Shown: piece after piece, positions 1 to 64,000 of the stretch
Layout of the letters: each line of letters starts with the position of its first letter
Numbering within the stretch: position 1 is the stretch's first letter
Source: Jaapia argillacea MUCL 33604
Lineage: Eukaryota > Basidiomycota > Agaricomycetes > Jaapiales > Jaapiaceae
Assembly (NCBI GenBank): GCA_000697665.1
Contig: KL197714.1
Span: 1,164,049-1,228,048 of the forward strand
DNA: 64,000 nt
Direction: 5' to 3'
The notes under the pieces: model-generated
What the model was told of the DNA's origin: nothing
Databases searched by the model: none
Seen by the model: the letters and a program-made list of their open reading frames with translations, nothing else
Made by a program: the position numbers and the translations under genes

Positions 1-747
1 CAGACCACCTCCCTCATTCGCATCGAAAGTTGACCTTCGCCTCATACGCGAGTGATCAGCAAAAACGAACGACTTGGATTGTTCGTCAGAGGTTCAGACT
101 GAGTATGGGAGAGGAAAGGCATCATCACACATGGTGAGAGATGCGCAACTGACGTACCTGCAAGAGACATCAAAGAATCATTGAGAACACTTGGCATTGC
201 ATGGCGAGGTAAGTGACCAGCTTCGAAGGTCGCGGTAAGCCACGACTCGAGTTCGACCAGTCAAGTACTCAGTTAACTCCGCCCACTTTCCTCCATTTTG
301 GCGACAACGATCGACATTAATATTGCTCTGTCAGAAGTTTGGTCAGTGCCATCTGCCAATAGCTGCTACGAGGTTCCGTGTCCAAGGTTCGCTAGACGCG
401 TACGGTCTCTGATTGCTGCGCGGTTGGGAATTCTCAAGTTCACTATTCATGAGTCTACGGCTAAGTTTGCCATCCTCACTGTTGCAGGCTTGCGAGCTCT
501 CGAGAGGTTTCCATTCTCCATGTCGTGCGATTTGGATCCCTCGTCGGTCAGCTTGTCCTAAGAATCTTCCGCCCCAAAACCGCTGGTCTCCCTCACATCC
601 ATCCGCCTCATGATGACAATATTCTGATACGAGACCCTCGTGATCCCACGAATCTCAAGCGTAATGCAAGGATCCCGACCCCTGAACTTGATCTCTGAAC
701 AAAAAGAGGTGGTGACTTATCTTTCAATTGAACAAACGACCAGCTCT
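1..747. other. no gene recognised
   Basis: Short open frames only, none with recognisable domains or a convincing splice pattern. It holds the 3' flank of the hydrolase gene that ends at 748, and possibly the flank of a gene outside the window. Confidence 0.5.
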
Positions 748-2219
748 TCACAACCTCTCGCAAAGCCATTCTCTAACAACCATACTCTCCTTGCCCGGCT
801 TTGTATACCCCATCGTCAGCTCAATGATGGGTTGAGCATGTACTTCACCCTCTGCCACAACATCTTCAACCACCACTTCGCCTCCTTCCACATCCAAATC
901 GTCTTTGAATCTCTTCGTGAACGCCCGAATGTCGTCTACGAACGTTTCCTGTTCACCAGAGACGATCAACACCTCCCGTATCACCTCTTTCTGGGCAAGA
1001 CCCTGCCACCAACCTGGTGGGGCACTATTGGGTTCATTGTACGGGTCTATAGGAGAGGAGCCGAGGAAATGTGAGGACCATGATTTAGCGGCTGCTGTAG
1101 GGAAACAGTCTCGATAGTAATTTCGGGTGAATGAAGCAGCGGAGGTGGAGAAGGATGTCCTATAAAATATAGGAACCCAGTCACTTCTTTTATCGTTCTT
1201 GGATAAAGAGGGTCGAGTAATTACCAGGGAGACATCAAGATTGCTCCTTTCAATGGCTTGGCGAGCCGGAGCTCTGGTATAGATGAACTTGGGTGAGGGT
1301 GAACGAGGTGGGAAAGGACGGCAAGTACGAGATTTCCGCCAGCCGAGTCCCCTGCTAAGACAACCTGTAATTAAAATTGTTTAAGGGATTGTTGTCTTGA
1401 ATGATAGATGAGTGTTTGAGGAGACGAACGTTGGAAGGATCTTTGTGGAGGCTGTTAACGACGTGAGAGAGAACTGCGACAGCTTGTTGCAGTTGTTTGG
1501 GGTACTGGGCACCAGGAGCGACATCTAAAGTACGTTCCGTGAGATCAATTGGGAGTCGACGGTATTCTATGCTGGGGAGAATACTGACCGTACGATAAGA
1601 CCAGGACAGCGACGTCTTTACCTTCCCACTTAACCTTGACGATGGTCTCCCATAAATACTTGAAGTAAATCCCATCTGCTGGGATGACGTAACCTCCACC
1701 TGTGAAGAAATATTTGAGCCATATGATCAAAAATAGAGGTCACCGTGCTTACCATGGAAATACACTAAGACATTTTTTGAATCCTTATCTCCCAGCCAAT
1801 GCGCCTTCGTACCATCCGCCAAAACTTCTGTCCTTGGCTTAATATAATTCGATTTACACCAAGTAGTGTAGGCATAGTCGGTTGAGGGGAGCATGTACCT
1901 ACGCACTCATCATCAGCTCCCGCCTCGTAGCATACGTGAAGTAGGGACGGAGAAATGGATGCCTACTGAATTTGCCTGACGGAGAGAACCTCACCGGAAC
2001 CACGTATCAGGGCATAAACAACATGCTTGAAGTAAGTCGGTGCACCCGACTCTCCTCTGAAGGGTGCAGTGATAGCAATAAGGGCAGCTTTCCCCACTAA
2101 ATCCAACTTGAAGGTTCAGGGAACTGAAACCTCAAGGTAAAAGAGAACGTACACAGGACCAAAAATGTAGCGACTACTCCCAGCTTTTCAGACAGGGAGA
2201 GGACGGGACTTGGCGACAT
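748..2219 (-). CDS. alpha/beta hydrolase (hormone-sensitive lipase type)
   Basis: Predicted esterase or lipase-like hydrolase of the alpha/beta-hydrolase-3 (HSL) family; the substrate is unknown. Seven exons can be joined by GT-AG introns of 53-89 nt: 2219-2153, 2096-1995, 1905-1753, 1699-1589, 1524-1430, 1364-1225 and 1159-748. They sum to 1080 nt (359 aa). The oxyanion-hole motif HGGGY is split by an intron at 1700-1752. The nucleophile motif GDSAGGNL follows the intron at 1365-1429. A late histidine lies in the block VHAQPIIELTMGY before the C-terminus. The N-terminus has a hydrophobic stretch (VVATFLVLLGKAALIAI), either a signal anchor or part of the usual N-terminal cap of these fungal proteins. 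The ATG at 2219 is chosen because it starts the SPSPVLSLSEKL block; an in-frame non-ATG extension exists upstream. Family assignment is firm; substrate is not inferable. Confidence 0.88.
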
Positions 2220-2969
2220 TCCGTTGAACTTGTACCGGGAGGTGATTCTAGGGAGTCTGGCAGAAATTTGGGTGAAAGGCAACTGTGAGCAGCGAGCGAA
2301 TGTCGAACCTCTGCAACGGTATTAATACTGTAATTGGCAATGACCGTGAACCCCGGTTTCATCACCGATAGTGACTCCCGTAAGTGCAACTGCGCTACTC
2401 GCAGTGGCAGATGAATTGGAGGTATTAACAAGGTTTGTTCTGTTTGAGGGCTACCAGTATACGTCTGCGGTATCGCTATGTTCACTAGACATGATTTTGG
2501 ATCGGCCAGGACACGAGGAAGTCGACGGCGTCATCGACATCTCGGCGTGGATGAACACTAGGAATGGTAGATTAGTTCACGTCTGCTCTCATAGGCGCAG
2601 GAAAAACCGGGCCATACGCGTAATCAGTCCCGCACAGCAGTTGATTAAGATTCCATTGACTGATTGAACCGATTGAATCCTTTTATGAAAGTTGCTCCCA
2701 TCTCCATCGGCGCTTGAGCTCAGGCCATCTGGTGGTGAGTTCGTGCGTGAGGTATAGCATTCCGAAATTCTAATCTCATTATTACTACTGACCTGCAGCA
2801 GTAGCACAGGCGGCACTCATCCCTGTAGCACGGGCGAATATTCCGCCAGCTACTCGACAGCAAAGAATACGGATCTTCTGGTATGTTTCACCACTTATCA
2901 CCCTTCAATCCTTCTGCGTAGATTTCCTGACCAAACTACAAGATTAGCTGCACAGCTGACGTGCCACCC
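2220..2969. promoter_or_regulatory. divergent intergenic region between hydrolase and F-box gene
   Basis: 750 bp between two divergent starts (hydrolase at 2219 on minus, F-box at 2970 on plus). It should hold both promoters. I see short open frames on both strands but no TATA box I would defend and no recognisable protein. A small upstream exon of the F-box gene cannot be excluded. Confidence 0.4.
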
Positions 2970-4334
2970 ATGTCTCCTCTCGGTATACTGCCCTTTGAGC
3001 TCTGGAGCGATATATTCCTCCACTGCCAGAGCATACACGAAGTCAGCATGACCGACCTCACGCTTGTGTGTCGTGCCTGGCTGGACGTGATTGAACAAAC
3101 CCCCGAGCTTTGGACCAACGTCTCCCTCACTTGGAAAGAAAACCTGACCAACATTCCTCGTCTACAAAAACGCCTCACCCTTTCTCGCGACCTCTCCCTC
3201 ACAGTTCGCATCGCCAATACCCTTCTCGTTATGGACTCTGAGGAGATTAGGCCCGCCATTTTGCTGTTGAAGGGCCACGTACATCGGATGAAGACCTTGG
3301 ATATAGTTCACAACTATGATGCACAGTTGAACTATATCTGTGATATCCTCGCATCGTCCCCTGCTCCGAGGCTCGAAAGGGTTACTTTGGCTATACCCGA
3401 TCCGCCATTGGCTTCCAGCCGGATAATCTTGTCCCAGGACTCATTCCAATCTTCCCCTCGACTCAAGGAAGTTGTTTTCCCCCTCCACTTTTTCCCCGTC
3501 CCCACGGCGAGACTCCTCACCACGCTCACCTCTCTTCGTTTCACGAAGAGCTCATACACCTATGACTCTAACCCGTCTCGTCGACCCAATTATGGGCATG
3601 ACGACCTCGTAACGTTGCATGGTATCCTACAAAGTTGTCCCCTCCTGGAACACTTTCAGCACAGCTGTCGTCACACTCATCCAAGTTCAGTATACCAACC
3701 CCGGGTCCTCCCCAGGATTACCCTTCCCTATCTCCTATCCATCGACGTTACAAGTCCAAGCATCGGGGCGGACATCGTGAAGTGCATTCACGCACCTGCA
3801 CTTCGCTCCCTTCGAATTGATGGAAGCGGGTGTCCCGACAGGTTCCGCCCAGAACAGGACGGCATACTCCCTCGCCTAGCCGAGGGATCGCCTCTGTTGC
3901 AGACCATTTCTTTGATCCGCATATCTTGGCCACGGCTCTCATATGTGGTGCTCTCTCAACGATTTCCTAACCTTCAGCATCTCATCTTCCACGGTTGCGA
4001 CCTCTCCGATGACATCTTTACCAACACTTCCATCCCCAATTGGCCTTTACTCACGAGACTCGAACTCATCGAGGCGAATCAAGTCTCCCCCAATGCTCTG
4101 ATAGAGTTCCTGCGTGGCAAGTCCTCGAGCAGCTTAGCAGAGGTTGTCATCGACCGTTGCAGCAAGTTTTCTCACAAAAGCTGTCTCAGGGTCTCAAGGC
4201 TGGTCCCAATATTGATTCGTAAGCCGAATGCGATATATTATTCCAGCAGGGAGATGTCTGAGCGCCGTTTAGCTGCGTCAAAATACGTGTCCGGTGATTT
4301 CTTGAGGTTGGATAATAGGCCGGTCGCTGCGTAG
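2970..4334 (+). CDS. F-box protein with leucine-rich C-terminal region
   Basis: Single-exon gene of 454 aa. The F-box is at the extreme N-terminus (LGILPFELWSDIFLHC through LVCRAWLDVIEQTPELWTNV, about residues 4-50). This is the standard Agaricomycete F-box, which binds Skp1 in SCF ubiquitin ligases. The rest has repeated leucine-rich segments (LPRLAEGSPLLQTISLIRI, FPNLQHLIFHGCDL, WPLLTRLELIEANQV) resembling degenerate LRRs for target binding. An open frame begins at 2961 with GTG; the first ATG in that frame is 2970 and is taken as the start. The target is unknown. Such genes form large, fast-evolving families in mushrooms; two more lie in this window (40.1-41.9 and 44.3-46.3 kb). Confidence 0.85.
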   Translation: MSPLGILPFELWSDIFLHCQSIHEVSMTDLTLVCRAWLDVIEQTPELWTNVSLTWKENLTNIPRLQKRLTLSRDLSLTVRIANTLLVMDSEEIRPAILLLKGHVHRMKTLDIVHNYDAQLNYICDILASSPAPRLERVTLAIPDPPLASSRIILSQDSFQSSPRLKEVVFPLHFFPVPTARLLTTLTSLRFTKSSYTYDSNPSRRPNYGHDDLVTLHGILQSCPLLEHFQHSCRHTHPSSVYQPRVLPRITLPYLLSIDVTSPSIGADIVKCIHAPALRSLRIDGSGCPDRFRPEQDGILPRLAEGSPLLQTISLIRISWPRLSYVVLSQRFPNLQHLIFHGCDLSDDIFTNTSIPNWPLLTRLELIEANQVSPNALIEFLRGKSSSSLAEVVIDRCSKFSHKSCLRVSRLVPILIRKPNAIYYSSREMSERRLAASKYVSGDFLRLDNRPVAA

Positions 4335-4782
4335 GCTTATATCATGCCTGCAGGCGGGCATTTGGGAACCAGGGCGTAATCGAAGTTGTGAGCGTCGAGC
4401 ACCTGTATCCGTTGGTGATTTCCCCAGAAATGTCCAGTTCAACTATACATCGAATCAACAGATACTATGTGCCTCAGATAACATTTCCACATCGACCAGC
4501 CCGGGCTCGAGGCGCTGGTGGATTGGCAGTCTTAAACATGCCATCTGGGGAAGAAAGCCCACAATAGTTGTGTACAATTCCATGGTACATGGATATTGCA
4601 GTTCCCGTCAGCTCCCATTGAACCGAAGGGAATAAATGGACGACCCGTGAATGAAAGAGAGGCCAAAGATCTCCCCGACGAATGATGCATCTGATGAATG
4701 ACCTCTTCTTCTCCGCCACCATATCGCTCCTCTCGTGTGCATTCGCGCGATTCCGAGGGGATATGACTCGAAGTCTCCCAGC

Positions 4783-5784
4783 TCATATCTCCCTGATCGT
4801 CCGGGTTACAAGACCAACACCTTCCCTTACGAGGTCCTTCTCATCATCTCTAACCTTCACCCAAAGACCCAGTCCATCGAGTTTGTCCGGATGCCACCGA
4901 AGGAGAGATGATCGGATTATTTCCTTCTTCGTGGTCGGCACGGGGGTAAGGCTGCGACTGGGAGGTGGCGCCTGTTCGCCTGCCAGAAGTTCTTGGGGGT
5001 CGGCTTTTGGTGTGCCGGGACGAAGACTGAGGGGAGATAACAAAAACTCTTTGATCGACACAGCCTTCAACTCTTCCACCGTCCTGGGGGAAACGCGGAC
5101 GGGCCAAGGGATGTCTTGAAAAGTCAGGCCTCCAACACTTTCCCCACCTCCCAGAACCTGAACGAACTCGGACCAGTTCTTTTCATACCCTTCCCAAGAC
5201 TCTCTAACCTTCCTCTCCTCTTCTCGAATTCTGAGCTCCTCCCTGATCGCCTGTGTCCTGGCTAGATCCCGCTTTCCAGACGCATCGCGTAGGACACCTC
5301 CTGTTCGTACCCATTCATATTCTCCGAGGGAGGCGAGGTCTGATTCGCGTTGAATCCGCGTGGTGCGGCGTGGGGAGTCTGAGGATACGGGAGGTGCTTC
5401 GGAAGGTGCCTTATCGTCGCGACTATGCAGTTGAGGAGTAGCATCCTCAAGGCGACTGCTACCGCCATCATTACGCGGTAGAGTACCAGTACTGGGGGTG
5501 TGACGCGTGGCACCACTGGGATCGGGCGACCCAGGGGGAGGAAAGGCAAAATACCCTCTGGGCGAGCCCTGTGACGCCTTGGAGGACTTCAGCTTGATGG
5601 GGGTGTCGTTAGTGTATTTACCGAGGGGTGTCCCATATATCGAGGGGCTTGCCACGCTCTTCGGCGTAGCGAAACTCGAAGTATTCGACCCAGGAGTGTC
5701 GAATCTCCATGAGGAAGTCCATCCGCTTGTGGGTTTCGTTGGTGTAGCAAAACCGGTGTTCCAGGAGAAGGAGGTCGACTCCAT
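4783..5784 (-). CDS. NFKBIL1-like protein with C-terminal J-like domain
   Basis: Single exon, 333 aa from the ATG at 5784; the frame extends 12 nt further but only with TTG. Residues 1-150 are Ser/Thr/Pro-rich and look disordered (repeated ATPK/ATPT-like motifs). A charged, likely helical segment follows (RTQAIREELRIREEERKV, then WEGYEKNWSEF), then the block LTFQDIPWPV and a C-terminal J-like element with an HPDK motif (SLLRWHPDKLDGLG). That order (charged helix, DIPWP block, RWHPDK) matches the C-terminal half of animal NF-kappa-B inhibitor-like 1 proteins. The ankyrin repeats found at the N-terminus of the animal protein are absent. Role unknown; the HPD tripeptide is the Hsp70-contact motif in true J proteins, so Hsp70 interaction is an inference. 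Confidence 0.72.
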   Translation of the reverse strand: MESTSFSWNTGFATPTKPTSGWTSSWRFDTPGSNTSSFATPKSVASPSIYGTPLGKYTNDTPIKLKSSKASQGSPRGYFAFPPPGSPDPSGATRHTPSTGTLPRNDGGSSRLEDATPQLHSRDDKAPSEAPPVSSDSPRRTTRIQRESDLASLGEYEWVRTGGVLRDASGKRDLARTQAIREELRIREEERKVRESWEGYEKNWSEFVQVLGGGESVGGLTFQDIPWPVRVSPRTVEELKAVSIKEFLLSPLSLRPGTPKADPQELLAGEQAPPPSRSLTPVPTTKKEIIRSSLLRWHPDKLDGLGLWVKVRDDEKDLVREGVGLVTRTIREI

Positions 5785-6940
5785 ACTATCCAGCAACCTC
5801 AGCCTGTAGCGTTTCGAAAGTCAAGCGCAGAAAGAAAACACAGTTCGTACCAAGTTCGTGCGGTGCAAAAGTTGAACGGCAGTAGGGGAGCCAAATTAGG
5901 AAACTAAGAACGAAACTGCGTGGGAACAACAGCGTGGGATGTAAGTCCTGGGCACTTTGACCACCGACTTCATCCATCGCCGACTGCTTTCCGCCATCGA
6001 GCTCGCCTTTCCCACTTTGCGCCCTCGGAATGCCCGCCAGGTGCATTGTTCCAGCTTGGGATTATTTCCAATTCGCTTGTCCTATCGGAATGGCGCTCCG
6101 CGAGCTTGAAGTATGCTTTTGTCTCTTCTCAACATTCCAGAGATCTGGCGACAGAACTTGACACAAACGGGGAGTCTTCCAACCCTGCTGTTGGTCCTCG
6201 TGCTCCAACCTTGTATGTGGAGCCCAGAACTGTGGCCTCTGCTTACCTGATAATACCCTCTGGTTGAGGAACCGCTATCATTCACGGATGAAGATGGGCA
6301 TCGTGTCTTTAATTCTTTGCTGTGCTCTGATGGTTGCTCGGGATACCTCTATCCCGACCATCTAGAAGAATTCATGGTCCTTCTGACCACCTTGTCCTCT
6401 CATCACGAAATCTGTGTCAACCCGACGTAATGTTTGCTGGTGAACATGTCCTTTTCATTTTGGGGTGTCTTCTCCGCTCCGTCCACCTGGATTTCCTCTC
6501 ATGCGAATCGTGCGATACAGCACCTCGGTCACTTACCCCGGGTTTAATCGTCATCGGTACTGGAATGCCACACCTCTTCGCCTCCTTCCATCCATGTTCC
6601 CTCTTCGGAAATTCGGTCCGAAATGAAAATTCCGCAGTAGGCTCACTGCCACTCCAAAATGAATTTGGGAGAGCCTCCGAAACTGCAATCAGAAGCGAAT
6701 TCTACACCAAAGCAGCCTTCCTCATCGATACCTGAACTGGTGATATTTTCTCGGTACATGGGGCATCTATCCTGTGGATAACGCTACAGGTGGTCCGGAT
6801 AATACAATGAATACAACGTAAATGGATTGCACCCGAGGGTACCGGCGCGACTCCAAGCTTTATGAAGGATAGTGTGCCCGACCCTGCTCAGCCCTACTCA
6901 CAAGTCTCCTCGTAGGCTCTATATGGGTATACGATCCCGC
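5785..6940. other. intergenic, one coding-looking stretch at about 6277-6429
   Basis: 1.16 kb between two minus-strand genes. On the plus strand, about 6277-6429 reads as roughly 50 codons with balanced composition (FTDEDGHRVFNSLL followed by YLYPDHLEEFMVLL) and ends in TAA. I could find neither a start nor convincing neighbouring exons. It may be one exon of an unrecognised gene, a relic, or chance. The rest shows short open frames only. Confidence 0.3.
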
Positions 6941-7533
6941 CTATACCCCTACTATTGTCACCTTGGCCTTGACTGATTGCAGGTGGTCATCTGTTATGTA
7001 CCGAGGGGTATCCTTCCATCGAATCTGCTCTACCCCTAGCGTCTAACGGATTCGAAGTTTCGCCGTCAGGTCATCAGAAAAGTCTCGGTAGACCAGGTAC
7101 GTACTATGATATCGCCAGACTTCAGAGCTGTGGCTCCCGTGATTTTAGAGTCGTTGACGTATGTGCCATGTTTTGATGCCAGATCTCTGATATAGACCTT
7201 AGAAGATAGTGTCAGCGGGATGAACGGTGAAGACCTTGTGTCGCGCAAACACACCTTGTGGTTTTCGGCCCAAACCTCCGCATGTCGCGGACAGAGGGGC
7301 AAGGGATCGGAGTCCTTGATTTGAACGTTCGCAGCTGAAGGCTTCTGATCACGAATCGGTGAGAGCCACCCATTGGTGGGACTGCCTATTCTGGCTGGAG
7401 ATTGGGCATCGCCTACCAGAAGTTCGCGTCCCAAGGTGACTCTTATGCTTGGAGGAAGGGGGATATAGCGTGGAGAGAAGGAAGAACCCTCAGAGGATGC
7501 GATCAAGGTAAGCATGGGGGTGCCGAAGTTCAT
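6941..7533 (-). CDS. small FHA-domain protein
   Basis: Predicted 157-aa protein made almost wholly of a forkhead-associated domain, a phosphothreonine-binding module. Exons are 7533-7255, 7197-7105 and 7042-6941 (279+93+102 nt). Conserved FHA blocks are in order: VTLGRE, then CPRHAEVWAENHK (the R/H phosphopeptide-contact region), VYIRDLASKHGTYVND (canonical GT-N motif) and SGDIITLG. The first intron (7198-7254, 57 nt) is in frame and stopless; the family motif HxVYIRD appears only when it is removed. The second (7043-7104) is needed to reach ITLG and the C-terminal ITDDHLQSVKAKVTIVGV. ATGs at 7533 and 7515 are both possible. No transmembrane segment or second domain is seen, though an upstream exon remains possible. 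Confidence 0.78.
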
Positions 7534-8551
7534 GATCTTCAAGTGGTATGGGTTTGTGAGGTGGAGCAAGAGGGTTGATAGCCAAGGTATTCAAAGCCTG
7601 CAGTACGATTGTGGGGATAAAGTCAGTAATCCCTTGTTGCTTTTATATCGAAGAGAACTTCTGTGGGCGTATTGTACCTGATCCTGGGCGTTCGAGCACT
7701 GGGAGACCGAAGGAAGTTTCGATTCTCAAGAAGGCTCGCGTGGCCGGCTTTTTCGCAATTTGTGTGCAAGCGTACGGCGACCATTTACGGCGTCGCTTCG
7801 GCAAAGCATGAAGTTATCGCTGACCATGAGAAGCTGACGAGAGGGTGTTTTCACCGCTTGCTCATTCCTCCCGCGAATTCATCGAAAGCGTCGCGGCCCT
7901 CGTATCAAATCGAGGAGATGAACTGCTACAAATCGGGCACAAGGGATCAGAAGATCTCTTGCCATCGCACATCACAAGGCAATCGCATATCACTTATCTC
8001 AAGGGCACAAAGCAATTACGTTCAAGAGCTGAGCGGATTCAAGAAGCGCAGGTGGTAACTGATTGGTCCCGACAGTGAGCTCAGGGTAGAACCCAGGATG
8101 GTGATGACTAAGCAGGTCACGGTAGAAAATCTTTTGGGGAGAAGTTAGTGAAGACTGAGGATTGAATATTCTCAGAGCGGACTGGTGAAGAGTCTTTCGC
8201 CTTCGGCAAAGTCAGCTGGAGGACCCTGCTAGGAAATGCTGTGAAGAAGGATAAACAGACATTCCAGTCGGAATCACCGTCGTGGACTCTCCAAATGTGA
8301 CCCTGACCTGGATATCTGGATATCCCGATACATCCGGAGTTAACAGACAAGGCAAGTGCACGATGGTCGCTGCGTTGGTCGCCGTCGATCATCGGCTTGA
8401 AGGGGATCCCACGAGACGAGACGTAAAGATGGAACACCCTCATAGTTGTTGCCTCACACTTCAAGCACAGTGAAAGCGATAAAGCAAATATATCGATTAA
8501 TCAGAGCCTAGTGACGGTAAGATATATCAGTGCGAGTTGCGAGGCACGCAA
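7534..8551. other. no gene recognised
   Basis: About 1 kb between two minus-strand genes. Open frames up to roughly 115 codons occur on both strands (for example 8117-8464 minus), but none shows a domain, low-complexity protein signature or splice pattern that I can support. Confidence 0.4.
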
Positions 8552-9781
8552 TCAATCGAAGACCGACATTAACTTATCTACTCGTTCCCGCTTCGCCCCT
8601 TGCGCGCGTCCGCCTACAATTCTGGGATTAGTGGTGAATGTGGCTTGAATTTTTGCTGTCGGCACCTCCAACTGTTGGGGTTCCTGACCTGGTACGATGG
8701 GGGCAACAAGTCCGCCCATCCTCTGGCAGACTTCTTCAGCATAGGGGTGCAAGGAGTCGTGCAAGCCGTCCCCGCTGTTTGGTAAAAGAATGTGCGGTAA
8801 CAGACGCGTGTGGAAGACGCGGTGTGCGACGGAGCCACCCTGGATTGAGGGAAATTCAAATTCAGTTGATGGTCACCACAGCAGCTAACAGGGCGTAATA
8901 AAGGCTGGGGACCGCAAGATGGGGGGTGAGGTAAAAGGAATGCGCACTTACAAACTGATGGAAGATACCACCCATTATTGCTTCAACGGTCGTCCCGGCC
9001 ACCTTGTACAAGCCAACACTTGGAGCGAATTCGGGTTTTGGCACCGGAAGTTCAGGTTCAGGTTCGGGTTTGTGCCTTTTCTTTAGTTCTCTTGCTTCAT
9101 CATCAAGGCTCAGATTCCAGGCCTTTTCCTTGAATCCGTCTCCAAGCTTCTCATGTCGTATGCGAATCGGTTTCTCCAGTGTTGGTCGTGGTGAAGCTTG
9201 AGTCCATCGGATGTGTTCGCCAATAGCCCATGCTGACGCGACGTGTTCACCAAGAACGTACGTATTCAATGCACGACTTGCAACTAAATCGTAATCCAAC
9301 TGAGGCGTTTGATGCGCGGCCGGGGTAGAATGAAGGAATAACAGAAGGTATGTCGATAGGACTCGGCGACCTGGCAGCGGATCAGGAGGGCGCGGATTGT
9401 AGGAACAGCTCACACGCACCCATGAATGACAGCCTTGCGTTATGTCCTTGAAGAGCATCTTTGTGACTTCCGTGCGTCAACATCCTTCGCACTAGCTCTT
9501 CCGGAAACTCGAGCGGAGGAAAAACATCGCCCAGATGTTTTGCTGGCGCGGAATGATCTACCTCGCTGGTAGAAGACGCGTCTCGTGAGCCTATCCTCCG
9601 ACAGACGATACTGCTGGAGAAAGTTCTTCTTGAGCCTGTCCGAAAATACAAAATTGAGGCTGGATTGTGCATTATGAAAACGGATCGTCTGACCTGTCCG
9701 AGCGGGGGCGAGAACCGAACCAGCGGGGAATTTTTCAACTGCGCGAACACATGAGGCCCAACAACGTCTTCCAATTGACAT
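8552..9781 (-). CDS. mitochondrial large ribosomal subunit protein mL44 (RNase III-like)
   Basis: Structural protein of the mitochondrial ribosome, homologous to yeast and fission yeast MRPL3. Four exons (9781-9694, 9635-9420, 9370-8952, 8839-8552) sum to 1011 nt, 336 aa. The N-terminus (MSIGRRCWASCVRAVEKF) is basic and free of acidic residues except near its end, as expected of a mitochondrial presequence. The RNase III-like domain starts at FPPLEFPEELVRRMLTHGS, with NARLSFMGRRVLSTYLLLF in the signature position. True RNase III has NERLEFLGD there; the catalytic Glu and Asp are Ser and Arg here, consistent with the non-catalytic role of mL44. VEAIMGGIFHQFGGSVAHRV is the second conserved block, followed by a dsRBD-like tail. 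It is head to head with another mitochondrial protein gene 244 bp away. Confidence 0.88.
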
Positions 9782-10025
9782 AACGCAGAGCTGCGAGCAG
9801 AAAAGGCGCCAGGAAATGGTCCAGCAGATGTTGACGGGGAAAAGTTAAACGGCCTCGAATTTGGGTACCTCGTGGGAATTATTCGGAAGTGGAAATGATG
9901 TGACAACTTCGTGACATTTGTCACCCGGCCCGCTTCCTCCTCGACTTTCTCAACTTTCTTTTGCTCAACCACCACTGGCCACCACCACGACCTAAGATCG
10001 ACGCCAGCCTCCTCTGCACGTATGT
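9782..10025. promoter_or_regulatory. bidirectional promoter of mL44 and OXLD1-like genes
   Basis: Only 244 bp separate the start codons of two divergent genes whose products are both predicted mitochondrial. The interval must contain both transcription starts. It is pyrimidine-rich on the plus strand near 9940-9975 and has no obvious TATA box. Co-regulation is inferred from layout alone. Confidence 0.6.
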
Positions 10026-10705
10026 ATGTTACGGGCTGTTCCAATTCGCACTTTCATACACAATACTCGGCGACCAGACATCCGCTTATTCCATGACACA
10101 AATCCCGCTCAGGAACTCTCTGGAATCGCGATAGAGCGAAGGAAACATCCTGGTCGAGGAGGTCAGAACCTCACAGAGCGCTATCACCGACTCGAAAAGT
10201 CTCTTCGAGAAAAAGCAGCTCTCACTCAGCAGATTCGCGAGATTCCTGTCGAAGGGACGGTGGTAACCTCTCCTACTCCGTCTGCACCATCCGTCGTACT
10301 ACGAGGAAAGCAACCAAAGACCTTCAGAGGATTCGTGGTCCCTGAAGAGCCAAGACCCCCTTCTGACGATGGTGAGACTGCTCTTCCCTCATCTTGTCGA
10401 TGATGCTGACATATCACTTCTCAGAATGCTGCATGTCTGGCTGCGCCATCTGCGTCTACGATTTATATGAAGATTCTCTCACCGCTTACAAATCTTCCAT
10501 CGAATCCCTCCGCACTTCTCTATCGACATTGAAAATTCCCGAGCAGGAATGGCCGATAGAGGTGAGAACGCCCTCCGGTCAAGTTGAGGCCCCAATGGCC
10601 GAACGCACTACGAACGTTGCCCTCAGTGCATTCGAAGAAATGGAACGAAGGTTGGCAGAGAAGAGGGAACGAGATATGCGTGTGGAACAGGGCGTACCGA
10701 GTTAG
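10026..10705 (+). CDS. oxidoreductase-like domain protein (OXLD1 / YPL107W type)
   Basis: 208-aa protein from two exons (10026-10371 and 10425-10705, intron 53 nt). The short Oxidored-like domain is diagnostic: CCMSGCAICVYDLYEDSL at about residues 117-134, with CC-x3-C-x2-CV-x-D spacing. The N-terminus (MLRAVPIRTFIHNTRRPDIR) is basic and Arg-rich, a likely mitochondrial targeting sequence. A coiled-coil-prone segment (LTERYHRLEKSLREKAALTQQI) precedes the domain. Members are mitochondrial in yeast and animals; the biochemical role is not settled, so no reaction is assigned. The in-frame stop after GVPS is at 10703-10705. It is divergently paired with mL44. Confidence 0.85.
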
Positions 10706-11232
10706 TAAGTTTTGCCAGTTTTCTGTTGTAGTTCGACGGACTGAGCTGCTGTTCGTAGAGTTTGATGGAACCCCTTTGCTCTCGGCTCAGAGACCAAGTA
10801 GATCTAGTCGACGAATGTGGAGCATCTCGTCGTTGTACCAAGGCTTGTTGTGGATTCTGTTCAGCAATCGGTAAATCATTATCCGATATGATACAAAGCG
10901 TTGTAATCTCCATAGGATACCCATACATATCCCAGATCAAGGAAGAAGACGTATGAAGAGGTGGAAGAGACAGCAGATACAGGATAAAAAACATTTTAAT
11001 CACTACACAATTATTCTTATTCGTCAAGCCACCCTCATCTACCACGCACAACAACTTAAATTCACACAGAACCCATAACCAGTCGGGGAAAGATTAGTCT
11101 AATCAGCAAAGGAAAGAAGGCGAAACGTAGAGCATGAAAACGAGGTGAGGAAAACGACTCTCAATAAGATAAGGGAATAATTGAACAGAAAACTCTGGCC
11201 TGAATCAATTGAGTCCACAAAACAGTGCGATG
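10706..11232. other. convergent 3' intergenic region
   Basis: 527 bp between convergent gene ends (OXLD1-like on plus, SET3-like on minus). A-rich stretches near 10975-11005 could hold polyadenylation signals for either gene. No coding feature is supported. Confidence 0.4.
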
Positions 11233-14200
11233 TCATCGTCCCCACCCACCAGGGCCACCTCTCCCTCGTCCCCTCCCAGGCCCCGCAGTCCATAGCCGAT
11301 CCCTATCCCAATCACCCCGGTCCCGATCCGCAGAGGGACCTCTCGGAATGGGAGGACCTGTATTGACTGGATGACCATAGGGTCGATAGGGCAAACTAAA
11401 ATTACGAAGGGCTCTCGGTCCGCTAGGTAACGGCCGTGAACTCGAACTTGACGTCGGACCAAGTCCAGCAGGGGGCCAATACGCCGGTCGTTGGGGTGGG
11501 CGAGGTTGAGGAGAACTAGTTTGAGCACCGTGAGCCGCCTGGAAAGATCGGGGCTGAGTTGGTGGGGTATGAGAACGGAAGAGGAAGGAATGTTGTCTGG
11601 GTGCAACGGGAGGAGGGACAGACGAGGGTCCAGGTAGGATCTCTCCGTCCTCTTGAGAAGTTCGACTTGGGGGAGCGGTGGAAGAAGATGTATGCGATGG
11701 CGAGGGTGTGGGGGAGGCTGAAGGAGGCTTTCGGATGGGTTCTTTGGGAGGTTCCGCTTTTGTATTCTGGGTAGGCGACGAGGACGACTGACCATCATCG
11801 GTACCGACCATACCACACGGGACAGGCGTTGGACTACGAGGTTTCGTGTCCGAATCGATGGGACACGGGGGTGCTGCCGCTGTGTCCGCGGGAGGTTGAG
11901 TTGATGGTAACTCGGATAGCATCGGCGGAGGGGTTGGAGGGGTCCAATCCAGCGGTTCCTCGCTCATCGCACGAGCAGTCGAGGGCGTAAACTTCACGAG
12001 AGGAGGTGGAATTTCAGCCACTTCTTGCTGGGGTGGCTCGTCGGAAGGAACAGCGGTCACGATAATAGGATTATCAACGTCCATCCCGTCATCATGTCGC
12101 TCAGGATGTTCCTGTTCGCTCTCTTCGTGGAACGGCTCGTTCTCCTTTGCATCAACCATCGACTCGGTTACCTCCTCTACACGTTCGGCTTGCGAGTCGA
12201 TGAACCGAGCTTCCGCAGCCATCTGCTCTGCGTCCACGTCATTTTGTGACTCCGCAGGTTGTGCATCGCCTTGCTGCTCAGCTTGCGGCTCGGTCTGTTG
12301 CTCGGCTGAAACCTTCGCCATCTCCTCTTTCTGTTTCTTCTTCCTCATCGCAAACTCCTTCAATGACAGTTTGACCTTCTGAGGTTGTGGAGGAGGCGAC
12401 GGAGGTGGTGGGGTAGGTAACCTTGGTGGAGTTGGCGATCGAATTGAAAGACGCTCCGATTTCTTCGGGCTCTCATGTACAAAAAGTGTGGCGGTGTCTG
12501 GTGTGGGGGTGATCATGTTCAACCTCTTCGAGGGCGACAGGAGGCCATCACTCATGACCGTCTGGGACTCAGGTGCAGGTGCGATGGAATGAACGGGCGC
12601 GACATGTTCCTTCAACTCGATGTCTATTGCTGGAGGCTCGTAGGGCGGCTGTTTCGCGTCTAAGGGGAGATGTCAGAGAAGGAATCTAAGCGGAAAGATC
12701 GGGACTGACCTTGTAGGGGTTTTTCGGGTTCGTTTTGCGGAGACGCCTCTTCCTCTTCAGACACATCTCCATCTCCATCCTTGGGGCCAAGACCAAGTTT
12801 AGATCCAACTGATGGATCCACAACTCCATTCGGCTGATGAAGGAGAGAGTGTACCGGGATGGAAACGGGTCTAGCCGACACCTGAATGACATCCAATGGC
12901 TTCGGGGGTACAATAGGAGACATCCTGCTCAAACTTGCAGGCAAGGACGAATGAATTCGAGTGGGAGAGAATGGAATGGCGATGGTCTTTCTAGCCGCCG
13001 GAGGGGCGAGAGGTGTCGGGAGCGAAGAAAGAGAGTCAGCGGACATAGATGTTGAGGTCACAGAAGTGGATGAATAAGGTCCGAACATGGATGGAGAGAG
13101 TAGTGATAAGTTAGAGAAGGCAGTTGAAGGAGACTGAATCAAGGACGAAGGAGGAGAAGGAGAGGATGAAGATGAGGGTTCAATCCTGGAGGTCGCAGTT
13201 GTAGTGGAAATGAGTGGTGATAAGGAAGCAGCGACGACATCGAGTGAGCTTGTGGTTGAGATATGTGTAGGAGGCAGCGGTGGTGGAGGCATCAGTTTGG
13301 AGTCTACAACCCAAAATCAGCGAACAGTCCACCAGGCATAAAAAAAGTGATCAAACTAACCTTGTGATGGCTCTTCAGCATCCATGGCGTTGGCATCCAC
13401 ATCCATCGCCTCCTTCTCCGTCTCGACAACAACAATCCTCAGATCCTCTTCATCAACCGACATTCCCTCTGTAGTAGCTTGCGTCTCAATCCCGCTCCCG
13501 GGTTCCTGGTTGCTCCTCTCATCATGTACCCCTCCCCGCCCTTCATCAATTCCCACATCGACTGCATCAACCGCATCAACACTCCCAGCGTTCCACATAC
13601 TCTCACAACTCTTCTGTATCCATCGTTTTCTCAACTTCGGCGGCATGTGTTCTTCCACTTCCACCTCACCTCCATCCCCCTCACCACCGCCCACATCCAC
13701 ATCCATAGCACCATCTTCACCAACTTGTCGTAACCCCAACCCCAACCCCAACCCCGAACCCAAGGATGTAAATGCTTCCTCCGCTCCTCCAGGTCCAGGG
13801 CCCGACAAATGTCCGTGATGCACAAGCTGCGGAGGCGAATAAGTGGGTGAAGAATCGATTGTAACCCTCCTCCTCACTCTTGCATGTCCATTCCCACTCC
13901 CAGTAGCTGCAGAATATGAACAAAGTCAGGTCAACAAATATCTCAAAGAAGATGCAGACGAAACCACTCACATTTCAGCACCCCCCTAGTCCCATTCCCA
14001 TTCCCACTAACCACCTCCACATCCTCCTCCTCACCACCAACCCTGTCCTTTCCTTTCCCCTTCCCATTAACAACGGGAGCAGGAGCCGAAACAGTCCGCT
14101 TCTCTTTCTGCTGTCCCGCCCTAAACGCACGCGCAACTTCCGCCACACTACTACTCCTCTCACTCCTCTCCCTCTCCACATTCTCAGCTCCTTCATACCC

Positions 14201-17050
14201 AGGACGAGAACGAGAACCAGACGCATGAGCAGGCGATTGGACCATCTCAACCCCACTCATACCCCCACTCCAAGGCACCTTCTCCCTCGTTCTGAAACCC
14301 CTCTCAACGCCCACAAGTGGTCCCAAATCTACTCCACCCTTCTGATTCTTCTGACCTGTCCCATTCTGCTTCCCATTGCGGCGTGCTCCCACTCGTGATG
14401 AATCATCCTCCGAACTCTCCGTCACATCCTCCCTCTCCTGTGTTGCGTGATGTGGACGAGGTGACTGGGGAATGGGATCCGGTCCATCAACAAACTCTTC
14501 CATTCTCTTCAACACACAATCCCTAGCCCTCTCTCCACAAGCACAAGTCGTGAAACTCGATGATAGTGTATGGAGCATGGACGTCATTTGGGCGCGGAGG
14601 AAAGGTAATTGGTGTGGTCTGAAGATAGGTCAAAATTTGGTCAGTACAAGTTCACATAGAGACCAAACAAAGATATACGAAGGGTCCACACCATCGGAAA
14701 CGGCATATAAACGGAAAGAAAAAGAGAAAGACACTCACCCAACCCCACCCCCAAATATACCAGGCAAACAGTGAACCACACTCCCGTCATCCCATTCCCA
14801 TCCCAACACAACTTCTTCTCCGGCTTTGAGGTCCCGCAGAGCAAAGAGTGCAAATTCAAGACTTGGCGACGGCGATCGTGATTCGGTTCGAGGAGGTTGA
14901 GAAGAGCCAGCGACGTTAGGTTGATGGGAAGGGGAGGAGCCCGTCTTCTGCTGGTTCGATTGTGCATAGGTAGGATGGTTGGACGAAGCAGACAACGGGC
15001 GAAGTGGGTGTTCACCACTTTCCCGACGGGAAGTCTGATCACCACTCGTGCGACCTGGATCAACACCATTAACCAAATGGTCCTCCCCTCCATTCACACC
15101 ATCCTTTCTCTTCTTCTTCCTCTTCACCCCACCCTCCTTCTCCTTCTCCACCTTCCTATCCAAGTCAGTCATCTCCACATCTCCATTCCCCTCGTCCCCG
15201 GGCTGCTTCTCCTTCGGTCCGCCATCACTCTCCCTCCGTCCATTCTCCACATCCCTAGCCCCTTCACCCCCTCCCTCCTTTCGCTTCACCCGCTCACCCC
15301 TCCCACCACAAACAACAGGCCTAATAACTGCATTCGGCCAACACCCACTCCGAACCCACCTCCCTTCATTCCCCGTCAACCGACTATCCAACACTATATC
15401 AAGCGGCGGACCCAAAATATGAACATGTGGTTTTGGCGTGCCTATCGAAATAAACCGTCAGTCGTGACCAAACCAACAACAAAGGGGATGAAAGATAGAA
15501 CGAAAACAAAGGGAATGAAAGGACTCACCTAGATGAGCCCACCCATTCAACACATCCCCAAGATAAACACTACTAGGCACAATCGTACTCCTATACGGCG
15601 CAATCAGACTCGCACTAGGTATAGGCGCGGTAGTATGCAACGCATAAGCCGGTGGTCGAAGAGCGTGAGGGTTGGTTGGTGATGCAGGTCGGTTTATCGA
15701 ATTGGGATGAGGATGAGGGGTCGAAGGTGTTTGGGCGTGAAAATTTGAACTCGGAAACGGGGATTGCGGGTGTTGATGGGGATGCACACCATTCCCCAAA
15801 TTCGGGAAATAAGAATTAATCGAGTTGGAGGGGTGCGCGGAAGTAGGTGTCGTGCCATATCCCACTGGTATAGGGAGTGGTAGAGGTCGAACGGTGACAA
15901 CGGGCGTCTGCGGTAAACTACTCCCAGGATACATCAGGGGCGTCTGGTCAAACGGCGACAAAACTTGTCCTGGATGGACGAGAGGTGCAGGTGATTGAGA
16001 GAACCGATGGGTAGGAATGTTACCATGCGTGAAAACTTCGTGTGGTTGTTGTACCAAAGCCGTTACACCCCTCCAAGCTCGAGCTTGCCTCCGAAGTTTA
16101 TCTTGAGTATCGTGATGTGGGACGATGTCTTTCGTGATGGGGATGTAAGTTTGAGTCCAAGGTTGAGTTTCTGGATCGGGTGTTTCAGTAATCGCACTGC
16201 CCCAATTCTTATTCGGAGGGTGTTTCGAGTTGGTGCTCGTAGAGGTGGTGATAGTGGCGTTGTTGTTGTTGCCGTGGGAGGAAGGAAAGTCGATATCGAC
16301 ATGTTCGTCTTCCCTGTCGAGAGGCGTTGCCACAGCGCTTCCGGTGGGGTGCGGTTGAACCGAACATGTAGTGTTGATCGATAACCTCCTCTTGCGCTTG
16401 GGCGCGGCATGTCCATCGACCCCACCCGTAGCCGTACTAAACCTCCTCTTCCCATTCCTCTCGACTCCGGGACTCTTCTTCCTCCCACCGCCGCCACCTC
16501 CGCCCTCCCCTCTCACCCTCACCCTCCCTCCTCCCCTCCCTCCACCAGTCCCCATCCCATCCCTAGCGGTGCTCCTCCTCTCCTTCTCCTTTCCCAACTG
16601 AATTTGCATCCCCTTCTCCCTCATCTCCTCTACTTGGCTTTCACCAAGCCCATGACAAACCCAGCAATACCAAGTCTCTGGTACTTCAGCAGGCGATTGG
16701 ATGGAGAAACATGCGGCGTGACACCAGCGAGAACAGGAATCGCAGGCGATGGAGAAGCCGTCGTCGTAGGAGAGGGAACAGATGCAATTGATTGATTCGG
16801 TGTCGATGGTGGCTGGGGTGGAGTCGTCTGGCGGGGATTGGGATGGGAGCGGGGGTGGGTGAAGGTTGTTGTTGGAGCGAGAGGGCGGTGAGGTCGTTCG
16901 ATGTGTGGATACGGATTGAGGCGGAGGAGGAGATGGTCGTAGAGTACTCGTTGTGTGATGTTTCCTCTTGACAGGTAAAATATTGTTGGAGGGCGATAAA
17001 CCAAGCAAACCAAGTGCAGCTTCTCTAGCATCAACGTCAGTCCCGTTCAT
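11233..17050 (-). CDS. SET3-like PHD finger plus SET domain protein
   Basis: Large nuclear chromatin protein of 1812 aa. Six exons (17050-15529, 15441-14739, 14618-13972, 13906-13361, 13303-12710, 12659-11233) sum to 5439 nt. A C4HC3 PHD finger spans about residues 88-133 (INCICSLSYDDGF to WYCWVC). The SET region starts near residue 475 (APYRSTIVPSSVYLG), continues with LDSRLTGNEGRWVRSGCWPN and is interrupted by about 150 charged, low-complexity residues before SLEFALFALRDLKAGEEVV. A Cys cluster (TTCACGERARDC) follows. The usual catalytic NHSC motif is replaced by CWPNA and the FDY-type tyrosine by WEWDD, so methyltransferase activity is unlikely, as for yeast Set3. The C-terminal motif KVKLSLKEFAMRKKKQ is typical of fungal Set3 relatives, which scaffold a histone deacetylase complex. 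The C-terminal half is Pro/Ser-rich and ends in an RGRGRGG stretch. Confidence 0.86.
13732..13757. repeat. AACCCC-type hexanucleotide repeat inside the SET3-like coding region
   Basis: Four tandem AACCCC units (last one slightly changed) in exon 4 of the SET3-like gene, coding a Gly-Leu repeat (LGLGLGLGL). Coding microsatellite; see rejected items for the telomere comparison. Confidence 0.7.
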
Positions 17051-17506
17051 GTCCTCCCTATATCCCTTTCCCTTTCTTTCCCTCGTTCGTTCGTTCTCGT
17101 TCTCGTTTCCCTCCAGCCGGAAATTGACTGGGGGCTTGCTTGTTCACAGCCGAATTACCCAACAAACTAAGATAGTTGAATCTGGGCCCCCGAGTAGCGA
17201 GTGCGAGTGTTCAAGCCAGCTTTGAGGTGGGAGGATGGAAAAGGAATCAAGGAATTTATGGGAGGACAAGAGGGAAGGAAGTGCAGATTTACAACCACAC
17301 CAAAGTCCATCCGCCTTGGATTGGCGGGAGCCACCACGAACAAACAGACGTCAATATACCCCAACGCCTATTTCCTCCTGTTCCCGCTCAACACCGTGCC
17401 TCGTAGCCTCCTTGCTCATACCGAAACACTCAAGGTTAATCTGCACAAGTTCTATCATCTCGCAGCCAGAATCATCGTATGCATCACTGTGCGATTATAC
17501 CTCGGG

Positions 17507-17534
17507 GATGGGATCCATAGTCTTGGATCCCATC
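17507..17534. repeat. perfect 11-bp inverted repeat, 6-nt loop
   Basis: GATGGGATCCA and TGGATCCCATC are exact reverse complements separated by TAGTCT. It lies about 290 bp upstream of the esterase start codon. It could be a dimeric transcription-factor site or a hairpin; function is unproven. Confidence 0.6.
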
Positions 17535-17549
17535 GTCTTCATCCATCCG

Positions 17550-17580
17550 AGCTGAGGTATCTAGCTGAGGTATCTCAGCT
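17550..17580. repeat. 13-bp direct repeat overlapping an 18-bp palindrome
   Basis: AGCTGAGGTATCT occurs twice in tandem (17550-17562 and 17563-17575). The second unit with the next five bases forms AGCTGAGGTATCTCAGCT, 7-bp inverted arms around GTAT. Candidate operator for the downstream esterase; function is inferred only from position and symmetry. Confidence 0.55.
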
Positions 17581-17770
17581 CCAGCCTTCTCCTTCCCGCT
17601 GCTCTCAAAAAGCTAGCCAGGTCATCCCCCTACTTCACCTCGCCCTACAACCCCTATCCATGGAAAACATTTCACCCTCCCTCTCGGTCACGTGACACCC
17701 GGTCCGCCTCGTAGATCACAAGCACAAAACGCGAGAGCTCAGAACCACAAAGTTTCGTCAACCTCCAAAA

Positions 17771-17780
17771 TATATAAAAA
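17771..17780 (+). promoter_or_regulatory. TATA box of the carboxylesterase gene
   Basis: TATATAAAAA lies 40-49 bp upstream of the esterase ATG at 17820, a plausible position for a fungal TATA element with a short 5' leader. It is the clearest core-promoter element in the window. Confidence 0.6.
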
Positions 17781-17819
17781 CCCTCAAATGCCACCCCTCA
17801 CCCTCACCCATCGATAGCA

Positions 17820-20173
17820 ATGCTATCATCTCTCACCCTTTTCCTTCTCCTCTCCCTCGCCTTGGGAGTGGTCAACGCCAATACCTTCCCCACCCTAACC
17901 TCCCCCCTCGGCCCCGTCATAAACCTCGGCTATGCAGCCTACGCAGGAAACTCCACCTCCCCAACCGGTCAAGCAAACAGCAACGTAACCTTTTATGGTG
18001 GTATACCATTCGCCCAACCCCCAGTGGGCAATTTGAGGTTCAGAGCTCCACAGATGTTGGATGAGAGTGTTGTGAATGGCGGTAACGTACCTGTTGTCGA
18101 TGCTAGGAACTGGGGGGCTGCGTGTATTCAGCAACCTGCTATGGTTGGTATTGGGTCTGAAGGTATGTCTGATTTAGGGCGAGGGAGTGTGTGGCGATGA
18201 GGGTGATGGGTTTACTTTTGTAGATTGTTTAACTTTGAATGTTTGGAAACCGACGAATGCGAGTGAGGGTGATAACCTCCCCGTCGTAGTTTACATGTAT
18301 GTGAGTACCCCCACCTCCCACTTCTCCCATACCCCAACTAACACACCCACCAGGGCGGAGGCCACTACTACGGAGTCAGCACCTCTCCCCCCCCTCCCCT
18401 TCCCCCCACCCCTCTCTAACATCCCCACCCCCAGACAACCCAAGGTTTCCCAATGTATGACTGGGTCTCCCAACACCCAACAGGCATAATAGCAGTCTCA
18501 ATGAACTACCGCCTCAACATCCTCGGTTTCCTCTCCGGCCCCGAACTCCAAGCCGACGGCGACGCCAACACCGGTTTGTTAGACCAAAGAGCCGCCTTGG
18601 AATGGGTCCAACGAAATATCGCCCAATTTGGTGGGAATCCTGATGAGGTTACGTTGGATGGAGAGAGTGCGGGGGGTGCGAGTGTCGTCATGCAGATTAC
18701 GGCTTATGGAGGTGAGTCTGTCTGTTTATGTGAGGTGTGGTGTGGTGGTTCTGAAGGCAGTTTGGGGGTGGGTAGGTACGAAAGGTGTACCTTTCAAACG
18801 AGCCATAGCACAATCAATAGGATACGGATACACCGCAAACGCATCCTACGCCGAAGAACTCTTCCGTACGCCCCTTCCCTCCCCCCTTCCCTTCGCCTCC
18901 TTAACACCCCCCACAGAAAACGTAACACAAGTAATCGGCTGCCCCCCCTCCGGACCCTCCACAATGCCCTGCCTCCGCTCCGCCTCCCTAGGTTCCATAG
19001 TAGCCGCCATCAACCACTCACCAACAGGCCGCATCTCACCCGTCGTAGACGGCACTTTCATGCCCCAACTCCCTTCTCGCTTAGTATCAGAAGGCGCTTT
19101 CAGTCCAGTAGAGTTTGTGGGAGGCCATTGTAGTAATGATGGCAGGACTTTCGTGGGTGGTAGTCCGAGCCAGTTTGTGACTGATGCGGATGTTGAGAGG
19201 CTGGTGTTTAAGAGGTGGCCTGGGGTTGTGAGTTCCCTTTCCTTGTTTTCTTTCGCGCGCGTGTGCGTGCTCTTGGGTGGGGGATTGATTACGCTTCTTT
19301 TTGGGGGGGTAGAATAATGAGACGATACAACAAGCCATGACACTCTATCCCTCTCCAAACGCCACCGGCAGTCCCTTCGCAACTCAATACGACCGCGCGT
19401 GGACTATGGCTCAAGATATCATCTTTGGTTGTTTGTACGTCCCTTTCCCCTTCCCCTTCCCCTCACCCAAAAAATTCACTGTCAACTCGCACCAGCGATT
19501 GGTACTTGGAAGAAGCGTTGTTAGCCAAAGGTGTTCAGAACGTTTACGCTTATAGGTCAGATCCCTTCATCTCCTTCACATAATTCGTTTTGAAATACTC
19601 GTTTGTAGATGGAACGCGCCTGATCCTACGTTGTTGGCTGCGGCACCGTATGAAGGGGTGATGCATACATCTGATTTGTACTTCTTATTCGACGGTAAGC
19701 CACTTATACACTTCTTCACTTATCCTTACCATGTTTATACGTGAACGCTTCTAGGGACCAAGTGAGTCGATAATCCATTGGTGTACTGGCAGAATCACTA
19801 AATGATCCCTCTAGCACGGCTCCCAACGCCGGTGCAACCTTTACACCATTTAACGCCGTACGTCCCCTCCCCTTCCCCCACTCACCCCCCACTAACCCCT
19901 TCCCTCCCCAAGACCGAAAACCTTCTTTCAAAAGAAGCAATCTCCTACTGGACATCCTTCGCCTCCACCGGTTCCCCATCCACAACCAAAACGCCCTACT
20001 CACCTTCCTGGCCTCTCTTCTACTCCAACGCAACCACAAGGTATCGGATGGTGCTGAGTGAAGCGCAGAGTGTGGGTGGGAGTGGGAGTGCGGTGGAGGT
20101 TTATCCGGAGGTTGAGATTGAGAGATGTAGGTTTTGGATGGGGGCGGATGTTACTGCGCAGACTGCTATTTGA
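17820..20173 (+). CDS. secreted type-B carboxylesterase / lipase
   Basis: 565-aa secreted hydrolase. Twelve exons (17820-18162, 18224-18300, 18354-18374, 18435-18711, 18776-18865, 18917-19227, 19313-19434, 19496-19555, 19609-19694, 19755-19761, 19815-19857, 19913-20173) sum to 1698 nt. The N-terminus ([20 protein letters not shown]) is a signal peptide. [17 protein letters not shown] is the classic esterase N-terminal motif. The oxyanion loop GGGHYYG is encoded by a 21-nt exon. Nucleophile Ser225 lies in GESAGG, the acid is probably Asp344 in SNDGRTF, and His453 is in [14 protein letters not shown] 7-nt exon (19755-19761) is required to keep frame before [11 protein letters not shown]. Several Asn-X-Ser/Thr sites suit glycosylation. 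Family length is usual for fungal secreted esterases; the substrate may be lipid, ester or lignocellulose-linked. Confidence 0.92.
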
Positions 20174-20326
20174 TTGGGGGTGGGGTGAATGATTGTATAT
20201 AGACACCTTTCAGCGTCTATCTGATGTCTAGCTTGCGTCGATTGCCGGTTTGGCGCAGATTGACTACTTGTTCAGGTGGACTCTGTTCACTACGCTCGCC
20301 CTTGACCAACATTCATCTCGATCAAA

Positions 20327-21195
20327 ATGTCCACAACACCCACTGAACGTTGCACGAAATGCAGTCTCAGCATCGGCGAGGTAAAGTCATGCAGTAGGTG
20401 TAAAGGACCAAATGCAGCAAAGTATTGCGTGCGCATAATCTGCATTTCTTCCTTTCCACCTCCCACAACATTGCTCTCCTCGTTCCATATAGTCGAAGGA
20501 ATGTCAAAAAGCTCACTGGGCCATCCACAAACCCATTTGTAAACCATATCGCACAGACGAAGTGTGGGGTATCAAGATCTTATATAACGATGCGGTACCA
20601 GGCTCCGATGTACACGATGGAGACGTCAGCAAGCGCTTTCAGCACGTCCTCCTCAAAACCTCGCACGCCATCTTCAAGAAGGGTGAGATGTGCCCTGTAC
20701 CCGGGAAGATTGGGGTTCCGCTCGTCATTTGGAGTGAGGCTTTGATGGGTACTGGCCTCAGAGCGCCGGAGAACCAGGCTGCTGTGTATTTGCGGATTGA
20801 ACCTCACAATGCGTTTGCGCCCATTCAGTGAGTTCTATGCATAGTCTTGGTTGAGTGATCGCGACTCTGATATTTGGTGCGTCCCAGCTGGCAGATGAAC
20901 GGAGCGGGAGACGTACGCCTGCACTTATTTCCCTAACATGTTGCACACTGACGTTGAGTAACAGTGCTTAATCCTGCGACGGGATAAACGACCGCTAACT
21001 CGAGAGACGATCGAAGTGGTGTTCAAGTTTTGTGCAAAGATGATTAATGGGGCGGACTATCCCGAGAGTGATGGATGGGCGCCTATTGGTGAGTTGGCGA
21101 CGCCTGCCGCGTTTCAGATGTTCTCGAGAGATTATTATGCTCAGCAGAAGGCGAAAGGCAGAGAGGGATTTGACCGGTTCTTTGTCCCTTTGTAG
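20327..21195 (+). CDS. MYND zinc-finger protein
   Basis: 230-aa protein from four exons (20327-20428, 20493-20827, 20888-20912, 20965-21195; 693 nt). A MYND finger occupies residues 9-51: CTKCSLSIGEVKSCSRC, then AAKYC, SKECQKAHW and HKPICK; the first intron falls directly after KYC. MYND fingers bind proline-rich partners. The remaining 180 residues have no domain I recognise but carry strong blocks (FQHVLLKTSHAIFK, VPLVIWSEALMG, AAVYLRIEPHN, ATPAAFQMFSRDYYAQQ). The third exon is only 25 nt and is supported because HWQMNGAGD joins in frame. Exons 2 (from LYNDAV), 3 and 4 are duplicated immediately downstream. The start follows the esterase stop by 153 bp on the same strand. Confidence 0.8.
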
Positions 21196-21300
21196 CACGG
21201 TTTGGGTTTGGAGATGACCAAGTATGAGCGCTATATGAGCTTGAGTTGGATCTTTAGCTCGTGCAAACATTCGCTGGTTTCCCTCTTGTCGATACACGAA

Positions 21301-21910
21301 GTATAACGATGCAGTACAATGCTCCGATGCATATGACGGAGACGTCAGCAAGCGATTTCAGCACGTCTTGCTCAAAACCTCACATGCCATCTTCAAGAGG
21401 GGTGAGATATGCCCTGTACCAGAAAAGATTGGGATTCCGCTTGTGATTTGGAGTGAGGCGTTGATGGGTGGTGGGAGAGAGGCGCCGATGAATCAGGCTG
21501 CTGTGTATTTGCGGATTGAACCTCATAATGTGTTTGCGCCCGTTCAGTGAGTACTGGTGTAGTCTCGGTTGAGCGATCGTGGCTCTGATATTGGGACCAG
21601 CTGGCAGCTGAATGGAGCGGGAGAGGTACGTCTACATAATATTTTCCCCAACGTGTTGCGTACTGACGTGGGGCACAAGTGTTTAATCGTGCGACGGGAC
21701 AAACGACCGTTAACTCGAGAGACGACCGAAGTGGTGTTCAAGTTTTGTGCAAAGATGATTAATGGGGCTGGTTATCCCGAGAGCGATGGATGGGCGCCCA
21801 TTGGCGAGTTGGCGACACCGGCAGCGTTTCAGATGTTCTCGAGAGATTATTATGCCCAGCAGGAAGCGAAAGGCAGAGAGGGATTTGACCAGTTCTTTGT
21901 CCCATTGTAG
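21301..21910 (+). pseudogene. partial tandem copy of the MYND gene, lacking the MYND finger
   Basis: Repeats the MYND gene from the YNDAV codons to the stop codon. Corresponding exons are about 21301-21546, 21601-21625 and 21680-21910. The last two have identical lengths to the upstream copy (25 and 231 nt), and all splice sites are retained. Protein identity is about 85-90% by eye, with no stop in the coding blocks. The MYND exons are missing and no in-frame ATG precedes the conserved part; the first is inside SEALMG. Either a 5'-truncated non-functional duplicate or a fragment recently captured under another start. The open frame and intact splice sites mean the duplication is young or some constraint remains. 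Confidence 0.7.
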
Positions 21911-22128
21911 GACGATGACCGAGTATGAGCCTAGATAGGATCTCATACTGCATACATTCGCTCTTGTCGACGTTGATCTAATGTGCAAGAGAAGGAACAA
22001 TGCAGACACGACCTAAGCTGAGTTTGAATCGACAACTCCGCGAACGGCGCCAGTCCCAATATGGAGATCCCAGTTCGCGGCGGTGCTGCAGACTGGCGAC
22101 GCTACGAGTCTATGCACGACTAGCATAC

Positions 22129-25100
22129 ATGACAAGCATCACGCCCTATTACGCCCACTTCCCATACCACCGCCCTCCCACTTCTCCCAATGCCCCACAG
22201 CCTCCTACTCCTCTCATCCCAGACTCCCATTATCGCGTTACTCCTGCACTAGCCCCCCAACATCTATCTGATCCTCCCTCGGACTCTACAAATTCTCTAC
22301 CTGCCCTCACCCATGATGATAATATCACTCCAGACGTCACACCCAACGTCCCCGCTGACCCTCGACGATGTACAGTAAGAGGTTGCGTGACCATGTTACC
22401 CCCCAATTATAAACCAAAGATGTGCGAGGCTTGTCGGGGTCGACATCGAGTGTACGCTACTACCAAGAGAGCTAGGAGGAAGTTGGAAAAGGCAGCTGTC
22501 ACAGGTAACGGTGATGCTTCACCAGTCCAGCAGCAGCAGCAGACTTGGGAACGCAGTGGTGGTTCATCAGAGTCTAGTGTCCCTCTGGTAGGTCCCCCCC
22601 CCCAGCCTTCACTATCTCTGACAAACCTGGATCTCTATCTCTCGCTCTCTATAGTCTGGGCATGCAAGTACATCTCCCGAGGTGAGTCACGCTTGCTCGA
22701 ATACGCACCGGCAAACCCTGATCGGTTTTTTTTTCTCTTTCTTTCAGCAATCGACACCGTACACATATCCTCCACCTACTCCCTGGGTCCCAAATGATAA
22801 CATCGATCCAAGATTGTTCACCAATACATCTTCAGAGCTAGCAGGAGCTTTACATTTACCTACTAGCTCAGGATCGTCCGAACCTAGGAGATCTCATTAT
22901 CGTGAGCATGTAACCTGCACCCCCCAAGCACCCAACCCCCACCCTTCCCCACCAAAATCCCCTTCCCTCCCTCCCCCAAACTCACACCAACATGAAAACG
23001 ACCTCGAACCCGAACACGACCCAGACGACCAATCCCCCCCTTCCCATCCCACAATAGTCCGCTACTGCTCAGTCAAAGGCTGCAAAGCCACCCTCCCCAC
23101 CTCCTACTTCTTCAAAATGTGTGAACCATGCAGAGATAGGTATAGAGGTTACGGAAACACTAAAAGAGCCAAATGGAAAAGGGAGAGGATAGCTATGAAG
23201 TTTGAGTTGGAGAAGATTAGGGAGAAGGAGGATAAGAGGAGAGAGGAGAGTGGGCTTCCTGTGAGTTCCTGCCCTTTTCCATTGTTTTCAAGATGTGTTT
23301 TTGGATGAACTCTGATGATTGGCTTTGGTTTTTTTTTTTTTGGGGGAATCGTCTGTAGCCCATTAATGAGTTACCGTTTAACCGACGACAAGATTGGGAA
23401 ATGAAAGTCCTCAACAACCTCCAATTCCGAGCAAAAGAAGGTACCCTCCTCTCACCCACTCTCCTCCCCACCTCCACCTCTCCCAATACCTCCCCCAATA
23501 CCAACAACGACACACCCACCTCACCTCCCTCTCCCACGTCTCCCACGTCTCCCACTCCAACACTAGGCGTAAAAATGTGTACAGTCTCCCACTGCCATGC
23601 CATCCTACCCTCCACGTACGCCTACAAACGCTGTGACCAACATCGTTTACAAAACCGATATCATAGCCAGTTGAAGAGGGTTAGGGAGAAGGAGATTAAG
23701 GGGGCTGTTTTGCAGGAGTGGATGGTTGTTACTGGGGATCCGGGGGGTGTTTTTGTTAGTCCTGATTTTGGTGGGGAGGAAGGGGAGGAGGAGGGAGCGG
23801 GGAGGGTGGATGGTGGTGGGGATGATGGTGGCGGTGGAGTGGATGGGGAAGAGCAGGTAAGATTCTCTTTTGGTGGTTTACTCGATGATGATGATGATGA
23901 TGATGAATTTAATCACTCTTTTTTTTTTGGTTTGTTAGGTAACCCCAGCTCGACCGCCACCCATAAGAGGTACACGTCGATCCAACCACGTCTGTTCAGT
24001 CAGACAATGTAAGAACCTATTAGACCCGAAAGTTCCTTGGAAGATGTGTGAGCTTTGTCGGGCTAGGGATCGACAGGTTAGGAATTCGAAGGGGAAGGGT
24101 AAGAAGGATGTGGTGGTGGTCGCTGTTGAGGAAGGTGGTGGTGATGAGGAGGAGGGGGAGGGGGAGGGGGAGGAGGGGGAACGGGTGTGTTCTCCTGTGG
24201 TTGACCGGAGCCTTGTGGAGTCGCATGACGTCGAGGATCAGGCGACTCAGGAGCCTGGTCAAAGTACGTGTATGCATCCTTGAAAGATGCATCGGGACTC
24301 TGACCTCACATTTTCAAGCTGTCTTTTCGAATTTAGTCTTACCGAACGATACAGTTCCTTTACCAGTACGTTCCCCCCCTACTTTCATACCATCGAGGTA
24401 ATACTCATACGTCACCTACCTAAAAGCCATCGACTTCGACACCAGATATGAATTTACCCGAAACTTCTAGTTCGTCCGATACTCCTGAATATGCTACTTT
24501 CATTTATGAACATACCGATGGTGTCCTTCTCCCGAAACCGAAACGTGCCAAGAGGCGGAAAGCTATCACTGTAAACTCAAAACCCAATCCGACGGAAACA
24601 TCCCAGCCAGTCGCTTCAACATCAACATCCACCACTCAGAGTACTCCTGCTCAGGCTACTCCTGACCAACCTCCCATGTCTTATCCCTATATGCAATACC
24701 CTTACCCATATTATTATCCCCCACCTCCATATGGTATACCCCCACCCTATGCCCTACCACCCTATACACAACAACCTCCATACCCTCATCCCTCATCATC
24801 TCAGGGGCAGAATCAGCAACCAGCACAACCGGGTCAATATCCGTACCCACCTTACCCTCATCCGTATCCATATCCTCAACATCCTTATGCGTACCCGCCG
24901 TATGCTCCTTACCCTTACCCGTATGGTGCGCGCCCGTATGCGCCACCACCGCTGCCGCCGCCACAAGGTTCTTCTCAGGCTTATGCCCCGGCTCATAATC
25001 CTTATGCACCAGGGTCGTACCCTCCGCCTACTGTGGCTCAAGTTCCCACACCTGCTGGTACTTCCTATGCTCCGGTCCCACCTGTTACTCCTGTCACAAC

Positions 25101-26044
25101 TTCGTATACATCGGCAACGACACCATACACGTCGGGAAGTACGGGATATGCTTCGAGTGGTGGTGGTGGTGGTTATACCTCTGGTACTACCCCATACACA
25201 TCTTCTCTCCCCGGAATCCCAACATCTTCGTTCCCACCTCCATCTCTAGGCTTCAATGGTTCAGTCCAAACAGCTCCGACGAAGCCTAACGCCTGGAAGA
25301 ACCTAGCCGTACGTTCCCCCCCTCCCCCATTCTATCGCCAGATCGAGTTGCTGAAAGAAGAGTTTTTTTTCATTGTAGCCCGATGCGGCGTTATTCACCT
25401 TGAACAAAAAACGAAAGAGAACCGTGTTTGAGAAGAACGAGCAGGGTGTACTCGTCGCCTCCAAAACGCAATCTCCAATAACATCCTCTTTGCCAGAATC
25501 GTCGTCGTCGGTTGGTGGGTCGGATAACGTCACCGCTACGCCTACCACATCTTCCTCGGCTCCTACTTATGATGCGTTTTGGGCTACTATGACTTCTAAT
25601 GGGAGTGTAGACGATCATTCGGTTTCGACTACGAGTGATACTCAAGCGATCATGGCTGAACCCCTAGACAGCGCCCCAAGTCCTGGATCCGAACATGAGG
25701 TCGAAAATGCGGTGGATATTTCCACGGGTCACCCTCATGAAAACCAGGAACGAGACGTTAACATGTCCGCTGCTGCTGCTGCTGCTGTCAGTCTCCCTCG
25801 ATCGTTAATGATTCATGCGCTCATATTATACCCGTTTGAACAGCGTGCTTGCAGCAACAAGGCGTGTCATCGTACCTTGCCCGTCGGTTTGCACGGAACC
25901 TTGTGTGACAAGTGTAGGCTCCGATTGAAGAAGCGGCAAGCGAAAGCGAAACAGCGTTTCAAGCTGGAACCGAAGAAGTTTGTTGGTGTGCTGCCCACTA
26001 TTAAAAGTGGTGGTGGTGACGATCATCCGAGTGGAGAAGAGTAG
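22129..26044 (+). CDS. unrecognised protein with five C-x4-C-x12-C-x2-[CH] modules
   Basis: No known family assigned. Eight exons (22129-22587, 22655-22681, 22748-23260, 23359-23856, 23939-24263, 24337-24365, 24427-25308, 25379-26044) sum to 3399 nt, 1132 aa. Five modules share exact spacing C-x4-C-x12-C-x2-[CH]: near residues 81, 269, 407, 518 and 1069 (CTVRGC..MCEAC, CSVKGC..MCEPC, CTVSHC..RCDQH, CSVRQC..MCELC, CSNKAC..LCDKC). Each is followed by a strongly basic stretch (for example RGYGNTKRAKWKRER). They look like small zinc-binding, possibly nucleic-acid-binding units. Between modules 4 and 5 lie a basic PKPKRAKRRK cluster (a likely NLS) and a long Tyr/Pro-rich low-complexity tract. The stretch 25787-25843 (57 nt, gtcagt...cag) is probably a further in-frame intron, giving 1113 aa. 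An in-frame ATG at 22000 is an alternative start. Nuclear regulator is an inference. Confidence 0.75.
23884..23906. repeat. GAT trinucleotide microsatellite in an intron
   Basis: Seven GAT units within the intron 23857-23938 of the five-module gene. If the intron were retained it would add acidic residues in one frame; otherwise a plain microsatellite. Confidence 0.75.
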
Positions 26045-26328
26045 GGATCTAGCTTCGAATGCACCACCCTTCAGTCCTGTCCTCGCATACCTTACCTAGG
26101 CTCTCTTCGTGGACGGGGATCCGCCAATGTAAATTATTGAACGTGTACTTGTACATTTAGGCATGATTAAAGGCTAGCTACGACGATCACTACAGATGTC
26201 AGAAGAGAAACGGGTTATCATGATACATGGTAAACGAGCAAGACAAACGACAGACGTTGCAGAAGGTCCCAAAACAGCATTGAAACGAACGAAAACCTCA
26301 AGGAAACAATAGTTCGACATGGCAACAC
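26045..26328. other. convergent 3' intergenic region
   Basis: 284 bp between the stop codons of two convergent genes (the five-module protein on plus, the APH-like gene on minus). It holds only 3' flanking sequence. Confidence 0.4.
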
Positions 26329-28709
26329 CTAGTATTCATATCCATCATGATCCTTCCTCCGTTGACCACTCTTTGCAGTGCTCAACCAAGCCTCGAGCCT
26401 CCTCCCAAGCTCTCCACCACGTCCGCCACATATATCGCCGGTGGCGTTCAACAACTTCTCCTTCTCCCTCTCTTCGATCACCACTTTCGCTGCAAGAGGG
26501 ATACCTCCATTCACCTTCGAATTCGTACTGTTGACTCGCAACCTCCCAAAGTTGTTCCCCAACTTGTCGGTAATGTCCAGAGAGCTATCCTCGCTACTCC
26601 CAACCGATGAGTTGGCAGGAGATTGGAGTTGGGGTGGAGGGGATACGGTATAGCCGTTGGGGAAGTAATCTTCTTCATCGTCATCGTCCGCATCCAGAGC
26701 CGAGCCGGGTCCGCTTCCGCTATCCTTCCCATTCATCTCTTCCCAACTCTTGAACCAATCTTCCTCTTCCTCCTCTGGACCAAGAATACTCTCGACTAAA
26801 CCTTCCTCCCAACCATCCCACTCTGCACAACGATGAGCCATCCTCATCCTCGCACCAGTTGCTTCATGATGGAGCCACTCGTTCGCCAATGTGGCGAGGG
26901 TGACTGTTCGTGTTTTGATTCCGTGTGATGTGACCAGTGGTAGGGATAGAGGGGTGGTGAGTGAGGTGTTACGGGTGGCGAGATCGTGTACGACAGATCG
27001 GAATAGTCGAGAAGTGAAGGGACTGGCTTGGAGGAAAGGTGGTACATGTGCTGACGCCCACAGTGGCCGAGTAGCTGTCGACTCCCAATCAATGATGCAT
27101 GTCTAGAGTTTGACTTGTCAACTGGTACGTTCCGAAGAGAAGGAAAGAAGGACTCACGATCTTCGAATGATCATCCTCATCAATAAAAATGTTCTCCAAA
27201 CTCAAATCATGACAATCCATAGCAAACTCCTCCGCTCGCTCCGCCGTGCCACTGCCACCCCCATCATAATGAGTCCCAATGGCCATCCGCTCCATCATCC
27301 TAACCCACCTATCCATCTCTTCCCGAACTCTCTGCTCTCTCTCCACTAAATGCGCAACCAAGAACGTGCTCCTCTGCATCCTCCTATAATCCCTGTACAT
27401 ATGATCACCAGGTCCCTCCCACTCACCCTCACTCTCCTCCCAATCCCATTCGGTACTCTCGTCACTGGCATCCCCAGGCACAGCTCTAATTTTATGATGG
27501 CGAGAGGCATGCACCTCGTCGGGATCAAGACGAAGCTTATGCGGAGCAGATTTGCCCTCATTTTCTCGGATTACCCCATGTATTTCCCGCTGGGCGACGG
27601 AAAGAAGATAGTCATGTGTTGATCGCCATGGCCCGCGATCGAGTTCCTCATTGGTTAGATCACCTCGTCCAGACCCAAAGAATGGCCAGGAAACAATAGG
27701 GCCAATATGAACGTCGGGTACTTGAAGTGTTTGCATTCGATGGAAAAGAGGTTTTGGAGTCGCTTGCGCTACAGGCGTAGCTGGTGTGATTGTATGAAAG
27801 AATGGGATAGAGCTACCGGATGGTCGTGGTGTTTGAGCAGTGGAGGAAGGAACAGATGAATGCAGTGGAGGCGGTGGGCCGCTATATAAGGACCCCATCG
27901 AGGAGAACCGGTGTCCAAACAAAGGGATCACCAAGAGCGCCAGATTATCGAGAAGCTTCAGTAGCTTGTCGTGAGACATGGAATGATAGACTTTTGCGAG
28001 CGGAATCCCGCGAGCCTAATATCAAAAACGCGACACGAATAACAGAGTTCACGAATAGCACGATAAGTCACGTGACTGATATGACGGAGAAGTTCGAAAA
28101 CTTGCCTTGGACATGAGAATATATTCACCTCCCAATCGATTGTAGGGGTTTGAATCGTAATGGTATACGGTGGGCACTGGAACATTTGACCGAGTACGCA
28201 GGTAGTGTAGAGTGGCAACTTCGGACTCTATCTTCAGTCTTGGCATGAACCGACGGGCGACTCGGGCAACCACTTGGCGTGCGTCCACCAGAGTGATCAA
28301 ATATGCCTACAGGATCCCGTCAGTTGCCTCGGACAGTGAGTCTCATCAAACGATTGATGAGCTCACTTTATGGAAAGTACCTGATCAACTCAACGTCAGC
28401 CCCACTGTCGGTATTTCGGAAACGATGACTTGAACACTCACCGGCACTCAAGAATTGGATTCTGCCCGCCTCGACGCCCATTCGTTCCTTGACGACATCC
28501 TTCAAAACCTTCCTATCCACCTGGAATGGCGCCATCAAATGTGCTGAAGACGCATCCGACTGAGCCTCCTTCTTTCTATCAGCGTGTTCAAAGTCCCAGT
28601 CCCATTCCATGGCCGGCTGTTTCGACGAATCCCCAACTAAAGTCGCCGCCGAGGTTGAACTGGACATGTTTGAGCAGTTCAAAGAGAGATCGTGGCCGTG
28701 GTAGTGCAT
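26329..28709 (-). CDS. APH-family phosphotransferase-like protein
   Basis: 704-aa protein with an aminoglycoside-phosphotransferase/kinase fold. Five exons (28709-28442, 28382-28369, 28306-28106, 28015-27158, 27102-26329) sum to 2115 nt. Conserved motifs in order: FLSAGTFHKAYLITLV (nucleotide loop, where GTFHK comes from a 14-nt exon), ARVARRFMPRLKIESEVATLHYLR (Lys and alpha-C Glu region), VPVPTVYHYDSNPYNRLGGE, the catalytic loop CHDLSLENIFID (HxD..N) and IIDWEST (the DFG equivalent). The intron 28016-28105 begins with GC, not GT. The C-terminal third is acidic and low-complexity with no counterpart in small APH proteins. Fungal members are very numerous; substrates (small molecules or proteins) are generally unknown. 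A second in-frame ATG (SSSTSAATLV) 42 nt in may be the real start. Confidence 0.85.
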
Positions 28710-31700
28710 AACTGAGAACCCCTTTGTGTGTTCGGCGGTGGACTGTCAGCCTCAGCAAGAGAGCTCGGGCCGTTTGGCAGTGGTAAAGTCAAGTAAACGA
28801 CCAATGATGAAGGGTGCGGGTGGGTGCGACGAAACTATATATGAAAAAGGACAAAGCCAAGGCGGTAATTAGCAAGCGTTCAGGGTGGTATCATAAAAGA
28901 AGAAACCTGTTCTACAATTCACCGTCACGCTTAACCGGGTAGCGATCCAAGCTGTTTGATGATGTTTGCTGCGGGGTCTAGCACGTTTGCTTCCAGATTC
29001 CATTTTGAAACCAACCATCGTCGCTGAGATTTGGGGCGAGAGGGACCGCGAACGTGCATATATGGCTTCATTTCTCCTACAATCTACCGCTCAAGTCAGA
29101 CACCAGGCCCGAGGTACCTCCCCTTTCTCTTTTCTCGTCTGCGAACCTGCGATCCTTCGGTGACATTGGTGGGCATTTTGGAGTTGAAGAACCGGTGCCG
29201 AGAGCATTATCCTGGATCCGATCGTATCGACTTTGCCGGTGGGGACTGCATCCGAAGAAGGAAGGGAACCGATGAAGTCAATGGGGATGTCATCAAGCCC
29301 ATCACGGATCTCGTAACGAATTCTAGGCTACCGTATTATTGGGAAGCTCAGTATTTATAGGTACACGTTCACGCTGATCTTCGAGCACAATCTCGAGGAG
29401 AAATCTCTGAAGATGGCGAACGTATAGCGCAATGCAGAACGATAGACACCAATGATACGTACGGCATGAATCAGTGTGGAGCTTGCAATGTGCATGGTCG
29501 ACGCTATCCTAGTGGTGGCCGAGCATCACTAAGCCCGTCGGAGAAGGCAGTTGGAATGCTTGGCTGGGTAACACGGACACGATGTCCTTGACGCCGGTCA
29601 TTGTGAATATCACAAGTCTTGGCTGCGGCGAACTTCCCTGCAACTCCCCGTCAGTCTCAGAGAAAACCTGATATCACAGAAAGACAACATACTGACATGG
29701 TTATCCCGCAGGAACCCTCACGGCGTTGACGCGTTGACGACTGGAAGGGTTCCACAATCAACCCATCACAACTCTCCATTTAAACGATCCCACTAAGACG
29801 CACTTGGTTGCAAGGTACCGGCTCCCGGGAAGGTATCCCCTGGGATAACGAGAATCCCGGTGTTAAAGCGGGAGAGGCCACCAGGTGGTATCTGGTTCGA
29901 GTGACGGAAGGATGTGAGAGTACATAAGTGCTGTGTATTGATGTTCGAGAAATGACAACGATCTGTTCCCACCGCCGTTGGGGAAGCTGAAAGGTTGGTA
30001 TGATGGATCGAGAGCGGCACCGACATCCATCAGCGAGTCGGAAGCAATATTGATCACGCCATCCAAGTCATCCAACGGCACCGTAGGAGGGACTTCCAAT
30101 GACGCCAGTGCTCAAACGTCGTAGTTTCAAGGTGGAGACGTGACCCGGTGACCTGGAAATGTTAGACGAATACATCTGAAAGAAGATGGAGAGATATTTG
30201 GTTTAGTTGTTCACCAGGAGAATTCGAGTGAGTATTCCATCACTACACAAGGGACTAGGGAAGCTCGAAGAGGCGTGTCCAACGGCGCTGACTACGATTC
30301 TACAAACCATACAAATCAGCGAACTCTGACCACTACAAACGATCTAATAGAAATCTGAGAACTCACGAGGACACGAATGAGGGTCTCTGTATTACTGCAC
30401 AAGATAATGAACACCTCTACAAATCTCATTCGTCATTTCTCTGTAACCGACTTATCAGACCGATCGGCAAACTCCGCTGCCTGCTAGTGGTCAGTAGCGC
30501 CCCACGCAAGCGAGTCGACGAATGGGCATGGCTGCCGGGAGGTCCATAGATAGGGCTTTTGGATAATAGAGTTCGGAGTTTAGTAGTGTATTAGTACAAG
30601 GTTCGTTGTGGAATTGCAAGGAAAAGACTCGGAATGAGGACCTCGAACGTGTTGTAGTGATCTGCCTTGATCTGCGCTCTAGATTGGGGTATATGTAGAG
30701 TGAACGATGAGAAGGGGTTCTGCGGAGGTAAGATATGATGATTGTGTCAAGAGAGAGCAGGGATCTATGGGTTCTTTCCGGGACTGGGCATCTGAGCCGT
30801 GGCAAAGGTCGGAGGTGAACGTTGGGAGCAAGGTCGGGATGTAAGCTGGGGAGCCGAAGCTAATTGGATAGTGCCGTAGTGAGCCGTGCTTGACGTTTGG
30901 GTATTGAAAAGAAAGCTGCAGGGTCGATCGGCGAACTCAGAGCAGTTCGTGAAGCTATGAGATCACTTGACTAGATTTGTGGCGGCTTCTTGACCCGATG
31001 TTGCTCGTCACAACAAAACAACTCGATTCCGAGTTTTCTGAAAGTTTGAGAGTTTAAAACGCGGGTCGGAGCAACGACACTGACGCCATCCTTGAACCGC
31101 CAAAACATCAACGGACCGGATTAACAGACTTCGGAAGTAAGACTTACAACAGCTGAACGACGGCGTGAGCCGGGGACCAAAGGAAGCCCCATCGCAGAGA
31201 TCCGGAGAGAGGAAAGCGTTTCGCCTCCTCCGTTGCTCCTCCCGAGTCAGAGGTTCCGTACTATTGTTTGACGTTGCCCAGATGTGAAGCTCAAACGAAT
31301 CGCAGATAGAGTTGTGTAGGACAATCTTGGAAGACCGAGGCTATTGGTGACCCTTTACCCCTGGGCAGATCCGGTGGACGAGAGTAGGCGCTTGTAAGAC
31401 AGGTCGAGAGGACGGCACAAGTCTAAAGACATTTGGGATCAACTTTGAAGACACGAACGGCACGAGCGTGACGGTGTCACGTGGCGGAGGTCCGAGGTGC
31501 TATTTCCGAAGCGCTCCGACGCGTTTAAAGTCGCGTCCTCTTCGCAGAGGTCCTGAATGTTTTTCGCTCCTCCCTTGGTGTTGATGCTGGCCATGTCGTC
31601 TTCCACAGGATCGTTGGGACCATCCCTTTCCCTTGGCCACTCTCCCTCTATCGGATACTCAAGTTCTATCCCTCCGCCTTTGCGATTTATCTCCCACACT

Positions 31701-33342
31701 GTTTGTCCGTGAAGAAACGATATAGTCGCTTCAAGCTGGACTCCTCGGGATCGAACGTACGTCTTTGCGGTGCGTACAGCGCATGGAAGGACACTCTGCC
31801 CGTGTTTGCTTTGCATGTCGAATTCCTTCCCCTGCTCGAGGTGCTGTCAAATATTTGCTCAGATCTTATGACGACACAATATCCAGGAACACCCACACTG
31901 AACCCCTTGCACGCAACGATACTGTTTACCTTTATGGACAAAGTTGTTCTCATCGATCCCTCGCTTCATTTGATGCCTCCGGTCCCCCTGCACTGAACCC
32001 GATGACCTTCCAAACTTCTCTGTTGCCGTTCCCATACTGTTCACGAGACCAACATCATCCCTTGGCCTCTATCCCATGTTTCGATCTGTAATCTGTTGAG
32101 GCAGCGCCTTGTGCTCTGAAAACTCGATCAGCCCCTTCTTGGACTGGACCTCTGCTCAGGGTATAGGGTGTCTAGTGATCTATCCTGATGCTGGGACTGG
32201 CTCTGTGAACCCTAACTCTTGGATTGTCTTCGCGTTTCTCGCTTGTGACCCATGTCTCCCCACCTTAATGAAAGCCTCGCGGATGGTGCGTTTTGTTCGA
32301 GCTCGGTCTTCACTTGGGCCTATACATCGATCAGGTCGCTGCGTCACGTCCGCCACATCATTGCGCCAGGACATCGTTGTGTGAATAGACCCAGGGATCA
32401 CATTCTTCGAAATCGAAGGTGAAATAGACGACGATCGAGTGCGTAAGTATATGATATCGAATCCAATGTTGCTGAGCCTCTGAGAGGGGGAGAATCGTTA
32501 TCAAATTGGAGGCGATGTCCAATCAGTGCACCGTAAGTTGATCAAATCTCAAATCCGAAACTGACTTCGCATCATCCACAGATTGCCACACTGTCGGTGC
32601 CTGTTCAGGTGATATCCCTCGGATTCGGCGTGCTGCAGTCCGAGTAAACTGTCGGACTAACCCCCCTCATCATTGTCATGGCATCATTTCTGAGCTATCC
32701 ACTGCGCCTCTCCTTGTGTCGGCTTTTTGTTGCTAGAGAGTTAAACTATGTCCCTCTCCGTCTAAGACAGTGATATAGAAGCTGTTTGTTGTTCGGACAT
32801 GGTGCACTGGCTATTGTTGAAGTTTCAGCCCCAAGCAAGATGGCGAATCCAAATTTGAGAACCCCCAAAGTGGGTTCAGGGTAAATTCCGAAGGTTGATG
32901 GACCTCACAGCACTCCGCGCGTTGAAGCCATGGCGCCAGCCTTTGCTGAGTTGCACCTCTCCACCTTCCATAGCCTTCGATGCTCCTCTTTATCAGGGCG
33001 CGAACTCATGTTTGCAGCATTGTCAGTGATCGCTTGTAATAGTACACAAATATTACCGGTGAATCACATAAACAACGGCACGATAGCAGTGGAAATGCGT
33101 CTCTTTTTCGGAAGAAGTGGCACCTCGTAGTGGTCGTGTGAACTTTGGGGGATTTATCTGAGTCCCCAGCCTTACAGTGTCCGATTTCTGTGGAGGCCAT
33201 CCACCCAATAAATACCTGTCGGACCACTCGTTTTATCGTCGTTCTCCCTTGTTTCCTCCTCCCATCTTCTGCATTTAAAAGCGGGTAGTCGACACTGTTC
33301 TACCCATAGACTTTCTCCCCCGCTTCTACCTTTCCATCCATC
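28710..33342. other. 4.6-kb gene-poor interval
   Basis: Between the APH-like gene and ATP-citrate lyase I find no gene I can support. Open frames reach about 125 codons (31439-31816 minus; 31703-31996 plus), but no domain, repeat or splice chain is visible. The minus-strand stretch around 30095-29860 (ASDSLMDVGAALDPSYQPF and onward) has coding-like composition but no neighbouring exons that fit. No terminal repeats, transposase or reverse-transcriptase motifs and no tRNA were seen. The last 180 bp are the promoter of ATP-citrate lyase. Confidence 0.5.
33274..33280 (+). promoter_or_regulatory. TATA-like element of ATP-citrate lyase
   Basis: TTTAAAA lies about 65 bp upstream of the ATG at 33343, followed by a pyrimidine-rich leader (about 33307-33342), the usual layout of strongly expressed basidiomycete genes. 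Confidence 0.45.
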
Positions 33343-36300
33343 ATGTCATCGAAGGGTAAGTATCAATCTCGCTGCCGTACATCGAAGATAATCGACTGAT
33401 AACCATGCACATATAGCCATCCGTGAATACGATGCGAAGCTCCTCTTGGCCTACTGGCTCGAGCGAGCACCTTCAGTCGATCCGTCCGCCAAAGTTGAGA
33501 CCAATTTCGTTTACCCTCAACCCAAGGTCGCACAAGTATCATGGGATCCAGCGACCAACACCATCACTCCAGAGAACTCTCTCCCTGGTTGGGTCTTCAA
33601 CACCAAGCTCGTCGCAAAGCCCGATCAGCTCATCAAGCGTCGTGGAAAGGCTGGATTGCTTGCGTTGAACAAGACTTGGGAGGAGGCTAAGCCTTGGATT
33701 GCAGAGAGGGCTGGTAAGCCCCAACGGGTGAGTCTTGATTCAATCCCTTTGGAATTGGACTGGTGGAGCGAGGGGTACTCCGCCGGGTGTCCGACGACCA
33801 AAATATGGAGCGACGCTAGATCGCTGTCGATGGACCTCCGCTCGCTATCGGAGGGGCGTGTTGCGCGCCCCATCTGATAGCCTTCCTCGTTCACAATCAT
33901 ACTTCGATCTAACAGTCGCGTTTTCAATGAGGCGTGTCTTGAGGACGCGTGCTTGATTGGATCACGTGACCTTCGAGATGTGTTGATCGATCACTTGTCT
34001 TATCTTGCACGCCCATTTTTACCTCAGAATCTGCGAATGTCATGTTCTTGGATGCTCACTCGTGTTTTTTCAGGTGGAGGCGGTCACTGGTACCTTGAAT
34101 AACTTCATCCTCGAACCGTTCCTGCCGCATCCCTCAAACACCGAATATTACGTCTGCATTACTTCTCAGCGCGAGGGTGATTCGATCCTCTTCTATCATG
34201 AAGGTGGTGTGGATGTCGGCGACGTTGACGCGAAGGCGTCCAAGCTGGACATTTTGGTCGGCAAACCTTTCCCCTCTCGATCCACCATTCTCTCCACCCT
34301 TCTTTCCCAAGTCCCATCCGCGAAGCAGCAAACTCTCGTTGACTTCCTGATTCGCCTATATTCCGTCTACGTTGACCTGCACTTCGCGTATTTGGAGATC
34401 AACCCCTTGGTCGTTCTTGATGCCGTCGATGGCGGCCAGCCCACCATCCATTACTTGGATATGGCTGCCAAGTTGGATCAAACTGCCGAGAGCATTTGTG
34501 GACCCAAGTGGAGCATCGCTCGTGATTTGTCGGTCTACGAGGTTGGTAGCCAAGTGACCACGACTGCCGCCAAAGGTGGTAAGGTCAATGCTGATCGTGG
34601 ACCTCCTATGGTGAGTTTGTCCAGTGTAGATCCCGAGAATAAGTACTGACTGGTTTCCAGGTTTGGCCCGCTCCTTTTGGTCGCGATTTGACAAAGGAGG
34701 AGGCGTACATTCAGAAGCTTGACGCCTCCACCGGTGCCTCGCTCAAACTTACCGTCCTCAACCCCGAGGGTCGCATTTGGACCATGGTCGCTGGTGGTGG
34801 TGCTTCCGTCGTCTACTCCGACGCCATCGCCGCTCACGGCTTCGCTCAAGAACTCGCTAACTACGGAGAATACTCCGGTGCTCCTAGCGAAGGTCAAACT
34901 TATGAGTACGCCAAGACCATTCTGGACCTCATAACTCGCGGAACGACCAACCCGGAGGGCAAGATCCTCATCATTGGTGGTGGTATCGCCAACTTCACCA
35001 ACGTTGCTGCTACCTTCAAGGGTATCATCCGCGCATTGAAGGAGTACAAGAACCCTTTGATCAACCACAAAGTTCGCATCTTCGTTCGTCGTGGTGGTCC
35101 CAACTACCAGGAGGGTTTGAAGGCTATGAGGTTGTTGGGTGAGAGCTTAGGTGTTCCCATCAAGGTGTACGGTCCCGAGACCCACATCACCGCAATCGTC
35201 CCTCTTGCTCTCGGCGTTAAGCCCAAAGACAAGACTGCGCAGAGCATCCCTCCTTCTCACCCCGCTTCGCCTCCTCCCCAGGCAACCGCCGTTGAGACCC
35301 GTGGTGGTGATGATAGCGGTGTCGGTTCCATTGGCCCTGGTGGCGAGCGCACTCAACCGGATGACCAGATCGTTAGGTTCGACACTGGTTTGGGTGGTGC
35401 CAAGGAGCGACCCTGGTTCCGACCATTCGATGCCTCCACTCGCTCATTCGTCTATGGCCTTCAGCCCCGCGCCATTCAAGGCATGCTTGACTTCGACTAC
35501 TCTTGTGGACGTGAGGCTCCTTCTGTCGCCGCCATGATTTATCCTTTCGGTGGGCACCACATCCAGAAGTTCTATTGGGGAACCAAGGAGACTTTGTTGC
35601 CGGTCTACACCACTGTCGAGGATGCCGTCAAGAAGCACCCTGAAGTCGACGTCGTCGTCAACTTTGCCAGCAGCCGAAGTGTGTACTCGAGCACTCTGGA
35701 GATCTTCAACTTCCCCCAGATCAAGGTACGTCCTCATTGACGATGTTGATGAACGTCGTCGCTCATAGTTGTATGCTAGGCTGTAGCTTTGATCGCTGAG
35801 GGTGTCCCCGAGAGACATGCTCGTGAGATCTTGCACCTCGCGAAGGCCAAGAACGTCTTGATCATCGGCCCTGCTACTGTTGGTGGGATCAAGCCTGGAT
35901 GCTTCAGGATCGGTAACTCCGGAGGGTATGTTCTTCATTCCCACTGGCTATATGCGCGAAGCTAATAACGACTTTAGTATGATGGACAACATCATTTCGT
36001 CGAAGCTCTACCGCCCCGGCTCCATTGGTTACGTCTCCAAGTCCGGAGGCATGTCGAACGAGTTGAACAACATGCTCTCCCTCTTCACGAACGGTACCTA
36101 CGAGGGTATCGCCATCGGTGGTGATCGTTACCCCGGCTCCACCTTCATCGATCATTTGTTGCGGTACGAGAAGGATCCCGACTGCAAGATGCTCGTTCTC
36201 CTTGGCGAAGTCGGTGGAATCGAGGAGTACCGTGTCATTGAGGCGGTCAAGAAGGGCGAGATCAGGAAGCCAATCGTCGCTTGGGCTATTGGTACTTGCG

Positions 36301-37657
36301 CAAAGATGTTCTCGACGGAGGTTCAGTTTGGTCATGCTGGTAGTATGGCGAACTCCGACATGGAGACTGCTGATGCCAAGAACAAGGCGATGAGGGCAGC
36401 CGGGTTCATCGTTCCCGAGACTTTCGAGGAGCTGCCCCAGACGTTGAAGGAGACCTATGAGCGCTTGGTGGCCGAGAGGAAGATTGTTCCCAAGCCTGAG
36501 AGGGATCCTCCTGTTATCCCCATGGATTACAAGTGGGCTCAGGTATGCTGAATCGTCTTCGCAGGCAACTCCCACCTGACCACTATATTGTTGTAGGAAC
36601 TTGGTCTCATCCGTAAACCCGCTGCATTCATCTCCACCATCTCTGATGAGCGTGGCCAAGAGCTTATGTATGCTGGTATGCGGATCTCCGACGTGTTCAG
36701 AGACAACATCGGTCTTGGTGGTGTCGTTTCCTTGCTTTGGTTCAAGCGACGCCTACCTCAATGGGCCACCAAGTTCATTGAGATGGTTTTGATGCTCACA
36801 GCTGATCACGGTCCTGCTGTGTCTGGGTATGTTGACCTCCGATCACCTGAAGATTTGGTTCTCACCTGTTGTCACCTTCAGTGCCATGAACACCATTGTT
36901 GCCACCCGTGCCGGCAAAGACTTGATCTCCTCGTTAGCCTCCGGTCTGTTGACCATCGGTAGTCGGTTCGGTGGAGCTTTGGACGAAGCTGCCGCGATGT
37001 TCTCGAGCGCTCGTGATCGCGGCCTCACGCCCCGAGAGTTCGTCGAGGAGTGCAGGAAGCAAAACAAACTCAGTACGTTGTTACTTCGATGTCTTCGACC
37101 TATTTCTCAACTGGGCTTCATTCTCTAGTCAGCGGTATCGGCCATAAGATCAAGAGTGTGAACAACCCTGATCTCCGTGTTGAGCTCGTGAAGGAGTATG
37201 TGATCAAGAATTTCCCCGCCCACAGTCTCCTCGACTATGCTCTCGCTGTTGAGAAGGTCACCACTTCAAAGAAGGACACTGTATGTAGAGGTTCTTCACA
37301 TGATCTCAACATGCACTGATCTTGTTTATAGCTCATCCTCAACGTTGACGGTTGCATAGCTGTCTGCTTCGTCGATCTCTTGCGGGATAGTGGAGCCTTC
37401 ACTCCCGAGGAGGCCGATGAGTATATCAAGGTCAGTCATTCGGGTTGTCTGCGAATTTTGTTCAACTCGACTGATATCTGGTTGCGCAGATTGGTACCCT
37501 CAATGGTCTCTTCGTTCTCGGTCGCAGCATCGGTTTCATTGGTCACCATCTCGACCAGAAGCGTCTCCGTGCTCCTCTCTACCGTCATCCCGCCGACGAC
37601 ATCTTCATCAACATGGCAGATATTTCGCAACCTCGTGTGTTGGGCAAAATGAACTAG
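33343..37657 (+). CDS. ATP-citrate lyase (single fused polypeptide)
   Basis: Cytosolic enzyme: citrate + ATP + CoA to acetyl-CoA + oxaloacetate + ADP + Pi, supplying acetyl-CoA for lipid and sterol synthesis. Eleven exons (33343-33355, 33417-33727, 34074-34610, 34661-35725, 35780-35925, 35978-36542, 36597-36826, 36882-37072, 37129-37280, 37332-37430, 37490-37657) sum to 3477 nt, 1158 aa. The N-terminal citrate-binding ATP-grasp part starts [18 protein letters not shown] CoA-ligase part carries GNSGGMMDNI and the phospho-histidine motif FGHAGS (His about residue 810). The C-terminal citrate-synthase-like part includes [31 protein letters not shown] and [12 protein letters not shown]. The fused form is the basidiomycete/animal arrangement; ascomycetes split it into two genes. 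The first exon codes only four residues, and intron 2 (346 nt) is several times longer than the others. Confidence 0.97.
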
Positions 37658-37821
37658 TGGATGGACTGTTTTTAGAATCGCGTTTCTTCTCTCTTGTGAA
37701 CACTACTGTCTCATTGTTGTCCTATAATTCCCGTCATGTTGCTATCGTTTGTAGAAGGGTAATCAAAAGAAGCTGAACAACATCTCTGTGGGGGTGCTGA
37801 GAAACCAGGCGTCGTCGTCGG

Positions 37822-37827
37822 AATAAA
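37822..37827 (+). terminator. putative polyadenylation signal of ATP-citrate lyase
   Basis: AATAAA lies 165 bp downstream of the lyase stop codon, in the 235-bp gap before the convergent metallophosphatase ends at 37893. Fungal poly(A) signals are loose, so this is suggestive only. Confidence 0.35.
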
Positions 37828-37892
37828 TACATGAAATGTCCTAAGAGCTGAATATGTCGGTCCTGCAGTCGAAGATCACACAATCGAGAAGA

Positions 37893-39688
37893 TCACATGT
37901 AATTCTCGTCAAGTATCACCCTGGCACGAGTCTCTCCATCTTCCAACCGAATCCACGTCTCCAGTCCATGTGTCGGATCCGGAGAAGAGAACACGATGTT
38001 GCGAACACCGTGGCCCCAGCCTGGACTTCCGTACCCTCCATAGCTAGTCGCATGGACGATTTAGATCGAGACAGACGTGTTGGCGAGAGCATGGACTACA
38101 CACCCTGAATGTTTATCGAAACAGAAGATCACTTGTTTGGTCGTTTCGCGTATACACCACTCGTTGCCGTGATCTAAGCCGAATCATCATCAATGAACGA
38201 GGTGAAAGTTGAAATTTCTGGGAAGCGCTCACCATGGCCGGAGACAACTGCATGCAGATTCTTCACATTGGCGTTCAGCGCATCCCAGAACGGTTGGTCT
38301 TTGCCTTGGTCGGTCGAGTCAACTGTTGCTTGAGCTGAACCCTGTCCCATCACATCGGCTTGAATAGGAATAGGGTGAGTAAACGGTAAGGAGAATGAGA
38401 TTGAAGGATTTTAAACTCACCATTAAGTCCGGGATCCCTGGTACTGTTCAGACCTGGCTGCATAGCTTGAATGTAATGTCTGCTCGAGTTCAACAAAGTC
38501 AGATATATTATGCTTGAATGGGCGAGGTTGTCTTACGGTGGGATGTGAACGAACGCTAGTGCGCCTCGATTCTCAGATGGTCCCCAGACTGCGTTCATCT
38601 GAGTAGTCTCGGATTGGATCCAGGAAGCGACGGTGGAGTCGACCCAGTCTGGGATGCTGGTTGAATTTGGTCCTTCGGAGAACCCACCTGAAGAATATCG
38701 AGATTGACTTTCAGGATGCGAGAATGGGGGGGAGGGCATCTACCTCGCGAGTCGAAGAACCACAGGATTAAGACAGGAATCTTATCTAGACATTGATTGT
38801 GTGAGTCATTTTGAATCAAAATGCTGGAGTACAATGCACTACCGTCTGTCTTCTCATAAATCTGAAATAATGGGATGAGTACCACCATGCTTAAGGGGTG
38901 ATAGAACAAGCAAGACATACAGGAACCCAATAATTTCCTGGCCCGCCTTCACCACCAATACCTGGAGGAGCGAAACGGGTGTAACTCAAGGGCGCGACTG
39001 ATTGTTCTCGCTGGATTTCTTCGAAGTGACTGATATTGGCCTGGTTGTCGTGATTCTTGATGAAGGGAGGGAGGTCAGCATTCTCGCAAGGAGGTGAGGC
39101 TGGGAGGGTTCTTACACCTTGAGTTGTGGAAAAAGGGACTTTGGCCTCGTTCAAGGGAGCCATGATCTCGTCAATCAAACGCGTAGAGTTCTCGCGAAAG
39201 GTGTCTGCGAGACGGCTCGTTAAATGGGCGCAATACATCGAGGGGCAAACTCACTCTCTCCGGTCACTAGATCCCCATTTATTACGCTGGTGAAAGAAGT
39301 TCACCGGGTGAAGATCTCCACGAAAATCAAGTTCAGAGCTCACACATAGTCCGGTTTCTCGTCCGCCAATACTTTCTTCATCAGTGCCGTGCTATTGACG
39401 TCTTGCTGCGGCCCCCACGCATCCCAAGGGTTCTCTCCATAATGCAAGTCGGAGAAGACGGTGACTTTGAAGGTACCATCTGCCCGGAAAGTAATCCGAG
39501 GCTTGGTTGGATATGGGTCGAGTGAAGAGGACTTCACGGCAAAGTCTGTCAGGGGTTAAGGAGAATTTGAGCCACCTATGACGGAAATGTAGAATAGGGC
39601 AGAGTGTACGGTTGAATATGGGTAACCCAGAGACACAGGCAGCCCAGCAAGCTAGGATGATCGTAAATCTGCCAATGGAGTTCGCCAT
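37893..39688 (-). CDS. secreted calcineurin-like metallophosphatase
   Basis: 384-aa phosphoesterase of the metallophosphatase superfamily (Dcr2/purple acid phosphatase-like fungal group). Twelve exons sum to 1155 nt; the first is 39688-39610 and the last 38043-37893. The N-terminus (MANSIGRFTIILACWAACVSG) is a signal peptide. Metal-binding motifs in order: FSDLHYGE (Asp59, His61), VVINGDLVTGE, GNHDN (residues 134-138), SGHDHGNEW near residue 311, then the C-terminal GYGGYG..WGHGVRN. All five canonical motifs are intact, so it should be active. One exon (38861-38843) is 19 nt, another (39286-39255) 32 nt; both are needed for frame. It is convergent with ATP-citrate lyase. The substrate is unknown; secreted or vacuolar phosphate release is the likely role. 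Confidence 0.9.
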
Positions 39689-40085
39689 TGTCCTCTAGAA
39701 GCTGACCACTATGGAAAAGAAAGAGAGAGTAATTTATTTAGTTGGTGTCAGCCAAAGCTGATATATGGTGTCCTTGCTAAGCATGGGCGAGCGAGTAGAA
39801 GGAGGGAAGACCCTAGGTATGGTTAGCATTCGAATTGTCGCAGGGAAGCACCGCCACGCTATCGAACAAGCCATCATCACCACCTACAATTATAATACCA
39901 AACATCAACTCCGCTTAGCGCTACAAGCTCGTTGAGTCCACCGACTGACGTTCAGGACGAGTCTTTAGTGGGGGACTCCAATTCAGGTCAATCCCAAGCA
40001 CCTTGCTCACTGGCGGCGAGCTCGAGGCAGAGGTCAGTTGCTGACGATTGCTCATGGCACTGCGTGTTTAACTATTATCTTTAAC
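39689..40085. promoter_or_regulatory. divergent promoter region, metallophosphatase and F-box gene
   Basis: 397 bp between divergent genes. On the metallophosphatase side an A-rich stretch with TTTATT (about 39720-39745) may serve as core promoter. No other feature is recognised. Confidence 0.4.
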
Positions 40086-41897
40086 ATGGCTGCCTGGTCC
40101 GTGCAGATACTACATCTCCTTTCTGAAAGCCAATTGGCGTATCCTTCCTTCACCAAGGGGCACCGAGTTACGATATCCTCCCTGTCATCACGAAAGCAGT
40201 TTGTAGATACCAAAGGCAATGTATCGATTCATAGGTACCACTATCCATTATCGTTAGTAGCCATCTGTTCTGACGTCGTTATCACAGAACGATCCTCGTC
40301 AAATGCCTATCAAAGTCCCTACCGCGAGATATCGCGCTGCAATACATCCGTGCAGGGTCTCAATGTGGACACCGATCTTACTCGCATTCATGACGACGTC
40401 CTCGCACTTGATGCTGAGATTGGCGAGCTGTGCGAGCGAATGTCGGGGTTGCAGCATCACCTCGACGAGTTGATACGCAAACGAGACAATGCATTGACTG
40501 AATCTCACATAATCAAGTCATTATTTGCACCCATTCGCCGCCTTCCTCCAGAGATCTTATCAAAGATCTTCGTGCATTGCTGGGAGCCATATATCCCGCT
40601 TCACTCTATCTCGACCCCACTCGTTTTGGTGCAAGTCTGCTGCTTTTGGAGGCTCGTCGCATTGTCGACACCGCTCCTCTGGTCGTCGGTATCGCTGCTA
40701 CGCACCAGATCCCCACACAATCTTTATAGATTACGGGATAATTTGGTCAATTTCCTCGAGCGATCCATCCCGACGCCGATATCATTTCGCGCCGAATTCA
40801 CCTCCTTTAACGACATCATCCTGTTTGGCGAATTCCTTAAGCACGCGAATCGGTGGCAGGATATCACCATCTATTTTCCCGAGGACGATCTGTCGCACTA
40901 CCTTGGCTTCCTCCTCTTGGTTGGGACAGCCTTACCATCACTCAAATCAGTCCATCTCCATTCCGCTGGGCCGGAAAATCTCACGTTAAGCCATGACATC
41001 CTATGTTTCAGTGTTGCGCCGCATTTGCGAGATGTCACACTTGGCGGCATATTGCGTCCATCTCTCATCCAATTTCCCTGGCCTCAGTTGACTCATCTTA
41101 ACCTAGGAGAAACGAAACCCATTTACCGTGCTGGTTTCCTTCTCCGAGATGTTGTCGAAATTTTGCGCCAGTGTCTCGAACTGACACACTGTCGTCTTTA
41201 TTTCGACATACCCGGCGATCCCGTCAATACAATAACCAACCCCGTCGTCCTACCCCGTCTTCGTCTCCTTCATCTATTGGACGGCGCTGGTCACGTTTGG
41301 TTCCTCGAGAAGCTTGTCGTCCCAAACCTACAGGAGCTTTCTCTCGGATACCTTGATAGTCGACCTTTGAGTGGCGGGTTCCGGTCTTTCTTGGACCGAT
41401 CCCAGTTCGCTCTTACCACTCTCTTGGTGGAATATGTCGACATCATCGAGACGATTATGATTCCCCTCGAATGGATTCCTTCCCTTGAGGAATTCAGAGT
41501 CGTGTTCAGCGATGATGTGGGGGCAAGTAATCGGTCGACGAGGTTGTTCAAAGCCCTCAGCGAGTGGTCGCAAGAAGTTGATGCACCACTAATACTGCCA
41601 AATCTACAGAGGCTTTCGCTGGATAAGATCGTCTACTACGTCTACGGTGATGGTATTATTACAGCCATGTGGGATGCCTTCGTTACGATGGTACATACAA
41701 GGTGCACCTCCGCACGTCGTCCATCTCTACCCCACTCCTGTCCCTCGTGCCCGGGGCTTCGCTACGTACACCTCGGTTTCGATGAAATCCACGAAGACGA
41801 TATTCGCGATGCGGGCATTATGTCCCGAATTAGTGGCCCAATATCGGAAGGGCTCGAATTTGAGATTGGCATCACCCCATTCGATCTTTGGGAATGA
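40086..41897 (+). CDS. F-box protein with N-terminal coiled coil
   Basis: Up to 603 aa without introns. The core is typical of Agaricomycete F-box proteins: a heptad-like helix (LDAEIGELCERMSGLQHHL) leads into the F-box (IRRLPPEILSKIFVHCWEPY, then VQVCCFWRLVALSTPLLWSS). Leucine-rich segments follow (LTHLNLGETKP, VVEILRQCLELTHCRLYF, NLQELSLGYLD). It would act as the substrate-recognition subunit of an SCF ubiquitin ligase. The start is uncertain: the frame opens at 40038 with TTG, the first ATG is 40086, and the first 100 or so residues are unlike the family. The real N-terminus may therefore be a spliced exon or a later ATG such as 40440. The domain call is firm. Confidence 0.78.
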   Translation: MAAWSVQILHLLSESQLAYPSFTKGHRVTISSLSSRKQFVDTKGNVSIHRYHYPLSLVAICSDVVITERSSSNAYQSPYREISRCNTSVQGLNVDTDLTRIHDDVLALDAEIGELCERMSGLQHHLDELIRKRDNALTESHIIKSLFAPIRRLPPEILSKIFVHCWEPYIPLHSISTPLVLVQVCCFWRLVALSTPLLWSSVSLLRTRSPHNLYRLRDNLVNFLERSIPTPISFRAEFTSFNDIILFGEFLKHANRWQDITIYFPEDDLSHYLGFLLLVGTALPSLKSVHLHSAGPENLTLSHDILCFSVAPHLRDVTLGGILRPSLIQFPWPQLTHLNLGETKPIYRAGFLLRDVVEILRQCLELTHCRLYFDIPGDPVNTITNPVVLPRLRLLHLLDGAGHVWFLEKLVVPNLQELSLGYLDSRPLSGGFRSFLDRSQFALTTLLVEYVDIIETIMIPLEWIPSLEEFRVVFSDDVGASNRSTRLFKALSEWSQEVDAPLILPNLQRLSLDKIVYYVYGDGIITAMWDAFVTMVHTRCTSARRPSLPHSCPSCPGLRYVHLGFDEIHEDDIRDAGIMSRISGPISEGLEFEIGITPFDLWE

Positions 41898-42800
41898 CGC
41901 TCGTCGGTTGATGCGAGCTGTGCACGTACGTCTTGTTGTCTCCAATTGGATTGACACTCATGCTCAGCAGCGACTATTTTCTATTTTTTTTGTCTGGCAT
42001 CTTTCGATTTGGTTCCAGCCCTTTGCAATCTTACATCTGTGGATCACCTATTTAACCTTTAGTTACAGAAGGTTCACTCGTCTCTTCGCGCCCTTTCAGT
42101 CATGTGGATTTGCTACTTGGGCTCCGCGTCCTCTATCAAGATGGTCGGCATCGATGGCAGGATCAATCTGAGCAGACGGGAGTGTTGGAAGTACATACGC
42201 GTTTTGTCTCTGCATCGATGCCTAGTTGATTTCATGCCCGCTCAGATGATGTGGTCGAGCGTCATTCACTGAAGTTGTTCGACACTGAGAACCGCTCGTC
42301 GAATCTTGTTGGTCATGAACTATTACCCTTCGGGCCAAATGTTTTGCTGCCTGCGATGGGTTTGATACAAAATATTGCCAGTCCGTTGCGTCTGCGAACT
42401 ATTGTATATTGCCAACCATTACTGTGGCCCTTTCCATCCCCCCTCGCCAGTGGCGGGCTTCAAGCTTCAACCTTGCGCTTTCACACCGCTATCAACCAAC
42501 TCACCCCCATTACTTATCACCAGACATTAAGTTCGCTGGGTTTTATAAGCGTGGTACTATCACCCGGGCGAGGCATCTGGCTTCCTGTGATTTTTTGATA
42601 CAAACTGCCAGGGAGACAAGATGCTCCAGGAGTCATCACAGAAAAGGATCATGATTTTAGTAATACTACTGTACAACAACTCGAACAAGCGATGAACGCT
42701 AGGAAATAGATATGCTAGTCTAACAAATGATGATGGAAGATACTGCTACACTGCGGTCAAGGTCGATACAGAATAAGTCAAGAGAAAGACAAGGATACGA
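41898..42800. other. convergent 3' intergenic region, no gene recognised
   Basis: About 900 bp between convergent gene ends (F-box on plus, EVH1-CRIB on minus). Open frames of up to about 115 codons (42251-42598 plus) have no recognisable domain. Confidence 0.4.
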
Positions 42801-43505
42801 CTAGAGCTGCCCGTTCAACTCTGATAGTAGACGAATCCAATCAGGGTCAAGATCATCGGAAGTCTTCAGGGTACCGTTGTCGTCAAGGCCGATATGTGCG
42901 ACATGGACGAATGAGTCGGGGAGAGGTGGTGAGATGCTGCGGCCTGTTGGCGTTCGAGTTACACGGAAAATTCTCGACTTCTTTCGAGGAGGAAGGTTGG
43001 AGGGGGCTGGATAGGTGGCTGCCAATCAATACCTGGAAGCGAAAAACACGAGAAAAAACACCCACGAGCCCTGTTCTTCACATGTTCGTAAAACTTTCCC
43101 GCCTCCTCGTCCTCCTCGAATCGGAATCCGTACATGCGACTCTGGGGAGACATCGTTTAATAAGTTGAAAGAAAAAGGTCCGGGGTGGAACGGTCTCACA
43201 TTTCCGGAAAAAACGTGAAAAAATGGTTTGTCCATCTTATACTCGAATGATTCCGGTAAGTGGTGAGCCCAAACGACCTTTCGCTTGGCAGTAGGATCGA
43301 GGAGACGGAACCAATACGCTCTCCCGTCTGCTGGCGTCTCCAGATCTCGCCCGAATACGAGTGACCCCTTCAGCCCCGAGTAGGTCCACTCATGTTCAGC
43401 CGATCCAAAAGGTGCGTGGTAGACTCGCGCGTGCGCAGTAGAGATTATTTTGTACGTCTTTGCCTGCAAGACGGAGGAGAGTTCCGATTCGACGTATTCA
43501 ACCAT
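42801..43505 (-). CDS. short EVH1 (WH1) plus CRIB protein, WASP-like without VCA
   Basis: 199-aa protein from exons 43505-43200, 43141-43066 and 43018-42801 (600 nt). Residues about 10-126 form an EVH1/WH1 domain: YKIISTAHARVYHAPFG, WTYSGLKGSLVFGRD, FFHVFSGNSRMYGFRFEED and EEAGKFYEHVKNR, the order seen in WASP/Las17. At residues 156-171 a CRIB-like motif, ISPPLPDSFVHVAHIG, fits the ISxPx(2-4)FxHxxHVG consensus for Cdc42/Rac binding. Unlike WASP there is no proline-rich region and no VCA tail, so it should not itself activate Arp2/3. An in-frame ATG at 43649 would add 48 residues of non-family sequence; 43505 is preferred but unproven. The 47-nt intron 43019-43065 is short yet keeps frame. Actin or Rho-GTPase signalling is inferred from the domains. 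Confidence 0.75.
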
Positions 43506-44340
43506 TGGGACACTAGTTTTCGTCGGCCTGGGGGCGACGTGGGATATGAAGAGGAGATAGGAAGACAAGACGAGAATTGGCCATCTGCTTTTCAAGGTGT
43601 TTCCGCAGGAACGCGTGTTTGACGTGGGTAGGCGTCGTTTGGAGGCCATGGAGTAAACATGAGAGCCCCACACATACACTCGTCCGATATTAAGAGCATG
43701 AGGCAGATAAAGCGCAACAGTTGGTTGCATCTGAATCTTCCTCAGGTCTGGCAAGCCCCGCACGTTGCGGTACAAGGGCAGTCATGAGGGCTGCGTTGCT
43801 CGTGCTCGATGCCATGCAATGGTGTGTGTGGAGTATAGATCCGGAGACTCAGATAGCAAATTTGGATACGTATCTACCATTCAACCCGGGTGTGAGTCGT
43901 CCAGAGACAGATATGAGCGAGTACGTGAACGTCCTGGTCGAGTGGAATGGATGGCGTCAAATGTTCCGCACACATTGGCTTCTCCCGCCGCCGATTCACC
44001 TTCAGATTTTTTTCAAAGCGTCTGCGAACCACGATTGTTGGGACGCAGTAGTCACCCACCGCTCAGATTTCAGACTAGCCATCACACAATTACTCTCCTA
44101 AAGGTTGAGCAAAGCAACGCCATGATAATACCAACATACAACAACGGATAGATACGTATGATACAACTTGTTCAACGTTCGTGAAAGCAATAACAGAAAA
44201 AACCAAGAGGAAGAGGACGAGGACGAGAGACATGAAGCAATATCAACGCAAATCATACAGATAAACCAAGCAAAGGCATTCAAATAGATTTATAAATAAT
44301 ACGTCGGACTGCGAGATATTGGAGACCTGGCAATGATGGT
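43506..44340. other. intergenic, no gene recognised
   Basis: 835 bp between two minus-strand genes. A plus-strand frame at 43721-44101 (about 126 codons) has no domain and overlaps the likely EVH1-CRIB promoter, so I do not call it. Confidence 0.4.
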
Positions 44341-46263
44341 TCAACCAATCGTAATGGTTGGAGCGAGGAACGTAACAACGACGTACCGCTCATACGCAGG
44401 CTCCGTGCATATCACCTTGTCAATCCTGGCCTTCAACCACGAGATCACATCCTGGCCTAAGCTCACGCAGTCATACAACTCGAGTTTTTTCAGCTTTATC
44501 GGTGTCACAGGACCATGAGTCACATTACTCGGTGCGGCGCCACCGATGATGTCGGGGTTCCGACCCTCCACCATCTGTACGAGCTTAGAGACGCCATCGC
44601 CATGAGCATGACAACCTTTCATGCCCAGTGAAACGAGGTTCGGGCATATCCAATGCTGTTGATCTTCATCCGGCGGGCAAAGCGCCAGCAACAACGGTTC
44701 GAAGGCTGCACCTCCAATTTGGAGATGATGGAGATGGTTCATATCATTGAGGAACGTCCATCCGATTATCGCTCCGGCTGCGTAGAAGAGGGAGTTGCTT
44801 GAGGAGTAGGCGAGTGAGAAATGTTTGAGGGGTGGATTGGAGGAGCGGGTGATGAGGTTGGAAATCGTGTCCTCAATGGGATCTCGAACTTCAACGTCTA
44901 GCGTCAGCGAATCGAGTACCGGGAGAATGAGCGAGTCGATGAGCTGTGCTAGGCAGTAGTGTCCGCCCAGATTGAACTCTCGGAGCTCGGGGAGAGTCGT
45001 GTTAGATAAGGGCAGTACTGGAGGGAGAACCGCCGCGAAGTTAAGGGTCAACGACTCCAAGTTTGGGTTGGAGGAAACGATGTGCATTATTCGGTCGAGG
45101 GGTAGGTGGGAGGTGGGTAAAGAACGGATGGTGAGGCTACGTAAATTTGTGTGGAACATCGGGGAAGACCATTTGAATGGCATGCACTGAAGATTGATGG
45201 ATTCGAGTTTTGGCAGGACAAGTTGAGCGTTCGAACTTGTACAAGGTAACCAGTTCCATTCGTTATAGAACGCTGGTTCTGCACAAGATACCTCGAACTC
45301 GCGGAGGAGTGGGGCGTCACCTGAAAGCAGAGTGAGATATGGGCGTTCCAGGTGAGAGATGCACGTTACCAGTAATGGACTTCAGTGCGCCCAATGAAGT
45401 GAAGTGTTTATCAAATCTAAACACAAATCTCTCCCATCTATGCATCTGCTCCACGAGATAAAAGATAGCGATGTGACCCCAGTGCGCTGCAACCCGCCCA
45501 TGTTTGGCGGGTGACGACGGCGGAGGGGTCAGAGGAGAAGACGCGTAAGGATTCGGGGTTGGCGGCGTCATGATGGGTGGGAGCATGGGGGCGGGAGCTT
45601 GTGGCGGAAACACCGGGATGTGACCATGCAAGTACGCTTGCGGGTGTGGTGCCCATGGAAGGGCCTGCCATGGAACAGGTGACACAGCACGGGGAAGCCT
45701 ACTCGAGGCGGCTTGTGGATTTGTGTGAACTCGCAAGAAAATCTCGATATCCAACGGCACGCGGCTGCCTGACCGCTCCAACCACAAACGTATGGTGTCC
45801 GCTGATGTGCTCTGGGTGGTAACCAACCGGATCTGAGCGGTGAACATGAGGTCAAACTCTTATGCAAGTACGGTGAGAACACCCGTACTTTGGACCACAA
45901 TCTTGGCATTGACAACACCAGTTTTCGCCACAAGGTGCACACGGCGCTCAGCACCCAAGCACAGCATGGATAGTCTTCAAAATTTAGGGCAAAAATATGC
46001 CGTAATAGCTCGTGAGGTAACCTGCGAATCGGCGACAGGTAAGCCTTGGTAAGAAAGAGGTCAGCTTCGAGCTGAGTCTTGTCTTGTTGCATTTGTTCGA
46101 TGGCTTTTTTGGAGTCAGCGATGACCTGCTCCAGCTGTCGTTGGGCAGTCTGGATCTTGTCGTCGAGCTGCGCGATAGCATCTCGGTTGACCTGCAAGAG
46201 TCTTCGAGCATCGACAAGAGTAGATTCTGTCGGGGGTTCAGGAAGGTCTATCGAGAGGGGCAT
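44341..46263 (-). CDS. F-box protein with N-terminal coiled coil and proline-rich insert
   Basis: 607 aa from three exons (46263-45883, 45832-45370, 45320-44341; 1824 nt). Residues about 18-75 are a coiled coil (DDKIQTAQRQLEQVIADSKK, then QMQQDKTQLEADLFL). The F-box follows (SPIRRLPHELLRHIFALNFE, VLSAVCTLWRKLVLSMPRLW). This coiled-coil plus F-box front end is a standard mushroom architecture. An unusual Pro-rich stretch comes next (PVFPPQAPAPMLPPIMTPPT), then leucine-rich repeats (NLRSLTIRSLP, NLESLTLNFA, PVLDSLTLDVE, LKKLELYDCVSLG). The ATG at 46263 is chosen because it directly precedes SIDLPEPPTEST, common at the start of such proteins; the frame is open upstream to 46341. Likely SCF substrate adaptor, target unknown. 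Confidence 0.83.
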
Positions 46264-46755
46264 GGCGGGGATGTAAGGGTGAGGCAGTTGTACGGCGGTG
46301 AATCTAAAGAGACTAGGGAGACTCCAGCCACCTGACACCAACCTGATGGCGAAAACAGCCGCCGACCACGTGGGTTACATAACAACCACAGCTTTTTGTT
46401 AGAAAGCAAGAAATACAGGCCAGAAAAATGCGAAGACGAGGAGGACAGACAATACCCGTACTCAAAGTGAAAGGTCTGGTAACACGAGGAGACGAGGTGA
46501 TCAAATGAAACACACGAGGCAGACTCCCGAGATCTGCAGGTCGACTTTCAAAGATATACGCGAGTCATAATAGGTCATAGAAGCCAGTAATGAAAGGGTG
46601 ATGGGCGGATCACGCTTGTGCATCGATACAATGGTGCTATAAACATTCCTGCAAGAATAATTCGCGGCGGCGAGCCTTGCCAGCAGTGCATCATACAATG
46701 TCCGTTGAGGACGAGAAGAACAAAAGGGGGAGGTGGCGCAAAGGCGGCAGACCCA
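46264..46755. other. intergenic
   Basis: 492 bp between two minus-strand genes, holding the 3' flank of TOA2 and the promoter of the F-box gene. No feature is recognised. Confidence 0.4.
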
Positions 46756-47274
46756 CTACTTCTTTCCCTGCTCTATAGCGTCGCCATTTTTACAAGCGAT
46801 GATCTTTATTCGAGGTGCCGTAACCATTTCATTTGATTCCATCTTGAACGACGGGTTCTTCACGATAAACGTCCAAACATCATCGCAAAGTCGATAGGTA
46901 TGCAAATGACCCTGCGTGCGCGGCGTTGGCTTACATCTTCAAACCAAGGGAAAGACGACAGACCTTCAACGTAGTCTTTGCCTTGACCGATTTGACCATC
47001 GTATCCGCCAAGGACTTGTCAAACTAGCACAGAGACGACGAGGTGAGTGACGGATTTATCGGATGAACTAGTTTCACAACCTGCTGCAAAACCTTCATCG
47101 CAAGCTGAGGAGTGATCTGACCGCTCGTGATAAGCTCGTCAAGGGAGTCCGTTAACGCCATTCCGATCCTGCAAGTGGCACACGGAGAGGTTAACAGGAG
47201 AAGTGACACCATTCGACCACCTCAGCGAATACATACGATGAACCACGGTAAAACTCGTAGTATGCTGATGCCAT
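46756..47274 (-). CDS. TOA2: transcription initiation factor IIA gamma subunit (TOA2)
   Basis: 113-aa small subunit of TFIIA, which stabilises TBP on the TATA box. Four exons (47274-47237, 47168-47081, 47023-46964, 46911-46756) sum to 342 nt. The sequence is near-canonical: [59 protein letters not shown] and [20 protein letters not shown], i.e. the N-terminal helical bundle and C-terminal beta-barrel residues of the family. The length matches the usual 106-122 aa. Introns are 68, 57 and 52 nt, and the start is fixed by the conserved YYEFYR N-terminus. The tail [15 protein letters not shown] is the family's usual basic end. Confidence 0.95.
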
Positions 47275-48845
47275 TGTTGTACCGGGGGTTTGACAGTGAT
47301 GATAGGGAGCAGATGCAAGCTGAAGTTCGTGGAAAGCGTCCAGTCAAGGACCTTCGCAACCCTCATCGGCGCCGTGGGATGACAAATGGGTCGCGCTGGT
47401 CACGTCACGCGCGACCTTCCTTCGTTTTGACCACCACCGCGATCGCTGCCCTGCGGAGGGTGCCCGTATCACTATAAGTATTATGCCCCGGAGAATCACC
47501 ATTCACGGCGCTGGTTGGTTTGTGTTGTTCACCTTTTGTTGGAATCAATATTCACCGTCATTTCCGACATTTCTGGCTGGCATTTTCATCATACTAGCTC
47601 AAGTTCTGACCTCGTTCAAATCTCGTTGTGGCTGTTTATGTCCATCTGGGCCTGGCCTGATCCACTTTTCATCGGAGCAAAGCGAACTCCTTCAAGTGAC
47701 CCTTGGCAGCCCACTCCACCAGGGTGTGCTCCCCAAGTCTCAGCCGATATTAATGTCCCCTCCGTCCAAAGCGCTTTTTAGGAAATCCTAACGGGTACGC
47801 GGGCATCCCTAGCATCTAAAAGAGTGAGAATCTATTCGAAGATATCCCCCCGCCTAACCTCCACCTCGCCCTCGTGCATGGACTTCCGACACGTTGTCCA
47901 TTATCGATCGAGGAGTTGACACAATCATCCTCGAGAATATCATCTCCCGTTCCCTCAAACATTCTTTTCAGTTGGGTGCCGACCTCTCCTTTTCCGCATG
48001 GCCTAACCACTGTCGAGACTCGGGCACGATTCTCAAGCGCGGGCTCCAATCGATATCGACATGTCTGTTCCGTCGATAGCGGCTGTGCTTGGGCGGGGTG
48101 TACTGGGGGTCTCGTTCTGAGACTCCCCCTCGACTTTCCCCTCGGCGTCGCTTGGGCGGTTGGGGACCTGGCATCTCGCCAGTTGCGCACAAACTGACAA
48201 TCAGATGCATAGTGCCCTTCATTTGTCATGCGTTATGTACGAAATCGTGTCGCAGTTGATCCGCGTGGGTTGAGACCTCAAGAATAATCAGTGGAGCTCA
48301 TCTGCGACTCAATTTCCCTGCGTCGCCCACCCCCCTCGTGGTGATTGCCTCAAATCGACGGTTGATGCCTCCACCCCTTGACGAACAAGCAATCTAGGAC
48401 GCCTCCAACGTCGCGATAGGTAAACTTTTATCATTTAGTCCTTATGTGTTGTCAAAAACCTTGTCCGTCTTAATCTGATCTTTCCAATAGTCTTGGAATG
48501 CTGAGGTCAAACTTTGTGATTACGGGACTGGGATCAACATCGGTTTGGAGGAAACTAATGCTACAAATTTCTGTAATTGTAATTGTGATTTGAATAATTG
48601 AATGACGACTGTCTTGTGCGGGGCCTATATATTCTAACTATAATATTGGGAAAAAAATAAATAATATCTTGAAAGTGTTCAATTTGAACTGAACGTCGAG
48701 GAATCCTAGTTTGCTGTGAAACTGAGAGATTCCTATTCGTATCCGGGTGTTGGGGAGGGTATTGGGGAGGAGCCTTAGCGTCTATTGCGTTTGAGTGAGA
48801 GGGACGGTGCCAGTTCCGCTACACAGCGGTCGGTGGCGTTTAGTG
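47275..48845. other. 1.6-kb interval without a recognised gene, with an AT-rich patch
   Basis: Contains the TOA2 promoter and the 3' flank of the kinase gene. Overlapping frames at 47816-48229 (minus) and 47874-48197 (plus) have coding-like length but no known domain. 48570-48680 is distinctly AT-rich (runs of A and AATAATAT-type sequence) against an otherwise GC-balanced background and may be a terminator region. Confidence 0.4.
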
Positions 48846-50308
48846 TCAATCAGATTCAGTGGAACGATGATGCACCCACCAGTTGATAGCCTCCAAACGG
48901 TTAATGATTTTAGAAAGGGAAGGTCTGGCTGACGGATTTTCTTCCCAGCAGTCCGTCATCAATTGCCACACCTCATCTGAAATTCCCAATTTGAGACAAT
49001 CTTCTGCGTTGGGTCTCTTTGGCCGGATCTTGGGTCTCTCTCCTTCCGCAGCGGACAACATCCTGAATGCGAACACACTTTCGCAAAGTTCAGCAAATGG
49101 TAACTTGCCCGTGAAGACCTGAATACACGTCAGTAGTAGGCCAGAGGACAAGAGCGAAAGACTGTTCGCTGACCTCCCACAACGTCATACCGAACGAGTA
49201 GATCTCACTCTCGAAGGTCGGGCGTGAGGTATCGCCACGAATGAGTTCAGGAGCCGTCCATCGTAGAGATCCCACAGTGAAAGCTGTTTTGACACTGCAA
49301 GGATGACTGACGATAGAGCAATGTCCGAAATCGGCTATACATGCCCGACCCTTATCATCGATGAGGGTGTTCTCCTAAATACGAAGTGTGTTAATATGTG
49401 TACACTAACGTCCAGTGGACATATTACCTACCCCTTTCAAATCGCCATGAATAATTCCATGGGAATGAAGGTAGTCCAAACCGTGCGCCACGTCCAACAT
49501 CTATGAGATTGAAAGGATGGGTTAGTGGTGTGATACGAGCCGGAGAACACTTACCAATCGGATCAGGTTGATAGGGTGAGGTCGAGACGATAGGTAGGCA
49601 TTGATGTTGCCATTGTTCATCCACGGGGAAACCATGCACCACAAAGATTTCGTTTGGCATATGCCAAGGAGTGGCACTATGTTATCATGAACAAGCTTTT
49701 TCCAGATTGCCGCTTCAGTAGGGAATCCCTGTAGCTCGCGGTGAGTAACGAGAGAGAGTCAGGTTGAAGACAAAAGCTCACCGGATAAGATTTGTCTCGC
49801 AGCAATAGCTTCAAGGCAACGGGACGATCACAATACCAGGCTTGGTAGATATCGGCGGAGCCTCCGCTGGCTTTAGGAAATTCGGAAATCGCAGTCACAG
49901 TGCTCCCGCGGGTAAAACCAGACTGAGATAGCGACGAGTTAAGACGAAGCTCTTCTAGCACCCGACTCCACGGACTGCTGTGGTGTAACTGCTGGGTGGC
50001 CTCGATGACATTGCGGAGGCCATGAACGACACAGTGAGCACCAATGTCGCTTTGACTCTCCCATAACACCGAGCGGCCTGGGTAGGCGAAAGCGATTCGT
50101 AAACCCTCCTAAAGAAAGACAGGAAAATAAGTATGGTAAGTACCAAAACCCTAGTGTTTATGTGTAGAGCAGACTCACGAAAAGATGCCAAATTCGGTGA
50201 ACTCCGCGGAACACTCCAGAAAGTTTGTCGGAGGCAACGATCGCTTGGATGTGACCATTTCCTAATCTCGGCAGAGCACGATGTTCGACAGTTGACGGGC
50301 ATCCTACC
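48846..50308 (-). CDS. TKL-type protein kinase (N-terminus unresolved)
   Basis: Protein kinase of the tyrosine-kinase-like group expanded in mushrooms. Exons from the C-terminus: 49118-48846, 49374-49174, 49500-49432, 49728-49555, 50108-49782 and, less surely, 50308-50179; all internal phases agree. The domain is complete: Gly-rich loop ASGGSADIYQAWY, VALKLL (catalytic Lys), GFPTEAAIWKKL (alpha-C Glu), HDNIVPLLGI, catalytic loop HGDLKGEN, IADFGH, activation segment GSLRWTAPELI, then EIYSFGMTLWEVFTGKLPF and CWEENPSARPSLSKII. In the HRD motif Arg is Gly, the usual variant in this fungal group; the catalytic Asp, Asn and DFG are present, so it is likely active on Ser/Thr. The region before the kinase domain has no known domain, and the true start probably lies in exons upstream that I could not define. 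Confidence 0.82.
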
Positions 50309-51519
50309 CTACGTGGAGTGTAAAATCAGTGTAAGAATTGAGGCGTACTCGGTGCACATACTTCTCTGGATCACGAACCACTCGGCCTGGCCTTGAAAGG
50401 CGAAAAGGAATCGGGAATCGCATGGGTAGAGGAAACAGAATTGGTTACTGTGGAATTGACAAAGAGTGGTGCAGCTGACGCCCGAGGAAACAGTCGGATG
50501 GAGTGGCGTAGAACGGGGAAATGACAAGTACAACGAAGAGTAACGTGGGGGGGCGGGGGTGGGGGGGCAACGGTATATAACACCATAGCTGTGCTTCAGA
50601 GCACGCAGTCGTGGCCACCCAGATGCCTTGCGTTTCCGAAACGCTTTCATCCAGTTCCTTTGTTTTCAGGTCGGTCGTGTCCGATGATCGAAGGCGGTTC
50701 CCGGGGAATCAGAAAAGGAACAAGCAGTGAATAATAATCTGAACCTTGGTAAAGTACGTACATTATCCACTCCCCGACCTTCTGCAGTTTCGCCTCGACC
50801 ACCTGAGGGGACACATTGCGCCACCGAACCGTCACACACCTATCGCAACCGTGAAAGTGTTATTGGGAGAGCCTCGTGGCCATGATATGACGCGGCTATC
50901 GGTTGGGGGGACACACAAGGGATCAAAGAAGTTTTCAGGAGGTAGAAGAAAACGCGTTTCTCGTGAAAGCCGTCCTGGAGGTGGTGGGAGGAGTGATGAT
51001 TTGGTCGGCCCCGCGTTATAAACGTCTTAGGGCGCTGGAAGTGCTCAACACAGTCAATTGATTGGCAAGGATCATGATGCACCGAACTGTTGGGTCATTC
51101 CAGCAGGCTATCAAGGAGAAATAACTCACTGTGTCAGTAACCCTCATCGCCCCTCCCTGGGAGCTGTATCGAAGAAGAGTCCATCCGTGATAAGTATCGC
51201 CCCCCATCCTTTGCTCGGACTTCGAAGCACTGGACGAGCTGAGGACACCGAGCAAATGCATGGCCCACAGCTTTAGGAAATAACTCGAAGCCCCAGTATA
51301 GCCATGGGCTTCGTCTTAGCAGCAGAGCCTTTAAGTATGAGTTGGGGAGGTCTTCGGTGATGCATGTGACACGGTTTGGTGAGCGCTTGGCCTTGGCTTC
51401 TATCGACCCGGCGATGCCCTGACCTGTCAAAGATGGCCGGATGGAAGTCTTGCGGCGACGAAACTCCCACTAGTACTGCCACTATCACAACAGAATTCTC
51501 CGGGCTCGGATATGCGGGT
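50309..51519. other. 1.2-kb interval, possible 5' exons of the kinase
   Basis: Between the last supported kinase exon and the cyclophilin stop. A minus-strand stretch at about 50801-50760 (VVEAKLQKVGEWI) is bounded by acceptor- and donor-like sites and could be an upstream kinase exon, but no continuous model was found. A G-rich run lies near 50550-50568. Confidence 0.35.
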
Positions 51520-52360
51520 TTAGCATTTTCCACATCCGCCTATCCATACTGGTATGCTGGGTTTCCCATCTGCATCACCACCGGCTTCATCCAACTTCTG
51601 TAATACGTCCCACCCCTCTTTCAGCTGTCCAAATACGACGTACTTCCCACTCATCTTTGACAGTTTGGATTCCTCGTCGGTGAGTACGACAAAGAACTGT
51701 GAGGAGTTCGTGTTCTTGCCCGAGTTTGCCATTGCGAGGGAACCTTGTTTGGGTTTGGTTTTGAGGCCGTCTTTCTCATCGTTGAACTTTCCGCCGTATA
51801 TCGACTGTCATGTGGTTCGATCATTGAGTAAAGATGCAACCCAACCGGGAGGAATTGTAGGACAGAGGGCACGTACCTCGCCGCCGCTCCCGTCACCTCG
51901 GGTTATGTCCCCTCCTTGGGCAACGAAGCCTTTCACGATTCTATGTATCGGGCATTCTAGGTAGTGCAACTTCTTGTTTGGTGCATTCTTGCATGTGCCC
52001 TTCTCGCCGGTGCATAATGCAGTGAAGTTCCCAGTAGTCTTGCTCAGGCCTCGGGCACCGTCAAGCTCAAACACCAACCTCCCTGCCAAAAGAGGGGCGG
52101 GAGGAGTGAATCGCATTTCAAGCGATTTCTAAAAAGGTATCGGTGGTTGGTGACAAGGAATAATATCAAGAGAGGACGCCCACATCAATTTCTTTGAGGA
52201 TATCTTGCTGCTCCTCTGATAAATCTTCTGGTTTGGAGGGCAGACCGTATATCAAAGCATTCTTCGAGAGAAGGGCTGATGTCGAAGAGTATGCCACCTC
52301 TTCACGTTCATATTCCTCGCGATAACCGATGGAGACGTCGAGGTAGACAGAGATAGGCAT
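51520..52360 (-). CDS. cyclophilin-type peptidyl-prolyl cis-trans isomerase
   Basis: 237 aa from exons 52360-52184, 52128-51877 and 51804-51520 (714 nt). The C-terminal 165 residues are a cyclophilin domain: GRLVFELDGARGLSKTTGNF, IHRIVKGFVAQGGDITRGDG, SIYGGKFNDE, MANSGKNTNSSQFFVVLT, KYVVFGQLKEGWDVLQKLD. The FxxQGGD and SQFF catalytic and cyclosporin-binding residues are present. The Trp of the usual HxxFG(K/R)V region has no clear counterpart, so cyclosporin sensitivity is uncertain. An N-terminal extension of about 60 residues (PISVYLDVSIGYREEYEREE) contains an acidic helix and no targeting signal. It is head to head with the Mob gene over 238 bp. Protein folding or a spliceosome-linked role cannot be separated from sequence. 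Confidence 0.93.
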
Positions 52361-52598
52361 GGGTCCCCGTTTCTTCCTAATACGTCATACCAGACCGTCA
52401 GGAAACCATCTTCATATATAGTGGTTACTTTACGGCTGATCGTTGAGACGATTTTAAGTTGCAATCAACAAAGCAGTAAGGAGGAACTGTCAGTGAGATG
52501 AAAGCGGTTGGGGGGAGGCGTGAGAAACTTGACTTCGAACATTATTTCCGTTGGTCCTCCCGCCAACGATCTCCGACGACCCGCAAAACAAGCTCACT
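52361..52598. promoter_or_regulatory. bidirectional promoter, cyclophilin and Mob genes
   Basis: 238 bp between divergent start codons. TATATA occurs near 52413-52418, about 55 bp upstream of the cyclophilin ATG on the minus strand. Shared regulation is inferred from position only. Confidence 0.5.
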
Positions 52599-54766
52599 AT
52601 GCCAGTAGCAATCCAACGACCACTAAAAGGCTCCCGGATATCGACTTTTTACCCAGTCAAATCCCTGCCATCTCTCTCGTCTCTTGACAGCGCCTTTCAG
52701 TTGCAGGAGTACATTTCGCTGCTCATCCGGCTGGACCCTCATGACGTGGACAGAATCGTGTCTATCCCAGGAAAAGGCCAAGGGAAGGACAGAGAAGTGA
52801 ATGGCGGTGGAAATGGGGAGGATGTAGGGAAGGGGGAGGAGAATGGGGCCGGGAACGCCCACGGCGCTCCTGAAGGGTTGGGTCTGAAAGATGGAAAGGG
52901 GGAGATTACGGTGGACGAGGCTTGCTGGGTTTATGAGCAGCTGAGGTATAGTCTACCTTCTCTGCTTCCTTTGTTCATTTGCTCAGATTATGCTTGATAA
53001 AACCCAGACGACTTGCCCAAGATTTGACGCACCCACTCATCACAATGCTTCAACTCGAGTGTACGCGTGCGACGTGTCCAGAGATGAAAGCTGGCGAGTG
53101 GCTCTATCTTTGTGTCGCTCATGGAAATGATGGTGCTATGGAGGTGAGTCAAACCGCGCACATCGTCCCCCTTTAGTCCATTAACGCACGATCAATATTG
53201 TAGCAATGCTGCGCAATAGACTACATTCTCCACACTCTTGACAGTGCAACTGCCCTTCTTAATTCGCCCCGCGCATTCCCCTCTCGGTACGTCCTCAGTT
53301 ATACACTCGTCTATCAACTGGCTGACCCTCAAGCCTTTAGCCTCTCCATCCCCCAAACCTCCCACCGTCACTTCTCCTCCTTAGCTCGGCGCTTGGGTAG
53401 GATATTCGCGCATGCTTATTTCCACCACCGCGAAGCTTTCGAACAAGCCGAAGCCGAATCATCACTATATGCTCGCTTCCTCGCCCTAACATCAAAATTC
53501 GAGCTTGTCCCCTCGGAGTTCCTGGTCATCCCTCCCCGCGTTCTCACTGCCCACGGTGGTGTTGACGAAGACGGTGGCCGAGGAGAAGTCAGAGGAAGGA
53601 GTGCTGATGTCGATCCTCCAAGGTTGCTTGGGGCTGCTCTTGACCCGCAAAAGGAACGAGAGCGGGATATGGAGCGAGCTGCTGGAGCTGGAGTGAACGC
53701 TCAGCGTGAACTTGGTCTAGGCAGGACACCTAGTCCATCTATCGGCCTTTCTCCTGCTTCAGGGATTGTCCGAGGGGAGAGCCCGAGGAAGATGGGCAGG
53801 AACAGGACAGATACGATGGTTTTCAGTGAGGCTGTCAGCGTTGCAGAGGAGTTGGCAAAGGGAGAGGTGGAGCCATACGAGGTTCCAGTGGACATTCCGA
53901 GCGTGACCGTCTCTGCTGACCCAAGTGCTCCGGCGGAGCCTGTCCCTCCCATCGAAGCCGACTTGGAAGAGCCCAAGGAGCAAGAGAAGGAGTCAGAACC
54001 GGTCCTTCTTGAAATCTTCGCACCCGAACCCAGCGAACCCTTCATCGAGACCGAGCCAGCAGAGCCCGAGGAAGAGGATGAGGTGCCCGGATCCCCTCCC
54101 TCTGAGCCTTTGGAGATTGAGGAACCTACACCAGCACCTGAGCCCACCACAAGTTCGGAGTCTCCTTCAGCCACCGACGAGTCTACTACAGCCACCGACG
54201 CGACTTCCGTCGAATCCGAAACTCAGCCTCCATCGGAGCCGACCTCCTCATCCTCAACCACAGCCGAACACCATGAAGAAATTACCGAAGCTTCTTCAGA
54301 ACCGGAGGACGAAACTCTCGCTCACACCCACCAGTTCGTGATCATTGGACCGCAAGGGGAGTTCTGCGAGGCAGATGATATCCCGAAGTCACTGTCCAAG
54401 AAACACCAGATGGCGGAGAGCCATGAAGCCTTGCCAGAAGCTGAGGAAAAGGTCGAGGAGGCTGTTGCAGAGGCGGAAGAACCACCTGTAGGGGACGCGA
54501 TAGAGCCTTCGCCTCCCGTACCGGAGGAGGCTGCGGTGGAGGTGGCGCCCGCTACTGCAGAGGAGGTTGAACACGAGCATCTTGAGGAAGAAGCCCCACT
54601 GCAGGCCACCCCGGCAGCTGACGTACCCGAAGCCAACTCAGAGGAGGATGTGGAGAAAGCCCATTCAATTGAAGTTGAGGCCGCCGTTCCCGATGATGGT
54701 GAGGTTCCGTCCACAGAGACGTCAGAAATTCCTCCAGAGGTTTCTGAAGAAGCACCGTCGACGTAG
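52599..54766 (+). CDS. Mob1/phocein family protein with long acidic tail
   Basis: 663 aa from four exons (52599-52945, 53008-53143, 53204-53286, 53341-54766; 1992 nt). Residues about 10-250 form a Mob domain: FQLQEYISLLIRLDPHDVDR, then a Gly/Lys-rich insert, VDEACWVYEQLRR, zinc ligands CTRATC (C-x4-C) with HAYFHH (H-x4-H), EWLYLCVAH, and FLALTSKFELVPSEFLVIPP. This resembles the Mob4/phocein branch, part of STRIPAK-type complexes, more than Mob1, because of the ELVPSEFLVIP end. The last 400 residues are highly acidic, rich in Glu, Pro, Ser and Thr, with no domain; most Mob proteins are only about 220 aa. The start fits the VKSLPSLSSLDSAFQL block. Divergent from the cyclophilin gene. Confidence 0.85.
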
Positions 54767-55186
54767 GGTCGGATGCAACCGTTCTGGTATCGAGTTTCAC
54801 CTGTATCAACGCTGCTAGCCATCTGTTACGTCTCTGTTATGGATTTCGTCTTAATATTTCTAATATCAGGAGCTTCTCACTCTGTCATATGATATCTCGA
54901 TATCGCTGCGTCCACGACATACTTAGCACACATTCTGAAGCAGAGTGAGAGATTGATTGTGGCATTATCCTGCCGAGCTTGGGCGATAGGATTCCAAATT
55001 CCCCATCCGCGGCTATGGTTGACATCGGCTGCTGTGTGTTCTTCCCATGACCTCACGATTCCTTCCTCTCTTTTCCGTGCCGTTTCAGAGTACATGGCCA
55101 CGGATAAGATTTAAAGATACCATTAATTAGCATGCTTTAGATCAACCACGACGTCAAAGCCCACGTTCAGCATCCTAGCCTGAACC
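54767..55186. other. intergenic, one doubtful small ORF
   Basis: 420 bp between the Mob stop and the amidase start. A minus-strand frame at 54877-55095 (about 72 codons from an ATG; MYSETARKREEGIVRSWEEH) has protein-like composition but no relatives I recognise. I treat it as unsupported. Confidence 0.35.
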
Positions 55187-57227
55187 ATGCTGTTCTCGTA
55201 CCTCGCCCACCGTCGGACCTGGTGAGCCATTCTCCATTCCCACCTATGATTCACAGATAGTCGTTCGGCTGACAAAATTCTCCGCTAGCAATGCGAAGCA
55301 GAAGGAACGACAAGACCGTATTTCCAACTTGACCGAGCCTTTCCAGGGGCCTTTATCGCCATACGATGTCAACCTCCTGGCAAAGCCTACATCGGAACTC
55401 ATTTCCGCTGTCCAACGGGGTTATACCGCGCCTCGAGATATCCTAATCGCCTACTCCAAGAAAGCAATTGAAGCTCACGAAGCGACGAACTGTCTGACGG
55501 AAGTGATGATCGATCAGGCTGAATTGTGGGCAGAGAAAGTTGATACGAAGGGGCCTCTTGTTGGCGTACCGATCAGCTTGAAAGACACCGTCTGTGTGGA
55601 GGGGTTTGATAGCTGCATTGGGTACGCCGGATGGGTTGGCAAGCCAGCAGAGAAGGACTCTGCGATTATCAGATTATTGAAAGATGCCGGGGCTGTTCCA
55701 TTCGTGAAGACGAACGTCCCCATCACGCTACTTTCCTTCGAATCTGCGTCGGACGTTTGGGGGACAACCGAAAATCCACATAAGAAAGGATATTCGCCGG
55801 GTGGATCTACTGGTGGGGAAGCTGCTCTCCTTGCGTTTGGTGGTTCTCGTATCGGCATCGGGACCGATGTTGCTGGCTCCGTCCGAGTACCTTCACATTA
55901 CTCCGGAGTGTATACCATCAAGGCGTCCACACAAAGGTTTATGAAGGCTGGGAATGCGACAAGTGTTCCTGGTCAAGAAGGTGTGGCAGCGGTCTACTCT
56001 CCTATGGCGAGGACGTTGGAGGATCTCGAGACGGCTTGGAGGGGGATTATGAGTATGAAGCCATGGACTTATGACTACTCAGTGAGTTTTGCAGAATTGC
56101 TTGTGAGCTTTTACTGAGGTCTGTTTTGCAGTGCTTACCGATCCCATGGAGAAATGTGGATTTGTCCGAGAAGAAGAAACTCAAGTGGGGAGTTATGTGG
56201 AATGATGGTGAGCTCAATCTTTTGTGACCTCCTTGAGATTGCCGACCGAAACGACTCTCCAGGCGTGGTCACCCCCTCTCCGGCTTGTACACGCGCTTTA
56301 GTCGAGGTTGTATCAGTACTACGGGACAACGGACACCAAATCGTTTCTGTGTATGTCTGCTCCTGTTTTACGCCGGTCGAATGTATCATTCATCACTTGC
56401 ATCCTCCTGATCGCACAGTAATCCCCCATCACCTTATGAAGGGTTCGAAATCGGTGCCCAGCTCCTTGCAGACGCTTGTATGTCACATCAATTCCGTCAC
56501 CCGTTCGCTTATCCATACATTCGATTTTTACAGGCAAAGTATCAACTTTCCCCATCCTTCCTGCCGAACACTCCGACCCAGGAATGGTCCCCGCCCTCCG
56601 AATGTATCATCTCCCTCTCTTCCTCAAACGCATATACGCATTCTACCTCCGCCATATTCGCCGCGACCCCATGTATGCGCATCTAGTTGAGACTTGGCAC
56701 AAGAAGAGCGCGATTGAATATTTTGCGTTGGTTGCGAGGAAGGAGGCGTATAAGGCGAGATGGTTTGATTGGTGGGAGGAACAAGGCGATTTGGACTTTA
56801 TCTTGACGGTTCCTAATGCTTGCCCTGCTGTTCCTCATCGAGGGATGAAGGATGCTTGGACTAGTTGTGGTTATTCGTTCTTGTTTAATATTGTGAGTGG
56901 CTTTTTATCTCCATTTTGGATATCAGCCCTTCTGATCCAGATCCCATGTTCATCCACTGTGATATTTAGCTCGACTATTCGGCTGGAGTACTCCCCATCA
57001 CCCACGTTGATCGTGAACAGGATGCTCTATCCCCCATATTCAGACCCTCCAACGCCATCGAACGAGGAGCATACAAGCTTTATGACGCGGACAAGATGCA
57101 CGGATTACCTGTTGGGGTCCAGGTTATTGGTAGGAGGCTGGAAGAGGAGAAGGTGTTGGAGGGAATGAAGGTTGTTGAGAAGTTGTTGAGGTTGGACGGG
57201 AAGGCGTATGAGTTGCTGAACTGTTAG
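55187..57227 (+). CDS. amidase (acetamidase-like, amidase-signature family)
   Basis: 555 aa from seven exons (55187-55221, 55289-56081, 56132-56207, 56263-56350, 56419-56477, 56534-56892, 56970-57227; 1668 nt). It hydrolyses an amide to acid and ammonia, probably in the cytosol since no signal peptide is seen. The Ser-cisSer-Lys triad is intact: Lys in VPISLKDT, the cis-Ser in SPGGSTGGEAALLA (Thr replaces the usual second Ser), and the nucleophile Ser in GIGTDVAGSVRVPS. The N-terminal LFSYLAHRRTCNAKQKERQD is the helical cap of fungal acetamidases and depends on the first intron (55222-55288). The C-terminal GLPVGVQVIGRRLEEEKVL is conserved. Length matches the family (540-570 aa). Use of acetamide or other amides as nitrogen source is inferred from the family. 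Confidence 0.93.
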
Positions 57228-57816
57228 ATGAGGGCATTGGGGTTGCGATTGGGTGATGATTGATGATCTATTATGGAGGAACTTGGATACCACTTTGGAT
57301 GGTCCTGACCAGGACTTACCGCGAAACACGCAGTGCACTCCACGTCATTTCCGTGCCCTTAATGTTATTTGACTGACACGCCGTTCCAGTAGTGAATATG
57401 AGATGGGTTGCTTGTTTGCACGAGAGTGGACTCAAATGCGCGAGAATTCCGTGTAGCTGATCGAAATGCCTGCTCGCATCGTCCTTGGGGCCCGTCTATT
57501 CGTGGATTGTGGCACACGTTCAATTCCGAGAGACAACGGTTCATTAGAGGTCGTTAATAAGTTATACAATAGATAGTAAGCTAATAGTACATCCCCGAGA
57601 GGATTGTCGTTAAGGCAGGAGGCAGGAAAGGCGAAAGTGAAATCTAATCGATACAGTGGATGGATGAGGCCAAGCTCGAATCTGCAAGAGTCGAGACGAA
57701 AAGAAATAAAGGATGGTGTGTCGCGTTGGTGACGTCCTGTTAGGACTCGAAGGAGTGTCGTTTTATCGATCGTCGATTTGTATGTGGCGTCGTCTTCTTT
57801 ATCTCTCGAAACGTCT
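57228..57816. other. convergent 3' intergenic region
   Basis: 589 bp between the amidase stop (plus) and the end of the two-TM gene (minus). No coding or RNA feature is recognised. Confidence 0.4.
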
Positions 57817-59083
57817 TCACACCCCCAGCTTCACCGAAACCACCAGTCCAACTACAACACCCACAACAAGCAGTAGCACCAAAAGCGCCACTGCACATCT
57901 TCTCCCCCACTTCACCTCAGTCTTCCTCATGACATCCAACATCTCATTCCGCTCCTGCTCCGTTTTGTGGGGATGGAAATCGGAGGGAGCCGAGAGCGAG
58001 AGGAAGAGGATTATGGCACCGAGCAGCCAGAAAGGTGGGAATACTAGAAGAGGTAACAAAGAGAATAGGTATTGGTTCAGAGACGCAACGGGAAGATAAG
58101 ACTTACAAAACCCATATTTGAACAAGTACATGGCAAGTGTGGCGGGCTCTTCTTGAGAGTCATACGCCGGTAATCCCATCTCGACGTCCGCATCATAATG
58201 GTGCTGGGNNNNNNNNNNNNNNNNNNNNNNNNNNNNNNNNNNNNNNNNNNNNNNNNNNNNNNNNNNNNNNNNNNNNNNNNNNNNNNNNNNNNNNNNNNNN
58301 NNNNNNNNNNNNNNNNNNNNNNNNNNNNNNNNNNNNNNNNNNNNNNNNNNNNNNNNNNNNNNNNNNNNNNNNNNNNNNNNNNNNNNNNNNNNNNNNNNNN
58401 NNNNNNNNNNNNNNNNNNNNNNNNNNNNNNNNNNNNNNNNNNNNNNNNNNNNNNNNNNNNNNNNNNNNNNNNNNNNNNNNNNNNNNNNNNNNNNNNNNNN
58501 NNNNNNNNNNNNNNNNCCTCATGACATCCAACATCTCATTCCGCTCCTGCTCCGTTTTGTGGGGATGGAAATCGGAGGGAGCCGAGAGCGAGAGGAAGAG
58601 GATTATGGCACCGAGCAGCCAGAAAGGTGGGAATACTAGAAGAGGTAACAAAGAGAATAGGTATTGGTTCAGAGACGCAACGGGAAGATAAGACTTACAA
58701 AACCCATATTTGAACAAGTACATGGCAAGTGTGGCGGGCTCTTCTTGAGAGTCATACGCCGGTAATCCCATCTCGACGTCCGCATCATAATGGTGCTGGG
58801 ACTCGTACGGAGGCGGTACATCGCCAGTCGAAAAGGTAGACGCGGCACCATCGTCATGTCGAGAATCGCGTGTTCCTCGTGAAGAGGTGGATGCACGGGA
58901 GGACGTTCCGAAGAAATCATCGATTGGGTCGAATGTTTGCGAGTGGGAGGAGGAGTGGGTTGCTACCGCTGGTGGAGGTGCAGGTAGGCTGACGGGGAGG
59001 GTGGAAGGTTGCGAGATGTCAATGATCTCGTACTGAGTGCTGGTGGTGGAGCGCTGGGATCCGAAAAATGTGAAGGGAGACAT
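57817..59083 (-). CDS. two-TM membrane protein with PY motif, model broken by an assembly gap
   Basis: Small membrane protein of unknown function. As assembled, exon 1 (59083-58699) and the start of exon 2 are followed by a run of N, and then the end of exon 1 and a full exon 2 (58043-57817) appear again. Removing the 592-bp artefact gives two exons of 385 and 227 nt, 203 aa. The first 110 residues are Ser/Thr-rich and disordered, ending in GDVPPPYESQ and GLPAYDS. PPPY is a canonical PY motif for WW domains, as in Nedd4/Rsp5 ubiquitin-ligase adaptors. Two hydrophobic segments follow: FPPFWLLGAIILFLSL and a C-terminal anchor CAVALLVLLLVVGVVVGLVV, separated by a charged loop (DFHPHKTEQERNEMLDVMRK). 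An Rsp5-adaptor role is inference only. The family looks conserved in basidiomycetes but is not one I can name. Confidence 0.7.
57925..58208. repeat. 284-bp sequence repeated on the far side of the gap (left copy)
   Basis: Identical over its full length to 58517-58800 and ends exactly where the run of N begins. The position and identity point to overlapping contig ends that were not merged, not to a biological duplication. Confidence 0.9.
58209..58516. other. assembly gap (308 N)
   Basis: Unknown bases inside the two-TM gene. The gap is flanked on both sides by the same 284-bp sequence, so there may be no missing sequence at all. Confidence 0.97.
58517..58800. repeat. 284-bp sequence repeated on the far side of the gap (right copy)
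   Basis: Exact copy of 57925-58208, beginning at the first base after the gap. See that entry. Confidence 0.9.
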
Positions 59084-59668
59084 CTCGAGTCGTTTAAGTG
59101 GAGGTAATCGTAGTACTGGTGGGGGTGATTGTGTAGAGGACTAGCCGATGTACACTGGATGTCGGGGTGCTTGATACTTCTCCATCTTCGCCAAAGCTTG
59201 AGTTATATAGCGCATATTCCAGAAGCTCCTTTGGAAGTTCCGAATTGATGGATTGCTGAAGGACCCACGGAAGAGGCGGGATTGGCAGCAAATTTGCAGC
59301 AATCCGTTGCTTGGCGACAGCGATGGCGGCGGCGGTGGACCTATAAAGACAAAGAAAACTATTTGGAGATGTGGGTCCATCCCGCCTACAGTTGCCAGAT
59401 ACGGCAAAGATTGATTGCATTGCCTAATTTAGAATAAGGGACCTTCAAGATCATGACCACTCGCAATGCGTCGTGTCGTCCCATGCTTCGTAGGAAAGCT
59501 TGCTGAGGACAATGGATTATTTGCATCGATAGGTGTGGAGCAAATAGCTGTATCAAACAGCCAAAGCTACCGGTACACTGATACAGTAGAATGGATAGTG
59601 GGACGATGATCATCTGTGATTACCAGTCGTGTGTCTCCTTACTTACTACTTCACAAGAAAGCTCAAAC
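59084..59668. promoter_or_regulatory. intergenic, promoter side of the two-TM gene
   Basis: 585 bp between two minus-strand genes. It holds the 3' flank of the RRM gene and the promoter of the two-TM gene. No domain-bearing frame was found. Confidence 0.4.
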
Positions 59669-62600
59669 TTACGAATGACTCACAGCCCTCGCCTTTCCCT
59701 TTCCGTGAATCCCGATACCGAGTCCCGCCATGCCCAACCCGATCCCACTACTCAATCCGACGTTGCCCCCAAAGTTACCTGCAAAACGGACAGCAGACTC
59801 ATAGCCTCCGTAACCCTCACCACTGAAGTAAGGAGTTGCGGGACTGAAGGACGAGCTAGACGGCGTCCTAGACGCATAGGTCAAGGCGGGAGAAGCTTCT
59901 GGAGAGTGAATATAGTTCTGGAATTTCGAGTTCGCGCCTTCGCTGTCGATTTTCAGGTTGCCACCTCCAGGATCACCTCCCGATACCTTCGCTCCAGGCT
60001 GACCATTGTCCCGCGGTTGGCCGCTGCTAAAATGGGAACCCGGAAGAGTCGTAGCGCGGACATGAAGGGACGATACTTGTTGCTGTTGTGGTTGCTGAGA
60101 CTGGCGCAATTGAGGAGTAGAGTAATGTTGGATATTTCGACCATTCGCGAGGTTGGAGTTCGAAGGGGGCGCCGATGGTAAATCGCGATGATGGTGCTGC
60201 TGGTGAGACAGGGATGGATGGAATCCAGATGGAACACGATGACCAGCTGGCACCTGAGCTTGGTGCCGTCGGCCGAGACGATCCAAGAGAGGTCGACCGA
60301 AACCGGATCCCTGAGGAACTGCATCGTATCCAGCGTCATAGTCGTCAACCGTATCCTGAAATTGATACTGCTGCTGTCCACTCGAGGCATGAAACTCTTC
60401 TTCAGACATGGCAGGCAAGAGTTCGATAGCAGAGGAAGGCGTGAATGGCGAATATTGGCCGTGACCCGGCTTCGACGCACGGGCCTGCTGCTGCTGACCC
60501 AGAAAGTCCAGCTGTCGGGATCCACGCATCCCGGCGACTCCAGCATTCATACCCAAACTGGCCTGAGCCTGGAGATGGGCATGGGTCTGCAAAAGTAACT
60601 GTTCGGCGGGCGTGAAACCCCCGGGCCCCGCGTTGACGCTAGTCCCCCAACCGCTGGCCATCTCATTCATCAAACTACCCGCATCCATAGCCCCTATCCC
60701 CATCCCCAGACCTCCCGAGGCCGATATGCCCCCCAAGCCAGCCGTACTCATGCCACTAGCCTTCAAAGTCTCAAGTAACAAGTTCATCTCCCGCTGTTGC
60801 GCCTGCTTCTGCTGGAATTCCATAGTCAACGGATGGGGAGGTAACTTCTCCCTCTCGGGCTGAAGTCCCATGTTCGAGGAGGAAAGAGTAGGAGACGAGG
60901 CCGAGTATGCAGATCTAGCGGTGTTTCGGAGGTCCGAGCCACGAAGGTTGAGGAGGGCAGCTTGAGCCATTGTGAGGCGGCCAGGGGAGTTATCTCCTTC
61001 CCGAACGCAGCGTTCGGTTTTCTATAGGGACCATCGTGTCAAAACAGTGCAACAAAATCTTGATCGATGCACTCACCCTCAACTCCCTCTGCTCGTTACT
61101 ATCTGCAAATCTTACAGAAATCCTGCAACCGGCGTCGTTCCACCCTCTAACCATTCGACCGTGCAATCGCTCGATAATCTCCTCACATGCGGGGCGCGTC
61201 TCCAGGCTGGATAATAATATTTAAGGAAACAATACACCAAGCCACGAGACCTGATTCATACTCACCGGACAAAAGCGATGATCCTCGGCGGGTGACTTAA
61301 CTTGGTCTGGAAAAATCGGCTACTCTTGATCGTATATGGCGAGACGAGCGCAGCCAAGGTCTGGAGGACCATTAAGCGAGTGTTAGAAGCGTCCAAAAAC
61401 AGGAAGCGAATGTGGCTCACCGGTTCGTCAATACTCAACGGAAGTCTGAATACGTCCGGGGATAGGGTGCAGTACTTGTTAGAAAGCCGAACGGTCAACG
61501 GCCCAGAAAGATGCTCACCCCTCTATATATAAGTTCGTCGAGCTCCCGTCTTTCAACCTCTCCATCCTCGCCTTGAACGAACTCGCGTCTTCGCCGACTC
61601 GCATCTCCCGCGGGTCCCTACCATAATCGTCAAACACGCTACCAGATGACGATAAATCGGACCCCTGTGTGGAAATACCCCCGGTGGGAGGGTTGACAGC
61701 AGCAAAAACAGTTCCCGGTATCTTGTGGACTTGCTAGAACGGAGGGGATTTATGTGACCAAGCAAAATAGGAAGTCATACCACTGACCTTGGAGAACGAC
61801 GGGTGTAAGTTTCGATACCGCCTCAACGCATCGATGCATCTCTCCGCAGCATCTGCTGTCTCGAACCTAAAGGCGGATCAGACAAAGTGAATCACATCAA
61901 ATCCAAGGAGTTCACTCACAACACAAATCCGTATCCACTGAAAGGTAGGAGATGAGGGAGGTCAGCGACAGACCATAGTTCCAATGAGAAGATCAAGGCA
62001 CTCACGTAGGCCTCTCGCTAACGTGTCTGGTAAACGTCCTGACGCTTACTACAACCCCGAAATCCTTCGTCATATGATACAACTGTTCCTCGGGAAAGTT
62101 GGGAGGTAGACCATTTATATAAACGTTCGGAGTCTTCAGAGACGACGAGGCAGTGGCAGGAGAAGAAGATGTGGACGAAACGGAATGGGCGACGGAAGAG
62201 GCAGAAGTACTATTGGAAGAGTTGATGGACGTATTGGCATTGGCGGGGGCATGGATCGAATGAGCGAGTGAGTTGCCTGTCGTTGAACTGAATGTAGATT
62301 GCCCTTGTTGGGGACCATTGGACGTGGCAGCGAGAGAAGCTGGGGCGTGAATCGAATGGTAAATGGAATTTCCAGTGGCCTTGAGCGGAGTAGTCGACAA
62401 GCCGGTGTTATCCTTAGTGGTGAAACTCGCCGAGTTACTGGGGATGAAAGGTGGCGCCGAGGGCGAAATCTTCTTGCTCGTCAATGCAGCCGAATTTTCC
62501 GCGTCGGACTCAGGTTTCGCGCTATTCCCGAGACTTGAACTCTGGTCGTTACGATCTGATGTCGTACCCGATACGCCAACAGTAGGACTGATCAAGTAAT

Positions 62601-64000
62601 AGTCGTCAACCAAAGAACCATCGGAAACCATGGAGTTCGAGGGCGTCGGAGCTGAAGTAATACGAGGGCGTCCGGAGCCAATCGACGCTGGGGATGGCGT
62701 AGCTCTTACGACATCGATGGAGATGGGAGGAGAGGGGGTCAACAACCCACGACGTAACGAGTCCAAAGTAGAAGGCGGACGAGGAGAATGTGTAGGTACC
62801 GAGGAATCGAGATCCGACGGACTCCCATTTCGCATCGGGGATGGACTAACACCACACAAGGTAGGCACAGAAGGTGACTGTAAATAAAATCCGGGAGCGG
62901 GGAAAGAAACAGAAGGTGAGAGTGAGAACGATCCTGGTGTGGCGGCATCGCCAATGGAACCCGACGATCCAGAAGCAGCCAACGGGGAAACATTCCCACT
63001 CCCGCTTCCAAAGACAACAAACTTTGTAGCAGGTGACGCACTTGCACTAGCGATCGATGTGAAAGTCGGGGATGCGTTCAAAGAGCTTGGCGCGGTACTT
63101 GGTGCGGAGGTGGTGGACGAAGATTGCGAACCAGGGACAGAGGTAACAGAGGTCGAAGTGCTGGGTGTCGAAGAAATGCTAATGCTGGTGGCAGAACCGA
63201 GGGGTAAGTGAGTCGAGGTGGGCGAACAGGAAGTGTACCATGCCTCTGGGGGCGGGTACGTATAGGACGTCGAAGTAGAACCGGAGTTATTCAACGCCGG
63301 GTTTTCTCCCTTCCGTATCGGGAGCATCGAAGTAGGAGGAAAGGGAAACTCTCCACCAGCTCTCCCGGAGCCGAAGGATTCCGCGGTAGGCGTCGGAGAA
63401 GTGGGCGTAAAATAATGTTGAGCGGAGCTACGAGGTGAAAGAGACGTGTCCGTGAACACGGTCGGTGTTGGCGAAAGCGATGGCGACAGTGGGCGTGCAC
63501 CTTCATCACCACAAATTTGTGCGGGGCCTACAGGGCAGGAGGAAACGCGAAGAATTCAATCAGAGCGCATACAACTACATTCATCACTTAAACATACCAG
63601 CGAAAGCGGAATCAGAGTCCGTCCCAGCACTCTCGCTAGCCTGAGCGCTTCCGTACAACCTTGACAACGCTCCAATCCCTAGTCCCACCAACCCCTTCCT
63701 CGACGTCAGATCGATCTCAACGGAGCTATCATCTGGCAAATCGCTCAAGGAGACGTCTCTTAAGCTCAGGTTGGGCCCAAAGCTCAAATTCGCATCCCGT
63801 AGAATGGAAGACGATAACGAAGACGAAGGTGACGGGTCCTTGGCAGAGGATAAAGTCTCTGCGCGGGAGGAAGGGGCAGAAGTCAAGGGTGTTGAAAACC
63901 CGCCGTTCCCCCGAGTAGCTGACGATCTCGGAACAGAGGAGTTCGCCATGGGTCCTTTGCTATGCGATCCCGAAGATTGGGAAGGAGGAGGAGTGGAAAT
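59669..64000 (-). CDS. two-RRM RNA-binding protein (RBMS/MSSP-like), 5' end possibly beyond window
   Basis: At least 1262 aa. Exons: 64000(or 63949)-63598, 63527-62006, 61937-61920, 61866-61788, 61733-61519, 61445-61421, 61360-61266, 61206-61077, 61021-59669; from the ATG at 63949 they total 3789 nt. A Ser/Thr/Pro-rich region of about 580 residues precedes RRM1 (NVYINGLPPNFPEEQLYHM, then GYGFVLFETADAAERC). RNP1 of RRM1 comes from an 18-nt exon. RRM2 begins NLYIEGLPLSIDEPTLAAL, with a 25-nt exon coding LPLSIDEP, and ends CRISVRFADSNEQRELR. That layout resembles RBMS/MSSP single-stranded nucleic-acid binding proteins. The C-terminal 430 residues are Gln/Gly/Ser-rich (DFLGQQQQARASKPGHGQYS). The frame stays open from 63949 to the window edge, so the start may lie outside. 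A donor at 59663 could move the stop without changing the last residues. Confidence 0.85.

Follow-up and report, generated by a model that had tools for sequence, protein, structure and literature searches.

A five-fold cysteine finger in a Jaapia argillacea protein with a relative in a Mutator-type transposon

The DNA analysed here is a stretch of 64,000 nucleotides from contig KL197714.1 of Jaapia argillacea MUCL 33604 (termed the window, with positions counted from its first nucleotide), and the surrounding genome comprises 43.7 Mb in 95 contigs. Between positions 22129 and 26044 of the forward strand, a splice model derived from the DNA alone describes a gene whose seven introns are all of the GT-AG type and measure 61-98 nt, and whose spliced frame remains open for 1132 amino acids. 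The gene and the features of its product are listed below.

22129..26044, + strand: gene model of eight exons with an open spliced frame, encoding a long low-complexity protein of 1132 aa with five finger units
22129-22587, 22655-22681, 22748-23260, 23359-23856, 23939-24263, 24337-24365, 24427-25308, 25379-26044, + strand: exon chain of the splice model
22369..22482, + strand: unit 1, CTVRGCVTMLPPNYKPKMCEAC plus basic tail (motif scan; 49% identical to unit 2)
23066..23179, + strand: unit 2, CSVKGCKATLPTSYFFKMCEPC plus basic tail, extended by a predicted E/K/R-rich helix of 43 residues (motif scan, AlphaFold2)
23578..23691, + strand: unit 3, CTVSHCHAILPSTYAYKRCDQH plus basic tail, with His as the fourth ligand (motif scan)
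23993..24106, + strand: unit 4, CSVRQCKNLLDPKVPWKMCELC plus basic tail (motif scan)
24535..24561, + strand: basic cluster KPKRAKRRK, candidate nuclear localisation signal judged from sequence and translation
24667..25100, + strand: tract of low complexity, rich in Pro and Tyr, separating units 4 and 5 (translation; limits approximate, set by eye)
25406..25420, + strand: basic cluster KKRKR, another candidate nuclear localisation signal, likewise judged from sequence and translation
25787..25843, + strand: possible alternative in-frame intron of 57 nt (GTCAGT...CAG; length divisible by 3), immediately 5' of unit 5
25850..25963, + strand: unit 5, CSNKACHRTLPVGLHGTLCDKC plus basic tail, close to the C-terminus (motif scan)

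Exons 2 (27 nt) and 6 (29 nt) are the least secure stretches of the splice model, and with the alternative intron at 25787-25843 the protein would be 19 aa shorter. As a separate observation, short introns and gene content point to a fungus, and the parts of an ATP-citrate lyase were found in successive frames of one strand, which fits the single-chain form of the enzyme, a basidiomycete trait.

When the whole 64 kb window was scanned in six frames, the pattern C-x4-C-x12-C-x2-[CH] was found exactly five times, each time in this protein, and 19 of its 21 cysteines lie inside the units. A chance origin of the motif could be ruled out by shuffling the protein, since a single copy arose in 7 of 20,000 shuffles and two copies in none. 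The five units are homologous beyond their cysteines: outside the ligands their summed BLOSUM62 similarity amounts to 327 as compared to a shuffled mean of -167 (sd 37), a value reached by none of 5000 shuffles, and the 49% identity between units 1 and 2 corresponds to an E-value of 1.6e-10 in a whole-genome search. The 16 residues that follow the last ligand contain six to nine Lys or Arg and at most one Asp or Glu in every unit. The original prediction, which had announced five units in a protein of about 1130 residues at these coordinates and on this strand, is confirmed by the 1132-residue open GT-AG model and the motif scan. Its identical x4, x12 and x2 spacing was recovered in all five units, as were the Arg/Lys-rich sequence after each of them and the His serving as last ligand of unit 3. 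Two of its claims were borne out in part: the ligand spacing of the proposed 22-residue unit stands but its length does not, the alignable unit (ligand core and basic tail) extending over about 38-47 residues, and the fixed x12 spacing holds within the window gene but not across the family, x10 and x14 being present among the copies on contig C10 described below.

Relatives of the unit were sought in the same genome by searches that score the best candidates, so that copy counts are lower bounds. The unit was found in three settings: the window gene, contig C10, and an element on contig C84 of which a near-identical copy lies on contig C16. On contig C10 (L016), a stretch of about 2 kb holds at least four copies of the motif, all on the same strand, with a central spacing of x12, x12, x10 and x14, and these copies probably belong to one gene, as judged from their arrangement rather than from a spliced model. 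The C84 unit, CSNTHCTTVLPVGTRWKTCAKH, is also followed by a basic tail and ends on His, as does unit 3. All nine matches obtained at E 10 or better with a consensus query fell in these loci, the query having been composed with the relatives in view and hence not being independent. A window-only HMM was then built from the five window units and run against six further loci as well as the window, E-values being calculated for a genome-sized search space estimated at 1.1 million frames in six-frame translation. It detected the C84 unit at E 1.4e-7, a score reached by none of 2000 ligand-preserving shuffles of that unit. Of the four C10 copies it listed three, with E-values of 1.1e-4, 8.7e-4 and 0.19. 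Conversely, an HMM of the four C10 copies recovered window units 1 (E 9.4e-6), 4 (5.9e-4) and 2 (9.2e-4) and the C84 unit (2.4e-5), but units 5 and 3 only weakly (0.31 and 2.9). The first C10 copy is the weakest: it was missed by the window-only HMM, finds itself alone and has a tail poor in basic residues. A match on contig C1, which contains three stops and no stop-free motif, was dropped as a further copy.

The C84 locus is a Mutator-superfamily DNA transposon. Its two copies have the following limits.

L024 803-4304: C84 element, inverted ends of 34 bp at 94% identity, 9-bp duplication GTGAGCCTC
L034 4017-8090: C16 copy, centre unread, different 9-bp duplication GTGATCAGG

The two copies are 99.4% identical over 357 finger-bearing positions and 100% identical over 82 positions at the other end, and the two insertions lie at unrelated sites. 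Target site duplications of 8-11 bp and terminal inverted repeats are described as hallmarks of Mutator elements (PMC6446971), and the C84 element displays both, with 9-bp target duplications at two sites and inverted termini. The first frame, which opens with ATG, holds the finger unit, and later frames of the same strand hold a MULE transposase domain, which scores 28.1 bits in the genome search (cut-off 27.6) and 25.3 bits in an hmmscan of the single frame. The later frames also contain a CxC...CxH knuckle that resembles SWIM by eye, a domain that Pfam does not report there. Their order, their strand and the bounds of the element suggest that the finger and transposase frames form one gene.

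At least two other MULE matches are present in the genome (C14 and C4), with FAR1-like domains ahead of the catalytic domain that score 26.5 and 21.2 bits, both below the Pfam cut-off of 28.1. In the 9 kb examined around each of these MULEs no relative of the finger was detected, a relaxed scan giving three unrelated matches at C14 and C4 together, all on L029 and none on L030, and the profiles giving nothing. In MULE transposases the DNA-binding domain usually precedes the transposase domain. Since the finger precedes the MULE domain and other MULEs carry FAR1-like domains at that place, the finger appears to fill the slot of the DNA-binding domain, and this position is the strongest evidence on its function. 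The arrangement parallels that of known MULE transposases whose N-terminus carries a zinc finger (FAR1 / WRKY-GCM1, FLYWCH), the homologue of the window finger presumably doing the same DNA-binding job, but none of the FAR1, FLYWCH and DBD_Tnp_Mut models matches the window units. FAR1, FLYWCH and WRKY-GCM1 models were absent for all nine window and C10 units (hmmscan at E 10) and for the C84 finger exon (hmmscan at E 0.01). The consulted part of a MULE survey tabulates SWIM, CCHC, C2H2, FLYWCH, RING and FAR1 among the associated domains and none like this finger (PMC6446971).

The fold of the unit was predicted with AlphaFold2 from an alignment of the five units, the models being built without metal. 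With the five aligned units as input, the best model reached a mean pLDDT of 87.1 and a pTM of 0.52 (77.9-81.0 pLDDT for the other four), with helices at 24-34 and 37-46 and, on each side of the first Cys pair, a two-residue strand (3-4 and 13-14). With unit 2 extended, the best model (pLDDT 90.9, pTM 0.51; 81.4-89.7 pLDDT for the other four) had a single helix at 28-70. In the prediction, a tiny hairpin thus carries the first Cys pair at its turn, and a basic helix begins at ligands 3 and 4. We read this as a treble-clef-like order of elements in which, judging from that order, the four ligands would meet at the start of the basic helix. Foldseek found no confident solved fold in the PDB, returning three matches with E-values from 5.5 to 8.7 for the first model and two matches only (E 7.1 and 9.5) for the second.

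A Pfam profile search of the unit, which the original prediction had proposed as a check, returned no described family over cut-off. This was observed for single units and for a concatenate of four units, as well as for units 1-4 with their linkers and for the unit 5 exon (exons 1-5 and 8 in all). No NCBIfam model exceeded its cut-off for the units, a weak pair of PRK12496 matches (E 0.11 and 0.22) being set aside. Also set aside were PDB profile matches to the units (best E 0.072 and 0.11), a match of DUF6255 to one C10 copy (E 0.0023, 18.5 bits against a cut-off of 25) and weak Pfam matches to Vpu and ribosomal L33. Single-protein scans of IMG/VR and GTDB contigs yielded no relatives, as expected for a fungal family. 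The KDZ transposon CxC clusters (e.g. CxC6, PF18721) are likewise cysteine clusters tied to transposases; CxC6 remained below threshold with the concatenate of four units (E 0.97, 10.2 bits against a cut-off of 27.5), and no KDZ-associated CxC domain was found with single units by Pfam hmmscan. GATA fingers follow the pattern C-x2-C-x17-18-C-x2-C. They resemble the window unit in having four ligands and, beginning at the final CxxC, a helix with basic tail, but their spacing differs, and no GATA model was obtained for the units at E 10 or better, under HMMER filters that drop most matches above about 0.1.

In a literature search conducted largely outside subscription papers no description of this finger was met, a result limited by the fact that a hyphenated-spacing query excludes little; in the text so covered, the string CX4CX12CX2C occurred in one paper, as the first half of the expanded AN1 finger, CX4CX12CX2CX4CX2HX5HXC (PMC9570247). 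The first four ligands of that finger are spaced exactly as in the window units, but AN1 requires four more (CX4CX2HX5HXC), which follow none of the five, and an AN1 identity was rejected on this missing second ligand set and on the lack of any AN1 model match in Pfam.

We consider it fairly probable that the gene encodes a nuclear protein that binds DNA via five small one-zinc fingers of an undescribed, transposase-type family. Unit 3 and the transposon unit have His in place of Cys as last ligand, an exchange to be expected of a metal site, and this exchange, together with the conservation of the ligands, suggests that the unit binds zinc. One zinc per unit would hold the small fold and present the basic helix to DNA: C-x4-C would lie in the hairpin turn, the x12 segment would lead back, and C-x2-[CH] would begin a helix continuing into the Arg/Lys tail, so that helix and tail would face the nucleic acid. 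The disordered Pro/Ser/Tyr linkers may carry the fingers as beads on a string, allowing several sites to be contacted or avidity to be gained, and the basic clusters at 24535-24561 and 25406-25420 may direct nuclear import. Because its finger family is shared with a Mutator transposon, the window protein looks like a multi-finger regulator derived from a transposase-type module. The original proposal of an expanded small repeat of no named family that might bind zinc and nucleic acid agrees with the null family searches, the predicted fold and the transposon homologue.

The basic tails could equally contact RNA or acidic protein surfaces, and other readings of the locus were weighed accordingly. 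An RNA-binding scaffold, in which fingers and tails bind RNA while the Pro/Tyr- and Gly-rich tracts drive condensation in RNP or mRNA handling, would suit the long low-complexity tracts, the basic tails and the failure of any solved DNA-binding finger to match confidently by fold or sequence. We hold it to be unlikely, the best relative outside the gene being the N-terminal module of a DNA transposon. The same homologous module, standing where a transposase needs DNA binding, speaks against units that serve as protein-interaction repeats only, with zinc-stabilised basic helices docking on acidic partners without nucleic-acid contact; the continuation of unit 2 into a predicted 43-residue charged helix and the wide separation of the fingers, unlike tandem C2H2 arrays, are in keeping with such docking, which nevertheless seems very unlikely to us. 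The division of the locus into two adjacent genes, one with units 1-4 and the other with unit 5 and the C-terminal exons, would leave the main reading of the finger intact. It is suggested by the 29-nt exon 6 required for the frame and by unit 5 starting 551 residues past unit 4 in the gene model, but the GT-AG chain maintains one frame with no stop between them and unit 5 matches the other units, and we judge it quite unlikely.

The most improbable reading in our judgement is that of a divergent A20-like, ubiquitin-binding finger acting in ubiquitin signalling. The A20 finger (PF01754) is likewise of the one-zinc C4 type, and its published pattern CX2-4CX11CX2C (PMC9570247) comes within one residue of the window spacing. 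A20 ZF7 (3vux_G) was among the three Foldseek matches of the first model (E 7.5, TMt 0.74), with no A20 match for the second model, and a TNFAIP3 finger appeared at E 1.3 in a nine-unit profile search. PF01754 matched none of the nine window and C10 units by hmmscan at E 10, and a genome-wide search with it, in which four candidates were scored, found none of the units of the gene and no match above cut-off. In addition, hhalign of the units against a three-row A20 alignment gave a probability of 1.6%. All five units have the x4-x12-x2 spacing and a strongly basic tail and lack the Gly-aromatic pair that follows the second Cys in the A20 rows. Membership in the A20 family was rejected on the spacing and on the Pfam profile and hhalign results.

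A position of the window gene inside a transposon is unsupported, since none of the four inverted pairs (18-26 nt) found within 19000-28500 encloses it. The window contains no occurrence of the C84 element's shared 25-nt end sequence, even with up to three mismatches, and Pfam reports no transposase domain in exons 1-5 and 8 of the gene, the part scanned. A tree of ten units gives no resolved direction of descent, unit 5 and the transposon unit grouping at 0.62 support. Either the host gained a transposase module and then multiplied it, or a host finger was taken up by the transposon; MULEs are known to pick up fragments of host genes (PMC6446971). We advance only tentatively, as unlikely, the proposal that the finger is an undescribed transposase DNA-binding domain and the window protein its domesticated, five-fold expanded form. 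The finger matches no named family over cut-off, and small zinc fingers linked to transposases are a kind already known. A domesticated window protein might have the task of recognising transposon ends and of silencing or managing Mutator elements; alternatively, it may represent a new class of fungal transcription factor.

Similar CxxCR-type cysteine units and MULE N-termini are found in hypothetical proteins of mushroom-forming fungi, which would make the family wider than shown here, though still unnamed as far as searched. The present results add a finger without a Pfam or NCBIfam model to the modules common to DNA transposons and host nuclear proteins. With the transposon and two host loci in one genome, binding of the transposon ends by the host protein is directly testable, and a profile of the finger could help to annotate fungal proteins that are perhaps now called hypothetical.

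Outside the five-finger gene, a relaxed scan of the window for the finger motif returned two extra matches, at 6186 and 53060. The latter (CTRATCPEMKAGEWLYLCVAH) is probably the metal site belonging to the Mob1/phocein family itself; it is located directly upstream of a Mob1/phocein match. The features considered here are as follows.

Features of the window and of other loci in the same genome
Window 20962-21195: short open frame, first tandem copy
Window 21563-21910: short open frame, second tandem copy
Window 33987-36551: ATP-citrate lyase, parts on one strand in successive frames
L016 (contig C10), about 3700-7096: second multi-finger locus
L029, 3431-5371: MULE transposase locus, FAR1-like N-terminal match below cut-off
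L030, 3298-5028: MULE transposase locus, FAR1-like N-terminal match below cut-off
L034 (contig C16), 22-3300, minus strand: 1093-aa open frame adjoining the second transposon copy

Directly upstream of the five-finger gene, a tandem duplication was observed (window 20583-21199 and 21302-21914), whose copies are 86% identical across 620 columns and whose short open frames had no Pfam match. Further along the window, the ATP-citrate lyase parts (ATP-grasp, citrate-binding, CoA-binding and CoA-ligase) are arranged like those of the single-chain enzyme.

The MULE match at L030 is interrupted by a stop and scored 40.2 bits in the genome search versus 16.3 bits in a single frame. The open frame adjoining the C16 transposon copy encodes a long WW domain array (PF00397, 276.7 bits with the Pfam profile), in which 7 stretches pass PF00397 individually and further WW domains were seen by eye.

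The multi-finger locus on C10 is probably one gene. Its last frame, ending GELEVGVVADITHRFFPGQRIVVRFRLVG, matched no Pfam family and may carry a conserved domain of its own.
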